DNA from: Bacteroidales bacterium
GTDB lineage: Bacteria > Bacteroidota > Bacteroidia > Bacteroidales > UBA3824
Reading direction: 5' to 3'
Length of the DNA stretch: 64,000 nt
NCBI GenBank assembly: GCA_017535325.1
Contig: JAFXUC010000063.1
Location: forward strand, 1 to 64,000
The notes beneath the pieces were generated by a model, which was not told where the DNA came from, ran no database searches, and was given only the letters and a program-made list of their open reading frames with translations. The translations under genes and the position numbers were made by a program. This document shows positions 1 through 64,000 of this stretch, in pieces. How positions within the stretch are numbered: the first letter of the stretch is position 1; every line of letters starts with the position of its first letter.

Positions 1-1
1 C

Positions 2-304
2 AGCGAACACAGTTTCGGTATTCACGTCGCAAAATTAGCGGGCATGCCAAAAGCAGTTGTTGAACGGGCAAACCAAATTTTAAAAGAACTTGAAGGCTGC
101 GGCGAAAAAACTCCCGCCGTAAAGGGCGCAAAAGAAACAAAAAAATCTAAAAACGAGGGAATCCAACTGAGTTTCTTCCAGTTAGACGACCCCGTTCTGA
201 CCCAGATCCGCGACGAAATCAAAAAAATCGACATCAACAACTTAACGCCCGTTGAGGCTCTCAACAAGTTGAACGAAATAAAAAAGATAGTAGGAATGAA
301 ATAA
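2..304 (+). CDS. mutS: DNA mismatch repair protein MutS, C-terminal end (5' truncated by window edge)
   Basis: The frame is open from base 2 and reads [16 protein letters not shown]..., the conserved end of the MutS ATPase domain that follows the last Walker region (the [11 protein letters not shown]-type helix). It continues through a charged, low-complexity linker to a short C-terminal helical tail ending in KKIVGMK. MutS is the cytoplasmic mismatch sensor that recruits MutL. Only about 100 residues of a protein usually near 860-900 aa are present. The identification is secure from this motif, but the mismatch-binding domains cannot be inspected. The next gene starts 24 nt downstream, so the two could be cotranscribed. 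Confidence 0.93.
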
Positions 305-328
305 TAATCAAACATAAAGTAAGAAAAA

Positions 329-1123
329 ATGATAAAGAAGTTATTAACATTAATCCTTGCCGCATTGACATTGGCATCGTGCGGCGGCAAAAAGCAGGAG
401 AAAATCCTCGTGCTTTTTTATTCTCAAAGCAACACCACAAAAACCGTTGCTCAGGAAATTCAGAAACAGTTGGGCTGCGACATCGAAGAAATTGAATGTG
501 CAGAGCCTTACACAGGCGAGTTCAAAGATGTAGCCGCACGCTGGCAGCAGGAAATGCAGGAAGGCAAAACCGCTGCAATCAACCCGCTCAAAAAAGACAT
601 TAAAGATTACGATGTTGTTTTCTTGGGATTCCCGATTTGGGGCGGAACGTATGCCTCGCCGGTTGCAACATTCTTGAAAGACGCTGATTTCAGCGGTAAA
701 AAACTCGTTCCTTTCTGCACGTTCGGAAGCGGCGGACTCAACACAAGCACTGCCGAATTGAAGAAAAACGCCAAAAACGCACAGTTGGTTGACGGTTACG
801 GAATACGTCAGGCAAGAATTTCTAACGCGGCAGCCGAAGTTGAGCAGTTTTTAATAAGAGCGGGTTTCAAACAAGGCACCGTTGAAGCGCTCCCTGAATT
901 TTCGGCTCAAAAAGAAGTTACCGACGAAGAAAAAGAGATTTTCCATAAGGCTTGCGACGGTTATCAGTTTCCGCTCGGCGAACCCGTAACGGCAGGCTCA
1001 CGCCAGATAAAAGGCGGAGTAGAATACCTCTATACCGTTGAAGGTCAGGACGGTAAACAATCAAAAATCTATGTTACGGCAAAAGAAAATTCTTCGCCCG
1101 AATTTACCGAAGTCGTAAGATAA
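329..1123 (+). CDS. Flavodoxin-family lipoprotein
   Basis: The protein has 264 aa. Residues 1-18 form a lipoprotein signal with lipobox LASC (lipidated Cys18), so it should sit in a membrane facing the periplasm. Residues 25-40 give a flavodoxin FMN-phosphate loop (YSQSNTT), and residues 98-112 (FLGFPIWGGTYASP) match the second flavin-contacting loop. The family carries out low-potential one- or two-electron transfer through FMN. The last roughly 75 residues, after about position 190, form an extra domain that I do not recognise. An exported flavodoxin is unusual, since most are cytoplasmic. The redox partner is unknown and the neighbours give no clue. Confidence 0.85.
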   Translation: MIKKLLTLILAALTLASCGGKKQEKILVLFYSQSNTTKTVAQEIQKQLGCDIEEIECAEPYTGEFKDVAARWQQEMQEGKTAAINPLKKDIKDYDVVFLGFPIWGGTYASPVATFLKDADFSGKKLVPFCTFGSGGLNTSTAELKKNAKNAQLVDGYGIRQARISNAAAEVEQFLIRAGFKQGTVEALPEFSAQKEVTDEEKEIFHKACDGYQFPLGEPVTAGSRQIKGGVEYLYTVEGQDGKQSKIYVTAKENSSPEFTEVVR

Positions 1124-1137
1124 TTTAATCTCACAAT

Positions 1138-1788
1138 ATGAAAAAAACGCTGTCATTTCTGATTCTGCCGCTGATTTTTTGTGCGATGATAATCATCACT
1201 TTTGCGGCGGGGCATGCTTTTGACTGCGTTTTTTTTCGTCTCGGAATTTATCCCCGTCATTTGTCCGGGCTTATCGGCGTAATTTTTTCTCCGCTCATTC
1301 ACGGCGATTTGGAACATCTGCTCTCCAACCTTTCCGCGCTGCCGGTCCTGACTGGCATGCTGACGCTTGTTTACAGACAAAATTACTTCAAAATTTTCTC
1401 TGTTTTGTATTTGTCAACGGGTATTTTAGTGTGGCTGTTTGCCCGCGAAAGTTACCATATCGGAGCAAGCGGAATGATTTACGCTTTGGCGTCGTTTCTT
1501 TTTTTCGGCGGAATCATTGCCGGCGACAAAGGCTCTGCGGCAATTTCAATGCTGACCATAATGCTCTACGGTTCAATGATTTGGGGCATTTTCCCCTTGG
1601 AAGAGCATGTCAGTTGGGAGTCTCATGCCTTGGGCGCGGTTGTAGGATTTTTTGCGGCGTTTGTTTTCGTCAAGGAAAAACCGAAAAAAGTTATCACCGA
1701 CAAGGATTTCGACTTCACAAATCCCGGATTCAAAGAATTTTCCGAAACCTCAGTTTACGAAAAAATCAATTATCAATTTAAAGAATAA
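1138..1788 (+). CDS. Rhomboid-family intramembrane serine protease
   Basis: The protein has 216 aa with about six hydrophobic segments. The catalytic Ser111 lies in GASG (residues 109-112) and the partner His163 in SHALGAVVG. An H-x-x-x-N pattern around residues 60-64 (EHLLSN) matches the oxyanion-stabilising part of the family. Rhomboids cut substrate transmembrane helices inside the bilayer. The size and architecture fit the small bacterial form with no extra domain. It starts 14 nt after the flavodoxin gene and ends 4 nt before the esterase start, so the three probably form one transcript. The substrate is unknown. Confidence 0.88.
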   Translation: MKKTLSFLILPLIFCAMIIITFAAGHAFDCVFFRLGIYPRHLSGLIGVIFSPLIHGDLEHLLSNLSALPVLTGMLTLVYRQNYFKIFSVLYLSTGILVWLFARESYHIGASGMIYALASFLFFGGIIAGDKGSAAISMLTIMLYGSMIWGIFPLEEHVSWESHALGAVVGFFAAFVFVKEKPKKVITDKDFDFTNPGFKEFSETSVYEKINYQFKE

Positions 1789-1792
1789 AATC

Positions 1793-2830
1793 ATGAAAAA
1801 AATTTTACCGTTATTAATGTCTGCCGCGTTGTTTTCGTGCCAGCCCTCCGAAATGACTATTACCGGCGACAACGCTCTCATCACGGCAATCGGACGTTAC
1901 GAAAACAATGCCGCAGGCGCAAAAATGTATTCCGCAGGCGGTTATTTTACTTTTGCGTTTCAGGGCAAAAACTGCGAACTTTCTGTTCTTAACGACGGCG
2001 AGTTTGACCACAGTTTTTTGGAACTCGTTGTGGACGGCGAGCCTAAAAAAATCCGTGTCGGAAGAGGCGATACGACCTTTGTTATCAAACAGGATGAAGA
2101 CAAACTTCACCAAGTGATTCTCTGCCGCGATAGCGAAACAATGATGAGTTTTACTCAAATTAAAAGCATCAAAGCCGAAAAAATTCTTGCTTGGACACCT
2201 GAAACTAACCTTAAAATCGAGTTTATCGGCAATTCCATCACCAGCGGCTGCGACTGCGATTCGTCGCTTGTCAGCCTCAAAGATTACAAATGGGGCGACT
2301 GGCACAGAGCGTATTTCGCTTACGGTCCGCAGACGGCAAGAAATCTCAACGCACAGTATTCCCTCGCCTCGGTTTCGGGAATCGGCTTGATACATTCGTG
2401 CTGCGATATGAATCTGACAATGCCTCAAATTTACGACAAAGTTTTAATGCGTTATGATACAATTAGTTATGATTTTTCTTTTAAGCCGGATTTGATTTGC
2501 TGCTGTCTCGGTCAAAACGACGGAATCCAAGACAATGAAACCTTTGTTTCAGCATACGTCAACTTCGTTAAAATGCTGAAAGAGAAAAATCCCTCGGCAA
2601 AAAACATCGTCCTCTTAAACTCGCCGATGGCAAACGACAGTCTTAACACTTGGATGCAGGAGGTTTTGCCTCAGGTTGTGGAACGTCTTACAAACGACGG
2701 CGTAACCGGCGTTAAAAATTTTGAGTTTTCGCACAACAAAAATAACGGCGGCGCAATGCACCCGGACGTTCAGCAACAAGGCGAAGCGGCAAAAGAGTTG
2801 ACGGATTTCCTGAAAAAAGAAGTTTTATAA
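1793..2830 (+). CDS. SGNH-type carbohydrate esterase lipoprotein (CE2-like)
   Basis: The protein has 345 aa from ATG 1793. A longer frame from 1652 would overlap the rhomboid gene and hide the signal peptide, so I reject that start. Lipobox LFSC places the lipidated Cys at 16. Residues about 20-130 look like an all-beta N-terminal domain, and residues 140-345 form an SGNH hydrolase with Ser148 in GNSIT, Asn242 in GQND and His323 in MHPD. There is no Asp three residues before the His. CE2 acetyl esterases are known to work with a Ser-His dyad, so this fits that family. The likely role is deacetylation of plant or host polysaccharides at the cell surface. Confidence 0.8.
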   Translation: MKKILPLLMSAALFSCQPSEMTITGDNALITAIGRYENNAAGAKMYSAGGYFTFAFQGKNCELSVLNDGEFDHSFLELVVDGEPKKIRVGRGDTTFVIKQDEDKLHQVILCRDSETMMSFTQIKSIKAEKILAWTPETNLKIEFIGNSITSGCDCDSSLVSLKDYKWGDWHRAYFAYGPQTARNLNAQYSLASVSGIGLIHSCCDMNLTMPQIYDKVLMRYDTISYDFSFKPDLICCCLGQNDGIQDNETFVSAYVNFVKMLKEKNPSAKNIVLLNSPMANDSLNTWMQEVLPQVVERLTNDGVTGVKNFEFSHNKNNGGAMHPDVQQQGEAAKELTDFLKKEVL

Positions 2831-3784
2831 TTTTTTCAGAGAATATTTTTTGTTTGGCGTAATCAAATCAAGCGCGATAAAACTGCCGTCTTCACTGCGG
2901 TAGACTTCGAGGTCGATTTTTTGTGCAAAACGGAAAAGTCTGCCGCCGATGAAATTGGTTTTGGTTTTTGACTCAGGCTCTGAATTTTCCGCCAAAATTT
3001 TGGGAAATTCCGTTTGCGGAAGTTCGTTTTTCAAAACGTTTTCAACTCTGAGAGACGACAAATCCGCACCGGCAAGTGTTTCATTTTCTGCGCTTTTGAT
3101 TATTACGTCATCTTCCATATCCGGCAGCGGTAAAACTGTTTCTTCAACGGTTTTTACCGCTGCTGTTTTTTTAGGCTTTGCAGTATTTTCCGCTAAAAAA
3201 GTCTGCTGAGGCTCTAAGACAATATTTTTTTCGACAGACTTTCTTGTTTTTATTTCATAATTGCAAGTGTAAACTCCTGAAATTTCCTTAGTTGTCTCCT
3301 GAAAGAAAAACGCCGCAAAAATCCCTGCAATCAAAACAGCCGCAACAGCAGCCGCATACCGCCAAAAAACAAGAGCGAAATGTTTCAAACCGTTTTTGTT
3401 TTCGTAAACAATCTGCGAATCAGCCTGCAATTTTGTACGGGAATATAATGCAACGTCTTTTTTGAAAGACGCGCTCTCTGATATAAGTTTTTGATATTCA
3501 GTTTGTTCTTCTTTGGTTGCAAGTCCTTCCAAAACCGAAACCGCCAAACGGTCAGAATATTTAAATTCCGGATAGTCAAATTCCGAGGTGTGTTTCAGAC
3601 TGTCTTTTTTCTCAAAAACAACATTACCGGCATCAAGCCTGAATTCAGAAATTCCTTCAAGCATTTCCCTGTATTGAGGATTTTTTTTCAAAAAAACTTC
3701 CACCTGCTTTTTGTCCTCTTGGGAAAGGCTTCCTTCCGAATAGTCAAGCAGATACTCTTCTATATTTTCTTTGTTAACTTTCAT
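2825..3784 (-). CDS. Membrane anti-sigma factor-like protein
   Basis: The protein has 319 aa. The N-terminal cytoplasmic part holds two similar helical units, residues about 7-43 (EYLLDYSEGSLS...) and 78-115 (LAVSVLEGLATKEE...), each resembling the sigma-binding segment of Bacteroidetes anti-sigma factors. One transmembrane helix spans residues 136-161, followed by a periplasmic tail rich in Lys, Glu and Thr. It begins 2 nt after the ECF sigma gene, the usual arrangement for a sigma/anti-sigma pair. It lacks a clear zinc-binding His-x3-Cys-x2-Cys motif. Its stop overlaps the stop region of the converging esterase gene by 6 nt. Confidence 0.7.
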   Translation of the reverse strand: MKVNKENIEEYLLDYSEGSLSQEDKKQVEVFLKKNPQYREMLEGISEFRLDAGNVVFEKKDSLKHTSEFDYPEFKYSDRLAVSVLEGLATKEEQTEYQKLISESASFKKDVALYSRTKLQADSQIVYENKNGLKHFALVFWRYAAAVAAVLIAGIFAAFFFQETTKEISGVYTCNYEIKTRKSVEKNIVLEPQQTFLAENTAKPKKTAAVKTVEETVLPLPDMEDDVIIKSAENETLAGADLSSLRVENVLKNELPQTEFPKILAENSEPESKTKTNFIGGRLFRFAQKIDLEVYRSEDGSFIALDLITPNKKYSLKKL

Positions 3785-3786
3785 TT

Positions 3787-4287
3787 CTAAAACTCGTTTA
3801 CTGTTACACCGGATTTTTCAAGCATATTTTTCATTGCGACCCTGCCGCGGAAAATATAAACTTTTACGGCAGAAAGGCTGAGCGAGGTGATTTTTGAGAT
3901 TTCCTCGTAGGAATATCCCTCGTAATCCCTCAAAATTATTACGCTGCGCTGCTCGGCGGGAAGCCTTTTGAGAGCATACTCCAAAGCCTCTTTCACTCCG
4001 TCGAACTGCGGAAAACTGTCCTGAACTATATCAACGCCCAATTCTACGGGCGTGGAAATCTTGGCGTGGTTTTTCCGCAAAAAATCAATCATAGTAGTGT
4101 AAGCACAGGCAAAAAGATAAGATTTCGCTTTCTGAAAATCAATATCCTCATGCCTGAGCCACATTTTTTCGTAAGAATCCTGAACAATGTCTTCGGCAGA
4201 GGCGTAGTCCGAAATGTTTTTCAGCACAAACCTGAAAACATAATCGGAATACGCATCGGCACATTTATTAAATTCTTCACGTGTCAT
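3787..4287 (-). CDS. ECF-subfamily RNA polymerase sigma factor
   Basis: The protein has 166 aa, the normal size for an ECF sigma. Region 2 (residues about 8-75) contains EDIVQDSYEKMW and the helix AKSYLFACAYTTMIDFLRK that binds core polymerase and the -10 element. Region 4 (about 105-155) contains LPAEQRSVIILRDYEGYSYEEIS followed by a helix-turn-helix (LSLSAVKVYIFRGR). It lies between an outer-membrane protein gene (5 nt upstream) and a membrane anti-sigma gene (2 nt downstream). It is therefore probably held inactive at the membrane and released by an envelope signal. Confidence 0.92.
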   Translation of the reverse strand: MTREEFNKCADAYSDYVFRFVLKNISDYASAEDIVQDSYEKMWLRHEDIDFQKAKSYLFACAYTTMIDFLRKNHAKISTPVELGVDIVQDSFPQFDGVKEALEYALKRLPAEQRSVIILRDYEGYSYEEISKITSLSLSAVKVYIFRGRVAMKNMLEKSGVTVNEF

Positions 4288-4292
4288 AGAAG

Positions 4293-5279
4293 TTAAAAGT
4301 TAAATTTTACGCCGATTGCAAACGGATACAACTCAGGACCGCGACCGTCCTTGAAAAGTTGCAAGGGGGAATATTCCGCAAAGACCTGAACGCCGTCATA
4401 ACCGATACCGCCGATAACAGCATAGCGGAAAAGTTGCGACTGAAAATCTCCGTGAATGCGGTTTTTCTTTTTCTCGCCGTCAATATCATAAATCTGCTTG
4501 ATGCGGCTGCCTACCCTGACACCGCCTTTTATGCCGGCGTTGATGTAGAATTTTTCTCTTCCGGAGGGAACGTTGAACTCAAAAACCAGCGGGAAATTCA
4601 AATACATAAGTCTGAAATTCTGACGTTTGTAATTGATTGCGGAGTTTTCATAACCGACCTGTCCGTCCCTTACGATAAGATTGATGTCTTTGGCAAGCGA
4701 ATAATGGTTGAACTCCAAATCACAGCCGAAGGTCATACCGAACTTTCTGCAAAACGGCACGTCGTGTCCGGCAAAATAGATGTCAAGACAAAAACTGCGG
4801 CTCTCGTTTAGGTTCATAAAATCAGCCTCGTGAGAGTCTGAGTTCGGGTTCATAAGTCCGTTGACCGCGAAGAAAATACCTGTCAGATGACTTTCAAAAT
4901 CCCTGTTGCGGCTTTTGATTTCCAAATCGTAACGCGGAATTTCGATGCTGTAATGACGGCGGTTGTAAGAGCCGCTTTTTTCGAGTTTTTCCAACTGGTC
5001 TTCAATCTCCTCGATTGAATCCTCAATGTCGTCAATGCCTTTTTCGAGCGCGTCGATTTGCATTTCAATAAGTTCCTCGGCAACCATGCCTTTGAGGGCT
5101 TTGATACTGTCTTTCATGTGACGGAATTTTTCCTTTCCGGCAATGAGGTTTTCTTTTTTGTTCAACAAATCCTGCTGCGCTTTGCGGTAGAGTTCGGCGG
5201 AGAGTGAATCAAAATTTTCCTGCGCCTGAGCGGTCATGCAAAAAAACAAAACCGCCATAATAGTAAATAATGTTTTCAT
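4293..5279 (-). CDS. Outer-membrane beta-barrel protein with N-terminal coiled coil
   Basis: The protein has 328 aa from ATG 5279. This start gives a clean signal peptide (MKTLFTIMAVLFFCMTAQAQ); an ATG 12 nt upstream is also possible. Residues about 25-105 are a strongly charged coiled coil (KDSIKALKGMVAEE..., ...GIDDIEDSIEEIEDQLEKLEK). The remainder alternates polar and hydrophobic residues and ends in an aromatic (GVKFNF), typical of a barrel C-terminus. It is the first gene of an apparent OMP-sigma-anti-sigma unit, so it may be the envelope sensor or an autoregulated target. I cannot assign a substrate. Confidence 0.65.
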   Translation of the reverse strand: MKTLFTIMAVLFFCMTAQAQENFDSLSAELYRKAQQDLLNKKENLIAGKEKFRHMKDSIKALKGMVAEELIEMQIDALEKGIDDIEDSIEEIEDQLEKLEKSGSYNRRHYSIEIPRYDLEIKSRNRDFESHLTGIFFAVNGLMNPNSDSHEADFMNLNESRSFCLDIYFAGHDVPFCRKFGMTFGCDLEFNHYSLAKDINLIVRDGQVGYENSAINYKRQNFRLMYLNFPLVFEFNVPSGREKFYINAGIKGGVRVGSRIKQIYDIDGEKKKNRIHGDFQSQLFRYAVIGGIGYDGVQVFAEYSPLQLFKDGRGPELYPFAIGVKFNF

Positions 5280-5320
5280 GATTTTATACATTTTAAAAAT
5301 TTATTTACTACTATGACGGA

Positions 5321-5328
5321 CTAAGGTA
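5321..5328 (-). promoter_or_regulatory. Possible -7 element for the OMP-sigma-anti-sigma operon
   Basis: On the minus strand the bases read TACCTTAG, one mismatch from the TAnnTTTG consensus, about 40 nt upstream of ATG 5279 and just past the stop of glmM. This is a plausible but weak match. Confidence 0.4.
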
Positions 5329-5336
5329 AAAAAAAG

Positions 5337-6740
5337 TTACAGAAGATTTTTAATTTTTTCAATCATTTCTTCCGCCAACTTGTCAGCAGCCTCCTGAGAT
5401 TTTGCCTCGGTGTATATTCTGATAATCGGCTCGGTGTTGGATTTTCTGAGGTGAACCCAGTTTTCTTTGAAGTCTATTTTTACGCCGTCGATTGTCGTAA
5501 CCTGAGTGTCAGGCATTTTGGAATATACTTCTTCAACTTTTTTCAAAAGCGAATCCACGTTGATTTCGGGTGTCAACTGGATTTTGTTTTTGCTCATAAA
5601 ATATTGCGGATAAGTCTGTTTTAATTCCGAAACTTTTTTGCCGCATTTTGCCAAATAAGTAAGGAAGAGCGCGATTCCGACAATAGAATCCCTGCCGTAA
5701 TGCAGTTCGGGATAGATAACTCCGCCGTTGCCTTCGCCGCCGATAACAGCACCTATTTCTTTCATTTTGGTAACAACGTTCAACTCGCCGACAGCCGAAG
5801 CCTCGTATTTGCCGCCTAATTTTTCGGTAACGTCCCTTAACGCGCGGCTTGACGAAAGATTGCTTGCCGTGTTGCCTTTTTTGTGCTGCAAAATATAGTC
5901 CGCAACCGAAACCAAAGTGTATTCCTCGCCGAACATTTCGCCGTCTTCCTGCATGATTGCAAGGCGGTCAACGTCGGGGTCAACGGCAAAACCTACGTCC
6001 GCTTTTTTCTCCTTAACAGCCTCAGCCAGACCGACGAGGTTTTGTTTCAAGGGTTCGGGATTGTGCGCAAAATTGCCGTCGGGTTCGTCGTTGAGAATTG
6101 TGTAGTTGCTAACGCCGAGAGCCTCCAATAGGTCAGGGATAATAAGTGCGCCGACAGAGTTGATAACGTCAACGCAAACTGTAAAGTCAGCCTTTTTAAT
6201 TGCTTCTACGTCAACGAGTTCCAAATCCAAAACCTTCTGAATATGAACGTTTTCAAAACCTCTTACGGGAGTAATTTTTCCTAAGTTGTCCACGCCCGGA
6301 AAACCGGCTGAGGTCTCTGCCTTTTCGGAAAGTTCAACAATAAGCCTGCCGTCTGCCGCGTTTAAAAACTCGCCGTCTTTGTTGAGGAGTTTCAAGGCGT
6401 TCCATTCTCTCGGATTGTGGCTTGCGGTCCAGATGATTCCACCGTCAGCCTTAAATTCCGTAACGGCAATTTCCGTTGTGGGAGTTGTTGCGAGGTCAAT
6501 GTCGATGACTTCTACTCCGCACATTGTCAAAGTGCTTGAAACCAACTGCTTAACATGAGAGCCTGAAATTCTGGCGTCTCTGCCGACTACGACTTTGTAA
6601 GCCTCGGACGAAGGGTTTTGTTTTTTTATCCATTGAGCATACGCCACCGTAAATTTTACGATGTCAAGAGGCGTGAGATTGTCGCCGGCTAAGCCGCCTA
6701 TCGTGCCTCTGATTCCTGATATTGATTTTATTAATGACAT
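5337..6740 (-). CDS. glmM: Phosphoglucosamine mutase
   Basis: The protein has 467 aa and belongs to the alpha-D-phosphohexomutase family. The phospho-acceptor Ser107 lies in TASHNP (residues 105-110). The metal loop is DPDVDR (Asp254, 256, 258), the sugar-binding region is GGEGNGGVIYPELHYGRDS, and the phosphate-binding loop is RKSNTEPIIRIYTEA. GlmM converts glucosamine-6-phosphate to glucosamine-1-phosphate for UDP-GlcNAc and peptidoglycan. A phosphomannomutase role cannot be fully excluded, but this is the branch normally called GlmM in Bacteroidetes, and murA lies nearby. It starts 3 nt after the deacylase gene. Confidence 0.85.
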   Translation of the reverse strand: MSLIKSISGIRGTIGGLAGDNLTPLDIVKFTVAYAQWIKKQNPSSEAYKVVVGRDARISGSHVKQLVSSTLTMCGVEVIDIDLATTPTTEIAVTEFKADGGIIWTASHNPREWNALKLLNKDGEFLNAADGRLIVELSEKAETSAGFPGVDNLGKITPVRGFENVHIQKVLDLELVDVEAIKKADFTVCVDVINSVGALIIPDLLEALGVSNYTILNDEPDGNFAHNPEPLKQNLVGLAEAVKEKKADVGFAVDPDVDRLAIMQEDGEMFGEEYTLVSVADYILQHKKGNTASNLSSSRALRDVTEKLGGKYEASAVGELNVVTKMKEIGAVIGGEGNGGVIYPELHYGRDSIVGIALFLTYLAKCGKKVSELKQTYPQYFMSKNKIQLTPEINVDSLLKKVEEVYSKMPDTQVTTIDGVKIDFKENWVHLRKSNTEPIIRIYTEAKSQEAADKLAEEMIEKIKNLL

Positions 6741-6743
6741 ATT

Positions 6744-7265
6744 TTAGTAAAGTTTTAAAAATTCAAAAGTGTTTCCAATTACCGAAAGATATTTTCTGAA
6801 ATTTTCCTGGCTGATTACAACCGTTCCCGTGCAGTCGTTAGGGTGAAAACTCAGACTTTCAGCGTTTTGGAGAGTTTCGTCCAAAAACAGATGAACGTGG
6901 TTTTCCTTGTCGTTGATAAGTCCGAAAGGCGAAACGCTGCCCGGCAAAAGTCCTAAATATTTTTCCATTCTTTCCTGTGATGCAAACGAGAGTTTTCCCG
7001 GAGCGGGCAATCCTTTGGAAGTAAGAGCCGCTTTGAGAGTGGCTTCCAAAGAGTGAATGTCAAGGTCATAATCACAGTTGAAACAAACAAGATAATGCTT
7101 GTTTCCTTTGTGGTTTCTGAAAAAAAGATTTTTGCAGTGAACAGAGCCGTCGTTTTTCCACCATTTTTTAGCCTCCTCGATGGTTTTGCCTTCGGGGTGG
7201 TCGTAATTGGAAAACTCTATTCCGTTTTCCTGCAAAAAATTGTATACAACTTCTTTTCTTGTCAT
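6744..7265 (-). CDS. YbaK/ProX-type aminoacyl-tRNA deacylase
   Basis: The protein has 173 aa, a single-domain YbaK/EbsC-fold protein. Conserved features are HPEGKTIEEA near the N-terminus, HCKNLFFRNHKGNKHYLV with the catalytic Lys region, and GSVSPFGLINDKENHVHLFLD. Family members hydrolyse wrongly charged tRNA, usually Ala-tRNA(Pro) or Cys-tRNA(Pro), in the cytoplasm. The sequence resembles the stand-alone PrdX/ProXp-ala branch, though the exact specificity cannot be read by eye. It sits between a DUF4250 gene (1 nt gap) and glmM (3 nt gap) and is likely cotranscribed with both. Confidence 0.82.
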   Translation of the reverse strand: MTRKEVVYNFLQENGIEFSNYDHPEGKTIEEAKKWWKNDGSVHCKNLFFRNHKGNKHYLVCFNCDYDLDIHSLEATLKAALTSKGLPAPGKLSFASQERMEKYLGLLPGSVSPFGLINDKENHVHLFLDETLQNAESLSFHPNDCTGTVVISQENFRKYLSVIGNTFEFLKLY

Positions 7266-7266
7266 T

Positions 7267-7449
7267 TTACCAAATTTTGTTTTGCTGTTCGTTGTATTCG
7301 TAACCGCCTGATTTCAAACGGTTAAGAAGTTCGTTTTTGTCAATATCCATATCCTCGCACATTTCGTCGAGCGAGGGATAATTGTCCCTAAGTTTTTGAT
7401 TTACAAAACTCATCAACATTACCGGGTCTTGCGGCAGATTTTCGTACAT
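7267..7449 (-). CDS. DUF4250 small protein
   Basis: The protein has 60 aa and starts MYENLPQDPVMLMSFVNQKLRD. It matches the compact DUF4250 family throughout (LRDNYPSLDEMCEDMDID, then SGGYEYNEQQN). The fold is predicted helical and the function is unknown. Its tight spacing to the downstream tRNA deacylase suggests a shared transcript. It is complete at the usual family length. Confidence 0.85.
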   Translation of the reverse strand: MYENLPQDPVMLMSFVNQKLRDNYPSLDEMCEDMDIDKNELLNRLKSGGYEYNEQQNKIW

Positions 7450-7457
7450 AACGCTTT

Positions 7458-8075
7458 TTAATTATATTCAAATGTTTTCAAAATTTTTGTGTTTTCTTCT
7501 CTTACAACGCGACTCCAAGCATCATAACCAAACTCAACAACTTCCGAGCAACCGCTCTGCAAATCTGTAACTTTTTGACTTTCAAGCAGTCCAGAATTTG
7601 CATTGTAAACAAATTCCGTCCGTCTGAACTCTTTGCCCTTAAAGCCGTATTCGCTTTTTGTCAAAACTTTTTGCGAAGAAGCCTCATAAAGGTAAACAAT
7701 CCGCTCTTTTTCTTCGTCGTCTTCGTTTATAGTTCTTATCATCAAAGAGTCAGGGGTATAAAAATAAGTTTTCAGCCAAGCCTTTCCGTCTTCAAACGAA
7801 TATTCCTCACTGCCGATTTTGCCGTCAGGCTTGTAAAAAAACTTTACTTTTTCAACCAAAAGACCCTTGCCGTCGTAAATTAATTTACCGTTTTTTTGGT
7901 TTTTGTCATTGTAATTTGTGATACTTTTCCGCGTTAACACGCCTTTTTCGTCAAATTCTTTGAGTAAAACCTCATTACCAAAGCCGTCAAATTCGGCACA
8001 GGAGATGACATATTCATCCTTTCCGGTAAATTTTTCTTTAACTTTTGTAATTATTGATTTAAATATTGCCGTCAT
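7458..8075 (-). CDS. Hypothetical protein with YD/MORN-like beta repeats
   Basis: The protein has 205 aa with no signal peptide. After a short N-terminal helix it consists of successive short strands with Tyr, Phe and Gly at regular spacing (NGKLIYDGKGLLVEKVKFFYKPDGKIG, FVYNANSGLLESQKV, FGYDAWSRVVREE). This resembles the YD or toxin-immunity type of beta repeat. I do not recognise a named family. It has its own promoter-like element upstream and lies 83 nt downstream of murA. Confidence 0.55.
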   Translation of the reverse strand: MTAIFKSIITKVKEKFTGKDEYVISCAEFDGFGNEVLLKEFDEKGVLTRKSITNYNDKNQKNGKLIYDGKGLLVEKVKFFYKPDGKIGSEEYSFEDGKAWLKTYFYTPDSLMIRTINEDDEEKERIVYLYEASSQKVLTKSEYGFKGKEFRRTEFVYNANSGLLESQKVTDLQSGCSEVVEFGYDAWSRVVREENTKILKTFEYN

Positions 8076-8109
8076 TGTTGTCGCGTTAAAATAATATTAA
8101 TAGTACTGG

Positions 8110-8117
8110 CAAATATA
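8110..8117 (-). promoter_or_regulatory. -7 element (TATATTTG) for the 8075-7458 gene
   Basis: The minus strand reads TATATTTG, matching TAnnTTTG, about 35 nt upstream of ATG 8075 in the AT-rich spacer after murA. Confidence 0.5.
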
Positions 8118-8158
8118 ATATTATTTTAACAATAAAGCAACTTTAAATCAAAATATTT

Positions 8159-9466
8159 TTAACCTTTTCTTATTATTGAGGCTCCAAGCCTCAAAAGCCT
8201 GTTTTCCAAGTCCTCGTAACCGCGGTCAATCTGTTCGATATTGTAGATGACAGACTTTCCTTCCGCTGAAAGTGCCGCGATAAGAAGCGCGACTCCCGCT
8301 CTGATGTCGGGCGAGGTCATTGTTGTGGCTTTCAGCGGAAATTTTCTGTCAAGACCGATGACAGTTGCGCGGTGCGGGTCGCAAAGAATGATTTGTGCGC
8401 CCATGTCTATTAATTTGTCAACAAAAAACAAACGCGATTCAAACATTTTCTGATGAATCAAAACGCTGCCTTTTGCCTGAGTTGCAACCACCAACAAAAC
8501 GCTCAGCAAATCGGGCGTCAGACCGGGCCACGGCGCGTCGGCTACCGTTAAGATAGAGCCGTCGATGTATGAGGAAATTTCGTAATGCTCCTGGGCGGGA
8601 ACGATTATGTCATCGTTTTCCTCGTTGATAACGATGCCGAGTTTGCGGAAAGCATTCGGAATAAGTCCGAGATTTTCTCTGCTGACATTTTTGATTCTGA
8701 TTTCCGAGCCTGTCATTGCGGCAAGTCCGATAAACGAGCCTATTTCAATCATGTCGGGAAGACAGCGGTGTGTGCAGCCTTTTAACCCGTCAACACCCTT
8801 GATTTTCAAAAGGTTGCTGCCGATTCCTGAAATGTCGGCACCCATTGAGACGAGCATTTTGCAGAGTTGACAAATATACGGCTCGCAGGCGGCGTTGAAA
8901 ACCGTGGTTTCGCCTTTTGCCAAAACCGCCGCCATGACAACGTTTGCCGTACCCGTTACGGACGCCTCTTCCAAAAGAATATAAGTGCCTTTGAGGTTTT
9001 TGCCGTTAACCGTGTACGAGGATTCCGTAGAATCAAAATTGAACTCCGCACCGAGTTTTTTCAGGCCCATAAAATGCGTGTCAAGATGTCTTCTGCCGAT
9101 TTTGTCGCCGCCCGGTTTGGGCAGATAAGCATAACCGAAACGCGCCAAAAGCGGTCCGAGTATCATCACAGAGCCTCTTAACTTCGCGCTTTTTTCCCTG
9201 AAAGCGGCGGATTTCAGATAATCGAAATTTACTGAAACCGCCTCAAACGAATACACGTTTTTTTTGATATGCTCCGTTTTGACACCTATGTCTTTCAGCA
9301 AACCGATAAGATTGATAACGTCCGAAATTTCCGGAACGTTTTCCACCGTTACTTTCTCTTTGGTCAAAAGGGTTGCGCAGATAATTTCAAGTGCTTCGTT
9401 TTTAGCACCTTGCGGGGTGATTTCGCCGTGAAGTTTTCTGCCGCCAGTGATTTCGTAAGAGGTCAT
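8159..9466 (-). CDS. murA: UDP-N-acetylglucosamine 1-carboxyvinyltransferase with Asp at the active-site Cys position
   Basis: The protein has 435 aa and makes UDP-GlcNAc-enolpyruvate, the first committed step of peptidoglycan synthesis, in the cytoplasm. Lys22 (GAKNEA) is the conserved substrate-binding lysine. The active-site loop reads PGGDKIGRRHLD, placing Asp121 where Escherichia coli MurA has Cys115. That substitution is known in other lineages to keep activity while blocking covalent attack by fosfomycin. The rest of the EPSP-synthase fold looks complete. It starts 13 nt after the DUF4290 gene, probably in an operon with it and the helicase. Confidence 0.93.
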   Translation of the reverse strand: MTSYEITGGRKLHGEITPQGAKNEALEIICATLLTKEKVTVENVPEISDVINLIGLLKDIGVKTEHIKKNVYSFEAVSVNFDYLKSAAFREKSAKLRGSVMILGPLLARFGYAYLPKPGGDKIGRRHLDTHFMGLKKLGAEFNFDSTESSYTVNGKNLKGTYILLEEASVTGTANVVMAAVLAKGETTVFNAACEPYICQLCKMLVSMGADISGIGSNLLKIKGVDGLKGCTHRCLPDMIEIGSFIGLAAMTGSEIRIKNVSRENLGLIPNAFRKLGIVINEENDDIIVPAQEHYEISSYIDGSILTVADAPWPGLTPDLLSVLLVVATQAKGSVLIHQKMFESRLFFVDKLIDMGAQIILCDPHRATVIGLDRKFPLKATTMTSPDIRAGVALLIAALSAEGKSVIYNIEQIDRGYEDLENRLLRLGASIIRKG

Positions 9467-9479
9467 TTTTTCTTAATTT

Positions 9480-10172
9480 TTATTTATGAAATCCGTTGTT
9501 CTGATAAAAACGGCGCGGATTGTTGTTATTGTTGTGGTTTTGCATATTGTTGCGGTTCTGGTTGGGACGGTTTTGAAAGCCCTGGTTGTTGTTCTGATTG
9601 TTGGGTCTTGCCTTTGCTTTCATGAAATCCCTTCCGTCAATGAGTTTTAAGTCTTCGTCCTGAACTTCGAGTTCGCCGCCCGAAATCTCTTTCAGAACTT
9701 TAAACACCACTTCGTCGTTGATGTTTTCCTTGTTCCAGAGAACGTAAGACTTTTTCATGTGGTTTGTGATGGTTTTGATAAGTTCGTTTCTGCGGTCTTC
9801 GTCATCGATGTTTTTGCATTTTTCCATCAACTTTTCGATAATCCTGCCGAAAACGGGATACTTCATGTCTTTTTCGTAACGCTCTACGGGAGAAGGTTTT
9901 GAGTAAAGATTGTTTTTGTCGGGAACAGGATACGGGGAGTATTTTGCTAATTTAAAATCCGACATAATAGCCAAATGATCCCAAAGGAGGTGCTTAAAAT
10001 CGGGATTGTCCCTTAATTGCGGGTTAAGGTTTCCCATAACGGCAACAATAGCCTTCACCGATTTTTCTTTATCGGGACCCTCTTCAAGAGAAACGGCATA
10101 GTCAACGAGTTTTTGAACGTTGCGTCCGTATTCGGGAAAAGCCAGCGGCTTTCTTACTGTATTGTATTCCAT
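9480..10172 (-). CDS. DUF4290 protein with Asn/Gln-rich tail
   Basis: The protein has 230 aa. Residues 1-180 match the Bacteroidetes-restricted DUF4290 family (MEYNTVRKPLAFPEYGRNVQ, then YPVFGRIIEKLMEKC). The last 40 residues are a low-complexity tail dominated by Asn, Gln, Arg and Pro, suggesting a disordered, possibly RNA- or nucleoprotein-binding end. The function is unknown. It lies 14 nt after the helicase gene and 13 nt before murA. Confidence 0.85.
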   Translation of the reverse strand: MEYNTVRKPLAFPEYGRNVQKLVDYAVSLEEGPDKEKSVKAIVAVMGNLNPQLRDNPDFKHLLWDHLAIMSDFKLAKYSPYPVPDKNNLYSKPSPVERYEKDMKYPVFGRIIEKLMEKCKNIDDEDRRNELIKTITNHMKKSYVLWNKENINDEVVFKVLKEISGGELEVQDEDLKLIDGRDFMKAKARPNNQNNNQGFQNRPNQNRNNMQNHNNNNNPRRFYQNNGFHK

Positions 10173-10186
10173 AAAACTGTATTTTA

Positions 10187-12469
10187 TTAATTTTCAATTA
10201 TTTTCAAATTCGGGAGCGTATATTTTAACAGAAGCACTTTCCGTCCTACGCTTGTAAAGTTTACGACAATCTGCTTTCCGTTCGGCGAATCGGTAACGGT
10301 TGCGATTCTTCCCCGTCCGAAAGTTGCGTGCTGAATTTCAACGCCTTCCTTAAATTTTTCCGCATCAGCGTCATTGCATTTTGTTGCCGAAAATTTAAAT
10401 GACGAAAGTTTTTTCAAACGGTTTTCTTCCGCAATTTTGTTGAGCGAGTTCGGGTGTCTGGGCAGTCCGAAAGGATGATCGTTTCCTGCCTGAAACTTCG
10501 ACTCACCGCCTGAGCCGTAATCCAAATAGCGGCTGTCAATTTCTTTTATAAACCTTGACGGAGCGGCGGGCGACAACTGTCCCCATTTGTATCTCATTCT
10601 TGCAAAAGAGATTGAGAGTTTTTTCTGCGCCCTTGTAACTGCGACGTAAAAAAGTCTGCGCTCTTCTTCCAAGTCTTTTTCGCTCATAACGGATTTTGCA
10701 GAGGGAAACAATCCTTCTTCAACGCCCGCCAAATAAACATTTTTGAACTCCAAGCCTTTTGCCGAGTGAATTGTCAGGAGCGAAACTTTGTTGCTGTCCC
10801 CCTTGTCTTCGTCGGCATCGGTCATAAGAGACACGTCGTCAAGATATTGCGCAAGGGTAAGAGTCTCGTTTTGAGACTTCTGACGCTCCTCGCACATGGC
10901 TTTTATACCGTTTAGAAGTTCTTCAATATTCTCGTATCTTGACTGTCCTTCGTTGGTTTTGTCGGCTTTCAAATCCTCTAAGATTCCAGCCTCGCTTGCG
11001 ATTTTCACTGCCGTCTGATAAGCGTCCGCGTTGACGGCAAAATTGTGAAAACCGAAAATCATTTTCATAAACACAGCCAGAGAGTTTAACGTTCTCGGCG
11101 AAATTGACGGCTCAAACTCACGGATTCTTGCCACCGTATTCCAGACGCTGAGTCCGTTGTTTGTTGCGACCTGCGAAATTTTTGCCATCGTTGTGTCGCC
11201 GATTCCGCGTTTAGGATAGTTGACAACACGCAAGAAAGCCTCGTCGTCGTTGCCGTTGACCGTAAGACGGAGATACGAAATCAGGTCTTTCACTTCCTTT
11301 CTCTGGTAAAACGACATTCCGCCGTAAATTTTGTACGGAATTTGACGTTTCATAAGCGATTCCTCCAAAATTCTCGACTGAGCGTTAGTGCGGTAAAGAA
11401 TCGCAAAGTCGGCAAAACTTTCCGCCTGACCTCTGTCGATTTTTTTCAGGATGTCAGCCGCAATGTTAAAGCCTTCGTCGTTGTCGGCCTGATTTTCCAT
11501 GACACGGATTTTTTCACCGGTCTCGTTTTCAGAAAACGAGTTTTTCTTCATCTGTCTCGAATTGCAGGCGATAACCGTATTTGCCGCATTTACAATGGTT
11601 TGCGTACTGCGGTAGTTTTGTTCAAGTTTAAAAATCTGCGCCTCTTTGTAATCTTTCTTGAAATTCAAGATGTTTTCGATTTGCGCACCGCGGAAAGAAT
11701 AAATACTCTGCGCGTCGTCGCCTACAACAAAAACGTGGCGGTGAATGTTTGCCAACGCTTTTACGATGTTGTACTGAACGGAGTTTGTGTCCTGATACTC
11801 GTCAACCAAAATATAGCGGAATTTCTCGGCATATTTTTTTACGACATCAGGGTTGTTTTTAAAAAGTATCTGCGTCTGCAAAAGCAAATCGTCAAAATCC
11901 ATTGCGTTTGCGCTTTTGCATTTTTTTACATACAGTTTGTAAATTTTTGAGATTAACGGTTTGTGCGCGTTGCAGTCGTCGGCGTAATAAGGACTTGCCT
12001 CATATTCCTCCGCCGTTACAAGACCGTTTTTTGAAGTTGTTATACGGTTGTAAACCTCGTTGACGGGATATTTTTTGTCATCGAGGTTCATGTCTTTTAT
12101 GATGTTTTTGACAAGTTTTTTTGCGTCTTCCGCATCGTAAATTGTAAAGTTTTTCTGGTATTCGGTTTTCTCGATTTCAACCCTCAAAATTTTCAAAAAC
12201 ACCGAATGGAACGTTCCCATCCAGAGTTTTGAAGCGTCTTCTTCGCCGATTTTTTTAGCGATTCTCTCCTTCATCTCTCTTGCGGCCTTGTTGGTAAAGG
12301 TTATCGCGAGGATATTCCAAGGCTTGTAACCGCTTTGAAGAAGGTGCATGATTTTGTAGGTTAAAACACGGGTTTTGCCCGAACCTGCGCCGGCAATCAC
12401 CAGAGCCGGACCGTCAATATATTCCACAGCCGCTCTTTGCGGCTCGTTGAGTTCGTCTAAATAGGACAT
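10187..12469 (-). CDS. UvrD/PcrA-type superfamily 1 DNA helicase
   Basis: The protein has 760 aa. Helicase motifs appear in order: Q-motif LNEPQRAAVE, Walker A AGAGSGKTR (26-34), Ia ITFTNKAAREM, Walker B DEYQD (223-227), III GDDAQSIYSFRGA, IV EQNYRST, V LTIHSAKGLEF and VI YVAVTRAQ. The C-terminal 60 residues (GVEIQHATFGRGRIATV) form the Tudor-like domain typical of PcrA. These 3'-5' helicases act in excision repair, mismatch repair and removal of RecA or polymerase from DNA. It follows mreD by 19 nt. Confidence 0.93.
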   Translation of the reverse strand: MSYLDELNEPQRAAVEYIDGPALVIAGAGSGKTRVLTYKIMHLLQSGYKPWNILAITFTNKAAREMKERIAKKIGEEDASKLWMGTFHSVFLKILRVEIEKTEYQKNFTIYDAEDAKKLVKNIIKDMNLDDKKYPVNEVYNRITTSKNGLVTAEEYEASPYYADDCNAHKPLISKIYKLYVKKCKSANAMDFDDLLLQTQILFKNNPDVVKKYAEKFRYILVDEYQDTNSVQYNIVKALANIHRHVFVVGDDAQSIYSFRGAQIENILNFKKDYKEAQIFKLEQNYRSTQTIVNAANTVIACNSRQMKKNSFSENETGEKIRVMENQADNDEGFNIAADILKKIDRGQAESFADFAILYRTNAQSRILEESLMKRQIPYKIYGGMSFYQRKEVKDLISYLRLTVNGNDDEAFLRVVNYPKRGIGDTTMAKISQVATNNGLSVWNTVARIREFEPSISPRTLNSLAVFMKMIFGFHNFAVNADAYQTAVKIASEAGILEDLKADKTNEGQSRYENIEELLNGIKAMCEERQKSQNETLTLAQYLDDVSLMTDADEDKGDSNKVSLLTIHSAKGLEFKNVYLAGVEEGLFPSAKSVMSEKDLEEERRLFYVAVTRAQKKLSISFARMRYKWGQLSPAAPSRFIKEIDSRYLDYGSGGESKFQAGNDHPFGLPRHPNSLNKIAEENRLKKLSSFKFSATKCNDADAEKFKEGVEIQHATFGRGRIATVTDSPNGKQIVVNFTSVGRKVLLLKYTLPNLKIIEN

Positions 12470-12488
12470 TTTTCTGTGTTAAAAAAAA

Positions 12489-13001
12489 CTATTTTCTGTA
12501 AGCAATGTATTGCGAAAAAATAATAAACAATTCTGTACAAAGACCGGTTAAAACTATTTTCAAAAGCGTTCTGGAAAAGTTGTCAAAACCAAAACTGTCC
12601 AGCATAAAATACGCCGTATGATGAATGAAAATAAGCGATATGGAATATTTTAAAAACCAATGAATCCCCATTTCCATAAGGTAGGGATGCATTCCGGTTT
12701 CATATCCGTCGCGTGGGGAAATCATTTCCAAAATTTTAATCCTCGAATACGCCATCAAAACCGTAGCAGAGGTATGAAGTCCCGGCGTATCGCAAAAAAC
12801 GTCCATCGTCCATCCCAAAACAAACCCCAAAACGAGTTGAAACCATGCAGGAACTTCGTATGGCATCATCAGAATGAACAAAACATAAAACAACGGCGTA
12901 ATTCCGAGCGTGCCGATGTTTATATTATGAAACACCATAATCTGTATCAAAACAGACAACAAGTAAGTCAAAAACAATCTCGAATATACCCTGAAATCCA
13001 T
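12489..13001 (-). CDS. mreD: Rod shape-determining protein MreD
   Basis: The protein has 170 aa and is a polytopic membrane protein with about five hydrophobic segments. The sequence pattern (YVLFILMMPYEVPAWFQLVLGFVLGWTMDVF) and the position after mreC support MreD. It links cytoskeletal MreB to the peptidoglycan elongation machinery. Its start codon shares one base with the mreC stop (13001), indicating translational coupling. Identification rests mainly on context and topology because MreD is poorly conserved. Confidence 0.82.
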   Translation of the reverse strand: MDFRVYSRLFLTYLLSVLIQIMVFHNINIGTLGITPLFYVLFILMMPYEVPAWFQLVLGFVLGWTMDVFCDTPGLHTSATVLMAYSRIKILEMISPRDGYETGMHPYLMEMGIHWFLKYSISLIFIHHTAYFMLDSFGFDNFSRTLLKIVLTGLCTELFIIFSQYIAYRK

Positions 13002-13831
13002 TACTGCACAAATTTTGATTCTAAACCTTCCAATTCCAACTGCTCTTTTTGCATAAGATTTTCGATAATAAGCACATTGTTAAGGCTCTTTAAATCGTTC
13101 AAAAACGTAACACTGATTTTATAGAAATTATCATCACTGTTTTTTTCAAACGTATCAATCGTTGCAATCGGTATTCCAACCGGGAAAACAGCAGAATATC
13201 CGCTCGTTACAACAGTATCACCTTTTTTTAGTTCCACATGGTTAGGAATTTCAGTCAGAAACGCTTTTCTGTAATCTTTTCCCGTCCATACAATAGAACC
13301 GTAAAAATCATTGTTTTTGAGTTTTGCCGAAAAACCGATTTTTTTGTTCAAGACAGACAACGCCAAAGAAAAATGATCGCTGACAGCGACTACAACACCA
13401 ACCACACCGTCAGGCGAAACCACGCCCATATCCTCCTTAACGCCTTTTAAACTACCCGCATCAAGGGTTATAAAATTATTCTGCCTCGAAACTGAGTTTT
13501 TAACGATAGCAGCCGTTATGTAGCGGTATTTCAGTATTTTACCAGCGGTATCAACATAATTATGAAATTTAGCCGTATCGCTGATATATACCCCCGAAGC
13601 ACTCCTTGCTTCCACCAAATGTTTCAACAAGGACATATTTTCGTCCTTTAAACTGAAATAACCATGCCACGTAACAGTATAAATCTTGCCCATAATGTAA
13701 TTGGCAGAAGTAAAAAAAACTGAATTACGCTGTACATCACCACGCACAACAAACACAATTGCTGTTACTTCCAAAACAATAAAAATGAGCAAAACATATA
13801 TTCTTTTAAAAAAAATCAGCAGGCTGTCCAT
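13001..13831 (-). CDS. mreC: Rod shape-determining protein MreC
   Basis: The protein has 276 aa with one N-terminal transmembrane helix (about 7-28), a short coiled-coil stretch and two beta domains. Typical MreC motifs are seen: FITLDAGSLKGVKEDMGVVSPDGVVGVV and KKGDTVVTSGYSAVFPVGIPIATI. It scaffolds the elongasome in the periplasm. It starts 10 nt after mreB and overlaps the start of mreD by one base. Confidence 0.93.
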   Translation of the reverse strand: MDSLLIFFKRIYVLLIFIVLEVTAIVFVVRGDVQRNSVFFTSANYIMGKIYTVTWHGYFSLKDENMSLLKHLVEARSASGVYISDTAKFHNYVDTAGKILKYRYITAAIVKNSVSRQNNFITLDAGSLKGVKEDMGVVSPDGVVGVVVAVSDHFSLALSVLNKKIGFSAKLKNNDFYGSIVWTGKDYRKAFLTEIPNHVELKKGDTVVTSGYSAVFPVGIPIATIDTFEKNSDDNFYKISVTFLNDLKSLNNVLIIENLMQKEQLELEGLESKFVQ

Positions 13832-13841
13832 CTGTCAAAAA

Positions 13842-14864
13842 TTATTTCATCAAAAACGGGAACTTGTCCACATTTTTCAGAGCGATACCCGTACCTCTTG
13901 CAACAGCGTGCAACGGGTCGTCCGAAACGATAACCGGCAAGTTGGTTTTTTCCGCAAGTCTCTTGTCAAGACCTCTGAGCAATGCGCCGCCGCCTGTCAA
14001 ATGTATACCGTTTTTGAAAATGTCGGCATAAAGTTCGGGCGGAGTCTGCTCCAAAACGTTAAGAATTGCTGCCTCGATTTTTACAAGCGATTTGTCCAGA
14101 CAATGCGCTATTTCCTGATATGAAATCGGAATTTCAACCGGCAAGGCTGTCATTTGATGAGGACCTCTTACCATATAGTCGGCAGGCGGATTTTCAAGGT
14201 CGGTAATAGCCGAGCCGACGTTGATTTTGATAGCCTCAGCCGTGCGGTCAAACACTTTGATATTATGCTGATGACGCATATATTCCATAATGTCGTCGGT
14301 AAAATCGTCGCCCGCAATACGGATACTTCTGTTGCAGACAATACCGCCTAACGAAATCACAGCGATTTCAGTTGTACCGCCGCCTATATCGACAATCATG
14401 TTGCCTTCGGGGGCTTCCACGTCAATTCCGATACCGAGAGCAGCAGCCATCGGCTCAAAAATCATCCAGACTTCCCTTGCTCCGGCGTGTTCTGCCGAGT
14501 CCCTTACGGCGCGTCTTTCCACCTCCGTAGAACCCGAAGGTATTCCGACAACGATTTTGATTGCGGGGTTAAAAAGCATTTTTTTGCGGTTTCCCATCTT
14601 TATCATACCGCGGATCATCATCTCCGCCGCCTTAAAATCCGCAATAACGCCGTCCCTGAGCGGACGTACAGTTCGTATACTTTCGTGAGTCTTGCCGTGC
14701 ATGAGTTGTGCTTTCATGCCAATGGCAATCGCTTTTTCTGCTGCATGATCCATAGCAACGATACTCGGTTCGTCAACGACGATTTTGTCTTTCATTATAA
14801 TAACGGTGTTAGCCGTTCCGAGATCCATTGCCAATTCCTGAGTTAAAAATGAAAATAATCCCAT
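13842..14864 (-). CDS. mreB: Rod shape-determining protein MreB (bacterial actin)
   Basis: The protein has 340 aa with the actin/Hsp70 ATPase fold. Phosphate 1 is LAMDLGTANTVI (about 11-22), phosphate 2 is MIVDIGGGTTEIAVISLGG, and the adenosine motif is LTGGGALLRGLD near the C-terminus. It polymerises under the inner membrane and positions cell-wall synthesis. It is the first gene of mreBCD with its own promoter 86 nt upstream. The cell is therefore expected to be rod-shaped or to elongate. Confidence 0.97.
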   Translation of the reverse strand: MGLFSFLTQELAMDLGTANTVIIMKDKIVVDEPSIVAMDHAAEKAIAIGMKAQLMHGKTHESIRTVRPLRDGVIADFKAAEMMIRGMIKMGNRKKMLFNPAIKIVVGIPSGSTEVERRAVRDSAEHAGAREVWMIFEPMAAALGIGIDVEAPEGNMIVDIGGGTTEIAVISLGGIVCNRSIRIAGDDFTDDIMEYMRHQHNIKVFDRTAEAIKINVGSAITDLENPPADYMVRGPHQMTALPVEIPISYQEIAHCLDKSLVKIEAAILNVLEQTPPELYADIFKNGIHLTGGGALLRGLDKRLAEKTNLPVIVSDDPLHAVARGTGIALKNVDKFPFLMK

Positions 14865-14949
14865 TTCTTATAATCTGTTTTTTCTTGTTAGTAATTTGGC
14901 TTGATTTTTGTATTACAATTTTATTGCCAAATATTTTTTCTCGCGGTTG

Positions 14950-14957
14950 CAAATATA
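14950..14957 (-). promoter_or_regulatory. -7 element (TATATTTG) for mreB
   Basis: The minus strand reads TATATTTG in the AT-rich spacer between hisS and mreB, about 86 nt upstream of the mreB start. A TTG about 18 nt further upstream could serve as the -33 element. Confidence 0.55.
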
Positions 14958-15003
14958 TAAATTATTTTTATCAAACAATTATAATTTTGCAACTTTTTTT
15001 ATT

Positions 15004-16563
15004 TTATTCTTGTGCGAGCATATTTTTTATTTCTTCGGACAAATTTTCAAGACTTATTTCCTTTTGAACTTTACTTTTCCACTCGTTCTTGTCAGAAATT
15101 TTGTCGGCGAGAAGTTTTCCGAGTTTGAGATTTTTAACAGTTGCGACACCTTTTTCTGCCTCGTCGCCGCCGATAATGACAGCCAAAGGACAATTATTTT
15201 TGTCAGCGTATGCCATTTGATGTTTGAGACCGCGTTTTGCACCGTAATAAATCTCCGTATTGATGCCGTTTTTTCTCAAATCAGCCGCCGTTTTCTGATA
15301 AAGCGGCATAAGGGCATCGTCAAAAACAATCACAATCACAGGTCCGTCAATCTGCTCGGGAACTTGATTCGTGAGTGTCAACAATTCTGCCAAACGGTCA
15401 ACGCCGATTGAAGCACCCGTTGCGGGAACTTTTACGCCAAGAAGATTTTCAACAAGTCCGTCGTAACGGCCTCCGCCACAAATACTTCCGACTTTTCTTT
15501 CTCTGCCTTTTTCGTCTTTGTAAGTTTGCAGACTTTCTACCTCATAAATCGGTCCTGTATAATATCCTAAACCGCGAACCATTGACGGGTCAAGAATTGC
15601 AACTTTTTCGTCATAACCGAGAGTTTTTAAAATGCCGTCAATTTTTTCCAACTCTTCAACGCCCTCTTTGTAAACTGCATTTTCAAAAGCGGGTTTGCTT
15701 TTGAGTTTTAAGAGAGTTTCTTTTCGTGAGGTGTGTTTTTCAAAATCTTTTATATAGTTGACAATCAGTGCGATATTGTCGTCTTTGATGCCGAGACCGG
15801 GGATTTTTGCGCCTGAGGTCTCGTCAATTCTGCCCGCGCCGAGTTCTTTTGCAACGTTGTCGATACCGATTTTGTCAAGTTTGTCAATAACGCGCATAAC
15901 GGCGGTTTCGTCCTCTTTTTTGTCAATGCCGATAAAGGCAAGAAGTCCGTTGACGATTTTTCTGTTGTTGATTTTTATAAGATAAGTTCCGCGTTTAAGT
16001 CCTATGTTTTCAAGGGCCTCAGAGAGTACCATACAGTTTTCAGCATCGGTTGCAACGTCTTCCGCGCCTACCGTGTCAAAGTCCATCTGCCAAAACTCAC
16101 GGAAACGTCCCGGGTCGAGTTTTGCCTCAAACCTGTAAACCGGTCCGTACTGAAACCTTCTGAAAAGATTGGTTTTGCCTTGAATTTCACCTCTTAAATG
16201 CTGTTGCCAGAGACTTTCGGCATATACGCGGGCAAGAGGCGCGGTTAAATCGTAACGCATTGCCACATAATGGTTTTCCATTATAACGTTGTTGGCATCA
16301 TCGCGCATTTCTTTGCCGAGAGTGTCAAAAACGGGTTCTTGTTCGGGGTTTTTGAACGAATAAACGCCCTGCGCAACAGAGTCGTTGTCGGGCAGATATT
16401 TGCCGAGACATTCGGCGTATTCAAGTACAGGCGTGTCAAAACGACTGAAACCAAAACGTCTGTAAACTTCACTTGCTTTTTGTATAATTAACTCTCTCAG
16501 AGCATTTTGCGTAGAATTAATATCTCTGAATCCCTTTACTTTTTGGGGTACTATTCCTCTCAT
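15004..16563 (-). CDS. hisS: Histidyl-tRNA synthetase
   Basis: The protein has 519 aa, a class II synthetase that charges tRNA(His). Motif 2 is FRRFQYGPVYRFE, the HisRS-specific loop is GLGYYTGPIYEV, and motif 3 includes GASIGVDRL. A C-terminal anticodon-binding domain follows (VIVIVFDD...GGDEAEKGVATVKNL). It is longer than the common 420-460 aa bacterial form, with an insertion before the GLGYYTGP motif and a charged tail ending LSEEIKNMLAQE. A likely promoter lies 30 nt upstream at the end of pyrC. Confidence 0.96.
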   Translation of the reverse strand: MRGIVPQKVKGFRDINSTQNALRELIIQKASEVYRRFGFSRFDTPVLEYAECLGKYLPDNDSVAQGVYSFKNPEQEPVFDTLGKEMRDDANNVIMENHYVAMRYDLTAPLARVYAESLWQQHLRGEIQGKTNLFRRFQYGPVYRFEAKLDPGRFREFWQMDFDTVGAEDVATDAENCMVLSEALENIGLKRGTYLIKINNRKIVNGLLAFIGIDKKEDETAVMRVIDKLDKIGIDNVAKELGAGRIDETSGAKIPGLGIKDDNIALIVNYIKDFEKHTSRKETLLKLKSKPAFENAVYKEGVEELEKIDGILKTLGYDEKVAILDPSMVRGLGYYTGPIYEVESLQTYKDEKGRERKVGSICGGGRYDGLVENLLGVKVPATGASIGVDRLAELLTLTNQVPEQIDGPVIVIVFDDALMPLYQKTAADLRKNGINTEIYYGAKRGLKHQMAYADKNNCPLAVIIGGDEAEKGVATVKNLKLGKLLADKISDKNEWKSKVQKEISLENLSEEIKNMLAQE

Positions 16564-16592
16564 AATATGTTTTCTTAAAATAAATTTTTCCG

Positions 16593-16600
16593 CAAAATTA
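16593..16600 (-). promoter_or_regulatory. -7 element (TAATTTTG) for hisS
   Basis: The minus strand reads TAATTTTG, matching TAnnTTTG, about 30 nt upstream of the hisS ATG and immediately after the pyrC stop. Confidence 0.55.
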
Positions 16601-16604
16601 AAAA

Positions 16605-17951
16605 TTATTTTGAAAATTCAGCCCTCATTGCGGCATTTTCTTGCTGAATTATTGTAAAATCTTTGTACACAAATTTCCCGTTAACCATTGTGGCGCAGAC
16701 TTTTCCCTTGAATTTCAAGCCGTCAAAAGGCGACCATTTGCATTTGCTGAGCACTTCTGAATCCTTGACCGTAAACTCTTTTTCGGGGTCAAAAATTGCG
16801 ATGTCGGCAAAATAACCTTCCCTTAAAAATCCGCGGTCTTTGATTTTGAAAATTTCAGCGGGTGCATGACACATTTTTTGCGCCATCAGCGGCAGGGTAA
16901 AAATCTTTTTCACCGTCAAATCGTACATCACCGACGACGAAAACTCCACAGACGGCATTCCCGAAGGCGCGGAAAAATACGGCTTAAACTTTTCGTCCCT
17001 TGTATGCGGCGCATGGTCGGTAGCAACGGTATCCAAAACATTGTTGACCAACGCATTACGCAAAGCGTTACGGTCGTGCCGCGATTTTACTGACGGGTTG
17101 CATTTTATTCTGATGTCAAGTTTTCTGTAATCTTCGGACGAAAACCAAAGGTGTGGAATACAAACCTCGGCAGTTATTTTTTTGTCTTTTAACGGCAAAT
17201 CCGAAAAAAGTGAAAGTTCTTTTTTGGTGGTAACGTGAGCAATATGAAGCCGTGTGCCGTATTTTAGAGCCAACTTTACCGCAAACGCCGAAGACTCGTA
17301 ACAAGCCTTTGCGCTGCGGACAAATTCGTGAATTTTCGCAGGCGCGTTTTCAGGAAAAAGTGCTTTGAATTTTTCTGTATCCGCTTTAATAATGTTTTCA
17401 CTTTCGCAATGAGCAACAATAACGGCGGGAGAATTTTTGAAAAGGTTTTCAAGGGCTTCTATGTTGTCAACTAACATATTACCTGTTGACGAACCCATAA
17501 AAAGTTTTATGCCGCAAACTTTTGAAAAATCCGTTTTTAAGATTTCGTCAATATTGTCGTTTGTTGCGCCGATAAAAAATGAATAATTTATAAGCGAGTT
17601 TTTTTCAGCGAGGGCAAATTTTTCGTCCAAAAGTGCCTGCGTGGTTGTCGGCGGTTTCGTGTTCGGCATGTCAAAAAACGTCGTAACGCCGCCCGCAGCA
17701 GCAGCCCGCGATTCTGAAAAAATATCGGCTTTTTGTGTCAGACCCGGCTCGCGGAAATGGACATGAGTGTCTATAAAACCCGGAAAAACTATTTTCCCCG
17801 TAGCGTCATAAACTTCGTCATACTCAGGTAATTCCGCGGAATTTTTACCGCGTTCTATCACTTTTGAAATTCGCTCGTTTTCTACAAGTATATGACCTTT
17901 GAAAACTTTTCCCTCGTTAACAATCCTGCCGTTTTTAATTAAAATTCTCAT
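16605..17951 (-). CDS. pyrC: Dihydroorotase (type I)
   Basis: The protein has 448 aa, an amidohydrolase that cyclises carbamoyl-aspartate to dihydroorotate in pyrimidine synthesis. Metal-site motifs are DTHVHFREPG, the carboxylated-lysine motif GIKLFMGSS, AHCESE, HIAHVTT and TDHAPHTRDEK. All are intact, so it should be active rather than a PyrC-like pseudoenzyme. Its start overlaps the end of maf by 17 nt, implying coupled translation. Confidence 0.93.
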   Translation of the reverse strand: MRILIKNGRIVNEGKVFKGHILVENERISKVIERGKNSAELPEYDEVYDATGKIVFPGFIDTHVHFREPGLTQKADIFSESRAAAAGGVTTFFDMPNTKPPTTTQALLDEKFALAEKNSLINYSFFIGATNDNIDEILKTDFSKVCGIKLFMGSSTGNMLVDNIEALENLFKNSPAVIVAHCESENIIKADTEKFKALFPENAPAKIHEFVRSAKACYESSAFAVKLALKYGTRLHIAHVTTKKELSLFSDLPLKDKKITAEVCIPHLWFSSEDYRKLDIRIKCNPSVKSRHDRNALRNALVNNVLDTVATDHAPHTRDEKFKPYFSAPSGMPSVEFSSSVMYDLTVKKIFTLPLMAQKMCHAPAEIFKIKDRGFLREGYFADIAIFDPEKEFTVKDSEVLSKCKWSPFDGLKFKGKVCATMVNGKFVYKDFTIIQQENAAMRAEFSK

Positions 17952-18546
17952 CGCTCAAAAATTTTTCCAATTCGGTAAAAACCATTTTTGAAGGTAGTCC
18001 CATAACGTTGTAATACGAGCCTTCTATTCTCGAAATAGCCGCCGCGCCTATCCATTCCTGAACGGCATACGCGCCCGCCTTGTCAAAAGGCTTGTAATTA
18101 TCAACGTAAAATACTATTTCTTCGTCGCTCAGGGGACGAAACCACACGTCGGTAAATGCCGTAAAAGTTACAGTTTTGCGTTTGTTTTTTATGCAAACAC
18201 CCGAATAGACAGTGTGTTTTTTGCCCGAAAGTTTTTTCAGCATTTCGATTGCGCCTTCTCTGCCTGAGGGTTTGCCGAGAATTTCGCCGTCAATCACAAC
18301 CGTTGTGTCTGAGGTTATAACGATAAGTTTTTCGTCTTCAAGTACTTCGTTTTCAAAGGCTTTCGCTTTTAATTCCGCCAAAAATTCCGAAACTTTTTCT
18401 TTCGGCATATCCGACGGATATTCCTCTTTTGTCTCCTTGGTTTTAACCTCAAAGTCAAAACCCAAAATCTGAAAAATTTCCCTGCGGCGGGGCGAACCCG
18501 ACGCAAGAATGATTTTATATTTTTTTAGTTTCTCGTTCAGTATCAT
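17935..18546 (-). CDS. Maf-family nucleotide pyrophosphatase
   Basis: The protein has 203 aa. The N-terminal motif ASGSPRRREIF (about 15-25), the ITSDTTVVIDGEILGKP segment and KAGAYAVQEWIGA are hallmarks of Maf/YhdE dTTP/UTP pyrophosphatases, which remove non-canonical or excess nucleotides. It is complete at the usual length and sits between dprA (6 nt gap) and pyrC (17 nt overlap). Confidence 0.92.
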   Translation of the reverse strand: MILNEKLKKYKIILASGSPRRREIFQILGFDFEVKTKETKEEYPSDMPKEKVSEFLAELKAKAFENEVLEDEKLIVITSDTTVVIDGEILGKPSGREGAIEMLKKLSGKKHTVYSGVCIKNKRKTVTFTAFTDVWFRPLSDEEIVFYVDNYKPFDKAGAYAVQEWIGAAAISRIEGSYYNVMGLPSKMVFTELEKFLSDENFN

Positions 18547-18552
18547 GATTTT

Positions 18553-19668
18553 TTATTTTGCTTCAAATTTTTTGCCCGGATACGATGTTATCAAATCCTT
18601 AAATTCCATAGTCAGCAGTAATGATGAAAGTTTTGAAACCGGAATTTCCGTCAACACTGAGAGTGTATCAATAAAAACTTGTCCGTTTTGCCGCAAAACG
18701 CCAATGATTTTCTTTTCCTCTGCTGTTAACGGTTCAAGCGGCATTGCCGTCTGAAAAGCCGTGCCTTTTTTCCCGGGTTGCCAGCCCATAAGACGTTCCA
18801 AATCCGATGCCGAGGTTATCAGTCCCGCTTTTCCGCTGCTGATTAAGTAATTGCAACCGGCATAAAGTTTGTCGGAAACCCGTCCCGGAAACGCGAAAAC
18901 CTCTCTTTTATAATTTATTGAATCATCAACGGTTATAAGTGCACCGCCTTTTATTTTGCTTTGAGCGACTATAAGGCAGTTGCAAAGTCCCGCCACAATA
19001 CGGTTGCGTCTCGGAAAATTTGTCTTGCTGACAGGCTCGCCGTAATAGTATTCGGTCAAAAGCATACCGCCTGAATGAACAATGTCAGAGGCAAGTTTGC
19101 GGTTGCCGGCGGGATAAATCATATTAAGACCGTGCCCTAAAACCGCTGCCGTTGGAACGTCCGATTTCAACGCCGCCTGATGTGCAAACGTATCCGCACC
19201 GTCAGCCAAACCGCTGATTATTATGAAATTAATATTGTCTTTTTTCAACTCCTCAACCAAAGAGAAAATATTGTTTTTGGCATCGGAATCCGCCGACCGC
19301 GTCCCGACAATGCCGATTGTACGGTTGGTGTCAAAATTTAAGTTTCCCAAATGAAAAAACATCGTGGGAGCATCTCCGCACTGAGCAAGTTTTTGAGGAT
19401 AATTATCGTCCGTAAAATAAGTTGCTTGAATGTTTTTGGTTAGGCAAAGTTCAATTTGATTTTTTGCCATATCAAGCACTTTTTGATTTTTTATAACATT
19501 CTTTACATTTGCGGAAATTATCTTTTTTTCAACAAACTCGTCAATGTTTTCAAAAAAGTATTCCTCGCTGCTGTTTTCAGCAAGAATTTTCCGTATTCCC
19601 GAACAGCCTACGCCCGGAATCATGTTGATTGCAACCTTGTACAACGCATTTTGGGAGTCGAGTTTCAT
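18553..19668 (-). CDS. dprA: DNA-processing protein DprA/Smf
   Basis: The protein has 371 aa. It contains an N-terminal helix-hairpin-helix-like region (MIPGVGCSGIRKIL), the Rossmann-like DprA core with IGIVGTRSA, IISGLADGADTFAHQAAL, LGHGLNMIYPAGNR and NFPRRNRIVAGLC, and a C-terminal winged-helix domain (LRQNGQVFIDTLSVLTEIPVSKLSSLLLTMEF). DprA loads RecA on incoming single-stranded DNA in transformation. Many Bacteroidetes carry it without known competence. It lies in the tgt-lptG-dprA-maf-pyrC run. Confidence 0.94.
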   Translation of the reverse strand: MKLDSQNALYKVAINMIPGVGCSGIRKILAENSSEEYFFENIDEFVEKKIISANVKNVIKNQKVLDMAKNQIELCLTKNIQATYFTDDNYPQKLAQCGDAPTMFFHLGNLNFDTNRTIGIVGTRSADSDAKNNIFSLVEELKKDNINFIIISGLADGADTFAHQAALKSDVPTAAVLGHGLNMIYPAGNRKLASDIVHSGGMLLTEYYYGEPVSKTNFPRRNRIVAGLCNCLIVAQSKIKGGALITVDDSINYKREVFAFPGRVSDKLYAGCNYLISSGKAGLITSASDLERLMGWQPGKKGTAFQTAMPLEPLTAEEKKIIGVLRQNGQVFIDTLSVLTEIPVSKLSSLLLTMEFKDLITSYPGKKFEAK

Positions 19669-19669
19669 A

Positions 19670-20749
19670 CTATTTCGGGGCTTTAAAGTACAACACTATT
19701 CCGATTATAGTATACAGGATATTCGGAATCCAGACCGCAAGCAAAGGCGGCAACGAACTTCCTATGGCAAACTGAGTAAAAATCTGCATAAAAAGTATGT
19801 AACTGAAACTCAGACCTAAACCCACGCCGAGATTTATACCCATACCGCCGCGGACTTTTTTGCAGGAAAGCGTTACGCCGATAAGCGTTAAGATAAAACA
19901 CGCAAAAGGATAAGAAATTCTGCGGTAACTTTCCACTTCAAAAACCTCGATGTTTTCGCTTCCGCGCCTTCTCTGCTCGTCAATGTAATCCGTCAACTCT
20001 TCCGAGGTAAGGGTCTCGATTTGGTTTAGCCTCTGATTGAAATCCGTCGGCATAATTGCCAAAGTCGTATCCATAGACTTGCCTGTTACAACAGAATCTC
20101 CGTTTTCGGTTATGTAACGGATATAATAATTTGAAATTCTCCATTTGTTAGTTGTCGTGTCCCAACGAATATCGTCAGACATGAGTTTTTCTTTCATCTC
20201 ATGGCCGTGAAATTTTTCCCAACTGAAACGGTAACCGATGTTCGACGAAGCGTTGTAAGATTGCAAATAAAGTCTTGTAGAGTCGTTGACCTGACGGTGA
20301 ATGTTTCTGTCGGTATTAACGTAGGCTCTTCGGATATAAGTGTTTTCAAAATTAAGACGTATTGCGGTTGCCGGCGGAATAACGTATGCGCTAAGCAGAT
20401 AAGACAGAATTGCTAAAACCAAAGCCGATTCAAAATACGGCAGCAAAAGCCGTCTGAAACTTATTCCCGCGCTCAAAATCGCAATTATTTCCGAGTTGTT
20501 GGCAAGTTTTGAGGTGAAGAAAATCACCGAAATAAATATGAACAAAAACATGAACATATTTGCGTAATACGGCGCAAAATTCACATAATAGTCAAACACG
20601 ATAGCATGCAAAGGTGCTTTCTTTTCCATAAAATCGTCGAATTTTTCCTGAATGTCAAAAACGATGATTATGGAAATCAAAAGCAGCAGCGAATAAAAAA
20701 ACGTGCCTAAAAATTTTTTGATTATATAACGGTCTAATTTTGTAAACAT
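19670..20749 (-). CDS. LptF/LptG-family permease (LPS export)
   Basis: The protein has 359 aa with three N-terminal transmembrane helices (starting LDRYIIKKFLGTFFYSLLLLISIII), a large periplasmic beta-rich domain from about 125-260, and three C-terminal helices. The family forms the membrane part of the LptB2FG transporter that lifts lipopolysaccharide toward the outer membrane. By eye I cannot separate LptF from LptG, though the form beside tgt in Bacteroidetes is usually called LptG. It starts 1 nt after the tgt stop. Confidence 0.85.
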   Translation of the reverse strand: MFTKLDRYIIKKFLGTFFYSLLLLISIIIVFDIQEKFDDFMEKKAPLHAIVFDYYVNFAPYYANMFMFLFIFISVIFFTSKLANNSEIIAILSAGISFRRLLLPYFESALVLAILSYLLSAYVIPPATAIRLNFENTYIRRAYVNTDRNIHRQVNDSTRLYLQSYNASSNIGYRFSWEKFHGHEMKEKLMSDDIRWDTTTNKWRISNYYIRYITENGDSVVTGKSMDTTLAIMPTDFNQRLNQIETLTSEELTDYIDEQRRRGSENIEVFEVESYRRISYPFACFILTLIGVTLSCKKVRGGMGINLGVGLGLSFSYILFMQIFTQFAIGSSLPPLLAVWIPNILYTIIGIVLYFKAPK

Positions 20750-20750
20750 T

Positions 20751-21881
20751 TTATAATCTCTCCATCATTTGTTTTACAGCCCCGTCTTTCCAATCGGCAA
20801 AAGTTCCGTCCAAAATCCTTTCGCGGATTTCGCGGACGAGTTCAAGATAAAACGCAAGATTATGAATACTTGCAATCTGAGCCGCCAATCTTTCGCCCGA
20901 AATTACAAGGTGTCTTAAATATGCTCTTGAATATTCGTGGTCTACGAAAGAAGTTCCGTCAGGGTCAAGTTCCGAAAAATCATATTTCCACTTTTCGTTT
21001 TTGATGTTGATTGTGCCTTTTTTGGTAAAAAGCATTCCGTTTCTGCCGTTTCTTGTCGGCATAACGCAGTCAAACATGTCGATTCCGCGGGCAACGCCTT
21101 CGATGATGTTTGCGGGTGTGCCCACACCCATCAAATAACGGGGCTTGTCTTTCGGGAGGATATTGTTGACAACTTCAATCATTTCGTACATCATTTCAAC
21201 GGGTTCGCCGACTGAAAGTCCGCCGATAGCGTTAGCCTGCATGTTTTGAGAGGCGATAAATTCCGCCGACTCTTCCCTCAAATCCTTGTAAACCGAACCC
21301 TGTACAATCGGAAGATAAGCCTGTGAATGTCCGTAAAGCGGCTCTGTCTCTAAAAAATGTTTTACGCCGCGTTCAAGCCATGAATGAGTGATTTTTAACG
21401 ATTTTTTTGCATATTCGTAAGTACACGGATATGGCGTACATTCGTCAAGAGCCATCATAAAATCGCTGCCGATAATGCGTTCGGTGTCAACGACGTTTTC
21501 AGGCGTGAAGATATGTTTTGAGCCGTCTATATGAGAACGGAAGGTTACACCTTCGCGGGTGATTTTTCTGTTTTCTGCTAACGAAAAAACTTGAAAACCG
21601 CCACTGTCGGTTAAAATATTTCTGTCCCAGCCTATAAATTTATGCAGTCCGCCCGCCGCTTTTATGACGTCCATTCCCGGACGTAAATAAAGGTGATATG
21701 TGTTTCCGAGAATGATTTTTGCGTTGATGTCGTCATGAAGTTCTTTTTGATGAACGCCTTTTACGCTGCCCACAGTGCCTACTGGCATAAAAATCGGAGT
21801 TTTTACCTCGCCGTGGTCTGTTGTGATAACGCCCGCACGAGCCGAAGTCCTCGGGTCGGAATATGTAATTTCAAATTTCAT
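20751..21881 (-). CDS. tgt: tRNA-guanine transglycosylase lacking the zinc cysteines
   Basis: The protein has 376 aa and exchanges guanine-34 for the queuosine precursor in tRNA. The catalytic Asp92 (TDSGGFQVFS) and nucleophile Asp271 (DCVMPTRNGR) are present. The usual C-x-C-x2-C zinc ligands near the C-terminus are replaced by Gly309, Ser311 and Asp314 in the segment DPDGTSFVDHEYSRAYLRH, while the fourth ligand His340 (SIHNL) remains. From memory, this cysteine-less form is common in Bacteroidetes. It has a strong promoter about 23 nt upstream and heads the lptG-dprA-maf-pyrC run. Confidence 0.94.
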   Translation of the reverse strand: MKFEITYSDPRTSARAGVITTDHGEVKTPIFMPVGTVGSVKGVHQKELHDDINAKIILGNTYHLYLRPGMDVIKAAGGLHKFIGWDRNILTDSGGFQVFSLAENRKITREGVTFRSHIDGSKHIFTPENVVDTERIIGSDFMMALDECTPYPCTYEYAKKSLKITHSWLERGVKHFLETEPLYGHSQAYLPIVQGSVYKDLREESAEFIASQNMQANAIGGLSVGEPVEMMYEMIEVVNNILPKDKPRYLMGVGTPANIIEGVARGIDMFDCVMPTRNGRNGMLFTKKGTINIKNEKWKYDFSELDPDGTSFVDHEYSRAYLRHLVISGERLAAQIASIHNLAFYLELVREIRERILDGTFADWKDGAVKQMMERL

Positions 21882-21903
21882 GTCTTGACTTTATAATTCG
21901 CGG

Positions 21904-21911
21904 CAAAGGTA
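21904..21911 (-). promoter_or_regulatory. -7 element (TACCTTTG) for tgt
   Basis: The minus strand reads TACCTTTG, an exact TAnnTTTG match, 22 nt upstream of the tgt ATG. Confidence 0.6.
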
Positions 21912-21924
21912 GTTTTTTTAAAGG

Positions 21925-21966
21925 AAAAAGCCAAAAAAAATTTTTGGTAATTCTTTTTGGCTTTTT
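21925..21966 (-). terminator. Intrinsic terminator after pdxT
   Basis: A perfect 13-bp inverted repeat (arms 21925-21937 and 21954-21966, AAAAAGCCAAAAA type) flanks a 16-nt loop. It lies 8 nt past the pdxT stop and before the tgt promoter. The stem core is short and AT-rich, and the uridine tract downstream on the minus strand is weak. Confidence 0.5.
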
Positions 21967-21974
21967 TTAAGGAC

Positions 21975-22517
21975 TTAACACATTTTCAGAAAATATTCAT
22001 GCACCCTTAAATCGTCGTTCAGTTCGGGGTGAAAAGCCGTAACAAGTTGTCTACCTTGCTGCGCCGCAACGATATTGCCGTTAACAGTAGAAAGGATTTT
22101 TACGCCATCGCCGCATTTTTCGATGAAAGGCGCACGGATAAAAGTCATCGGTATTTTGCCGTTAATACCGTCAAAATCACCTTCAAAGAAGAAACTGCCG
22201 AGTTGACGACCGTAAGCGTTGCGTTTTACAGTGATATTCATCGTACCTAAATGCTTGTCGTCCAACATAATAAGCCCCGCACAAGTTCCGAAAACCGGCA
22301 GACCCTGTTCTATGTCTTTTTTCAGAGGCTCAAATATTGAAAGGTCTTTCAAAAGTTTCAGAATAGTGGTGCTTTCGCCGCCCGGAATTATCATGCCGTC
22401 TTTTTCTCTTTGATAATCAGCAAGATTACGGACTAAAAAACTTTCAACGCCAAGTTTTAAGAGCGTTTGACGGTGTTCCTCAAACGCTCCTTGAAGTGCC
22501 AAAATCGCTATTCTCAT
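21975..22517 (-). CDS. pdxT: Pyridoxal 5'-phosphate synthase glutaminase subunit
   Basis: The protein has 180 aa, a class I-type glutaminase that feeds ammonia to PdxS. The motif PGGEST (45-50), catalytic Cys79 (GTCAGLIML) and the His163/Glu165 pair (FHPEL) are intact. Its ATG overlaps the pdxS stop (TAATG), so translation is coupled and the 1:1 complex is expected. This is the ribose-5-phosphate-dependent route to vitamin B6. Confidence 0.97.
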
Positions 22518-23389
22518 TATTTTCCTCTTTCTGCCATTAAAAGTTGGATTTCCTGCTCGTTGATTCCGACCATTGCGCCGCCCAAATCCTCTGAAAGTTC
22601 AGCCAAAATTTCGGGCTTGTCATAATTGGTAACGGCTTTTACGATAGCCTGAGCGCGTTTTTCGGGATTGCCGGACTTGAAAATTCCGCTGCCGACAAAA
22701 ACGCCTTCCGCTCCGAGTTGCATCATCAAAGCAGCGTCTGCCGGTGTCGCAACTCCGCCCGCAGCAAAATTTACAACGGGAAGTTTGCCGTTTTCGTGAA
22801 CAAAATTTACCAGGTCAAAAGGCACTTGCAACTGTTTTGCAGCCTCGTAAAGTTCGTCTTCCGAAAGCGATTTTATGCGGCGGATTTCGCTCTGCATTTT
22901 GCGCAAGTGTCTGACCGCCTGAATAACATCGCCCGTACCGGGTTCGCCTTTGGTGCGAATCATCGTTGCGCCCTCGTTGATGCGCCTCAACGCCTCGCCC
23001 AAATCTCTCGCACCGCAAACAAACGGCACTTTGAATTTTCTCTTGTCAATATGGAAAATATCGTCGGCGGGAGTTAAAACCTCCGATTCGTCAATATAGT
23101 CAATTTCTATTGCTTCAAGTATCTGAGCCTCAACAAAATGTCCGATTCTGCATTTTGCCATAACGGGGATTGAAACCGCCTGCTGAATGCTTTTTATCAT
23201 TTTCGGGTCGCTCATTCTGGCAACGCCGCCAGCCGCTCTGATGTCAGCCGGAATTTTTTCCAAAGCCATAACCGCGCACGCGCCGGCTGCCTCTGCGATT
23301 TTTGCCTGTTCGGGCGTTGTAACGTCCATGATAACTCCGCCCTTCAACATCTGGGCAAGATTTCTGTTTAAAGTCTCTCTGTTTTCCAT
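22517..23389 (-). CDS. pdxS: Pyridoxal 5'-phosphate synthase lyase subunit
   Basis: The protein has 290 aa and the TIM-barrel synthase that builds PLP from ribose-5-phosphate, glyceraldehyde-3-phosphate and ammonia. Lys79 (VMAKCRIGH) and Lys147 ([11 protein letters not shown]) are the conserved Schiff-base lysines. Other family blocks ([18 protein letters not shown]) are present. It lies 3 nt downstream of the ThiD-like/AraC fusion and overlaps pdxT by 1 nt, so all three probably share a transcript. Confidence 0.97.
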
Positions 23390-23392
23390 TTT

Positions 23393-24517
23393 CTATATGT
23401 TTTTATTATTACGAAATTCTGTGGGAGAAATGCCTTTTTGAGTTTTAAAAAACTTGCAAAACGCGGCTTGCGTTGAAAAACCGAACTTGTATGCCGCCTC
23501 CTGAACGGTCATGGAAGTTGAATGTAAAACTTCTTCGATTTCTTTCATCAAATAACTGTCTATCAACTGTTTCGGAGATTTTCCGACAGTTTTTTGTGTT
23601 ATTTGCGAAAGGTAACGCGGCGTGATACTCAGTTTTTCGGCATAAAAACTTACGTCTCTTGCCTTGTCGTAAAACTTAGCCACAAGCGACATCAAAGCGT
23701 TGTAAATCTCTACGTGTCTGAAACTTACGGGCTGGTTGTGAATATGTCTGATAACGTTTGCGCCGTCAAAAGCGAGAGAATAGACGATTAAGTTTCTGAT
23801 GTATTCGTGTGCTTTTTTTGCGGCGTTTTCCAAGGTTTCGCCCTTTGCCAAAAAGGTTGCGAAAGCCGAGGAAAGCGTTCCTGCCACGCCGTGATAATTC
23901 CAGCCGCGAATATCGGGCGAGGTAAAAAACAGAGGTTCGCCGCCGCCGCTTGTTATAAACACGTCTGTCACAATGCCTTCCGCGCAATGTCCGCCTTGTA
24001 GCAAAACCGACTGCGCACCGCTTTCGAGAATTTTTTTTGCCGCCGAGAGCATGTCCTCAACCGACACTATCCGGCATTTCAAAAGCATTTCCGCCTCCTG
24101 AGATTTCAAAATCAGGACTTTTGCATTATGAAAAATATAGTTTTCAAAAGCGGCTATGACATTTTGTGAAACGAGTTTTTCGCCTCTTGAACTCAAAAAT
24201 CCCGCATCGACGACGATATTTTGACAGCCGACGGTTTCTTTTGCGAGGGCTTTGACGGTTTCAGAGTCTCTTACCAAACCGATTTTTACGGCTTTCGGAC
24301 GGTTTTCCATAAACGCAGTCCTGACCTGAGCCGTAACCAAATCCGCAGGAATATTTTCGACGGAAATGATTTTTTCGGAGGTTTGGACGGTGATGGCGGT
24401 GATTGCCGTAACCGCGTATCCTCCAAGCGAATAAATGGTTTTAATGTCCGCCTGAATACCCGATCCGCCGGTAGAATCCGAACCCGTAACGCTTAATATG
24501 GTATAAAAATTTTTCAC
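23393..24517 (-). CDS. ThiD-like pseudokinase fused to an AraC-family DNA-binding domain
   Basis: The protein has 374 aa and starts with GTG, with no other start in frame before Met70. Residues 1-250 have the fold of hydroxymethylpyrimidine kinase (TGSDSTGGSGIQADIKT at 11-27). Catalytic positions are changed: the GTGC loop of ThiD is GVAG (210-213), so Cys213 is Gly; the KGGH motif is QGGH (174-177); and the DPV and TPN motifs are lost. Residues about 264-374 form an AraC-type double helix-turn-helix (VSFYAEKLSITPRYLSQ, VQEAAYKFGFSTQAAFCKFFK). It lies 3 nt before pdxS. I infer a ligand-sensing transcription factor for vitamin B6 or a pyrimidine rather than a working kinase. Confidence 0.85.
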   Translation of the reverse strand: MKNFYTILSVTGSDSTGGSGIQADIKTIYSLGGYAVTAITAITVQTSEKIISVENIPADLVTAQVRTAFMENRPKAVKIGLVRDSETVKALAKETVGCQNIVVDAGFLSSRGEKLVSQNVIAAFENYIFHNAKVLILKSQEAEMLLKCRIVSVEDMLSAAKKILESGAQSVLLQGGHCAEGIVTDVFITSGGGEPLFFTSPDIRGWNYHGVAGTLSSAFATFLAKGETLENAAKKAHEYIRNLIVYSLAFDGANVIRHIHNQPVSFRHVEIYNALMSLVAKFYDKARDVSFYAEKLSITPRYLSQITQKTVGKSPKQLIDSYLMKEIEEVLHSTSMTVQEAAYKFGFSTQAAFCKFFKTQKGISPTEFRNNKNI

Positions 24518-24521
24518 GTCG

Positions 24522-24529
24522 CAAAGATA
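24522..24529 (-). promoter_or_regulatory. -7 element (TATCTTTG) abutting the fusion-gene GTG start
   Basis: The minus strand reads TATCTTTG, with TTTG about 21 nt upstream (24551-24554). Its last base is only 5 nt from the GTG at 24517, so transcription should start at or next to the start codon, giving an essentially leaderless mRNA. Confidence 0.6.
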
Positions 24530-24606
24530 CTCACACTTTGCCTAAATCTCCAAAAAACACTTCCCAAAACAGAAAACTTAGAATACGTTTTAACAATTTT
24601 AAGCAT

Positions 24607-24629
24607 CGAGCCGCAATCATTGCGGCTCG
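24607..24629 (-). terminator. Hairpin after the fimbrillin-like lipoprotein gene
   Basis: A perfect palindromic stem of 11 bp (CGAGCCGCAAT / ATTGCGGCTCG) around one base lies about 26 nt past the lipoprotein stop. It is followed on the minus strand by an AT-rich run without a long uridine tract, so it may be a weak terminator or an RNA-stabilising hairpin. The rest of 24518-24654 holds the fusion-gene promoter and nothing else I recognise. Confidence 0.5.
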
Positions 24630-24654
24630 GCTCATACGTCCAAAGACGGGTATA

Positions 24655-25944
24655 TTAGTTGTAACTTATTGTGAACACGGCAGTTGCCGCTTTGTAGTTT
24701 GTTGTTGCCGCACTTGTTATAGTAATTGTCGCAGATAAAATCGACTTCATAGGATTGTTTTTGCTTACGGTAAAACTATTGCCACTTTGAGATATATTCA
24801 GACTATTATAACTTGTCGCATAAGTCAATGTACCTCCATGATGAGTTGCAGAAAAAGTAGCACTTGGATTTCCCCCTATTTTCTCCCACTTACTATTATG
24901 ATCACTACTTGGCGATAAAACAACAAATCCATTTGCCTTTGCTATACTAACTGTAAATGATTGTTCTTCAATATCTTCATAATCATCACCGCCGACTAAT
25001 TTGTAATAAACGGTGTATTCTCCGGCATTTGTTGCTGTCGGAATAGCAGTGCTGTATTCGCCGTCAGCACCGAGTTTGTATTGCCACTCTCCGCCGTTAG
25101 TAGTACCTTCCGTTATCAATTCTTGCGCAGAACCGGCTACGTTACTTTGGTTACCGTTAAAAGTAAGTGTATTTGCGGTCGGTGCTGTGGTGGTGGCAGT
25201 GAGTTTTATTTTCGTCATCGCAACATTGGCATTGTAAAAATTACCGTTAGTAAAACTGTTTGACGCTGTTTTGGTGTAATTGAAAGTTCCGTCGTTAGCG
25301 GTAATTTCTATATTATCTGAGCCGGAAGGTACTGCAAGATAAAACTCATTGGTTGAAAAATTATAAGTGTTGTTACCGATTGTAACAGACGAACTTGTTA
25401 CGGTTAATGCCTCTCCGCTGCTGTTTTTCAATGTAAATTTTACGATTGCCTGTTGATTTTGAAAGTTAGCATTTTGGTCGGGAATAATTTGTCCGTTAGT
25501 AACGCTTGCAATACCAACCAATGCAGTTGCATAATCGCAATGCGCAGCGATATAATCCAAAGTACCGTCCTGACCTGTGTAATCAGGCGTATTAAATTTC
25601 AACAAAAGTTGGTCATTAACAGCCGGGGTATAATTTTCGCCCGTAAATTCTCCGCTCAATTCGGTGTTTACTCCGTCTGATTGTGCAGTCAATTCGCCGA
25701 TTTTGTCCTCATCGTGATAAACGGTAACAACTTCGCCTTTTTTCCAAGTTGCGTTGAGAGTATTTCCGTCAAGGGCGAGTGCTTTACTGAGACCTGCATT
25801 TTCACCTTTTGAAGCGTTGATTGTGAGGGTGTAGGTTTTCGGCGTGTTAAATTCGTCGTTGTCATTGTTTTCTTTGTCAGAACAAGCCGCAAATGTCAAG
25901 CCGCAAAAAAAGAATGCGGCGAGTGTACGAAACTGTTTTTTCAT
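24655..25944 (-). CDS. Fimbrillin-like surface lipoprotein with Ig-like repeats
   Basis: The protein has 429 aa. The lipobox LTFAAC gives a lipidated Cys21, followed by an Asp/Asn-rich stretch (SDKENNDNDE) that resembles a surface-export signal of Bacteroidetes lipoproteins. Residues about 38-235 resemble fimbrillin/Mfa-type domains (TWKKGEVVTVYHDEDKIGEL, QAIVKFTLKNSSGEALT). Residues about 240-345 carry an Ig/MBG-like unit (GEYTVYYKLVGGDDYEDIE), and the last 85 a further beta domain. It is likely a surface adhesin or pilus-like component. It is cotranscribed with the small gene upstream (19 nt gap) and has a strong Shine-Dalgarno sequence. Confidence 0.72.
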   Translation of the reverse strand: MKKQFRTLAAFFFCGLTFAACSDKENNDNDEFNTPKTYTLTINASKGENAGLSKALALDGNTLNATWKKGEVVTVYHDEDKIGELTAQSDGVNTELSGEFTGENYTPAVNDQLLLKFNTPDYTGQDGTLDYIAAHCDYATALVGIASVTNGQIIPDQNANFQNQQAIVKFTLKNSSGEALTVTSSSVTIGNNTYNFSTNEFYLAVPSGSDNIEITANDGTFNYTKTASNSFTNGNFYNANVAMTKIKLTATTTAPTANTLTFNGNQSNVAGSAQELITEGTTNGGEWQYKLGADGEYSTAIPTATNAGEYTVYYKLVGGDDYEDIEEQSFTVSIAKANGFVVLSPSSDHNSKWEKIGGNPSATFSATHHGGTLTYATSYNSLNISQSGNSFTVSKNNPMKSILSATITITSAATTNYKAATAVFTISYN

Positions 25945-25950
25945 AATTTT

Positions 25951-25960
25951 ACCTCCTTTT
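25951..25960 (-). promoter_or_regulatory. Strong Shine-Dalgarno sequence for the lipoprotein
   Basis: The minus strand reads AAAAGGAGGT six nt before the ATG at 25944. Almost no other gene in the window has such a site, as expected for Bacteroidetes, so this one stands out. Confidence 0.6.
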
Positions 25961-25963
25961 CAA

Positions 25964-26149
25964 TTAAAAATTAAGTTCTTGCGCCTGACCATAACCGTTG
26001 CGGTTTGCGCCAAAAGTGCTTGCACTTCCAGCCAAAAGTTTAGGCGTGTCTTCGAGGTTGATAACCTCAAAATCGGGCTTAATGTACTTTTTCTTAATTA
26101 CTTTCTGCGCCGGAAGTATAACCGGCTGATTTTTAATATTGTCTGTCAT
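25964..26149 (-). CDS. Small 61-aa protein with PDFEVINLE...LLAGS motif
   Basis: The protein has 61 aa with no signal peptide. A basic N-terminal half (ILPAQKVIKKKYIKP) leads to DFEVINLEDTPKLLAGSAS and a Gly/Asn-rich end. Short proteins with a KYxxPxxExVxLE...LLAGS pattern occur beside surface lipoproteins in Bacteroidales as I remember it, and their function is not known to me. The gene lies 19 nt upstream of the fimbrillin-like gene and follows a long leader. The layout resembles a precursor peptide, but no modification or processing enzyme lies nearby. Confidence 0.6.
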   Translation of the reverse strand: MTDNIKNQPVILPAQKVIKKKYIKPDFEVINLEDTPKLLAGSASTFGANRNGYGQAQELNF

Positions 26150-26175
26150 AATTTATGATGTTTAAAAATTATTTA

Positions 26176-26227
26176 CAAAACAAAAATCCCTTGCGGGCAG
26201 AATTTTGATTTCTGTCTGCAAGGGATT
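26176..26227 (-). terminator. Intrinsic-terminator-like hairpin in the leader of the peptide/lipoprotein operon
   Basis: On the minus strand a 17-bp stem (arms 26211-26227 and 26185-26201) with two mismatched positions around a 9-nt loop is followed directly by TTTTTGTTTTG. It sits about 27 nt upstream of ATG 26149 and downstream of the promoter at 26348, so it would act as an attenuator rather than an end-of-gene terminator. Confidence 0.7.
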
Positions 26228-26245
26228 GCGTTATATTTAGAGAAA

Positions 26246-26275
26246 GTAAAAAGTAAAGTACTTTTTACCCCCCCC
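26246..26275. repeat. 10-bp perfect inverted repeat adjoining a C8/G8 homopolymer
   Basis: GTAAAAAGTA (26246-26255) and TACTTTTTAC (26259-26268) are perfect reverse complements around 3 nt. They adjoin eight consecutive C on the plus strand (26268-26275), read as G8 in the minus-strand leader. Confidence 0.8.
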
Positions 26276-26318
26276 GATTTACATTTTGTAAAGTTTGATA
26301 TATATTAATTTCTTTCAT
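26265..26318 (-). CDS. Possible 17-codon leader ORF ending in the G8 tract
   Basis: On the minus strand an ATG at 26318 opens a frame of 17 codons (MKEINIYQTLQNVNRGG) that stops at 26265 immediately after the G8 run. With nine G the frame would run on to a stop at 26173, through the whole terminator hairpin. With seven G it stops before the hairpin. Nothing besides position supports translation. Confidence 0.35.
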   Translation of the reverse strand: MKEINIYQTLQNVNRGG

Positions 26319-26347
26319 TTTTGTTGTTAGATGTTTTGTTATTGCCG

Positions 26348-26379
26348 CAAAGTAAAATTAAATAATTTTAACACGCAAA
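26348..26379 (-). promoter_or_regulatory. Promoter (TTTG-N20-TTACTTTG) for the peptide/lipoprotein operon
   Basis: On the minus strand TTTG (26379-26376) and TTACTTTG (26355-26348) are spaced by 20 nt, close to the Bacteroidetes sigma consensus. Transcription would begin near 26341, giving a leader of about 190 nt before ATG 26149. Confidence 0.65.
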
Positions 26380-26405
26380 AAATATGTATTAAATTAGTAT
26401 TAAAT

Positions 26406-27368
26406 CTACAAAGTCGCCTTTATTTTTTCGACTTCTTCAACTGAAAGTTTTGAAATTTCTGCGGTAAGTTCAACTGACATACCTTTTTTAAGCATTGCGA
26501 TTGCGGTTTCGTTGCGGCTTTCTGCAAGACCTTGCTCACGACCCTCCGCACGACCCTTTTCAAGACCTTCGGCACGACCTTTTTCAAGACCTATTTTCTC
26601 GCCTTCGGCTCTGCCGTCAATATGTCCGTCGCAATAGCCCTCGTAACGACTTGAATCGTCAAGACTTAATGCAAGTCTGACACTTTCCAAATAACGCTTG
26701 TAAATCTTTCTCTCTTCTTCACTGAGAGCATCTACGCGGAGAATTTCACGCGCCTCTTTCAAGCCCTGAGCGGTAAACGCATCAGGAATTTCGCCGGTTT
26801 TTAAGAACGAAATCCATTCTTGCAACGGCTGACGAATTTCTTCGTCAAACTTGTTGACACGCAAAATGTAATATTCGGGAAAAATGCCGGCAACCTCGTC
26901 AACGCCGAATTTTGATTTTTGTGCAGGCGTGAGTTCGAGTTCGTCGTTATCATTGAACATATTTTTGAAAACGGTTGTTCCGTGATAAGCGTAACCCTTG
27001 TCTTGTCCGAGACTGAAATATACGATGTTGACCGAATACACTTTCGGCAAAGTCTCGTATGCCTTGCCGCTTTTCATATATTCAGCGATAATTTTTGACG
27101 CGCCGAAAGCCATACGTTGAAAGAAATCCAACTCATGGTCATTCTGAACTTCTATCAAAAATTTTTCACCTTTTTCGTCTTCAACCAAGAGGTCTACGCG
27201 GTTGAATTTTTGATTATCGTTCTCTTGATTTGACTCACTTTCAAGGAGTTGCGAAATTTTTATCTGACGGTCAATCAACACACTGAGAAAGCCCTCCAAC
27301 ACAACAAAATTGCTCTTGTTGCGCAAAAGGCGTTTTATCATCCAGTCAAAACGTATATAATTTCCCAT
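26406..27368 (-). CDS. Rpn-family PD-(D/E)XK nuclease
   Basis: The protein has 320 aa from ATG 27368 (MGNYIRFDWMIKRLL). The longer frame to 27428 would begin upstream of the promoter at 27399-27406, so I reject it. The catalytic pattern RVDLLVEDEKGEKFLIEVQ matches the D...ExQ form of the PD-(D/E)XK fold seen in recombination-promoting nuclease (Rpn) or transposase_31 proteins. The C-terminal third is a repetitive coiled region (LEKGRAEGLEKGRAEGREQG) ending in a helical domain (SVELTAEISKLSVEEVEKI). Such genes are often multicopy and variable. The tandem DNA repeat could change length. Confidence 0.82.
   Translation of the reverse strand: MGNYIRFDWMIKRLLRNKSNFVVLEGFLSVLIDRQIKISQLLESESNQENDNQKFNRVDLLVEDEKGEKFLIEVQNDHELDFFQRMAFGASKIIAEYMKSGKAYETLPKVYSVNIVYFSLGQDKGYAYHGTTVFKNMFNDNDELELTPAQKSKFGVDEVAGIFPEYYILRVNKFDEEIRQPLQEWISFLKTGEIPDAFTAQGLKEAREILRVDALSEEERKIYKRYLESVRLALSLDDSSRYEGYCDGHIDGRAEGEKIGLEKGRAEGLEKGRAEGREQGLAESRNETAIAMLKKGMSVELTAEISKLSVEEVEKIKATL
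26526..26612. repeat. Imperfect tandem repeat encoding the EKGRAEG region of the Rpn protein
   Basis: Short units of 12-24 bp related to CGACCTTTTTCAAGACC recur several times. They encode LEKGRAEG/REQGLAE repeats and are a likely site of length variation. Confidence 0.6.
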
Positions 27369-27398
27369 AATGTTTTGTATTCTAAAAAGTTTCAACCG

Positions 27399-27406
27399 CA
27401 AAGGTA
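27399..27406 (-). promoter_or_regulatory. -7 element (TACCTTTG) for the Rpn gene
   Basis: The minus strand reads TACCTTTG 30 nt upstream of ATG 27368, which supports that start. Confidence 0.55.
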
Positions 27407-27531
27407 GAAAAAAATTGTCAAAAAACAAAACAATTTATTTTGCTGACAAACGGTTTTAAAATCAAAAGGGACGTTTTTCCGTTATTGGAAACCCGCCCCT
27501 TTCTTCTTACCATGTCTGCTATACAAAAATC

Positions 27532-29196
27532 TTAATAACTTTGCTGGTGAACATTTTTGACCGCCCTTCCTGAGGGGTCGTTGAGATTTTGAAACGACTT
27601 GTCCCACGCCAAAGCCTCTGCCGTTGAACATGCCACCGACGGAACACTCGGAACTGTCATCGCCGCCGACTTGCTCGGAAAATGCTCCTCAAAAATCGAA
27701 CGGTAATAATATTCCTCCTTGTTCATAGGCGTATTGACAGGAAAACGCTCTGCCGCCGTCGCCATCATCGAATCCGTAACAGCCTCGCTTGTAATCTTTT
27801 TCAGAGAGTCAATCCAACTGTAACCGACACCGTCTGAAAACTGCTCCTTCTGACGCCAGCAAACCGACTTCGGCAACATGTCCTCAAACGCCTTGCGGAG
27901 AATGTGCTTTTCTATTTTGCCGTTTCCAGCCATTTTGTCAGCCGGGTTTACATTCATCGCAACGTCCAAAAACTCTTTGTCAAGGAACGGAACACGGCCT
28001 TCAACGCCCCATGCCGACAACGCCTTGTTTGCCCTCAGACAGTCGTAAAGGTAAAGTTTTGACAGTTTTCTGACCGTCTCCTCGTGAAAAGCCTGAGCGT
28101 TCGGGGCTTTGTGGAAATACAAGTAACCGCCGAAAATCTCGTCAGCACCCTCGCCCGAAAGAACCATTTTTATTCCCATCGACTTGATGACACGCGCCAA
28201 AAGATACATCGGCGTACTTGCCCTTACCGTCGTAACGTCGTAAGTCTCAATAAAATAAATCACGTCGCGGATAGCGTCCAAACCTTCCTGAACCGTGTAG
28301 TTAATCTCATGGTGAACCGTCCCTATATAGTCGGCAACCTCTTTGGCGGCTTTCAAATCGGGTGCGCCTTTCAAGCCGACCGCAAAAGAGTGAAGTTGAG
28401 GCCACCAAGCCTGCTGAGTGTTGCCGGTCTCGACCCTCATTGCGGAATATTTTTTAGCAACCGCCGAAATTATCGAACTGTCCAAGCCGCCCGAAAGCAA
28501 TACGCCGTAAGGAACGTCCGACATCAACTGTCTCTGAACAGCGTTTTCCAAAGCCTCACGAATGTCAGAAGATGTTAATTTTGAGTCTCTTACGGTGTCA
28601 AAAGATGTCCATTTGCGGTTGTACCATTTGGTCATTTTCTTGGTTTTTGACGAGTAATAATGACCCGGCAAAAACACCTCATATTCGGTGCAGAATCCTT
28701 CCAAGGCTTTCAACTCCGAGGCCACACACAAATGACCGTCAGCGTCTTTGCCGATGTAAAGCGGAATCACGCCTATCGGGTCGCGGGCAATCAGATACTC
28801 GTTTTTTGCCTCGTCGTAAAGCGCAAACGCAAAAATTCCCGACAAGTCCTCCAAAAAGTCAATGCCTTTGTCCTTGTACAGAGCCAGAATCACCTCGCAG
28901 TCCGAACCCGTCTGAAAATCAAACTTTTCAGCGTATTTTTCACGGATTTCGCGGTGGTTGTATATTTCGCCGTTAACAGCCAAAATTACGTCGCCTTCCT
29001 TTGTTTTGAGCGGCTGACTGCCTGATTTCGGGTCTACGATTGAAAGTCTTTCGTGAGCCAGAACCGCCGTTTTTCCGACGTAAATTCCCGACCAGTCCGG
29101 ACCTCTGTGTCTGATTTTTCCCGACTGAACCAACGCCCTCTGACGAAGTCTTTCTGCCCCGCCCTCTATGTCAAAAATTCCAACTATTCCACACAT
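27532..29196 (-). CDS. asnB: Asparagine synthetase B (glutamine-hydrolysing)
   Basis: The protein has 554 aa. Cys2 (MCGIVGIFD) is the N-terminal nucleophile of the class II glutaminase domain (1-200, with HRGPDWSG, VNGEIYNH and GSDCEVI). The synthetase domain has the PP-loop LLSGGLDSS (about 233-241) and the GEGADEIFGGY motif. It forms asparagine from aspartate, glutamine and ATP. It lies 74 nt downstream of gltD in the same orientation, so it probably belongs to a gltB-gltD-asnB nitrogen transcript. Confidence 0.96.
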   Translation of the reverse strand: MCGIVGIFDIEGGAERLRQRALVQSGKIRHRGPDWSGIYVGKTAVLAHERLSIVDPKSGSQPLKTKEGDVILAVNGEIYNHREIREKYAEKFDFQTGSDCEVILALYKDKGIDFLEDLSGIFAFALYDEAKNEYLIARDPIGVIPLYIGKDADGHLCVASELKALEGFCTEYEVFLPGHYYSSKTKKMTKWYNRKWTSFDTVRDSKLTSSDIREALENAVQRQLMSDVPYGVLLSGGLDSSIISAVAKKYSAMRVETGNTQQAWWPQLHSFAVGLKGAPDLKAAKEVADYIGTVHHEINYTVQEGLDAIRDVIYFIETYDVTTVRASTPMYLLARVIKSMGIKMVLSGEGADEIFGGYLYFHKAPNAQAFHEETVRKLSKLYLYDCLRANKALSAWGVEGRVPFLDKEFLDVAMNVNPADKMAGNGKIEKHILRKAFEDMLPKSVCWRQKEQFSDGVGYSWIDSLKKITSEAVTDSMMATAAERFPVNTPMNKEEYYYRSIFEEHFPSKSAAMTVPSVPSVACSTAEALAWDKSFQNLNDPSGRAVKNVHQQSY

Positions 29197-29214
29197 GATA
29201 GAAATTTTTATTAA

Positions 29215-29267
29215 TTAACAACTAATAGTTAACAATTAACAACGAATTGTCAATTATTAGTTGTTAA
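29215..29267. repeat. AT-rich inverted repeat in the gltD-asnB spacer
   Basis: Arms TTAACAACTAAT (29215-29226) and ATTAGTTGTTAA (29256-29267) pair perfectly, with further TTAACAATT words inside and beyond them. The spacer at 38801-38876 is built from the same words, so both may be copies of one short element. Confidence 0.65.
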
Positions 29268-29270
29268 CTG

Positions 29271-30614
29271 TTAATTTTTAATTGTTAATTGAAAAATCTT
29301 TTCTGCAACTTGTCTTCCCGAAGCAATCGCCCTTACAACAAGCGAAGCACCCGAAAACGCATCACCGCAAACAAATACATTCTCTTTAAATTCAGGCATT
29401 TGAGGTTTCAAAAATCCCATGGCAAGCAAAACCATATCACATTCGATAACCTCTTTTTTGCCTGTTAACTTCATCGTCGGTCTGCCGCCTTCGGGGTTTG
29501 GAACCCATTCTACTTCTTCAACTTCCGCACCTGTCAAAACGCCGTCTTTGCCGATAAATTTATTCGTGTTCAAAAGCCAACGTCTTGTGCAGCCTTCCTC
29601 GTGAGCGTAAGATGTTTTGAGGATTTGCGGCCAGTAGGGCCAAGGCGTTGCGGGATTGCTGCCAACCGGCGGTTTGGGCATGATTTCGATTTGCGTAACC
29701 GATTTGCAGCCCTGACGGTGTGCCGTTCCGATGCAGTCGCTTCCCGTGTCGCCGCCGCCGATTACCAAAACTTTTTTGCCTTTTGCGTTCACCAAATCTT
29801 TTTTGTCGAATTGTTCGCCCATCAAAATTCTTGTCTGTTGCGACAACATTTCCAACGCCAAATATACGCCTTTGAGTTCACGGCCTTCGATTTTCAAATC
29901 CCTTGCCTGAGGAGTTCCCGTTGCAACAACATAAAAGTCAAAACCTTCCGGCAGTTTTGCAAAGTCAACTTCCGTGTTGTAAACAAATTTTACGCCTTCT
30001 TCCTCCATTAAGTTTATTCTGCGGTCAATGACGTTTTTAGCAAGTTTGAAATTTGGAATACCAAATCTCAACAATCCGCCTGCTGCCTCGTTTTTTTCAT
30101 AAACGGTAACATCAAAGCCTTTCTTATTCAGTTGATTAGCCGCTGACAAGCCCGCAGGACCCGAACCAATGACCAAAACTTTTTTGCCGTTTCTGTCGTA
30201 TGTTTGCGGCGTAATGTAACTTTCTAAAAACGCCCTTTCAATAATCGCACATTCATTTTCGCGACAAGTTACGGGCTCTGAAATCGTCAAATTAAGCACG
30301 CATGATTTCTCGCACAACGCCGGACAAACTCTTCCCGTAAATTCAGGAAAATCATTTGTCTTGCTCAGAAGTTTATAGGCCGTCTCCCAATCACCTTTAT
30401 AAAGCGCGTCATTCCATTCAGGCTGTTTGTTGCCGAGCGGACACGCCCAATGACAAAACGGCACTCCGCAATCCATACAACGCGAAGCCTGCAACTGACG
30501 GTCTTTTGTATTTAATGTCTGCTCCATTTCCGAAAAATCGTGAACCCTCTCACTAACAGGCCTGTGTCCAGCCTCTTTTCTCGGTATACTTAAAAATGCT
30601 CTCGGATTTCCCAT
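29271..30614 (-). CDS. gltD: Glutamate synthase small subunit
   Basis: The protein has 447 aa from ATG 30614 (MGNPRAFLSIPRKEAG). The longer frame to 30728 runs into the repeat element between gltB and gltD and is rejected. N-terminal Cys clusters (CMDCGVPFCHWACPLGN, CPALCEKSC) bind two 4Fe-4S centres. The FAD-binding GxGxxG is VIGSGPAGLSAANQL and the NADPH-binding one VIGGGDTGSDCIG. It passes electrons from NADPH to GltB. Confidence 0.95.
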   Translation of the reverse strand: MGNPRAFLSIPRKEAGHRPVSERVHDFSEMEQTLNTKDRQLQASRCMDCGVPFCHWACPLGNKQPEWNDALYKGDWETAYKLLSKTNDFPEFTGRVCPALCEKSCVLNLTISEPVTCRENECAIIERAFLESYITPQTYDRNGKKVLVIGSGPAGLSAANQLNKKGFDVTVYEKNEAAGGLLRFGIPNFKLAKNVIDRRINLMEEEGVKFVYNTEVDFAKLPEGFDFYVVATGTPQARDLKIEGRELKGVYLALEMLSQQTRILMGEQFDKKDLVNAKGKKVLVIGGGDTGSDCIGTAHRQGCKSVTQIEIMPKPPVGSNPATPWPYWPQILKTSYAHEEGCTRRWLLNTNKFIGKDGVLTGAEVEEVEWVPNPEGGRPTMKLTGKKEVIECDMVLLAMGFLKPQMPEFKENVFVCGDAFSGASLVVRAIASGRQVAEKIFQLTIKN

Positions 30615-30631
30615 GATAGTTATGTTTTTTG

Positions 30632-30803
30632 CGCTCGCCGCGCGGGCGTTCTTTCTTATAAGAAAGAACCAAAGAATTTTTATATTCGCGCTATCGCGCG
30701 GACGTTTTTGCACAAACAGTGCTAACATCCGGCGAGTGAAACGAGCCGAATATAAAAGTTTTCCGGTTCCCTTTTTTAAAAGGGAACGCCCCCGCGGCGA
30801 GCG
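30632..30803. mobile_element. MITE-like palindromic element between gltB and gltD
   Basis: The ends are 20-bp inverted repeats with one mismatch (30632-30651 and 30784-30803; CGCTCGCCGCG core). The similarity continues inward for roughly another 40 bp, including hairpins at TTCTTTCTTATAAGAAAGAA and the GTTCCCTTTT/AAAAGGGAAC pair. The element is GC-rich against AT-rich surroundings and has no coding capacity. It occupies almost all of the gap between the two subunit genes. Confidence 0.7.
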
Positions 30804-30811
30804 GTTAAATA

Positions 30812-33800
30812 TTAATAATCACGCTGAATATCAGCGATTTTGTCTTGTAATTTTTTGAGTTGTTCTTCTTGAAGTACTTTTTTGTATTCAATAGGAACTA
30901 CTTGAATGAAATCGTCTATATATCTATTCCAATCGTCAAGGATTGTGCGGGCGAGTTTTGAACCCGTGTAACGCCAATGACGAAGGATAAGTTCGTGAAG
31001 TTCTTTGCGGTACGTGTTTTCTTCTACGAGTGAAAGTTCCACCATGTCGGGGTTGCAGAAATAGTCGAAAGTGTGTTGCGGGTCGTAAACGTATGCTACG
31101 CCGCCTGACATTCCTGCGCCGAAGTTTCTGCCTGTCGGACCTAAAACGACAACCCGTCCGCCTGTCATATATTCGCAACAGTGGTCGCCCGTGCCTTCTA
31201 TGACGGCTATTGCGCCTGAATTTCTAACGGCAAATCTTTCACCGACACGACCGTTGATGTAGATTTCGCCGCTTGTTGCGCCGTAAAGTCCGGTGTTGCC
31301 GGCGATGATGTTTTTCTCTGCCGCAAACGAACTTGATGACGGCGGCATTATCGAGATGTGTCCGCCTGACAAGCCTTTTCCGAAATAGTCGTTAGCCTCG
31401 CCTTCGAGTTTGAAAGAAACGCCGTGAACCAAAAACGCTCCGAAACTCTGTCCCGCCGAACCTTTGAACTTGATGTTAATCGTGTCTGTCGGGAGACCTT
31501 TTTCACCGTATTTTTTAGCGATGTAACCTGAAAGCATCGTTCCGCAAGCCCTGTCGGTGTTTTTGATTGCGTAATCCAAAAACAATTCTCTGCCGTTTTC
31601 GATTGCGGGTTTTGCTTGTTCGATAATTGCAAAGTCCTTAACGTCAGATACTTTGGTAAACTCTCTGCCGTCGTAATGGAGTTGACCTTCGCTCTTTGTC
31701 AAAAGCCTTGAAAAATCCAACGTTTCGGTTTTTGAACCTGTTTCTTGCGGTTTCAACTTGATTAAATCCGTTCTGCCGATAATGTCGGAGAGTTTTTTGA
31801 AGCCCATTTGTGCCAAATATTCGCGGACTTCCTGAGCCAAAAACGTGAAATAATTAACTATGTAATCTGCTCTTCCTCTGAATCTTTCCCTTAAAACGGG
31901 GTCTTGTGTCGCAACACCGACGGGACAAGTGTTAGTATTACACTTTCTCATCATAACGCAGCCCAAAACGATGAGCGGCAATGTTCCGAAAGCAAACTCG
32001 TCAGCACCGAGCATTGCCATAAGAACCACGTCGCGGCCTGTTTTCAACTGACCGTCAGTCTGCAACCTTACCTGAGCGCGAAGACCGTTCAAAGAAAGTG
32101 TCTGCTGTGTTTCTGCCAGACCGATTTCCGGCGAAATGCCCGCGAAACGCATTGACGAAGCAGGTGAAGCACCCGTACCGCCTTCCGCACCCGAAATCAC
32201 GATTAAGTCAGCCTTTGCTTTTGCAACGCCGGCAGCGATTGTGCCGACACCGCTTTCAGCAACCAATTTTACTGAAACGGCAGCCGTCGGGTTGATGTTT
32301 TTGAGGTCGAAAATAAGTTGCGCCAAGTCCTCAATTGAATAAATGTCGTGATGAGGCGGCGGCGAAATAAGCGAAATTCCGGGGATTGAATTACGAGTTT
32401 TCGCGATGATTTCGTTAACTTTAAAGCCCGGTAACTGACCGCCTTCGCCCGGTTTTACACCCTGAGCGACTTTGATTTGGATTTCTTCGCCGTTAACCAG
32501 ATATTCTGCCGTAACGCCAAAACGTCCTGAGGCGATTTGTTTGGTTTTAGAGGCTAATTCGGTGTGGTAACGTGCGTTGTCCTCGCCGCCTTCGCCAGTG
32601 TTAGAACGTGTTCCTAATTTATTCATTGCTAACGCGATAGCCTCGTGCGCTTCTATCGAAATAGCACCGAATGACATCGCTCCCGAAACAAAATGCTTAA
32701 CAATTTCCTCAACGGGTTCAACCTCGTCAATTGAAATCGGGGTTTTGTTAACGTCAAAATCGAAGAAATCGCGGATAAAAATCGGTTTTTCCTTATTGTC
32801 AACAAGTCTTGTGAAATCTTTGAATTTCTGATAGTTGCCGGTTCTTGTTGCGATTTGAAGTGTTGCGATTGTTTCGGGATTCCAAGCGTGAAGGATTCCG
32901 TCTTTGCGGAAAGAGAATAAGCCTTGATTGCCCGGAAATTCGGGTTTCTTAGTGCCGTAAGCCTGCTCATGAAGTTTTTTAGCGTCTAAGGCAATGTGTT
33001 TTAAGCCGATACCGCCGATTGTTGAAACTTCCGTTCCAAAATACGTGCGCAAAAGTTCTTCTGAAAGTCCGATTGATTCAAAAATTTTTGCGCCTCGGTA
33101 ACTGCGGATTGTCGAAATACCCATTTTCGACATTATTTTAAAAAGACCTTTGCGAACCGCTTTAATATAGTTGTTTTCAGCGGTTTGATAGTCTTCCTGA
33201 ATCTGTTTTGTCTTAACCAAATAGTCCAAAACGGCAAAAGTCATATACGGATTGATAGCCGAAGCACCGTAGCCGAGAAGAAGTGCGGCGTGCATAACTT
33301 CGCGGATTTCGCCCGACTCAACGATAAGAGCCGTCTGAACACGTTTTCCAACCGAAATCAAATAATGGTGAACCGCCGAAGTTGCAAGCAGAGACGGAAT
33401 TACAGCCGTCTTTTCGTCCAAATCTCTGTCAGAAAGAATAATATAATTGATGCCTGCGTCAACCGATTCTTCGGCTTTTTTGCAAAGGTTGTCAACAGCC
33501 TCACGCAAGCCTCTTTCACCTTTTTCGGGGTCGTAAAGAAGCGGTAATTTCGTGGTTTTGAAACCTTTATAACGTATATTACAAAGAATGTCAAGACGTG
33601 TGTTGTTCAAGACGGGGTGCGGCAGACGAACCATTTTGCAGTTAGTTTCGTCGGGTGTTAAAATGTCAGTTCCGACTGAGCCGATATATTCTGTCAGCGA
33701 CATAACGAGTTCTTCGCGAATAGGGTCTATCGCGGGATTCGTAACTTGTGCAAACTGTTGACGGAAATAGTTGAAAAAGATTTGCGGACGGTCAGAAACC

Positions 33801-35284
33801 ACTGCAAGCGGTGTATCGTTACCCATTGCGGCAACGGGTTCAGCACCTGTTGTACACATTGGGATAACAGTTTTTTCGATGTCTTCGCCTGAAAAGCCGA
33901 AATTAACGAGTTTGCGTTCAAAATCAGGCACTTCGTTGCTGACTTTACGTCCGGATTTAAGGTTTTCGAGTTGTATTCTGTTGGTATTGAGCCAAGTTTT
34001 ATACGGGTGTTCCTGCGAAAGTTGCTTTTTGAGTTCGCCGTCGTAATAGATTTTGCCTTCCTGAGTGTCAATCATAATGATTTTTCCGGGTTGAAGGCGA
34101 CCTTTTTCGCTAATTTGTGAGGGTTCAAAATCCATAACGCCAGTCTCCGAGGCAACAACCATCATGCCGTTGTTTGTGATGACATAACGCGAGGGTCGAA
34201 GTCCGTTTCTATCCAACATTCCGCCTGCAAATCTGCCGTCTGAAAAGAGCAGCGCAGCCGGTCCGTCCCACGGCTCCATAAGGATTGAGTGGTACTCGTA
34301 AAAGGCTTTAAGTTCGTCGCTTATTGGGTTTTTATCGTTGAAACTTTCGGGGACCAAAATCGCCATTGCGTGCGGCAATGACATTCCCGAATTTACGAAA
34401 AATTCAAACACGTTGTCAAGAGATGCAGAGTCGGACATGTTAGGCGTTACAATCGGGCGTAAATCCTTGATGTTGCCGAGTTTGCCTGACGATAGAACGC
34501 TTTCGCGGGCTTTCATCCAGTTACGGTTTCCGCGGATAGTGTTAATTTCGCCGTTATGACACAACATTCTGAAAGGCTGTGCGAGTTTCCATTCAGGGAA
34601 AGTGTTGGTTGAAAAACGCGAGTGAACAAGTGCAAGTCCGCTTGTGAGATATTCGTTTGAAAGGTCTGTATAATATTCCCTTAACTGCATTGAAGTCAGC
34701 ATACCTTTAAATACTATGGACTTACTTGAAAGGGAAACAACATAAAAATCAGGGTCAGAAATTCTGTTTTCAACGCGCTTACGGATTTTATAAAGTACGC
34801 TTTCAAATTCCGGCACTTTATCGTCGGAAACGCCCGTGATAAAGATTTGACGGATGTCGGGTTCGGTCATTTTAGCACCTTCGCCTAAACATTCCGAATT
34901 AACGGGGACGTTTCTAAGGTGCATAAGGTTAAGACCTTCTTTTTCAATCTCTTCGATAAAGATTTTGAGAATTTCGCCCTGACGTGCATTGTCTTTTGGC
35001 AGGAAAATGAGACCTGTTCCGTATTTACCTTTTTCGGGTACGGGAATACCTTGAAGGAGGATAAATTCGTGCGGGATTTGAAGAAGGATTCCCGCGCCGT
35101 CGCCGGTTTTTCCGTCGGAGCCTTCCGCGCCGCGGTGCATCATGTTTTCGAGGACTTTAAGAGCGTTGTCCACGAGTTCATGAGATTTGTTGCCGTGAAT
35201 GTTCACAACCATTCCGACACCACAGGCATCGTGTTCGTTTTCAGGGTTATAAAGCCCTTGAATATTCGGTTTCTTTCTTTGCAT
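30812..35284 (-). CDS. gltB: Glutamate synthase large subunit
   Basis: The protein has 1490 aa from ATG 35284 ([24 protein letters not shown]); an ATG 33 nt upstream is possible. The Cys of DACGVG is expected to become the N-terminal nucleophile after removal of a short propeptide. The class II amidotransferase domain (to about 410) is followed by the central domain, the FMN-binding synthase domain ([30 protein letters not shown]), the 3Fe-4S motif [21 protein letters not shown] and the C-terminal beta-helix ([21 protein letters not shown]). With GltD it converts 2-oxoglutarate and glutamine to two glutamates. Confidence 0.96.
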   Translation of the reverse strand: [1490 protein letters not shown]

Positions 35285-35307
35285 AACAGTTGATTTTTTT
35301 AACTGCG

Positions 35308-35315
35308 CAAAGTTC
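35308..35315 (-). promoter_or_regulatory. Candidate -7 element (GAACTTTG) for gltB
   Basis: The minus strand reads TTGAACTTTGCGC 24 nt upstream of the gltB ATG. It lacks the leading TA of the consensus but sits correctly relative to the ACGTAAAA motifs, which lie about 30, 63 and 86 nt further upstream. Confidence 0.4.
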
Positions 35316-35332
35316 AATATTCTTGATGAATT

Positions 35333-35400
35333 TTACCGTAAAAAAAACACGTAAATTGGATAAAGGTTTTACGTAAAATTTTATAAGGGTTTTACGTAAG
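35333..35400. promoter_or_regulatory. Cluster of TTTTACGTAA-type motifs upstream of gltB
   Basis: TTTTACCGTAAA (from 35332), CACGTAAA (35349-35356), TTTTACGTAA (35367-35376) and TTTTACGTAA (35390-35399) occur within 70 bp; the two exact copies are 23 bp apart. Similar motifs flank the promoters of the P-II/amt cluster and glnN. They are candidate operators for a nitrogen regulator, but may also affect the divergent dapF gene. Confidence 0.5.
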
Positions 35401-35459
35401 GGAAATTACGGATTTTCCTTAATATAAACGCCTGACATTTTTAGTAAAAAAATCTTCCG

Positions 35460-35467
35460 TATTTTTG
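35460..35467 (+). promoter_or_regulatory. -7 element (TATTTTTG) for dapF
   Basis: TATTTTTG lies 26 nt upstream of the dapF ATG and matches TAnnTTTG. Confidence 0.5.
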
Positions 35468-35492
35468 CGTTTTCAAAAAAAAGAATAAGATT

Positions 35493-36296
35493 ATGAAAAT
35501 ACCTTTTATAAAAATGCAGGGTGCGGGCAACGATTACGTTTATATCGACTGCTTTGAGACTCCTTTTGAAACCCTGCCTGAAATCTCCGCGCTCGCTAAA
35601 AAAATGAGCGACAGACATTTTGGAATCGGCAGCGACGGTCTGGTTTTGATAATGCCTTCTGACAACGGTTCGGAACTCAGAATGAGAATGTTTAATTCCG
35701 ACGGCTCTGAGGCGCAAATGTGCGGAAACGCTTCACGCTGCGTTGCAAAATACGCTTTTGACACGCAAAAAGTTAAAACCAAAGAATTTACTCTCCAAAC
35801 CAAAGCCGGACAAAAACAAATTCAAATCATTGATTCTGACACCGTTACGGTAAATATGGGAAAACCCGAAATCATCACGGAAGAGAATTTTTTAGAAATT
35901 TCAGGCGTAACGTACAGATATACAGCCGTTTCGATGGGAAATCCGCATTGCGTTATCTTTGTTGACGATGTTAAAAACTTTCCCGTAGAAACTGTCGGCA
36001 GACAAATCGAAATCCATAAAAACTTTCCCGAAAAAACCAACGTAGAATTTATAAAAGTAATTGACAATAAGACACTTGAAATGCGTGTCTGGGAGCGCGG
36101 CGCGGGTGAAACCTTAGCCTGCGGAACGGGTGCGTGCGCAAGCGGTGTCGCCTCTTTTATAAACGGCCGTTCAGAAAGAAACGTCCGTTTGAGGCTTTTG
36201 GGCGGCGATCTTCAAATCAACTGGTCGGAAAAGGACGGCTGCGTGTACATGACAGGCGGCGCAAAAATTGTTTTTAAAGGCGAATTTTATTATTAA
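35493..36296 (+). CDS. dapF: Diaminopimelate epimerase
   Basis: The protein has 267 aa and interconverts LL- and meso-diaminopimelate for lysine and peptidoglycan. The two catalytic cysteines lie in MCGNASRC (about residue 76) and ACGTGACASG (about 211). Substrate residues in the N-terminal QGAGNDYVYID motif are intact. It starts 6 nt before dapL, an arrangement that supplies the last two steps of the aminotransferase variant of the pathway. Confidence 0.96.
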   Translation: MKIPFIKMQGAGNDYVYIDCFETPFETLPEISALAKKMSDRHFGIGSDGLVLIMPSDNGSELRMRMFNSDGSEAQMCGNASRCVAKYAFDTQKVKTKEFTLQTKAGQKQIQIIDSDTVTVNMGKPEIITEENFLEISGVTYRYTAVSMGNPHCVIFVDDVKNFPVETVGRQIEIHKNFPEKTNVEFIKVIDNKTLEMRVWERGAGETLACGTGACASGVASFINGRSERNVRLRLLGGDLQINWSEKDGCVYMTGGAKIVFKGEFYY

Positions 36297-36302
36297 AAGA
36301 TT

Positions 36303-37487
36303 ATGATACAGATAAACGAAAACTTTACCAAACTTTCTGAAAGTTACCTTTTTACGGAAATAGCCCGCAGGGTTAAGGCTTATACGACAGAAAATCCGAA
36401 TGCGGACATTATAAAAATGGGAATCGGCGACGTTACCCTGCCGCTTCCGAAAGCCTGCATTGAAGCCATGCACAAGGCTGTTGACGAGATGTCTAAAAAA
36501 GAGACTTTCCGCGGTTACGGGCCTGAACAAGGCTATGAATTTTTGCAGGAAAAAATCCGCGATTTTGACTTTGCGACACGCGGCGTAAAAATTTCCAACG
36601 ACGAAATTTTCATTTCCGACGGCGCAAAATCCGACACAGGAAACATCACCGATATTTTGGGCGAAGGCAACACTATTGCTGTAACCGACCCTGTTTATCC
36701 CGTTTATGTGGACACCAACGTTATGGCAGGACGGCAAAACATTGTGTATATGCCTGTTACAAAAGAAAACGGTTTTGTTCCCGAACTGCCCAAAGAGGAC
36801 GTTTCTGTGCTTTATTTATGTTTTCCTAACAATCCGACGGGAACGGTTCTCAAAAAGGACGAGTTGAAAGTTTTTGTGGATTACGCCATCAAACACAAGG
36901 CGTTGATACTTTTTGACGCGGCATACGAGGCTTTCATAACCGAGGACAACGTGCCGCATTCCATTTACGAAATTGAAGGCGCAAAACAAGTGGCAATAGA
37001 GTTCAGGAGTTATTCAAAAACGGCGGGTTTTACGGGGACGAGATGTTCTTACACGGTTGTTCCGAAAGAGTGTACGGGTTATGACAAAAACGGCAAAGCC
37101 TTTCCGCTCAATCACTTTTGGAAACGCCGTCAGTGTACGAAATTCAACGGCACACCTTATATAATTCAGCGTGCAGCGGAGGCGATTTATACGCCGGAGG
37201 GTTCGTCGCAAGTTGTAGAAATTATTGATTATTATCTTAACAACGCCAAAATTATCCGCGAGGGTTTGACGAAAAAAGGTTTTGAAGTTTTCGGCGGCGT
37301 TAACTCACCGTATATCTGGCTGAAAACTCCCGAAAAAGATTCATGGAAGTTTTTTGACTATTTGCTGAAAGAAAAAAACATTGTTACCACACCGGGAGCG
37401 GGTTTCGGCAAATCAGGCGAAGGCTATATCCGTCTTACAGCTTTCAACACCAAGGAGAAGACCGTCGAGGCAATGGAGAGGATATAA
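36303..37487 (+). CDS. dapL: LL-diaminopimelate aminotransferase
   Basis: The protein has 394 aa, a class I/II PLP aminotransferase. The PLP lysine lies in [15 protein letters not shown], and upstream motifs ([32 protein letters not shown]) are those of DapL. It converts tetrahydrodipicolinate and glutamate directly to LL-diaminopimelate, bypassing the succinylase and acetylase branches. Pairing with dapF supports the call. A terminator lies 50 nt downstream. Confidence 0.95.
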
Positions 37488-37492
37488 GAAAC

Positions 37493-37533
37493 ACGTAAAA
37501 AGGTTTTACGTTATTGACGTATTTTAGTTACGT
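37493..37533. promoter_or_regulatory. ACGTAAAA inverted repeat and further ACGT sites upstream of the porin-P-II-amt cluster
   Basis: ACGTAAAA (37493-37500) and TTTTACGT (37504-37511) form a perfect inverted repeat with a 3-nt spacer, followed by GACGTATTTT (37516-37525) and TTACGTTTT (37528-37536). The inverted repeat is centred 88 nt upstream of the -7 element at 37583, close to the spacing seen at gltB. The site lies before the dapL terminator. Confidence 0.5.
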
Positions 37534-37536
37534 TTT

Positions 37537-37569
37537 CCCCTTAAAGCAGTTTAAGGGGCTTTTTTTTTA
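37537..37569 (+). terminator. Intrinsic terminator after dapL
   Basis: CCCCTTAAA (37537-37545), loop GCAG, TTTAAGGGG (37550-37558), then C and nine T. This is a textbook intrinsic terminator for dapF-dapL. Confidence 0.9.
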
Positions 37570-37582
37570 TTTAAATCCCCCT

Positions 37583-37590
37583 TACCTTTG
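37583..37590 (+). promoter_or_regulatory. -7 element (TACCTTTG) for the outer-membrane protein gene
   Basis: TACCTTTG lies 37 nt upstream of ATG 37628, just downstream of the dapL terminator. Confidence 0.6.
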
Positions 37591-37627
37591 CATCGTAAAA
37601 TAAGTTAAACTAAAAAGTAAGAGAGAT

Positions 37628-38368
37628 ATGAAAAAACTTTTGTTTACGGCATTGTTCGCCGTGTCATTCTTTGGAGCGGCTGACGCTCAGGAAACAGAAA
37701 CAGAGGAAAGCCCTCTGACATTCAGTCTCGGTGTTTCATCGGGCGCAGTTTGGAGAGGCGCACAGTGCGCAGGTCTTAATTCTTCCGGCTCGGTAGATTT
37801 TGCGGCAGGCGGTTTTTCTGCCGGCGTTGAAGCGGTTTCCGCTATCGGCAAAGACGATTACACTGAGTTCGACCTTTATGCAGCGTATTCAATCAGCGGC
37901 GCGTTTGTCTCGCTTTATGATTACTGCTGGACAATGGACAAATTTGAATATTTCGGTCCGTACAAAGATTATCATTATCTTGAACTCGGTGTGGGTTATG
38001 ATTTTTCGGAGTTGACCGACGTGCCGCTTTCAGTATCGTTTAATATGATGCTCGCAGGCGCAAACAAAAAATTCAACGGCGACCAGGCTCATTCGTCTTA
38101 CCTCGAAATCTGTTACGCACCGTCTCTGTCAAACGGTCTTGACCTCGCATTCACTCTCGGCGCGGCAATCGAAAACAAGGACGCTGAGTTGATGTACACA
38201 AAAAAAGACGGCTTTAATGTCGCAGAAATTAAAATGGAACTTTCTAAAACTTACAACTTGAAAAACTTCTGCACCGTTACGCCATCGGCTGCAATTATCT
38301 GCAACCCTACCGGTCTTGAAGAGCACGGACTGACATTCTTTGTAGGCGGAGTAAGTTTCGGATTTTAG
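37628..38368 (+). CDS. Outer-membrane beta-barrel protein upstream of P-II/Amt
   Basis: The protein has 246 aa. It has a signal peptide (MKKLLFTALFAVSFFGAADA) followed by alternating strands throughout (SLGVSSGAVWRGAQCAG, YHYLELGVGYDFSEL) and a terminal Phe (GGVSFGF), typical of a small barrel. It resembles uncharacterised porin-like proteins of the TorF type. Its position before the P-II and ammonium-transporter genes suggests a nitrogen-linked outer-membrane channel, which is inference. Confidence 0.65.
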   Translation: MKKLLFTALFAVSFFGAADAQETETEESPLTFSLGVSSGAVWRGAQCAGLNSSGSVDFAAGGFSAGVEAVSAIGKDDYTEFDLYAAYSISGAFVSLYDYCWTMDKFEYFGPYKDYHYLELGVGYDFSELTDVPLSVSFNMMLAGANKKFNGDQAHSSYLEICYAPSLSNGLDLAFTLGAAIENKDAELMYTKKDGFNVAEIKMELSKTYNLKNFCTVTPSAAIICNPTGLEEHGLTFFVGGVSFGF

Positions 38369-38410
38369 ATTTTTTTTAGTCTAAAATGTAAAGTGTTAAT
38401 TAAAAATAGT

Positions 38411-38453
38411 AAAATACGTAATACACGTATAGGCAATAAGTAAAATTCGTAAC
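38411..38453. promoter_or_regulatory. ACGT-containing motifs before the P-II gene
   Basis: AAAATACGTAATA (38411-38423), CACGTATA (38424-38431) and AATTCGTAAC (about 38444-38453) precede ATG 38457. They resemble the ACGTAAAA sites at gltB and glnN but are weaker. No clear -7 element is visible here, so the gene may be read from the upstream promoter. Confidence 0.35.
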
Positions 38454-38456
38454 AAG

Positions 38457-38804
38457 ATGAAAAGAATTGAAGCAATTATCAGAAAAACGAAATTTGACGA
38501 AGTAAAAGAGGCTTTGTTGAGTTCGGACATTGACTGGTTTGAATACCACGACGTTCACGGTATCGGACAGTCAAGACAGGAAAGAATTTACCGTGGTGTT
38601 GTTTATAATACCGACATGATTGAAAGGGTGGCAATCACGATTGTCTGCCGCGATGTTATCGTCGAAAACACTATAAACGTAATCCTAAAAATCGCCAATA
38701 CGGGTCAAATCGGAGACGGACGTATATTTTTGAGCGACGTAATCGACTGTTGGTCAATCAGAACCGGCGAACACGGAGACACAGTTTTAAGAGACAAGAA
38801 ATAA
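38457..38804 (+). CDS. Nitrogen regulatory protein P-II
   Basis: The protein has 115 aa. The P-II signatures are present: KRIEAIIRKTKFDEVKEAL, YRGVVY at the end of the T-loop (Tyr50 aligns with the uridylylated Tyr51 of GlnB) and TGQIGDGRIF in the B-loop. The T-loop appears one residue shorter and more divergent than in GlnB, and Gln84 replaces the lysine of TGKIGDGK, which normally contacts ATP. P-II proteins read 2-oxoglutarate and ATP/ADP and block Amt when nitrogen is plentiful. Linkage to amt supports a GlnK-type role. Confidence 0.93.
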   Translation: MKRIEAIIRKTKFDEVKEALLSSDIDWFEYHDVHGIGQSRQERIYRGVVYNTDMIERVAITIVCRDVIVENTINVILKIANTGQIGDGRIFLSDVIDCWSIRTGEHGDTVLRDKK

Positions 38805-38876
38805 TTAACAATGTACAATTAACAATTGACAATGGACAATGAAAATAATTGTCAATTATCAATTATTAATTGTTAA
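38801..38876. repeat. AT-rich inverted repeat between the P-II and amt genes
   Basis: Imperfect arms of about 30 bp made of ATTAACAATT, ATTGACAAT and their complements (left arm 38803-38833, right arm 38846-38876) can fold into a long hairpin. The words match those of the gltD-asnB spacer at 29215-29290. Confidence 0.65.
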
Positions 38877-38895
38877 CTAAAAAATATAAAAGATC

Positions 38896-40140
38896 ATGGC
38901 AGGCATTTTATTAGATATACCTCCCGTAGTAGAGGAGGCAAAGGATTTTGTTAACGGTTTGGACACACTTTGGGTGTTGCTCGGCGCGATGTTGGTGTTT
39001 TGGATGCAGCCCGGCTTTGCACTTGTAGAGGCCGGTTTGACACGCGCAAAAAACACCGCTAACATTTTGATGAAGAATTTTTGCGACTTTATGTGCGGTT
39101 CGGTTTTGTACTGGATTGCGGGCTTTTCAATAATGTACGGAGCGGGCAGTGCGTTTATCGGCTGGGACGGTTTCTTCTTTATCGGCTCAGACTCCAACGT
39201 TCCGGCAGAAGCAACGTTTATTTTTCAGACGGTTTTCTGCGCAACGGCTGCGACAATCGTTTCCGGCGCGATGGCTGAAAGAACCAAATTCTCAATGTAC
39301 TTTGTTTATTCGATAGTTATCTCGCTGATAATCTATCCGATAGAAGGACACTGGTCTTGGGGCGGCGGCTGGCTCAGCGAACTTGGATTCCACGATTTTG
39401 CAGGTTCTACCGTTGTTCACCTTTGCGGCGGCGTTTTGGCTTTGGCAGGCGCAATCGTTTTAGGACCGAGAGTCGGCAAATATGACAAGAACGGCAAGTC
39501 AAAAGCAATCCCCGGACACAACTTAACACTCTGTGCATTAGGCGTTTTCTGCTTGTGGGTGGGCTGGTTCGGCTTCAACCCTTGTTCAACGGTTGCCGCA
39601 ACCGGTTTTGACAATGCGACAAGCATGTCTCACGTTTTTGTAACGACTAACATGGCGGCTGCAACTGGCGGTTTAGCGGCACTTGTTTACACATGGCTTA
39701 TTGACGGAAAACCGTCATTGTCAATGGTTTGCAACGGTATTTTGGCAGGTTTGGTCGGCATAACGGCAGGCTGCGATTGTGTTCCGGTTTGGGCGGCTGC
39801 GTTAATTGGTATTATCACTTCTGTTTTGATGTGTTTTTCGGTTTCGTTCCTTGATAAGAAATGCCACATTGACGACCCGGTCGGCGCAGTTTCGGTTCAC
39901 GGCGTTGGCGGTATAATCGGTACTGTTTTGACGGCAGTTTTCTGCGATTCAAAAATCAACGGCGTTGAAACAACGCTCGGCGTTCAGATACTCGGCGCGG
40001 TTACGGTTGCAGCGTTTGCGTTTGTTCTCGGCTTGTGCGTATTTCTCTTGATTAAGAAGACTCACGGTCTCAGAGTTGAACGCAGAATAGAAGAAGAAGG
40101 TCTTGACGTTTACGAACACGGCGAGGCTTGTTACAACTAA
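38896..40140 (+). CDS. amt: Ammonium transporter Amt
   Basis: The protein has 414 aa with eleven expected membrane helices. The pore twin histidines lie in FAGSTVVHLCGG and GAVSVHGVGG, and the Amt signature is DFAGSTVVH. It begins MAGILLDIPPVVEEAKDF with no obvious signal peptide. The C-terminus (HGLRVERRIEEEGLDVYEHGE) is the conserved tail through which Amt is gated, where GlnK-type P-II inserts its T-loop. It imports ammonium when external supply is low. A strong terminator follows. Confidence 0.96.
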   Translation: MAGILLDIPPVVEEAKDFVNGLDTLWVLLGAMLVFWMQPGFALVEAGLTRAKNTANILMKNFCDFMCGSVLYWIAGFSIMYGAGSAFIGWDGFFFIGSDSNVPAEATFIFQTVFCATAATIVSGAMAERTKFSMYFVYSIVISLIIYPIEGHWSWGGGWLSELGFHDFAGSTVVHLCGGVLALAGAIVLGPRVGKYDKNGKSKAIPGHNLTLCALGVFCLWVGWFGFNPCSTVAATGFDNATSMSHVFVTTNMAAATGGLAALVYTWLIDGKPSLSMVCNGILAGLVGITAGCDCVPVWAAALIGIITSVLMCFSVSFLDKKCHIDDPVGAVSVHGVGGIIGTVLTAVFCDSKINGVETTLGVQILGAVTVAAFAFVLGLCVFLLIKKTHGLRVERRIEEEGLDVYEHGEACYN

Positions 40141-40162
40141 AAAATGTTTGACACCAAATATA

Positions 40163-40199
40163 AAAGCGCAAAGGGATTTTTTCTCTTTGCGCTTTTTTT
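40163..40199 (+). terminator. Intrinsic terminator after amt
   Basis: AAAGCGCAAAG (40163-40173) and CTTTGCGCTTT (40185-40195) form an 11-bp stem followed by T's. Confidence 0.9.
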
Positions 40200-40215
40200 G
40201 TTTTAGAAAAAAATA

Positions 40216-40223
40216 TACCTTTG
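40216..40223 (+). promoter_or_regulatory. -7 element (TACCTTTG) for the carboxylesterase gene
   Basis: TACCTTTG matches the consensus 53 nt upstream of ATG 40277, immediately after the amt terminator. Confidence 0.55.
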
Positions 40224-40276
40224 TCCGAAAATTAAACAACTCACTTTTAATTATTATTTTTTTTTAAACCTAAACG

Positions 40277-41830
40277 ATGAAAAGACAATTTTTTACAGTG
40301 GCAGCGGCGGCGATATTGTTTGCAGGCTGTCAGGGTCAGCAGGCGCAACAAGCGCAACAACAAGCCGACCAAGCAAGGCAGGAAGCCGAGGCTGCGGCTC
40401 GTCCTATCCTAAACATTGAAGGCGGTAAGGTTCAAGGCGTACCAACAGAGACCGCCAATGTAGTAGTATTCCGCGGCATTCCTTACGCCGCACCGCCGAT
40501 TGGCGACCTCCGTTGGAAAGAACCTCAGCCCGTTGTGCCGTGGAATGGCGTGAAAGTGTGCGACAGGTTCGGACATCCGGGCTATCAGGCAGTACACTAT
40601 CCGGGCGGCTACACGACAGAATGGGGTTACGGTGCAGAATCACCTTACAGCGAAGACTGCCTTTACCTTAACGTTTGGACTCCGGCGGCCGGCAAAACAG
40701 ACGCAAAACTTCCCGTTGCTTTGTGGATTCACGGCGGCGGCTACCGCGAAGGCTGGGGCTCTGAACCCGAATTCGACGCTCAGGCTTGGGCTGAAAAAGG
40801 CGTAATCTTGGTTTCTATAAACTACCGTCTCGGCGTTTTCGGCTTTTTAACGCACCCCGAACTTACAGCCGAAAGTCCCCACAAAGTTTCAGGCAACTAC
40901 GGAATTCTTGACCAAATAGAATCGTTGAAATGGATTAAGAAAAATATAACACAATTTGGCGGCGACCCCGAAAACGTTATGATTTTCGGTCAGAGCGCGG
41001 GCGCAGGCAGCGTAAAGACGATTTGCGCGTCGCCTCTTGCAAAAGGTTTGTTTCAAAAGGCTGTCATAATGTCGGGCGGTGGCATGACGGTAAACTCACC
41101 GAAGGGCGCGGCTGCCGATGCCAATATGCGCAAAATTTTCCCCGTCTTGACGTTTGAAGAATCTCAGCAGCAAAACAAAACCGTACTTGACTGGGCAAAC
41201 ATCAAGACCCTTGAAGCAATGCGCAAAACTTCAACGGAGGTAATTTACACTGTCGGAACGATTTACAACCAGGTTACAAAAAAGAATGCTTACATGACGG
41301 CGATGCCGATAATCGACGGTTATTGCAACACTAAAAGTTTTGACGAGGCGGCTCAGGACGGCTCTCTTGCTGATGTTCCGTACATGATTGGTTACACGCT
41401 TGACGACCTCGGCGACATGGCTGACGGCATTGCAACTTTCTGTCTCAACCGCGAGGAAAAAGGTTCAAAGGCATGGGCATACGAGTTTGCACGTCCGCTT
41501 CCTGACGACGGCTCTCACCCCGAAGACTATTTGAAAGGTGCTTTTCATTCGTCTGACTTGTGGTATGTTTTCAAATCGTTGCAGCATTGTTGGAGACCGT
41601 GGACTAAGGGCGACTGGGATTTGTCAGAAAAAATGCTGACGGCTTGGACGAACTTCGCAAAATTCAACAATCCCAACGGCGCACAAGACGGCGACTGGAA
41701 ACCTTACACCAAAGACAACGCCAAGTTTCAACTTTTCAAACTTGACGCCCAAGACAAAGAGAACACCGAAATGGGTGATCCCATCAAGTCCACACGTCCG
41801 AGTCAATGGGGCATGGGCGCACCAAAATAG
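40277..41830 (+). CDS. Type B carboxylesterase lipoprotein
   Basis: The protein has 517 aa. Lipobox LFAGC places the lipidated Cys at 18, followed by a Gln/Ala-rich linker (QGQQAQQAQQQADQARQEAEA). The alpha/beta hydrolase contains FRGIPYAAPPIG, EDCLYLNVWTP, the oxyanion loop IHGGGY, and catalytic Ser in FGQSAGAGS. The catalytic His is probably in the GAFHSSDLWYVF segment. Such esterases cleave acyl or feruloyl esters, often from plant material. The substrate cannot be read here. Confidence 0.88.
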   Translation: MKRQFFTVAAAAILFAGCQGQQAQQAQQQADQARQEAEAAARPILNIEGGKVQGVPTETANVVVFRGIPYAAPPIGDLRWKEPQPVVPWNGVKVCDRFGHPGYQAVHYPGGYTTEWGYGAESPYSEDCLYLNVWTPAAGKTDAKLPVALWIHGGGYREGWGSEPEFDAQAWAEKGVILVSINYRLGVFGFLTHPELTAESPHKVSGNYGILDQIESLKWIKKNITQFGGDPENVMIFGQSAGAGSVKTICASPLAKGLFQKAVIMSGGGMTVNSPKGAAADANMRKIFPVLTFEESQQQNKTVLDWANIKTLEAMRKTSTEVIYTVGTIYNQVTKKNAYMTAMPIIDGYCNTKSFDEAAQDGSLADVPYMIGYTLDDLGDMADGIATFCLNREEKGSKAWAYEFARPLPDDGSHPEDYLKGAFHSSDLWYVFKSLQHCWRPWTKGDWDLSEKMLTAWTNFAKFNNPNGAQDGDWKPYTKDNAKFQLFKLDAQDKENTEMGDPIKSTRPSQWGMGAPK

Positions 41831-41846
41831 AATTTTTTTGAATTTC

Positions 41847-41880
41847 AACACCTTCTCTAAAAACGGGAAGGTGTTTTTTT
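41847..41880. terminator. Terminator between the carboxylesterase and the Fic remnant
   Basis: AACACCTTC (41847-41855) and GAAGGTGTT (41867-41875) flank an 11-nt loop and are followed by T7 on the plus strand. It mainly serves the esterase gene. Confidence 0.85.
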
Positions 41881-41884
41881 GTTT

Positions 41885-42410
41885 TTACTGATTAAATAAT
41901 TTTTGATACATTGCCTGACCTTTTGCAGTAAGGAGATATTTTTGACGGGGATGTCGCGGCGAATTAGGATAAAGCATACGCACAAAACCGTTGGTTAATG
42001 ACGGTTCCAAGTATATGACTCCAAAACTTTTACGGTCTTTCAAGCCAATCGCTGACATCATTTCTTTTACCGACATTTCTTTTGCCGCAATTATTTTTAT
42101 CAAGTTTATGATGTTTTGGTTGTCGGTGTGTAATTTGTCCTCAACTTGTGGGGTACTTGTGGGGTACTTGCGGGGTACTTGTTGTAAAAGCAAGATTCGG
42201 CTGATTCTTCCATTCTCCGCTTGCGTTGATATGCAGATAGCGGTTGCGCAAATCCCATTGTTCGCCAAGCAACAAATTTCTAAAAAAACGTTCCAAATAT
42301 TCAGGACTGTAATCAATGCCTTTAACGGCGTTACGGTAATTGGCACGCACCAACGCATTTCGGAAATCTTGGCGGATATATTCGTCAAAATCTGGATGTT
42401 TTTTTCTCTT
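41885..42410 (-). pseudogene. Fic-family protein remnant (C-terminal part, frame broken)
   Basis: Two overlapping frames together encode the C-terminal half of a Fic protein. Frame one, running from 42410 directly after the transposase stop, reads HPDFDEYIRQDFRNAL, VRANYRNAVKGI, EYLERFFRNLLLGE and NRYLHINASGEW, then ends at 42141. Frame two, ending at 41885, supplies EMMSAIGLKDRKSFGVIYLEP and PRQKYLLTAKGQ, the winged-helix tail. The switch lies in an 11-bp tandem repeat. The catalytic HPFxxGNGR motif and everything before it are missing, so AMP transfer is not possible from this copy. Confidence 0.78.
42142..42180. repeat. Three-copy 11-bp tandem repeat inside the Fic remnant
   Basis: Units of CAAGTACCCC plus A or G (minus strand) occur three times in a row. 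Because 11 is not a multiple of three, unit gain or loss changes the frame. By hand translation, one or four units would join the two Fic frames through TSTPQVED, while three units do not. Confidence 0.75.
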
Positions 42411-42905
42411 TTATACCACTTTTTTGAAACAATCTTCTTTCCATTTGGAAGGATTGTTTTTGATGTATTCTGTTATATTGATATACATTGCCTCATTTTT
42501 AATAATGTTGTCAAAATAATCACGTTGCCAAAGTCTCTTGTCAAAGCGTTGCCAACAATGTTCTTTGACACCTCTGATATATTCATTTGTGGTCATTGTC
42601 TTAAACCATCTGACCACATCGCCTATAAGGTTTTCGCCGCTTTTCGTGATATGCAACAGACAATGAAAATGATTAGGCATTACAACATAATCCAAGCATC
42701 TGATGTTTTCAAATTTGTTTGGTATTTCGTTGTACCATCTTTCAATCATCAGTCCTGCATCGTTCAAAAACATCTTTTTGTCTTCAATGTATCCAAACAA
42801 ATGCTCACGGTTTTGACAGCACATCGTCAAAAAATATAATCCTCTCTGTCCGTAATCGTAATTTTTCAAACGATGGCTCTGTCGGTTTGGTAATTTATCT
42901 TCCAT
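42411..42905 (-). CDS. REP-associated tyrosine transposase (RAYT)
   Basis: The protein has 164 aa from ATG 42905; the longer frame to 42965 runs into the tandem array. It is a Y1/HUH nuclease: VVMPNHFHCLLHI supplies the HxH metal motif, and the C-terminal helix EAMYINITEYIKNNPSKW carries candidate catalytic tyrosines. The RAYT pattern RQSHRLKNYDYGQRGLYFLTMC at the start is typical. RAYTs mobilise REP sequences and are usually single copy. The stop is directly followed in frame by the Fic remnant, and REP-like sequence lies just upstream. Confidence 0.9.
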   Translation of the reverse strand: MEDKLPNRQSHRLKNYDYGQRGLYFLTMCCQNREHLFGYIEDKKMFLNDAGLMIERWYNEIPNKFENIRCLDYVVMPNHFHCLLHITKSGENLIGDVVRWFKTMTTNEYIRGVKEHCWQRFDKRLWQRDYFDNIIKNEAMYINITEYIKNNPSKWKEDCFKKVV

Positions 42906-42984
42906 ATTTTTATGGCAAATATAACATTTTTTGAATACAAAAATAACAAAATTATCAATTATCACATAATTTTTTTACAAGGAA

Positions 42985-43082
42985 CGGGCGGACACGGTTG
43001 TTTTTAAAGCAGGCGGACACGGTTTTCACAAACGGTCGGACACGGTTTTCACAAACGGTCGGACACGGTTTTATAAAGCGGG
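42985..43082. repeat. 23-bp tandem array upstream of the transposase
   Basis: The word CGGACACGGTT recurs at 42989, 43014, 43037 and 43060, and CGGACACG at 43083, with spacings of 25, 23, 23 and 23 bp. The units at 43014-43036 and 43037-43059 are identical over 23 bp. The flanking words (AAACGGT, AAAGCGGG) vary. Confidence 0.85.
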
Positions 43083-43186
43083 CGGACACGCAGGTCCGCC
43101 CCTGCGGCATTGTCATTTCGGGGTAATGGGAATGAATATTGGGAATAAGAGGCGGACTGTTGGGGCGGACCTGCGTGTCCGCCCGC
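43078..43186. repeat. REP-like pair: perfect 25-bp inverted repeat
   Basis: 43078-43102 and 43162-43186 are exact reverse complements over 25 bp, each also able to fold on itself (GGCGGAC...GTCCGCC), separated by 59 bp. The region is GC-rich against AT-rich flanks and overlaps the end of the tandem array. This fits a REPIN beside its transposase. The rest of 42906-43231 shows no gene. Confidence 0.8.
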
Positions 43187-43231
43187 CTGCCCGTCCGTGC
43201 CCAGCCATCATCCCCCAAAATTTTTCCTCTT

Positions 43232-43744
43232 TTATTTTACCATCCACACATTCAGCGAGATATACCCTTGACCAAAACCGACGGTGCAGACAAAGATTGC
43301 ATTGTTGAGCCACGCATATTTTCCGTTGTTTGGTGCCTCAAATTTCGGCGAAGTGCGGAAATAAAACCGCGGATTGCCGTTTTCATCGTTGCCCGTAACT
43401 ATAAGTCCGGCGTTGCGGATATGAATGTTAACCCCGTCATCAGTACGGATACAATAAATGGCTTCAAGTTCGTTGCGGGCGTTTTGATGGTCAACATACT
43501 GATAATCAGCACCGCCGCTGAGAATCGTGCCTTTGAGCCTCGGACCTTCAAAAGTGCCGCCCGTAATAGGAATCACCACGCGCTCGCCACGTGAAGTCTG
43601 TCCGCACGAAAACGCAGGATCACAGGTTACTTTCAGTTCCATAACATACTCCAACTCAGGAGGTTTGGGCGCGGAAGTCTCCTGCGCCGGAGCATTGAAG
43701 GCAACTGTCAGCCACAATGCAAAAAATAAAAATAATGACTTCAT
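43232..43744 (-). CDS. Secreted DUF3237 protein
   Basis: The protein has 170 aa. It has a signal peptide (MKSLFLFFALWLTVAFNAPAQ) followed by the DUF3237 beta-barrel-like domain: LEYVMELKVTCDP, VVIPITGGTFEGPRLKG, EAIYCIRTDDGVNIHIRNAG, RFYFRTSPKFEAPN and KYAWLNNAIFV. The function is unknown. Most family members lack an export signal, so a periplasmic location is somewhat unusual. It lies 14 nt downstream of the next gene and may share its transcript. Confidence 0.85.
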   Translation of the reverse strand: MKSLFLFFALWLTVAFNAPAQETSAPKPPELEYVMELKVTCDPAFSCGQTSRGERVVIPITGGTFEGPRLKGTILSGGADYQYVDHQNARNELEAIYCIRTDDGVNIHIRNAGLIVTGNDENGNPRFYFRTSPKFEAPNNGKYAWLNNAIFVCTVGFGQGYISLNVWMVK

Positions 43745-43758
43745 AATATATGTGATTT

Positions 43759-44451
43759 TTAGTATAAAATATTTCCTTTTTCGTCGAACCTGATCTGCTG
43801 ACCGAGCGACATTGTTACTGTCTCGCCCTGAACGGTAAACGAGACTTTCTTCGCCAAATATCCCGACAAAAACGTCCCTTTTTCGCTGAGTTTTACGGGC
43901 GAATTTGCCGAAATTATAAATCTTACGCCGTCGGAAGATGTAACCTTAAAATTTTCAGAAGGCGTTATAAACCTTATTTTGCCGCTCGCGTAAAACTCCA
44001 CCGGAGAATTTTCTGCGGAAGAAACCTCCTGATTGTCAACCGTAACCGAAATACTCGCGTTGAGCGTCCCTCTAAAAACCTGTCCCTGGTCAGTAAAAAA
44101 AATCCGTGAGCCGCGCCTGAACTCTCTGTATTTTCCGTCCAAACATTCAGCCAAAATGTTAACCGCCAAAACGCCCTGCGTTACCTTGCCCCTCGAATTG
44201 AATTTCAAGACTCCCGACGGCGAAAACAAAACCAAAGGACCCGTTGTCCAAAGGTCGGTTTCAAAAGCCGGCGTGCCTTCGATTACCAGACCGTTGCTGT
44301 TTTGTTTATACGACGTGCCGCCTTTGAAAAGCATTTTTATGCCCGTTGTCTGCAACAAAGAATCCCTTTGAAGCGTGTCAACATTAACGCCCAAAGTCAT
44401 GCAACTTATTGACAAAAACGCAATTAATAACACAATTTTAAATTTTCCCAT
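43759..44451 (-). CDS. Hypothetical secreted beta-repeat protein
   Basis: The protein has 230 aa. A signal peptide with a possible lipobox (LLIAFLSISC, Cys17) precedes about six similar beta units of 25-30 residues. Each has a pattern such as VEFYASGKIRF, IFFTDQGQVFRGTL, VKLSEKGTFLSGYL and IRFDEKGNILY. I do not recognise a family. The repeats suggest a beta-solenoid or stacked hairpins at the cell envelope. Confidence 0.55.
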   Translation of the reverse strand: MGKFKIVLLIAFLSISCMTLGVNVDTLQRDSLLQTTGIKMLFKGGTSYKQNSNGLVIEGTPAFETDLWTTGPLVLFSPSGVLKFNSRGKVTQGVLAVNILAECLDGKYREFRRGSRIFFTDQGQVFRGTLNASISVTVDNQEVSSAENSPVEFYASGKIRFITPSENFKVTSSDGVRFIISANSPVKLSEKGTFLSGYLAKKVSFTVQGETVTMSLGQQIRFDEKGNILY

Positions 44452-44482
44452 AATAGCAGTTGCGGTTTTAACAAAAAAACAT

Positions 44483-44490
44483 TACTTTTG
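44483..44490 (+). promoter_or_regulatory. -7 element (TACTTTTG) for era
   Basis: TACTTTTG matches the consensus 33 nt upstream of the era ATG in the divergent spacer. Confidence 0.55.
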
Positions 44491-44523
44491 CGACAGCAAA
44501 ATTAAGTTTTTTTTTAATATAAT

Positions 44524-45420
44524 ATGGCTTTCAAATCAGGTTTTGTTAATATTGTCGGCAACCCGAATGTCGGGAAATCGACGCTTATGAATATTTTGGT
44601 CGGTGAAAGACTCTCTATCATCACCGCTAAAAGTCAGACTACACGCCACAGAATCATGGGCGTTGTTACAACCGACGATTATCAAATCGTTTACAGCGAC
44701 ACCCCCGGCGTTTTAAAACCCGTCTACAAACTTCAAGAATCCATGCTCAACTATTCTGAGTCGGCTCTTGAAGACGCGGACGTAATTCTCTATATTACAG
44801 ACGTTTTGGAGACAAAAACCAAAAACAAGTTTTTCCTCGAAATGGTAAACAGAGTAAAATGCCCGGTTATCATTTTGGTCAACAAAATTGATTTGTCGCC
44901 GTCTCAGGAAAAAGTCGTTGAAATCATAGGCGACTGGAAAACGCTTGTCCCGAAAGCCGAAATTTATCCCGTAAGCGCGCTTATGAAATTCAATACGGAA
45001 AACATTTTGGACAAAATCGTTTCGCTTTTGCCAGAAAATCCGCCGTATTTTGAGAAAGACCGTCTGACCGACAAGCCGGAAAGGTTTTTCGTTTCGGAAA
45101 TCATACGCGAAAAAGTTCTCGAAAACTACGACAAGGAAATTCCGTATTCGGTGGAGGTCGAGGTTGAGACTTTCAAGGAGGAGGAAGAAATTATCCGCAT
45201 ACAGTCGGTCATAAACGTTATCCGCGAATCTCAGAAAGGCATTATAATCGGCAAACAGGGCGCGGCACTCAAAAAACTCGGCTCTATGGCAAGAAAGGAA
45301 CTTGAAGCGTTTTTCGGCAAAAAAATCTATCTCGAAATTTTTGTAAAAGTCTCAAAAGACTGGCGCGACAACAAAAACCGCCTCAGAAATTTCGGCTATG
45401 ACGTCAGCGGAATACAATAA
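44524..45420 (+). CDS. era: GTPase Era
   Basis: The protein has 298 aa. The G domain shows G1 GNPNVGKSTLM (about 11-21), G2 TTRHR, G3 DTPGV, G4 NKID and G5 SALM. The C-terminal KH domain follows (IREKVLENYDKEIPYSVEVEVE, GIIIGKQGAALKKLGSMARKELE). Era binds the 3' end of 16S rRNA and assists 30S assembly. The protein is complete at the usual length. It has its own promoter and lies upstream of dnaN. Confidence 0.97.
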   Translation: MAFKSGFVNIVGNPNVGKSTLMNILVGERLSIITAKSQTTRHRIMGVVTTDDYQIVYSDTPGVLKPVYKLQESMLNYSESALEDADVILYITDVLETKTKNKFFLEMVNRVKCPVIILVNKIDLSPSQEKVVEIIGDWKTLVPKAEIYPVSALMKFNTENILDKIVSLLPENPPYFEKDRLTDKPERFFVSEIIREKVLENYDKEIPYSVEVEVETFKEEEEIIRIQSVINVIRESQKGIIIGKQGAALKKLGSMARKELEAFFGKKIYLEIFVKVSKDWRDNKNRLRNFGYDVSGIQ

Positions 45421-45427
45421 ACTTTTT

Positions 45428-45458
45428 TTTGCGGATAAAAAAAAACTCCGTAACTTTG
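45428..45458 (+). promoter_or_regulatory. Promoter (TTTG-N19-TAACTTTG) for dnaN
   Basis: TTTG (45428-45431) and TAACTTTG (45451-45458) are spaced by 19 nt, 34 nt upstream of the dnaN ATG. This is one of the best promoter matches in the window. Confidence 0.7.
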
Positions 45459-45492
45459 CAACGAACTAAATGTAAAAGTAAATTCAAGAAAA

Positions 45493-46620
45493 ATGAAATT
45501 TGTAGTATCAAGTACCGAATTGTTGAGCCGTTTGCAGTCTATCAGCAGGGTTATCAGCAGCAAAAATACTTTGCCGATTTTGGACAATTTTTTGTTTGAC
45601 CTTTCCGGCAACACGCTCACAATCATGGCTTCCGACCTTGAAAGCAGTATGCGCACCCGTATCAACCTTGACAACGTTGACGGCAGCGGAAAAGTGGCAA
45701 TCGAGGCAAAACGCCTTACCGACATTCTCAAAGAGTTTCCCGAACAGCCTTTGATTTTTGAAATCAATCAGGAAACCCTCGGCGTTGACATCATTTCGGA
45801 CAACGGTAAGTTTTCAATCGTCGGTGTCAACGGCGACGAATATCCTGAAATGCTGAAACTTAACGAAGAGTCAGCCGTTACGGCAAATATCCCCGGCGCA
45901 ATTCTTCTCAAAGGCATAAATAAAACGTTTTTTGCAACCGGCGACGACGAACTGCGTCCCGTGATGTCATGTATTTTTATCCAGTTCAACGAAAACGGGG
46001 CAACTTTTGTGGCATCCGACACTCACAAACTCGTAAAATACACAAATTCAAGCGTCAACACGGGTTCTCAGGCATCGTTTATCCTTCCCAAAAAACCGGC
46101 TAACATGCTGAAATCGGTTTTAGGCAAGGGCGAGCAGGAGATAAAACTTCAATTCGACGACAAAAACGCTTATTTCCAACTTTCTGAATATGAGATGATT
46201 TGCCGTTTGCAGGAAGGTCAGTATCCCAACTACGAGGCTGTTATCCCGACCAACAATCCCAACAGGCTTACGATTTCGAGAGCGGATTTTGCGACGGTTT
46301 TGAAACGTGTGTCAGTCTTTTCAAGTTCAAGCAATCTGATAAAACTCGACATCAAGGCCGATCAGGTAACGGTAACGGCTCAGGACATCGACTTTTCGAT
46401 TTCGGCATACGAAAAAATCAATGCCCAGTATGAAGGCGAAGATATGTTAATCGGCTTTAAATCAGCGTTCTTGGTTGACATTTTGAATGCAATGAACACA
46501 GAAAACGTTGTTCTTCAAATGTCAGATCCGTCAAGGGCGGGCGTCATCGTTCCTTTGGAAAAAGAATCGGAGCAGGAAGACGAACTCATGCTTTTGATGC
46601 CGATGATGATCAACGATTGA
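45493..46620 (+). CDS. dnaN: DNA polymerase III sliding clamp, beta subunit
   Basis: The protein has 375 aa with three topologically equal clamp domains. Family features are SRVISSKNTLPILDNFLF near the N-terminus, YPNYEAVIPTNNP in the middle, and the C-terminal LMLLMPMMI. The dimeric ring tethers polymerase III to DNA. The gene is not next to dnaA here, a difference from the common layout in other phyla. It has a promoter and a downstream terminator. Confidence 0.96.
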   Translation: MKFVVSSTELLSRLQSISRVISSKNTLPILDNFLFDLSGNTLTIMASDLESSMRTRINLDNVDGSGKVAIEAKRLTDILKEFPEQPLIFEINQETLGVDIISDNGKFSIVGVNGDEYPEMLKLNEESAVTANIPGAILLKGINKTFFATGDDELRPVMSCIFIQFNENGATFVASDTHKLVKYTNSSVNTGSQASFILPKKPANMLKSVLGKGEQEIKLQFDDKNAYFQLSEYEMICRLQEGQYPNYEAVIPTNNPNRLTISRADFATVLKRVSVFSSSSNLIKLDIKADQVTVTAQDIDFSISAYEKINAQYEGEDMLIGFKSAFLVDILNAMNTENVVLQMSDPSRAGVIVPLEKESEQEDELMLLMPMMIND

Positions 46621-46666
46621 TTTTAATTTTTGTTTCCATATATTTATATTTATTTTTTATCTGCAC

Positions 46667-46696
46667 AGCCGGCAGGAAAAACTGCCGGTTGTTTTA
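46667..46696 (+). terminator. Terminator after dnaN
   Basis: CCGGCAG (46669-46675) and CTGCCGG (46682-46688), extended by flanking A-T and G-U pairs, form a stem followed by TTGTTTTATT. Confidence 0.75.
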
Positions 46697-46715
46697 TTAA
46701 AAATCAGTTAAAAAT

Positions 46716-47069
46716 ATGAAGAAATACATTGCACTCGGAGTTTTGGCACTGCTGCTTATAGGCAGTATAGTTTTCTTTTTCCGCTATTACTGGCATTTTG
46801 CCGACGGCGTAAAAGCGGGAACGCTCGAACAGGTAATGCACAAAGGCTACATTTTCAAAACCTACGAAGGCAGAATACAGTTGGACAGGTTTGTAAGTGC
46901 CACCGACAAAGTCTGGGAGTTTTCGGTTGAAGACCCGCGTCTTGCCGACAGTCTTACAAAATGCGCCGGCGCAAAAGTAACGCTTCATTACAAAGAATAC
47001 AAAAATTCTCTGATGTGGCGCGGCATGCAGAAATATGTTGTTGACAGCATCGTTTCGGTAAGCCGTTAA
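46716..47069 (+). CDS. Membrane-anchored hypothetical protein downstream of dnaN
   Basis: The protein has 117 aa with one N-terminal transmembrane helix (residues 3-24), then a compact soluble domain (GYIFKTYEGRIQLDRFVSATDKVWEFSVED, VTLHYKEYKNSLMWRGMQKYVVDSI). The family is conserved in Bacteroidetes, and I recall it being labelled 6-phosphogluconate dehydrogenase in some annotations. No Rossmann motif is present, so I do not use that name. Its stop overlaps the converging truA stop by 4 nt. Confidence 0.7.
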   Translation: MKKYIALGVLALLLIGSIVFFFRYYWHFADGVKAGTLEQVMHKGYIFKTYEGRIQLDRFVSATDKVWEFSVEDPRLADSLTKCAGAKVTLHYKEYKNSLMWRGMQKYVVDSIVSVSR

Positions 47070-47794
47070 TATTCTATGTCAACGAGATACAGACCGCAGG
47101 CGGGGACTGACTGACCCGCCTTGGAACGGTTTTTTGCGTTTATTATTTTTTGCAGGTCTTTCAGCGTCATTCTGTCGGAGCCTAAATCCGTCAGTGTGCC
47201 GACAAGTGCGCGGACCATGTTTCTAAGAAAACGGTCAGCCTTTACGGTGAAAATTATTTTGTGTCCTTCCCTTACAAAAAACGTCTCTTTGAGGTCGCAG
47301 ATTGTGGTTTTGTTGTCAGCACCTGCCTTGCAAAACGATTCAAAATCGGTGTTTTCTTTTAAGATTTTGCAGCCTTCGTTCATTAATTCTACGTCGAGTT
47401 TGTAAGGATAAAACCACGACGCACCGCCAAGAAAAACGTCTTTTCTTTGGTGAATGTAATATTTATAAGTGCGGCTTTTTGCCGAAAAGCGGGCGTTGAA
47501 ATCTTCTCCGACTTGCACAATGTCAAAAACGGCAATGTCCGAAGGTAAGAATCTGTTAAGTTTAAAAACAAAATTTTCAATATCGGAAATCTCCGTAACG
47601 CAGTCAAAATGAGCGGTATAGTAACTTGCATGAACGCCCGTGTCGGTTCTTCCCGCGCCCAAGGTTTCGATGTTTTCTTTCAAAAGCATAGAAAGCGCAC
47701 GGTTAAGAACTTCCTGAACCGTCAGCGCATTCGGCTGAACCTGCCAGCCGTGATAATTTGTGCCGTTATAAGATAAATTTATTCTGTAACGCAT
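47066..47794 (-). CDS. truA: tRNA pseudouridine synthase A
   Basis: The protein has 242 aa from ATG 47794 (MRYRINLSYNGTNYHGW). The frame extends to 47869, but that would cross its own promoter at 47811-47818. The catalytic Asp51 lies in GAGRTDTGVHA. Further motifs are FNARFSAKSRTYKYYI and FLRNMVRALVGTLTDLG. TruA modifies U38-U40 in the anticodon stem of many tRNAs. It is a single gene with a promoter shared head-to-head with the next plus-strand gene. Confidence 0.95.
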   Translation of the reverse strand: MRYRINLSYNGTNYHGWQVQPNALTVQEVLNRALSMLLKENIETLGAGRTDTGVHASYYTAHFDCVTEISDIENFVFKLNRFLPSDIAVFDIVQVGEDFNARFSAKSRTYKYYIHQRKDVFLGGASWFYPYKLDVELMNEGCKILKENTDFESFCKAGADNKTTICDLKETFFVREGHKIIFTVKADRFLRNMVRALVGTLTDLGSDRMTLKDLQKIINAKNRSKAGQSVPACGLYLVDIEY

Positions 47795-47810
47795 AATGAA
47801 AATTTTGTTG

Positions 47811-47818
47811 CAAAAGTA
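47811..47818 (-). promoter_or_regulatory. -7 element (TACTTTTG) for truA
   Basis: The minus strand reads TACTTTTG 17 nt upstream of ATG 47794, which supports the shorter truA start. Confidence 0.5.
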
Positions 47819-47831
47819 TTTAAAAAAATTG

Positions 47832-47839
47832 TAACTTTG
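47832..47839 (+). promoter_or_regulatory. -7 element (TAACTTTG) for the 47863 gene
   Basis: TAACTTTG lies 23 nt upstream of ATG 47863, with TTG 21 nt further upstream (47808-47810). Confidence 0.6.
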
Positions 47840-47862
47840 CACTGCATTTTTCAAATAAAAAT

Positions 47863-48732
47863 ATGACAAATTTTTTTAAAGCATTTATACTGTTTTTTTT
47901 GTTGTTTTCGGGCAGCGTTTTCGGGCAGAATCTTATAGGATTCAACGCTTTTTATATGCAGACAAAAATTGCCGGCGACTCTTCCGGAATGAATAAAATG
48001 ATGTTTGCCGAGCCGGGTTCGGGTTTCGGAATCGCGTATAAACACATGGAACTGAGGAATATAATCGGTTTTCAGGGCGAAATCAACATTCAAAACACGG
48101 GTTTTATGGTAAAGCCGCAGCCTCAGACGGACGTTTTCGGAAATATAATCGAAAACGACACTGCCTATTTTTACAAAATGCGGTCAAAACACATTAACAT
48201 TCCGCTGTTTATGCACCTTGATTTCGGTCAGCACAGCGTAAAAGCGGTTTTTGCAATCGGTACGTATGCGGATTTTCTGTTGGAAAAGTCCAACCCTGAA
48301 ACCAATATGACGGTTTTTGATTCGACTGGCGTGGAAAGAATCGCTAACGGAAAGTACAACACTTTTACCTACGGTCTGACTTCGTTAGCGGGTATTGCCT
48401 TTTGCACAAAATACGGCGTCTTTCAGTTTGCGGCACGGGCAAGTCTCGGAATGTCAAAAATGATAAAAATCGATGAGGTTGCACTGCTCAGTTTTATAAC
48501 CGACAGGTCGTTAGGTTTCGGCTTCTCGTATTTCAAACCTTTCGGCAAAGAGCCGTATTACACGAAAAAGGAAAAAATCAAGAAGGAAGAAAAACTCGAA
48601 GAAACTCCTCTTGACATTCCTGAAAAAGAAGACAATCCGAATGAAGAAACCTCAGAGCCGCAGGAAGAGAAAGCCGACAAAAACGCTCCGACGGAAGAAG
48701 ATTTGGATTGGGAACAACGTTTTGACAATTAA
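47863..48732 (+). CDS. Outer-membrane beta-barrel protein with acidic/lysine tail
   Basis: The protein has 289 aa. A signal peptide (FKAFILFFLLFSGSVFG) precedes a barrel domain of the porT or outer-membrane beta-barrel type (PGSGFGIAYKHMELRNIIGFQGEINI, HINIPLFMHLDFGQHSVKAVFAIGTYADF). The last 60 residues are a charged low-complexity tail of Glu, Lys and Pro that is probably disordered. The function is unknown. The RsmI-like gene begins 6 nt after its stop. Confidence 0.65.
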   Translation: MTNFFKAFILFFLLFSGSVFGQNLIGFNAFYMQTKIAGDSSGMNKMMFAEPGSGFGIAYKHMELRNIIGFQGEINIQNTGFMVKPQPQTDVFGNIIENDTAYFYKMRSKHINIPLFMHLDFGQHSVKAVFAIGTYADFLLEKSNPETNMTVFDSTGVERIANGKYNTFTYGLTSLAGIAFCTKYGVFQFAARASLGMSKMIKIDEVALLSFITDRSLGFGFSYFKPFGKEPYYTKKEKIKKEEKLEETPLDIPEKEDNPNEETSEPQEEKADKNAPTEEDLDWEQRFDN

Positions 48733-48738
48733 TAAGTT

Positions 48739-49452
48739 ATGGAAAATTACGGAAAAATCTATATGGTTCCGATGTCCTTGGGAGCCGAAAATTTCAAATA
48801 TTACCTGCCTGAGGAAGTTTTAGAAAAAATCCGCAGCATAAGGTATTTTATTGCCGAAAATGCAAAAACGGCACGCCATTATTTTATCCTTTTGGGAATG
48901 AGGGAGTTTCTGCCGAAAATTACCGTTTACGAAATGGATAAACACAATAAGGATTTTGATTATTCGGTTTATTTTGAGGTTTTGAAAAACGGGGCGGATT
49001 TGGGCGTGATTTCCGAGGCGGGCTGTCCGGGGGTTGCCGACCCGGGCGCAAGTGTGGCTTTGAGCGCACACAGAGCGGGTTTTACGGTTGTTCCGCTTGT
49101 AGGACCTTCATCAATTTTGCTTTCCTTAATGGCAAGCGGACTCAACGGACAGAGTTTTGCTTTTAACGGTTATCTGCCTGTAAAAAATCCCGAACGTCAG
49201 AAAATGATAAAAAAACTTGAAGACCGTTCAAGGGAATTGAACCAAACGCAGATTTTTATAGAGACGCCGTACAGAAACAACGCATTTTTAGAAACGCTTT
49301 GTAATACGCTCAGTCCTAACACTTTGCTGACCGTTGCCGTTGACATAACCCTACCTACGGAGTTCATAAAAACACAAAGTGTCGGCTCGTGGAAAAGACA
49401 AAAAATAGACATTGACAAACGTCCGGCAATATTTTTAATTTTGAAAAAATAG
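48739..49452 (+). CDS. SAM-dependent methyltransferase, RsmI-like (tetrapyrrole methylase fold)
   Basis: The protein has 237 aa and belongs to the same superfamily as RsmI, which methylates the ribose of C1402 in 16S rRNA. Typical motifs are VISEAGCPGVADPGA, VPLVGPSSILLSLMASGLNGQSFAFNGYLP and QIFIETPYRNN. It is shorter than standard RsmI at both ends and the first loop is MVPMSLG rather than PIGNL, so it may be the divergent paralogue known in Bacteroidetes rather than RsmI itself. Confidence 0.78.
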   Translation: MENYGKIYMVPMSLGAENFKYYLPEEVLEKIRSIRYFIAENAKTARHYFILLGMREFLPKITVYEMDKHNKDFDYSVYFEVLKNGADLGVISEAGCPGVADPGASVALSAHRAGFTVVPLVGPSSILLSLMASGLNGQSFAFNGYLPVKNPERQKMIKKLEDRSRELNQTQIFIETPYRNNAFLETLCNTLSPNTLLTVAVDITLPTEFIKTQSVGSWKRQKIDIDKRPAIFLILKK

Positions 49453-49485
49453 TGATTTTTGATATGGAAAATTCATTTTTTTTCG

Positions 49486-49493
49486 TATCTTTG
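49486..49493 (+). promoter_or_regulatory. -7 element (TATCTTTG) for the DUF4293 gene
   Basis: TATCTTTG matches the consensus 20 nt upstream of ATG 49514. Confidence 0.55.
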
Positions 49494-49513
49494 GGCAATA
49501 ATTTTTTCAAGAA

Positions 49514-49963
49514 ATGATACAGAGAATACAGACTATTTTTTGGTTTGTCGTTGCGGTATTGTTTATCGTGATGATACCTAACGACTGGATGACGCTTTTT
49601 GCATCCAACGGAGATTTCACATTCTCCGCTTTCGGCGTATTTCAAGGTGAAAACCAGATAATTACTGGTTTGCCGCTGATTTCATATTTGGTCTTGATGG
49701 CAGTCTTGAACATCGTCATAATTTTCCTCTACAAAAAGAGAATTTTGCAGGCAAGGCTCACGACAATTTCAATTATTCTGACATTATGTTTTTACCTTTT
49801 GGTATTAATGTACAGATATATGTCTTTTGAGGGCGAAATCACTTCCACAAACTGGAATTTCCCGCTTGTTTTACCCGTTATAAACGTGATTCTCAGTGTT
49901 TTGGCATGGAGAGGCGTTGTAAAAGACGAGGCAAAAGTTCGTTCGTTGGACCGTTTAAGATAA
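49514..49963 (+). CDS. DUF4293 membrane protein
   Basis: The protein has 149 aa and four predicted transmembrane helices: IFWFVVAVLFIVMI, PLISYLVLMAVLNIVIIFLY, RLTTISIILTLCFYLLVLMY and PLVLPVINVILSVLAWRGV. It ends in the conserved KDEAKVRSLDRLR, the family signature. The function is unknown. It precedes the rRNA methyltransferase gene by 7 nt. Confidence 0.88.
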   Translation: MIQRIQTIFWFVVAVLFIVMIPNDWMTLFASNGDFTFSAFGVFQGENQIITGLPLISYLVLMAVLNIVIIFLYKKRILQARLTTISIILTLCFYLLVLMYRYMSFEGEITSTNWNFPLVLPVINVILSVLAWRGVVKDEAKVRSLDRLR

Positions 49964-49970
49964 AAAAATC

Positions 49971-51377
49971 ATGCGTAAAAAAAGAACAGGTGAAATTTTT
50001 GAAGACGTTCTTGTAACAGACATTGCCGCAGAAGGCAAAGCAATTGCCAAAATCGACAACATAGTCTTTTTCATAAAAGGCGCAGTGCCGGGCGATGTGG
50101 TTGATATTAAGACCGTTAGACGTCAGAAAAACTTCCGCGAGGCTGTCGTGGAAAATTTCAAAAAGTTTTCTGACCAAAGGGAAAAACCGCTGTGCGAACA
50201 TTTCGGAATTTGCGGCGGCTGCGTTTGGCAAATGCTGCCCTATCAGTTGCAGTTGAAATACAAACAGCAGCAGGTTCAAGACGCCTTGACACATATCGCA
50301 AAAGTACAAATTCCTGAACTTCAAACGATTGTTCCGTCAGACAACCAGTATTTCTACCGCAACAAATTGGAATTTACGTTTGCCTCTCAGCGTTGGCTGA
50401 CTGAGGCTGAAATGAACGTTCCCGATTCTGAAAAGCAGTTGGAAGGTCTCGGTTTTCATATTCCGGGACGTTTTGACAAGGTTTTGGACATAAAAAAATG
50501 CTGTCTTCAAGCCGAGCCGTCAAACGCTATCCGTTTGGAAATAAAAAGATTCTGTCTTGAACACGGATTTGAGTTTTTCAATCTGAGGACTCAGGTCGGA
50601 TTTATGCGCAATATGCTTATCAGAAGTTCTGTTAACAAGGAACTTATGGTAATTATTGTTTTTGCGCACGAAGACAAGGAGAAGCGCGAAATGCTGCTCA
50701 ACCACCTTATAAAAACATTCCCCGAAATTACTTCGCTAATGTATTTCATCAACCCGAAACTCAACTGTGATTATTCGGATTTGGAGGCAAAATTTTATTA
50801 CGGCAAAGACCACATCATCGAGGAGATGGGCGGCTTGAAATTCAAGGTTCAGGCTAAAAGTTTTTATCAAACCAACTCGTTGCAGGCTTTTAAACTGTAT
50901 GCTGTCGCAAAAGATTTTGCCGCTTTGACGGGAAAAGAAACCGTTTACGACCTTTACACGGGAACGGGAACGATTGCAAACTTTGTCGCCGACAAAGCCG
51001 CAAAAGTAGTTGGTATTGAATACATTGAAGAGGCTATTGAAGACGCAAAAATCAACAGCGGACTCAACCAAATAGAAAACACAAAGTTTTATGCAGGCGA
51101 CATGAAAGACGTTTTGACGGCGGATTTCATTGAACAAAACGGCAGACCCGACGTCATAATTCTTGACCCGCCGAGAGCCGGAGTTCACCCCGATGTCATA
51201 AAAACGATTTTGAACGCAGCCCCTGAAAGGATTGTTTACGTTAGTTGCAACCCCGCAACGCAGGCGCGGGACGTTCAACTTTTGGACGAAAAATATGCGG
51301 TCAAAAAAATTCAGCCGGTGGACATGTTTCCTCAGACTCACCACGTTGAGAACGTAATTTTGTTGGAGAAAAAATAA
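49971..51377 (+). CDS. 23S rRNA (uracil-5-)-methyltransferase, RlmD/TrmA family
   Basis: The protein has 468 aa. A TRAM-like RNA-binding domain starts it, followed by the iron-sulfur cysteine cluster CEHFGICGGCVWQ (about 76-88). The SAM-binding motif is VYDLYTGTGTIANFVA, the catalytic loop is DPPRAGVHPDVI, and the nucleophile Cys lies in YVSCNPATQARD (about residue 426). The family methylates U1939 or related uracils, and which one applies is not clear by eye. Confidence 0.92.
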   Translation: MRKKRTGEIFEDVLVTDIAAEGKAIAKIDNIVFFIKGAVPGDVVDIKTVRRQKNFREAVVENFKKFSDQREKPLCEHFGICGGCVWQMLPYQLQLKYKQQQVQDALTHIAKVQIPELQTIVPSDNQYFYRNKLEFTFASQRWLTEAEMNVPDSEKQLEGLGFHIPGRFDKVLDIKKCCLQAEPSNAIRLEIKRFCLEHGFEFFNLRTQVGFMRNMLIRSSVNKELMVIIVFAHEDKEKREMLLNHLIKTFPEITSLMYFINPKLNCDYSDLEAKFYYGKDHIIEEMGGLKFKVQAKSFYQTNSLQAFKLYAVAKDFAALTGKETVYDLYTGTGTIANFVADKAAKVVGIEYIEEAIEDAKINSGLNQIENTKFYAGDMKDVLTADFIEQNGRPDVIILDPPRAGVHPDVIKTILNAAPERIVYVSCNPATQARDVQLLDEKYAVKKIQPVDMFPQTHHVENVILLEKK

Positions 51378-51420
51378 AAATTGGTTTGATATTTGAATCA
51401 TTGAAAGTCAAAACAGTACA

Positions 51421-53352
51421 ATGAAAAAGAATTCTGTCAAATCGGGCATAATGAAGGTTGCCATAATCGGTGTTGTGATTATGGTAGGCTTGCTTGTATT
51501 CAACTATATAATGCAAGTAAGACAACAACGCTCAATAGAGCAGTTGGCCCGCACTGACCGTAACATTTTGGTTGACAGAATTCTTACCATCTATTCAAAA
51601 CAATATTCCAACATCGTCCGCGACAATTCGGCATGGGACGAGTTTATAGAAAGTTATCTCGGCAGAGAACAAGACCCCGATCAGGAATGGCTCTTGAACA
51701 ACATCGGTTATATGCTTGAAAATTATGCATCTACCGATGTGTGTGTGTTTGATACTTTGGGCAACAAGGTTTATGAAAGGAAAAAACCGGACGGCGAGGG
51801 CATTGAGTTTTACGACTTCGGAGATTCGCTCATTCAAGACCTTTTTCAAGGCAAACCGTTTACGGACTTTTATCTCAGAAAAAACGGCGAAGTATTTGAG
51901 TATCACGGTGCAAGAGTTGTTCATGCCGACGATATGGTAACAAGAATGCAAGAACCCAAAGGTTATCTTTTTATGATTAAAAGGATTTCTAAAAACGAGA
52001 TTGAAGATTACCGCGAGGCCATCGGCGAAACGGAAATAGGACTTGTGGAATTTCTGCATGAAGTAGATTCAATAAAACATGAAGTCCGTCCGAATCATTT
52101 GGTTGTCAAAGAATTAAAAGACCACAACGGAAAATCAATTTCGTATCTTTATTTTGTCTTCCAAAATTCAATTGTAGGACTTTTTAGAAATTTCGTTCCA
52201 ATTTTTTTGCTTGTAGCAATTATGTGCATTTTGATTGTAATCGCGATTGTAAGATATGCGCACGTTAAGATTACAAAGCCGTTACATAATATTGCAGAGG
52301 CGTTGAAAACAGGAAAAACAGACAATGTTATCCCGTTAAAAAAAGAAGTGAACGAGTTCGGCGTAATTTCCAAAATGATGGAAGAATTTTTTATTCAAAA
52401 AGACGATTTAGCGAAATTGAACGCCGAATTAAGCCAAAGCCGCGAAGAGATTTTGCTTCAAAACGAAACCCTTCAACAGCAGAAAGAAGAAATTTTGGTT
52501 CAGCATGAAAATGTTACTTCCCTCAACGAGGAACTCTCGCTTATAAACGAAGATTTGGCAGAGCAGAAGGAATGTCTCGAAAAGGCAAACGAGCAACTCA
52601 CTTCCGGAATCAGATATGCAAGCCGTTTGCAAAGTGCAATGCTTCAAGCGGTTGAGCCGACGGAAGAATTGTTCAAAAACTTTTTCGTAATGTACTATCC
52701 TAAGGATCTTGTGGGCGGCGACTTTTATTTTACCAAGCGGGACGGCGACACGGTGATTGCTGTACTCGGCGACTGTACGGGACACGGCGTACCGGGCGCA
52801 GTGCTTGCAAGTATGGGCATTTCGTTCTTAACGCAACTTTTTCTTGAAAGTCATGGCACGGAAATTATGCCCGACGAAATTTTGATGCGGCTGAAAGAAA
52901 AAGTTACCTCGGCTCTCGGTCTTGACAAAGACGGCGAACAGCACAGCGACGGCATGGACGTGGCTGTCCTTATTTACAACAGCAAAACCAGAAACGGCTA
53001 TTTCGCGGGGGCTCAGCGCCCGTTGTTACTGATTCGCGAAAATCAAGCATTCTCCATAAAAGGCGACACAATGCCGATAGGACATTTTGCCAAGGAAGGC
53101 AAATTTACAACGGTTAACATAAAACTACAAAAAGGCGACAAAGTTTATTTGTTTTCAGACGGCTGCACCGACCAGATAGGCGGAGAAAAGAAAACAAGGC
53201 TTATGACCCAGCAGTTCAAAAACAAGGTTTTGGAATATTCAAGCCTTGAATTTCCAAAGCAGAAACAAGCAATAGAAGACCTTATTTTCGGCTGGAAAGG
53301 CGACAATTTGCAGACCGACGACATTTCTATGTTAGCCTTTGAAATAGAATAA
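51421..53352 (+). CDS. Membrane sensor with CHASE4-like, HAMP and SpoIIE phosphatase domains
   Basis: The protein has 643 aa. A transmembrane helix at about 11-31 is followed by an extracytoplasmic CHASE4-like domain (RDNSAWDEFIESYL, ASTDVCVFDTLGNKV). A second helix lies at about 258-281, then HAMP (to about 335), a coiled coil (about 335-395) and a SpoIIE/PP2C domain (from about 400). Metal-site motifs are VGGDFYFTKRDGDTVIAVLGDCTGHGVPGA and VYLFSDGCTDQIGG. It likely dephosphorylates an anti-sigma-factor antagonist or similar protein in response to an envelope signal. It starts 44 nt after the methyltransferase gene and 4 nt before the DUF2520 gene. Confidence 0.9.
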   Translation: MKKNSVKSGIMKVAIIGVVIMVGLLVFNYIMQVRQQRSIEQLARTDRNILVDRILTIYSKQYSNIVRDNSAWDEFIESYLGREQDPDQEWLLNNIGYMLENYASTDVCVFDTLGNKVYERKKPDGEGIEFYDFGDSLIQDLFQGKPFTDFYLRKNGEVFEYHGARVVHADDMVTRMQEPKGYLFMIKRISKNEIEDYREAIGETEIGLVEFLHEVDSIKHEVRPNHLVVKELKDHNGKSISYLYFVFQNSIVGLFRNFVPIFLLVAIMCILIVIAIVRYAHVKITKPLHNIAEALKTGKTDNVIPLKKEVNEFGVISKMMEEFFIQKDDLAKLNAELSQSREEILLQNETLQQQKEEILVQHENVTSLNEELSLINEDLAEQKECLEKANEQLTSGIRYASRLQSAMLQAVEPTEELFKNFFVMYYPKDLVGGDFYFTKRDGDTVIAVLGDCTGHGVPGAVLASMGISFLTQLFLESHGTEIMPDEILMRLKEKVTSALGLDKDGEQHSDGMDVAVLIYNSKTRNGYFAGAQRPLLLIRENQAFSIKGDTMPIGHFAKEGKFTTVNIKLQKGDKVYLFSDGCTDQIGGEKKTRLMTQQFKNKVLEYSSLEFPKQKQAIEDLIFGWKGDNLQTDDISMLAFEIE

Positions 53353-53355
53353 GTT

Positions 53356-54102
53356 ATGAATATTTTAGTAATAGGAAAGGGCAACGTTGCTTTCAGTCTT
53401 GTTCCCGCTCTTGAAAATGCGGGACACAAAGTTAAAAACGTGTCTTCCCGGATAGAAATCTCTGCACCCGAAGACACCGACATTACAATTATCTGCACCG
53501 CCGACAGTGGTATCGAACCCGTCGCTTTGAACTTGAAAACCCAAAGCATAGTAGTCCACACTTCGGGCAGTACGGATTTGGAAATCTTGAAAAAACGCTT
53601 TACTAATTGCGGCGTTATTTATCCGATTCAGACGTTTTCAAAAAACAAAACCGTTGATTTTGAGAATGTTCCGCTTTTAATCGAGGCTTCTGACAAAGAA
53701 ACTTTCTTAAAAATCGAAAAACTCGCCGCCTCGCTTTCAAAAGATGTAAGGCAAATGACCTCTGAGCAAAGAAAATTTCTGCACCTTGCAGCCGTTTTTG
53801 CGTGCAATTTCACCAACCATTTTATTGCGGTCTCAAAAGTCTTGACGGAAACTAACGGCGTGGATTTTAACTTGTTAAAACCGCTAATCGCAGAGACTTT
53901 TTCAAAAGCGCAAACCTTTGACCCCGTACTTTCGCAGACAGGTCCGGCGCAGAGAAACGATGAAAGGATATTAAATTTACATTTAAATTTGCTCGAAAAT
54001 GAGCCGATGTTAAAAAAAATTTATAGTTTTGTGAGCGAAAACATTATGGATTTCAAAACAAAATATACAGATGGAATACCGCGAAAAACTGAAAAAAATT
54101 AA
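53356..54102 (+). CDS. Rossmann-like/DUF2520 NADP-binding protein
   Basis: The protein has 248 aa. It opens with a nucleotide-binding fold (MNILVIGKGNVAFSLVPALENAGHKV) and has a C-terminal helical domain of the DUF2520 type (HLAAVFACNFTNHFIAVSKVL, AQTFDPVLSQTGPAQRNDERIL). The arrangement resembles ProC/KARI-like dehydrogenases, with no known substrate. Its last 32 nt overlap the next gene, pointing to coupled translation in the operon 51421-56391. Confidence 0.9.
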   Translation: MNILVIGKGNVAFSLVPALENAGHKVKNVSSRIEISAPEDTDITIICTADSGIEPVALNLKTQSIVVHTSGSTDLEILKKRFTNCGVIYPIQTFSKNKTVDFENVPLLIEASDKETFLKIEKLAASLSKDVRQMTSEQRKFLHLAAVFACNFTNHFIAVSKVLTETNGVDFNLLKPLIAETFSKAQTFDPVLSQTGPAQRNDERILNLHLNLLENEPMLKKIYSFVSENIMDFKTKYTDGIPRKTEKN

Positions 54103-54583
54103 AGCATTCGCTTTTGATGTTGACGGCGTTTATTCGTCGTTTATGATAACCCTGCCGGGCGGGGAAATGTTAAGGACAATGGACTCAAAAGACGGTCTTA
54201 TCACAAGGCTCGCCTTAAACGCCGGTTTCAAAATCGCCATCATCACCCTCGGCGACTCAGAAAGCGTAAAAGCAAGATTCAACCGTTTCGGCATAACTGA
54301 CGACTATTACGACTCGTCGGTTATCACCACAAACTCAAAACTTACGGCTTTGGAAATGTTTGCAAAAAAACACGGTTTGGAGTTTGATGAAATCATGTAC
54401 GGCGGCGACGATTTGCCGGACATCGAATGTCTTAAAAAAGCGGGCTTGGGCGTCTGTCCTGCCGACGCAGTTGAGGAAGTAAGAACGGTTGCCGATTACG
54501 TGTCAACAAGAAAAGGCGGACAAGCATTTGTGCGCGAGGTAATTGAATCGGTTTTGAAAACCCAGAACGTAAAATATTTTTAA
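54071..54583 (+). CDS. HAD-IIIA phosphatase, KdsC-like
   Basis: The protein has 170 aa. HAD motif 1 is AFDVDGV (about 13-19), motif 2 lies in AIITLGDSESVK, and motif 4 is MYGGDDLPDIECL, as in 3-deoxy-D-manno-octulosonate 8-phosphate phosphatase. The canonical TDG/S after the first Asp is VDGVYSS. KdsC is part of lipid A-core sugar synthesis, but kdsA and kdsB are absent here, so the substrate is uncertain. It overlaps the DUF2520 gene by 32 nt and lies 6 nt before the prenyltransferase gene. Confidence 0.85.
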   Translation: MEYREKLKKIKAFAFDVDGVYSSFMITLPGGEMLRTMDSKDGLITRLALNAGFKIAIITLGDSESVKARFNRFGITDDYYDSSVITTNSKLTALEMFAKKHGLEFDEIMYGGDDLPDIECLKKAGLGVCPADAVEEVRTVADYVSTRKGGQAFVREVIESVLKTQNVKYF

Positions 54584-54589
54584 AAAATT

Positions 54590-55549
54590 ATGATGCCGTT
54601 TTTGAGATTAGTGCGCTACAAAAACCTGTTGATGATTGCCTTTGCAATGTTTATGACGGTTTTCTGCATAATTAATCCGATGTTGAAACTCTTCAACCTT
54701 ATTTCGTCAACAACCGCGCTTGACACAGTTTTTATAATTTTGGCGTGCGTACTTATTGCGGCGGGCGGTTATGTTATCAACGATTATTTTGACACCAAAA
54801 TAGACCGTATCAACCGTCCTGAAACACTGATTGTTACAAAATCGGTCGGATATTCCACAGCAACAAAATGGCATATTGTTTTGTCGGTAACGGGGTGTTT
54901 GTTCGGCTTTTTGGTGTCGGCGCGGCTCGGAATTTGGAAAGTCGGTTTTATGTATCCGATAATTGTCGGGCTGTTGTGGTTTTATTCGTCGGCATACAAA
55001 AAAATGTTTCTTGTCGGAAATATTGTAGTGGCGGTTTTGTCAGGACTTGTTATGGTGATTCCCGCGCTTTACGAAATGCCGGGACTTATGAACAATCCCG
55101 ACCCGATAATTCAATACGGCGCGTTAGACCCGTTTCTGATTGTCTACCAGACACTCGGAGTCGGAATTTTTGCATTTTTGACAAGTCTTACACGCGAAAT
55201 CATAAAAGACATGGAAGACGAGGAAGGCGACAAGGAACACGGTGCAAGAACACTTGCGGTGGTTTTCGGAAAACGCAACACCAAAATCGTTGTAACGATA
55301 CTCAATCTTGCAACCGTCGCAATACTCGAATACGTGCTAATGACTTACTTAAACGAAACAATATCAATTATTTACATAAATGCAGCAGTAGTTTTGCCGC
55401 TGATGTTTCTCTCGTACAAAGTCCTTAGGATAAAAGATAAAAAAGACTGCCATTTTTGCAGTATCTTTATGAAAATAACAATGCTTTTAGGAATTTTGTA
55501 TCTGTTTGTGATGAGATACAATTTCTTGAATTTTAAAGACGAGTTTTAA
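54590..55549 (+). CDS. UbiA-family prenyltransferase
   Basis: The protein has 319 aa with about eight transmembrane helices. The two Asp-rich motifs that bind prenyl diphosphate through magnesium are NDYFDTKIDRINRP (about 63-76) and DMEDEEGDKEHGARTLA (about 204-220). In Bacteroidetes this gene is often annotated as geranylgeranylglycerol-phosphate geranylgeranyltransferase, but the acceptor cannot be told from sequence. Its place behind a HAD phosphatase and DUF2520 protein is a familiar cluster whose purpose is not settled. Confidence 0.9.
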   Translation: MMPFLRLVRYKNLLMIAFAMFMTVFCIINPMLKLFNLISSTTALDTVFIILACVLIAAGGYVINDYFDTKIDRINRPETLIVTKSVGYSTATKWHIVLSVTGCLFGFLVSARLGIWKVGFMYPIIVGLLWFYSSAYKKMFLVGNIVVAVLSGLVMVIPALYEMPGLMNNPDPIIQYGALDPFLIVYQTLGVGIFAFLTSLTREIIKDMEDEEGDKEHGARTLAVVFGKRNTKIVVTILNLATVAILEYVLMTYLNETISIIYINAAVVLPLMFLSYKVLRIKDKKDCHFCSIFMKITMLLGILYLFVMRYNFLNFKDEF

Positions 55550-55554
55550 AGAAA

Positions 55555-56391
55555 ATGGCTTACAAAAGAATTTTGACGGTTCAGGACGTTTCGTGTGTCG
55601 GACAATGCTCTCTGACGGTTGCCCTGCCGGTGCTTTCGGCTTCGGGAAACGAAACCTGTATTCTCCCGTCGGCAGTGTTAAGCACTCATACCGGCGGTTT
55701 CAACGGTTGGACATTTAGGGATTTGACAGATGATTTTTTGAAAATAAAGGAACATTGGATAAAAGAAAAAATCGATTTTGACGCATTTTATACGGGCTAT
55801 CTTGGTAGCGTACACCAGATAGATTTGGTATCTTCGATTATCAACAGCCCGCTAAAAAAGCCTGATTCTCTGATAGTTGTAGACCCTGCGATGGGTGATT
55901 ACGGAAAACTTTACGCCGGTTTTGACGCTCAATACGTCGAAAGAATGAAAAAACTTGTGTTTTCGGCAGACATTATCATTCCAAATTTTACGGAAGCATG
56001 TATGCTCACCGCAAACGAATACAAAGAGATTCATAACAAAAATTACGTGTCTGAAATTTCGGCGCAACTTGTTGAAAAAGGTGCCAAAACGGTTGTTATC
56101 ACGGGCGTAAGTTACGAAAAAGGCACGTTAGGCGTTTTTGTCAGCGACGGTAAAAAAGAATTTTACCACCCGCACGAAGAACTCTCGCGCAAATGTTCAG
56201 GAACGGGCGATATTTTTGCCTCGGCGTTTGTTGGGGCGATTTTAAGGGGAAAAGACATTTTCAAAGCCGCCGTCATTGCGGAAGATTTCACATTCAAAGC
56301 CATAAAAAATACGATTGATAACCCCGCTCACTGGTACGGCGTAAAATTTGAGCCGCTCTTAGGGGAATATATCAAAAAATTGGAAGAATAA
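55555..56391 (+). CDS. pdxY: Pyridoxal/pyridoxamine kinase (PdxY/PdxK type)
   Basis: The protein has 278 aa. The ribokinase-fold kinase has the PdxK/PdxY N-terminus ILTVQDVSCVGQCSLTVALPVLSASG and STHTGGFNGW, with an intact catalytic GTGD motif in CSGTGDIFASAFVGAI. It phosphorylates pyridoxal, pyridoxamine or pyridoxine for B6 salvage. It is the last gene of the run from 51421 and is distinct from the degenerate kinase domain near pdxST. Confidence 0.93.
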   Translation: MAYKRILTVQDVSCVGQCSLTVALPVLSASGNETCILPSAVLSTHTGGFNGWTFRDLTDDFLKIKEHWIKEKIDFDAFYTGYLGSVHQIDLVSSIINSPLKKPDSLIVVDPAMGDYGKLYAGFDAQYVERMKKLVFSADIIIPNFTEACMLTANEYKEIHNKNYVSEISAQLVEKGAKTVVITGVSYEKGTLGVFVSDGKKEFYHPHEELSRKCSGTGDIFASAFVGAILRGKDIFKAAVIAEDFTFKAIKNTIDNPAHWYGVKFEPLLGEYIKKLEE

Positions 56392-56426
56392 GGATTGAAA
56401 ATTAGGCGGTTATCAACTTAGGTTAC

Positions 56427-56543
56427 CGTGGGTTTACACCCACGGCTATTATATGTCACCCCTTCGGGGTTTGGCTTGAAGCAGACTATATGAAACTGAG
56501 TCCTGAAAGGACGAAACATAATAGACGTGGGTGTAAACCCACG
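56427..56543. repeat. 117-bp intergenic palindromic repeat element
   Basis: Perfect 18-bp inverted ends (CGTGGGTTTACACCCACG at 56427-56444; its reverse complement at 56526-56543) flank hairpins CCCCTTCGGGG and TCCTGAAAGGA and further inner complementarity (TATTATATGT/ACATAATA). The element is non-coding. From memory, similar elements are scattered in Bacteroidales genomes. It lies between the converging pdxY-type gene and glnN. Confidence 0.75.
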
Positions 56544-56554
56544 ATACAATACAA

Positions 56555-56590
56555 ATAAAAAACCGCCGTCAGAATTTTCTGACAGCGGTT
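56555..56590 (-). terminator. Intrinsic terminator after glnN
   Basis: Arms AACCGCCGTCAGA (56561-56573) and TCTGACAGCGGTT (56578-56590) pair with one mismatch. They are followed on the minus strand by TTTTTTATTTG. Confidence 0.85.
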
Positions 56591-56607
56591 CACTCTTAAA
56601 AATATAA

Positions 56608-58803
56608 CTATCTGATGAACAAAAGTTCCCTGTATTTGGGCAGCGGCCACATTTCGTCGTCGATCAGAAGTTCGAGTTTGTCGGCATGGTAACGGATTGT
56701 GTCGAAGAACGGCAAAACTGTATCGTGATAAGCGATTGCTTTGTCCTTTTCGCTTTCAATCTTATTAGCAACTTTGCGTGCATTAACCATCTCCTCAACC
56801 GAATTGTTCAAGACTGCAATGTGTTCAGAAATCTGCTCTATTGATTGTAAGGTTTTTTCGCTGAGTTTCAAGGCTTTTTCTTTGCCGAAAACAGTTTCCA
56901 TCTTTGTAACGCTATCAAGCAAAAGACCCTGATATTTGGTTGCAACAGGAATTACGGAACTGATAATCATGTCGCCCAAAACGCGCGCTTCAATCTGGAT
57001 TTTCTTGGTGTAAGTATCCCATTTAACCTCGTTTCTTGCGTGAAGTTCTTTTTCTGTGAAAACGCCTGTCTTTGTGAAAAGTTCAACTGACTCTTTTGTC
57101 GTGTAAGCGTCGTAAATCTTCGGAACGGAGGTTTCGCAGTCCAAACCGCGTTTTGCAGCCTCTGCTTTCCACTCGTCAGAATAGCCGTTGCCGTCAAAAC
57201 GGATTGGTTTAGAAAGTTTTATGTATTCTTTGATAACCTCGAAAATTGCTTTTTCCTTGCTCTGGCCTGCGGCGATTTTTTCGTCAACTTTTGCCTTGAA
57301 TTCTTTCAACTGAGCGGCTACCGCCGTGTTGAGGGCAATCATTGCCGAAGCGCAGTTTGCTGACGAGCCTACGGCGCGGAACTCAAACCTGTTGCCGGTG
57401 AATGCAAACGGCGAAGTACGGTTTCTGTCGGTGTTGTCAATGAAAACTTCCGGAATACTGCCGATACCGAGTTGCATTTTTTTCTTGGCGTCGAGAGCGA
57501 TACCGTCCTCAAATTCAGCGTTTTCGATTTTGTCCAAGAGTTGAGACAACTGCGTTCCCAAAAATGCAGAAATAATTGCCGGAGGTGCTTCGTTTGCGCC
57601 CAAACGGTGAGCGTTTTGAGCCGTCATCACAGAAGCCTTCAAAAGTGCATTGTTTTTGTAAACGGCTGTCAAAATGTTAACCATAAAGGTTACGAACTGC
57701 AAATTTTCCTGAGGTGTTTTGCCCGGAGTAAGAAGGCCTACGCCGGTGTCAGTTCCGAGCGACCAGTTGTTGTGTTTACCCGAACCGTTGATGCCTGCAA
57801 ACGGTTTTTCATGTAAAAGAACCCTGAAACCGTGCTTTCTTGCAATACGTTTCATAATTGACATAATCAAAAGGTTCTGGTCGTTAGCGAGATTGGTTTC
57901 ACCAAAAATCGGTGCTAATTCAAACTGGTTCGGTGCAACCTCGTTGTGGCGGGTTTTGCAAGGAATACCGTATTTATACGCTTCAAACTCAACTTCTTTC
58001 ATATAAGCCTGAACACGTTCGGGAATTGCGCCAAAATAGTGGTCTTCCAACTGCTGGTTTTTAGCGGATTCGTGTCCGAGCAAAGAGCGTCCTGTCAAAA
58101 GAAGGTCGGGACGTGCTGCGTAAAGACCTTCGTCAACAAGAAAATATTCCTGTTCCCAGCCGAGATAAGAATATACTTTCTTAACGTTTTCGTCAAAATA
58201 TTTGCAGACATCCACTGCGGCTTTGTCAACCGCGTCAAGGGCTTTCAACAAAGGTGCTTTGTAGTCAAGACTCTCGCCGGTGTAAGAGATGAAAATCGTT
58301 GGAATACAGAGCGTGTCGTCAACGATAAAAGCCGGAGAGGAAGGATCCCAAGCCGAATATCCACGCGCTTCAAAAGTGTTTCTAAGACCACCGCTCGGAA
58401 AACTTGAAGCGTCAGGCTCCTGCTGTGCGAGGAGTTTGCCTGAAAACTCTTCGATAACGCCTTCGCCCGGTGCGCCGGCATATTCGATAAACGAGTCATG
58501 TTTTTCTGCCGTGCCTTCGGTAAGCGGCTGAAACCAGTGCGTATAATGCGTTGCGCCGAGTTCCATTGCCCATTGTTTCATGCCGGCAGCCACCTGGTCT
58601 GCAATACTGCGGTCAAGGGGCTTGCCGCTTTTTGTGATTTCGTTAATCTTCTTAACGGTGTCTTTCGACAAATATTGAGACATCTGCTCTTTGCCGAAAG
58701 TATACTTTCCGAAATACGACGAAGTTGCCTCTTCCGGAGTTTCAACATAGCGTGCTTCTTTTTTGAAAGCCTCGCCGACTACTTGAAATCTTAATCCGCT
58801 CAT
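56608..58803 (-). CDS. glnN: Glutamine synthetase, type III
   Basis: The protein has 731 aa, the long GSIII form found in Bacteroidetes and cyanobacteria, in contrast to about 450 aa for GSI. Signature regions are GLRNTFEARGYSAWDPSSPAFI, EQEYFLVD, VEFEAYKYGIPCKTRHNEVAPNQFELAPIFGETN, GINGSGKHNNWSL, and DRNRTSPFAFTGNRFEFRAVGSSANCA. It assimilates ammonium into glutamine, feeding GltBD and AsnB. A promoter and ACGT-type motifs precede it, and a terminator follows. Confidence 0.97.
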   Translation of the reverse strand: MSGLRFQVVGEAFKKEARYVETPEEATSSYFGKYTFGKEQMSQYLSKDTVKKINEITKSGKPLDRSIADQVAAGMKQWAMELGATHYTHWFQPLTEGTAEKHDSFIEYAGAPGEGVIEEFSGKLLAQQEPDASSFPSGGLRNTFEARGYSAWDPSSPAFIVDDTLCIPTIFISYTGESLDYKAPLLKALDAVDKAAVDVCKYFDENVKKVYSYLGWEQEYFLVDEGLYAARPDLLLTGRSLLGHESAKNQQLEDHYFGAIPERVQAYMKEVEFEAYKYGIPCKTRHNEVAPNQFELAPIFGETNLANDQNLLIMSIMKRIARKHGFRVLLHEKPFAGINGSGKHNNWSLGTDTGVGLLTPGKTPQENLQFVTFMVNILTAVYKNNALLKASVMTAQNAHRLGANEAPPAIISAFLGTQLSQLLDKIENAEFEDGIALDAKKKMQLGIGSIPEVFIDNTDRNRTSPFAFTGNRFEFRAVGSSANCASAMIALNTAVAAQLKEFKAKVDEKIAAGQSKEKAIFEVIKEYIKLSKPIRFDGNGYSDEWKAEAAKRGLDCETSVPKIYDAYTTKESVELFTKTGVFTEKELHARNEVKWDTYTKKIQIEARVLGDMIISSVIPVATKYQGLLLDSVTKMETVFGKEKALKLSEKTLQSIEQISEHIAVLNNSVEEMVNARKVANKIESEKDKAIAYHDTVLPFFDTIRYHADKLELLIDDEMWPLPKYRELLFIR

Positions 58804-58840
58804 AACAATTTTTAAATTTTATGGTTTATTTTTTACGTTG

Positions 58841-58871
58841 CAAAGTAACATAAAATAAGCCGTTTTTGCAA
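58841..58871 (-). promoter_or_regulatory. Promoter (TTG-N20-TTACTTTG) for glnN
   Basis: The minus strand shows TTACTTTG (58848-58841) 38 nt upstream of the ATG, with TTG (58871-58869) about 20 nt further upstream. Confidence 0.6.
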
Positions 58872-58881
58872 TAAAGAAAAA

Positions 58882-58942
58882 ACGTAAACAGCAAAAAAAT
58901 ATCTACGTTGTTTGCGTAAAAAGGTCTAAGAAAAAAACGTAT
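58882..58942. promoter_or_regulatory. ACGT-type motifs upstream of glnN
   Basis: AACGTAAACA (58881-58890), TACGTTGTTTGCGTA (58904-58918, with TACG/CGTA inverted ends) and AAACGTATG (58935-58943) lie 40-98 nt upstream of the -7 element. They share the ACGTAAA core with the sites at gltB and the porin-P-II-amt cluster. Confidence 0.45.
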
Positions 58943-58950
58943 GAAAAAGG

Positions 58951-59940
58951 TCAACTTTTTATGTAAACCTCTATCAGAGAAGCCTCTTTCTCAGGATAAA
59001 AACACAAATTCTTTATCATCGCCGGTACTAAAACAGTTTCACCTTTTGTCAGTGTAACAGAATCTTCACCTCCCTCATACTCTATACGACAACCGCCTTC
59101 GGTACACATATATATTATAAAGGAGTCGATTTCGGGGAAATCTTTTTCAACCGGCATATTAAAACGGAAAACGTTTGTGGTGAAATATTGACAATCCACT
59201 GCGTTAACAGTTTTATTCATAACTGGGCTGCAAGATATTTTGTAATCGCCGTAAAACTCGTAATCTATCGCCTCAGCCGCTTGTGCAAGATGAAGTTCCC
59301 TTGGTTTTCCGTCCGCACCTTTTCTGTCATAATCGTAAATACGATAAGTTATATCAGATGACTGCTGAATTTCCGCTAACATAATACCCGCTCCGATTGC
59401 ATGAACTCTACCCGCCGGAATGAAAAAAACATCGTCTTTTTTCACCTTTATATAATTGAGCAGTTCTGAAAGACTGCCCGCCGTAGTTTTTGCAAGATAT
59501 TCCTCTTTGGATACTTCCCTATTAAAACCGCAGACAAGTTCAGCATCTTTTTCTGCTTCAAGCACATACCACATTTCGGTTTTGCCGTAAGAGTTGTGCT
59601 TTTCGGCGGCTAAATCATCATCAGGGTGTACTTGGACAGAAAGTTTGTCATTAGCGTCAATGAATTTTATAAGCAGCGGAAAATCATTGCCGAACCTCTC
59701 GTAAACGCTGTCGCCGACAAGGTCGCCCATATAAACTTCCAACAATTCAGACAAATCGTTGCCAGCCAAAAAACCGTTGCAAACAACTGAAACATTATCT
59801 TTTACGCCAGAAATTTCCCAACTCTCGCCGCATTTTTCAGGCGCATTAGTACGATGAAGTTTTGTCTTAAAACCATTACCCCCCCAAATAGGCGTTTTGT
59901 AAATCGGAGTAAATTTTAACGGATATAAACTTTTTTCCAT
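58951..59940 (-). CDS. manA: Mannose-6-phosphate isomerase, class I
   Basis: The protein has 329 aa. Metal and active-site motifs are LSVQVHPDDDLAAEKH, GKTEMWYVLEAE, FFIPAGRVHAIGAGIMLAEIQQSSDITYRIYDYDR. It interconverts fructose-6-phosphate and mannose-6-phosphate, supplying mannose-containing glycans or allowing mannose use. It is complete and stands alone, 147 nt upstream of glnN in the same direction. The ACGT motifs between them suggest separate control of glnN. Confidence 0.93.
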   Translation of the reverse strand: MEKSLYPLKFTPIYKTPIWGGNGFKTKLHRTNAPEKCGESWEISGVKDNVSVVCNGFLAGNDLSELLEVYMGDLVGDSVYERFGNDFPLLIKFIDANDKLSVQVHPDDDLAAEKHNSYGKTEMWYVLEAEKDAELVCGFNREVSKEEYLAKTTAGSLSELLNYIKVKKDDVFFIPAGRVHAIGAGIMLAEIQQSSDITYRIYDYDRKGADGKPRELHLAQAAEAIDYEFYGDYKISCSPVMNKTVNAVDCQYFTTNVFRFNMPVEKDFPEIDSFIIYMCTEGGCRIEYEGGEDSVTLTKGETVLVPAMIKNLCFYPEKEASLIEVYIKS

Positions 59941-60199
59941 ATTGTTTTTAGTGTAATTTTATATTTCGGTATCAAATTTGTATTTTTCCAACTGCAAAAG
60001 TATACCTAATTTATTATAAAAGCAATTTAATGTGCAAAAAAAATTTTTCTGTTAACATTCTTTTTTACAGCGTGTTAACAAAAAAATACGAAATATCACG
60101 GAAAATTATCGGAAAATTTTTGTTTTGCGGCAAAAAAGTTTGTAATTTTCCTACGAATTTTGAGTAAAAAATTTTGTACGAAAATCAACATACAGGCTT
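59941..60199. other. AT-rich divergent spacer
   Basis: This is about 260 bp of AT-rich DNA between manA and the large sensor gene, with no ORF or strong repeat. It should hold both promoters. I see no confident TAnnTTTG match on the plus strand, although TTTGTAATTTTCCTACG near 60149 is a weak possibility. Confidence 0.5.
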
Positions 60200-62983
60200 A
60201 TGAAAAAGCGAAAACTTAGTATAAAGTCGAAATTTAATTTAATATTGACGGCCTCGCTGATACCGTTTGCGGTAGTCAGTGCGGTTTTCGGATTTTTGTT
60301 GTTTTCCAACAAGGCTTACGACGAATATGAAGAAGAAATTGTTTCGGTAAAGATGTCGTATTTGAGGCTGAAAGAGTACGAGCAGGCGTTTCTTTTGAAT
60401 TATCCTTCTGATGACGTTTATTTTAAGACGGGGGAAAACGTTTATCTGCGCCGTTTTGACATTGAGGAAAAAGACCTCAACCGTCATTTGGACGAACTGC
60501 TCAACAATCCGACAACTGCAAAACTCGAACTCGGCGACAAAATTTATATGTTGAAGGAAAACGCCGATAGTTACGGGGATTTGCTGAAACTTATCAGTTC
60601 AAAAATTTACCAGAGAGGCTCTTTCCAAACTGGTATAATCGGCGAAATAGAACGCAGTTACAACAACGCGGTAAGCCAGCAAACGCTTGATTTGCCGGTA
60701 CTTGCTTCGCTAAAAGAAATGGAAGTCCAGTATTTGAGCCGCAAGGACATTTCGTTTTATAACAAGTTTATGTCTCTTTACACCAATTATGTCGGCTCTG
60801 TTCCCGGCAACGTTGACGACATTGACTTGCAACTTGTAAGGGATTCTTCAAGGACGGATTCAATCGCGCCCGTGCAGACTTCTGCAAAACATGCCAAAAT
60901 TATGAAAGATGCCGACAAAATCAAGCCCGTAAACGATTTGAAACGCTATTTTACCGCACTTATTAAAATAGACAAAGAAATCGGTTTTAATAGGGAAGAA
61001 GGTTTGTTGTCGGACATTCAGGTTGAAAAGGCAAAACTTGACGACATAGATTCTATCGTGTCATACGTCAGCGAGAAAAAAGAAACTTCTATTGCCTACA
61101 CAAGAAACTTTTTGATAGGCGTAGTAATTCTTTTGATTTTGGCACTGATAATAGCGCATTTCAAAATTTCAAAAACCATTTCCATAGGCGTTGAAAAAAT
61201 CGGCGGCTATCTCACGCAACTCAGTAAAGGTATTTTGCCTGAAAAGGAAATCGTGCTTGACACTAACGACGAACTTGCCGAAATGTCAGAAAAACTTAAC
61301 ACGTTTTCGCGCGGTCTTAAACAGACAACCGAATTTGCGACCACAATCGGTGCCGGAAATCTTGATACGGATTTTAAACCGCTTTCAGAAAACGATATTC
61401 TCGGTAATTCGCTTTTGGAGATGCGCTCCAACCTTTATAAATCGCAGCAGGAAGACCTCAAACGTCAGCACGAAGACGATTTAAGAAAGTGGGCTAACGA
61501 AGGTTTGACGCAATTTTCAGAAATTTTGCGTCAAAGTACAAGCAATATTTCTGACCTTGCAAACAACGTTTTGAAAAACCTCATTCACTTTCTTAACGCA
61601 AATCAAGGCGGACTTTTCCTTTACAACGATTCCGACAAAGAGGACATTCACTTGGAACTCGTTTCCTCTTACGCCTACAATCAAGAAAGGAAAAAGAAAA
61701 AGAAAATATATCTGGGCGAAGGTCTTATCGGAACGTGTGCGATTGAAAAATCTTACGTTTACTTAACCGATTTGCCCAACGATTATTTGACGATAACCTC
61801 AGGTCTTGGCGGCAGCAATCCGTCATGCCTTTTGATTATGCCTTTGAAAGTTGAAGAACAGATTTTCGGCGTTATGGAAATCGCGTCTTTCAAGAAGATG
61901 GAAAAACATGAAATCGACTTTGTGGAAAAAGTTTCCGAGTCAATTGCCTCCACGCTTTCAATCGCAAAAATCAACCAAAGAACCGTTGAACTGCTTTCAC
62001 AGTCTCAACAGCAAGCCGAGGAAATGGCATCTCAGGAAGAGGAAATGCGTCAAAACTTGGAAGAGCTTCAAGCCACACAAGAAGAATCAGCAAGAAAAGA
62101 GGCAGAAATGCAATCTATTTTGAACGCCGTTCACTCTTCATCGCTTGTTATTGAGTACGACTTAACGGGAAGAATCACGAGCGTCAACGAGTCATTCTGC
62201 CGCACGCTGAACCTTCAACGCGAACAAGCAATAGGCAGAAATCAAGACGAGTTCCGCGATGCTTCCGATCCGCTTTCGATGCAAGATTCTGACTTTTGGT
62301 CAAGAGTTAAGGACGGCGAAGTTATCAAAAGAACCGACAAATATTTGGTTTCAGGCGAAGAACATTGGTTGCAACAGGTTTTCACGCCGATTTTGGACTC
62401 TGACGGTTTTCCGTACAAAATCCTCAATATGGCAACCGACATCTCTGCAAATAAAAAGCAGGAAATAGAACTTCAAGTTCAAGCCGAAAAAATGGCGGCT
62501 CAGGAAGAGAAACTCCGTCAGAATTTGGAAGAGTTGCAAAAAACTCAGGATTCTATGAGAGAGCAGCAGAGCGAACTCAACGAGATGAATACAAAACTCA
62601 AAAATAATGAGGAAATTCTCGTTAAGGCTGTTGAGAAATCCAAACAACAGGAAAACGAACTTCAACAGAAAGTTCAGGAACTCAATAAGTTGCACAAAGA
62701 ATTGGAAATTCAGCAGGCGGAAATTCTTGACCAAAACCGCGTACTTCAAGAAAAAGAGCAACTTCAAGCCAAAGCCCTCTTGGACGCAGACAAAAACCTC
62801 GAAAGGGCAAGAATCAAAATTATGGCAGAATTTGTCAGAAATCTTGAACGTCAGGTTTCCGTTATGGGAAAAACAGAAGAAAAACTCAGAGCCGTCAACA
62901 ACATTCCGCCGGCAATTATCGAGGAAATACACGACATAAACACAGACTTTAAGATTTTGATTTCAAAATACAAAGTGGAATAA
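60200..62983 (+). CDS. Large membrane sensor with HAMP, GAF and PAS domains but no recognised output domain
   Basis: The protein has 927 aa. A transmembrane helix at about 13-35 and another at about 302-321 bracket a helical periplasmic domain. HAMP follows (about 322-375), then a linker, a GAF domain (about 430-593, NQGGLFLYNDSDKED, GLIGTCAIEKSYVYLTDLP, LLIMPLKVEEQIFGVMEIAS), a coiled coil (EEMASQEEEMRQNLEELQATQEE), a PAS domain (about 635-750, LVIEYDLTGRITSVNESFC) and a second long coiled coil to near the end. I find no histidine-kinase, GGDEF, EAL, SpoIIE or chemoreceptor signalling segment. It may signal through another protein. It is single and ends at a terminator. Confidence 0.85.
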   Translation: MKKRKLSIKSKFNLILTASLIPFAVVSAVFGFLLFSNKAYDEYEEEIVSVKMSYLRLKEYEQAFLLNYPSDDVYFKTGENVYLRRFDIEEKDLNRHLDELLNNPTTAKLELGDKIYMLKENADSYGDLLKLISSKIYQRGSFQTGIIGEIERSYNNAVSQQTLDLPVLASLKEMEVQYLSRKDISFYNKFMSLYTNYVGSVPGNVDDIDLQLVRDSSRTDSIAPVQTSAKHAKIMKDADKIKPVNDLKRYFTALIKIDKEIGFNREEGLLSDIQVEKAKLDDIDSIVSYVSEKKETSIAYTRNFLIGVVILLILALIIAHFKISKTISIGVEKIGGYLTQLSKGILPEKEIVLDTNDELAEMSEKLNTFSRGLKQTTEFATTIGAGNLDTDFKPLSENDILGNSLLEMRSNLYKSQQEDLKRQHEDDLRKWANEGLTQFSEILRQSTSNISDLANNVLKNLIHFLNANQGGLFLYNDSDKEDIHLELVSSYAYNQERKKKKKIYLGEGLIGTCAIEKSYVYLTDLPNDYLTITSGLGGSNPSCLLIMPLKVEEQIFGVMEIASFKKMEKHEIDFVEKVSESIASTLSIAKINQRTVELLSQSQQQAEEMASQEEEMRQNLEELQATQEESARKEAEMQSILNAVHSSSLVIEYDLTGRITSVNESFCRTLNLQREQAIGRNQDEFRDASDPLSMQDSDFWSRVKDGEVIKRTDKYLVSGEEHWLQQVFTPILDSDGFPYKILNMATDISANKKQEIELQVQAEKMAAQEEKLRQNLEELQKTQDSMREQQSELNEMNTKLKNNEEILVKAVEKSKQQENELQQKVQELNKLHKELEIQQAEILDQNRVLQEKEQLQAKALLDADKNLERARIKIMAEFVRNLERQVSVMGKTEEKLRAVNNIPPAIIEEIHDINTDFKILISKYKVE

Positions 62984-63005
62984 AAAAATTAGTTAAATAG
63001 GGGAA

Positions 63006-63040
63006 AAAATCGGAGTCCGAAAAGGATTCCGATTTTTTTT
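63006..63040 (+). terminator. Terminator after the large sensor gene
   Basis: AAAATCGGAGTCC (63006-63018) and GGATTCCGATTTT (63024-63036) form a 13-bp stem with one G-U pair, followed by T's. It would also help end the converging minus-strand gene. Confidence 0.9.
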
Positions 63041-63046
63041 TGCGGC

Positions 63047-64000
63047 TTAAAACTCTGTTTCCGCTTTTTTCAAAAATTCCTTACAACATTCCTTGTTGAC
63101 CAAAATGCCTGTCGTTTTGGCTTTTACAAAATTTTCAGAAACATAAAAATAACCTTTGAAATTTCCGACTGCACCCCAAGAATTTTTTACTTTATAAAAC
63201 TTGTTGCCGTCTTGGTCGGTTGCCGTGCCAACAATGTGCATTCCGTGGTCATCGGTGGTTTTGCGGTTAAGGAAGTCTGTCTGACGGCTTTCCTGAGTAA
63301 CAGAAATTTCCAAACCCGGACGTGTAAGACGCTCTGCTTTAAGCGTTTGCTCGTTAACAGAGAGTTGTTTGAATTCTTCTATTTCTTTTTTTGACAATTT
63401 TTCGGTGTAAATTCCGGGCAAAAGCGCGTAACCGCGTCTGAAATCAAAACCATCTTCTGAAACATCAGATGCCCATAAAACGGTATGCCCCAAAGCCAAA
63501 GAATTGTCAATAATTGTAATTAAATCGTCAACCTTGACATTCAAAAACAACGACCAACGCCAATTGTCGGGCAATTCGAGCGGAAAAAACTTGTAAAAAG
63601 CGTGATGCGAAAACGATGTTACCTGAATAAAGTCAGCATATTTCAGTTTGCAGTATTCTGAGGCAAAAGTTTTGGGCGTATAAGTTTTACCCTCGTATTC
63701 AAACGTTTCGGGAATTTTGCCGAAATACTTATCCAACAGCGCATTATAACCATCAATCCAGTTTGTATCCAAGAGGTTTTGCCCCTCGTCTGCAACAGAA
63801 TCAGCATAATTTTTCAGAGCCTCGTCCAATTCTGAATGGTCGATTGAAGCCTCCCCGTCCCTTAAATTCGGATACGCCTTCTCCGGCATCAAACCATAAT
63901 CGCGCATAACTTGCAAATTGTCCAAAAAATAACTGCCCTGACTAAATGTCATATTCCCATGGAGCATGACATATTTTTTGGCACGGTCGAGATAATTGTT
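63047..64000 (-). CDS. C1-family peptidase, bleomycin hydrolase/PepC type (5' truncated by window edge)
   Basis: The frame is open to base 64000 on the minus strand, so the 5' end, which carries the catalytic Cys, lies outside the window. The seen part, over 300 residues, has GSYFLDNLQVMRDYGLMPEKAYP near its start, the catalytic His in DDHGMHIVGTATDQDGNKFYKVKNSWG, and the Asn of KNSWG. These match aminopeptidase C/bleomycin hydrolase. These enzymes trim peptides as hexamers in the cytoplasm, but some Bacteroidetes forms are secreted, and the localisation cannot be judged here. Confidence 0.85.
   Translation of the reverse strand, partial: NNYLDRAKKYVMLHGNMTFSQGSYFLDNLQVMRDYGLMPEKAYPNLRDGEASIDHSELDEALKNYADSVADEGQNLLDTNWIDGYNALLDKYFGKIPETFEYEGKTYTPKTFASEYCKLKYADFIQVTSFSHHAFYKFFPLELPDNWRWSLFLNVKVDDLITIIDNSLALGHTVLWASDVSEDGFDFRRGYALLPGIYTEKLSKKEIEEFKQLSVNEQTLKAERLTRPGLEISVTQESRQTDFLNRKTTDDHGMHIVGTATDQDGNKFYKVKNSWGAVGNFKGYFYVSENFVKAKTTGILVNKECCKEFLKKAETEF

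Follow-up and report, generated by a model that had tools for sequence, protein, structure and literature searches.

Why should a gene that joins a kinase-like domain to a DNA-binding domain stand directly before the genes for vitamin B6 synthesis? In the 64,000-nucleotide stretch of Bacteroidales DNA analysed here (the window), one open reading frame couples a domain resembling the kinase ThiD to an AraC-type helix-turn-helix (HTH) and leads pdxST, the genes for de novo pyridoxal 5'-phosphate (PLP) synthesis. Its domains, gene linkage and promoter sites suggest that in this gut or rumen bacterium the genes for making vitamin B6 (PLP) are very probably under the control of this fusion, and we put at about 0.74 the probability that the fusion is a one-component AraC-family activator of de novo PLP synthesis with a pseudo-kinase as its B6 sensor.

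Domains and operon of the fusion gene

The fusion and the genes that follow it are arranged thus:

23393..24517, minus strand: fusion gene (ThiD-like pseudo-kinase with AraC HTH), a single open reading frame of 374 aa with a GTG start
23768..24478, minus strand: Phos_pyr_kin domain (ThiD-like, ribokinase fold), residues 14-250, Pfam E 4e-57
23408..23644, minus strand: AraC-type double helix-turn-helix (HTH_18/HTH_AraC), residues 292-370, Pfam E 5e-20, over the cut-off
22517..23389, minus strand: pdxS (PLP synthase subunit), SOR_SNZ E 8e-110, 3 nt past the fusion stop
21975..22517, minus strand: pdxT (glutaminase subunit), SNO E 6e-52, with a 1-nt overlap with pdxS

A first-pass annotation, made from the window sequence, had described a ThiD-like kinase fused to a complete AraC double HTH, with pdxS and pdxT downstream at spacings of 3 and then -1 nt; the open reading frame coordinates and the Pfam domains agree with this description in full. 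The GTG start of the window copy is replaced by ATG at the equivalent position in relatives. In an AlphaFold2 model of the protein (pLDDT 83) the HTH helices are visible, and the best Foldseek matches of the model are ThiD and ThiD-type pyridoxal kinases, including 8g1h, 4jjp, 1ub0 and 4c5l. A chance fusion or an assembly error was ruled out by 39 relatives of the same architecture.

Loss of catalytic residues and retention of the substrate side

A table of residues was compiled from an alignment in which E. coli ThiD served as the reference for 39 fusions and 29 ThiD sequences from Bacteroidota, the roles of the catalytic and ATP-site residues being taken to be those generally known for Salmonella ThiD. 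In the window copy Cys213 is Gly (GTGC to GVAG) and Lys176 is Gln (KGGH to QGGH), as the first-pass annotation had stated. Its further claim that the DPV and TPN motifs are gone holds for Pro138-Asn139, now Leu-Lys, but not for Asp105 (VVDAG) and Glu142 (SQEAE), which persist. The losses extend across the family: Cys213, Lys176 and Asn139 occur in 0/39 fusions, whereas these three and Asp105 are kept in 30/30 of the ThiD compared. Cys213 is replaced by G, A, S or N, such that neither Cys nor Asp fills the base position in any fusion; Lys176 is replaced by Q, R or L or deleted; and Asn139 is replaced by K or R in all 39, a placement that is less sure beside the short-form deletion described below. 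Asp105, retained in the window copy, is gone from several other fusions. Against the NCBIfam HMP-P kinase family TIGR00097, its best NCBIfam match, the window protein scores 188.7 bits, under the 204.95-bit cut-off. Judged by its sequence, the fusion is not a ThiD enzyme, because the defining residues tested are missing. It shares its fold and substrate-side sequence with ThiD (TIGR00097) and the ThiD-type pyridoxal kinases (B. subtilis PdxK/ThiD2, S. aureus PdxK), but differs from them in lacking Cys213, Lys176 and Asn139, in falling under the HMP-P kinase cut-off and in its added AraC HTH.

The substrate-binding side, by contrast with the catalytic residues, is retained as previously proposed, with Gly11, Asp13, Asp23 and Gly210 in place and the GSD...GGSGIQAD segment and HG loop conserved. 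Several fusions do not conserve the residue in the column of ThiD Gln44, and the ligand therefore cannot be read from the pocket. In the Prevotellaceae copies L007, L008 and L009 this column, a pyrimidine contact, is deleted or altered, a hint of a changed pocket. Between close pairs dN/dS of the kinase domain is 0.06-0.16, indicating purifying selection, and the domain is thus not a decaying remnant.

Three fusions (G110, G697 and G793) have dispensed with the ATP-side half entirely but retain the HTH and the substrate half, their Pfam match covering only profile positions 1-125 of 246. Their open reading frames are intact and lie directly 5' of pdxS, with a 4-nt overlap in G110 and G793, and a short-form model is confident (pLDDT 89), with kinases still its best structural match. 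As the short forms occur in two families, a single assembly error does not explain them.

These data bear on whether the protein might be bifunctional, that is, a still-active pyridoxal or HMP kinase with replaced catalytic residues that also regulates transcription. The purifying selection on the kinase domain and the retention of Asp105 and Glu142 in the window copy would fit such a protein, but we consider it highly improbable, given that the base position is neither Cys nor Asp and residue 176 is not Lys in any fusion, that three lack the ATP-side half, and that the genome already encodes intact PdxK and ThiD. The PdxK-type gene, the separate intact kinase noted earlier at 55555-56391, passes the cut-off of the NCBIfam pyridoxamine kinase PRK07105 (265.7 versus 231 bits), and a canonical ThiD lies apart from the fusion on contig C41 of the same genome (E 1.8e-90), so that the fusion is dispensable for thiamine. 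Riboswitch-based thiamine control within the window was also considered and rejected, as Rfam found no TPP riboswitch in the 64 kb. Just 3' of the PdxK-type gene lie two opposed matches to the Rfam Acido-Lenti-1 RNA (56426-56471 and 56499-56544; 55 and 43 bits).

Linkage to pdxST and a predicted operator

All 39 fusions found belong to the Bacteroidales, and none beyond the window's own genome occurred in a 396-genome sample of the phylum. They form a single clade (100/100 support), so the fusion most simply arose once, and the tree places its kinase domain as ThiD-derived. pdxST lies within about 2.1 kb of 33 of the 39, in three gene orders (fusion co-directional and upstream, divergent, or downstream); the linkage on which the earlier regulatory proposal depended is thus present across relatives. 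Among 295 Bacteroidales genomes the fusion occurs in six and pdxS in 13, all six fusion genomes being pdxS-positive (Fisher 2e-9, uncorrected for kinship), and the seven fusionless pdxST loci of this sample have no fusion-like neighbour. Such absences are soft, since most relatives are metagenome-assembled genomes (MAGs).

The six fusions found away from pdxST comprise one (G695) whose locus ends at a contig break, four from genus g355 (G701, G801, G776 and G790), in which the operator motif described below lies on pdxJ, and one (G731) for which no target was found. In place of pdxS, which they lack, the g355 fusion genomes carry two pdxJ genes, while the pdxST-bearing fusion genomes checked are without a full pdxJ. 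In G731 (98% complete) neither pdxS nor pdxJ was found; an operator-like site nonetheless lies 5' of its fusion (L134/L155). As its sisters G700 and G757 carry pdxS-pdxT-fusion, this genome may have lost a pdxST that stood between promoter and regulator.

The first motif found in the pdxS and fusion promoters was the Bacteroidetes -7 box, TAnnTTTG, which was taken as the anchor for a second round of motif discovery. This yielded an operator-like motif, TTTtnCcAaAtgGGAAC, nearly always 46-47 bp upstream of the -7 box, with a log-likelihood ratio of 168 versus at most 56 in 20 shuffles, the promoters of related genomes in the set not being independent. Many promoters carry a second copy 21-22 bp away, forming a direct repeat. 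In many this second half-site lies farther upstream, at -67/-68, while on g355 pdxJ and among close relatives of the window it falls between the first and the -7 box. A joint scan for operator and box over 211 loci (1.09 Mb, a total that contains some overlap as well as the training promoters) gave 64 matches at the 46-47 bp spacing and 0 with a reversed matrix; other spacings gave 0-3 nearly everywhere and 11 at the distal half-site. The distinct sites precede pdxS, pdxJ or the fusion, bar one that is the lowest-ranked. Divergent loci have one site on each promoter, which suggests autoregulation.

In the window the predicted promoter elements are:

24560..24576, minus strand: predicted operator, proximal half-site TTTTCTGTTTTGGGAAG, 11.7 bits, 47 bp from the -7 box
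24538..24554, minus strand: weak candidate for a second half-site, TTTGGAGATTTAGGCAA, at a distance of 22 bp from the proximal one and better in relative L006
24522..24529, minus strand: Bacteroidetes-type -7 box TATCTTTG, 17.3 bits, 4 nt before the start codon

The proximal half-site and its box form the sole joint site on either strand of the window, and the exact operator sequence is unique in its own genome, the next best match having 3 mismatches; as a match to the motif it is weaker (11.7 bits), with a poor second half-site. At up to 3 mismatches the operator occurs 20 times in this genome versus 20 in a backward control, and there is therefore no evidence for a regulon beyond its own operon; an operator pattern search in 22 fusion genomes likewise stayed at background level or barely exceeded it. 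Between the end of the -7 box and the GTG lie 4 nt, as they do before the ATG of relatives L044, L117 and L119; because so little separates box from start codon, the fusion mRNA probably has no leader or almost none.

By its C-terminal double HTH and by its predicted half-sites, tandem direct repeats spaced by 21-22 bp that lie upstream of -33, the fusion is an AraC/XylS-family regulator; it departs from the family in that a pseudo-kinase replaces the usual sensor domain. The half-site layout holds across the fusion family, as predicted sites of which the second is weak in the window. Activators of the AraC type typically bind upstream of the -33 region. A pdxST repressor with PLP as co-repressor could account for those promoters in which the second half-site lies inside the interval between first site and box, where it could block RNA polymerase. 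We regard repression as unlikely, however, given the near-universal half-site upstream of -33, the many second sites at -67/-68, a usual place for activators, and the fact that the functional analogue PdxR is an activator (PMC5320631).

Proposed targets, ligand and mechanism

The g355 genomes were kept out of motif building and their pdxJ loci scored by matrix, a permissive mismatch search being too noisy. In the four fusion genomes of this genus the first pdxJ copies scored 20.5, 18.5, 20.3 and 9.4 bits, against a background 99.9th percentile of 17.3 bits, and the direct repeat is visible by eye in g355 pdxJ promoters. The second copies scored -2.1 to 2.3 bits. Where no fusion was detected, pdxJ from genomes of other genera scored -2.1 to 4.5 bits and pdxS promoters no more than 7.9 bits; a further control pdxJ, from G732 and cut near a contig end, scored -1.9 bits. 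The unlinked fusion gene of g355 carries the motif too. The putative site would then follow whichever PLP pathway a genome uses, and the one-component regulator of de novo PLP synthesis proposed in the first-pass annotation gains support from both this motif and the linkage to pdxST. Alternatively, the motif could belong to another regulator, with the fusion a passenger of the pdxST operon, given that DNA binding by the fusion is predicted from sequence. This is very unlikely, as genomes without a detected fusion have essentially no such motif at pdxS or at most of their pdxJ promoters, and as it is present on pdxJ in g355, where the fusion is unlinked and pdxST missing, and occurs on both promoters of divergent loci.

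The same distribution, with the motif on g355 pdxJ and mostly absent from genomes without a detected fusion, points to a likely role in B6, one in thiamine being unlikely. A regulator of PLP synthesis that responds to hydroxymethylpyrimidine or its phosphate, both thiamine precursors, and so links the two pathways would be in keeping with the ThiD origin of the domain in the tree, its best NCBIfam match to HMP-P kinase and its conserved substrate side. We nevertheless think it quite unlikely, since the motif tracks the PLP genes pdxS and pdxJ, no TPP riboswitch was found in the window, the Gln44 column is lost in several fusions, and solved structures of ThiD folds (4c5l, 4ywr) contain pyridoxal or a similar ligand. 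As the target tracks PLP synthesis and not pdxST as such, a B6 ligand is favoured over hydroxymethylpyrimidine.

From the promoter sites and the domain content, we infer binding of the operator motif by the fusion protein, a B6 vitamer as its ligand, and activation that ceases once this ligand is bound. Under this B6-responsive activator model, a ThiD-family kinase domain would have been captured once, lost its phosphotransfer chemistry and been kept for its pocket. The protein would bind, probably as a dimer, the direct repeat immediately upstream of the -33 region; under B6 scarcity it would activate pdxST, and itself where it heads the operon, and entry of a B6 vitamer (PLP or pyridoxal) into the former kinase pocket would end activation. 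A more specific form of the model, which we hold tentatively and at somewhat less than even odds, is a ThiD-derived PLP receptor in which a rebuilt ATP-phosphate region holds the 5'-phosphate of PLP and which governs the PdxST or PdxJ pathway. The exchange of Asn139 for Lys or Arg throughout the family, together with that of Lys176 for Arg, Gln or Leu, or its loss, would represent the rebuilding, and the three short-form species would have pared the receptor down to its substrate half. The conserved Lys/Arg139 could, hypothetically, hold the PLP phosphate.

The MocR-type PdxR, an activator, binds in the promoter region of pdxST, and PLP turns it off (PMC5320631). Like the fusion, MocR-subfamily PdxR is a one-component protein that adjoins pdxST and has a retired B6-related enzyme domain as its sensor; as a functional analogue it matches the fusion's place with the PLP synthesis genes and the motif on pdxS and pdxJ promoters, from which regulation by the fusion is deduced. 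PdxR, however, joins a GntR HTH to a fold-type I aminotransferase-like domain, neither of which Pfam found in the fusion, whereas the fusion joins an AraC HTH to a ThiD/ribokinase fold. It is therefore an analogue of PdxR, an independent solution in the Bacteroidales, and not a PdxR member. In ROK repressors of the NagC/Mlc type and in archaeal ThiR, an enzyme or kinase fold has likewise become the ligand sensor of a transcription factor; the principle is the same as in the fusion, while domains, ligands and target genes are unrelated. In the open-access literature searched, no description of a ThiD-AraC fusion was found.

The Bacteroidales are central to the vitamin supply of gut and rumen. 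If the activator model is true, they have a regulator dedicated to PLP synthesis whose sensor has no relation to that of the known PdxR. Full-length dead kinases and half-domain forms would represent stages between enzyme and receptor, making the path from catalyst to sensor testable, and the operator would offer a ready assay and a means to predict B6 regulation across the Bacteroidales. Automatic annotation is likely to label the fusions as HMP/HMP-P kinases or AraC regulators, and metabolic reconstructions could therefore miscount ThiD.

Two further observations concern pdxJ in g355. In G758, a member of the genus in which no fusion was detected (90% complete), pdxJ carries a 13.0-bit operator-like site with a two-copy repeat (L163); either the fusion was missed in the MAG or the site has outlived it as a relic. 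In the fusion-bearing g355 genomes, which have two pdxJ genes (L150-L154, L156, L161 and L162), the operator-like site is on one copy only, and the operator-less copy sits among genes resembling ExbB/ExbD-type transport genes.
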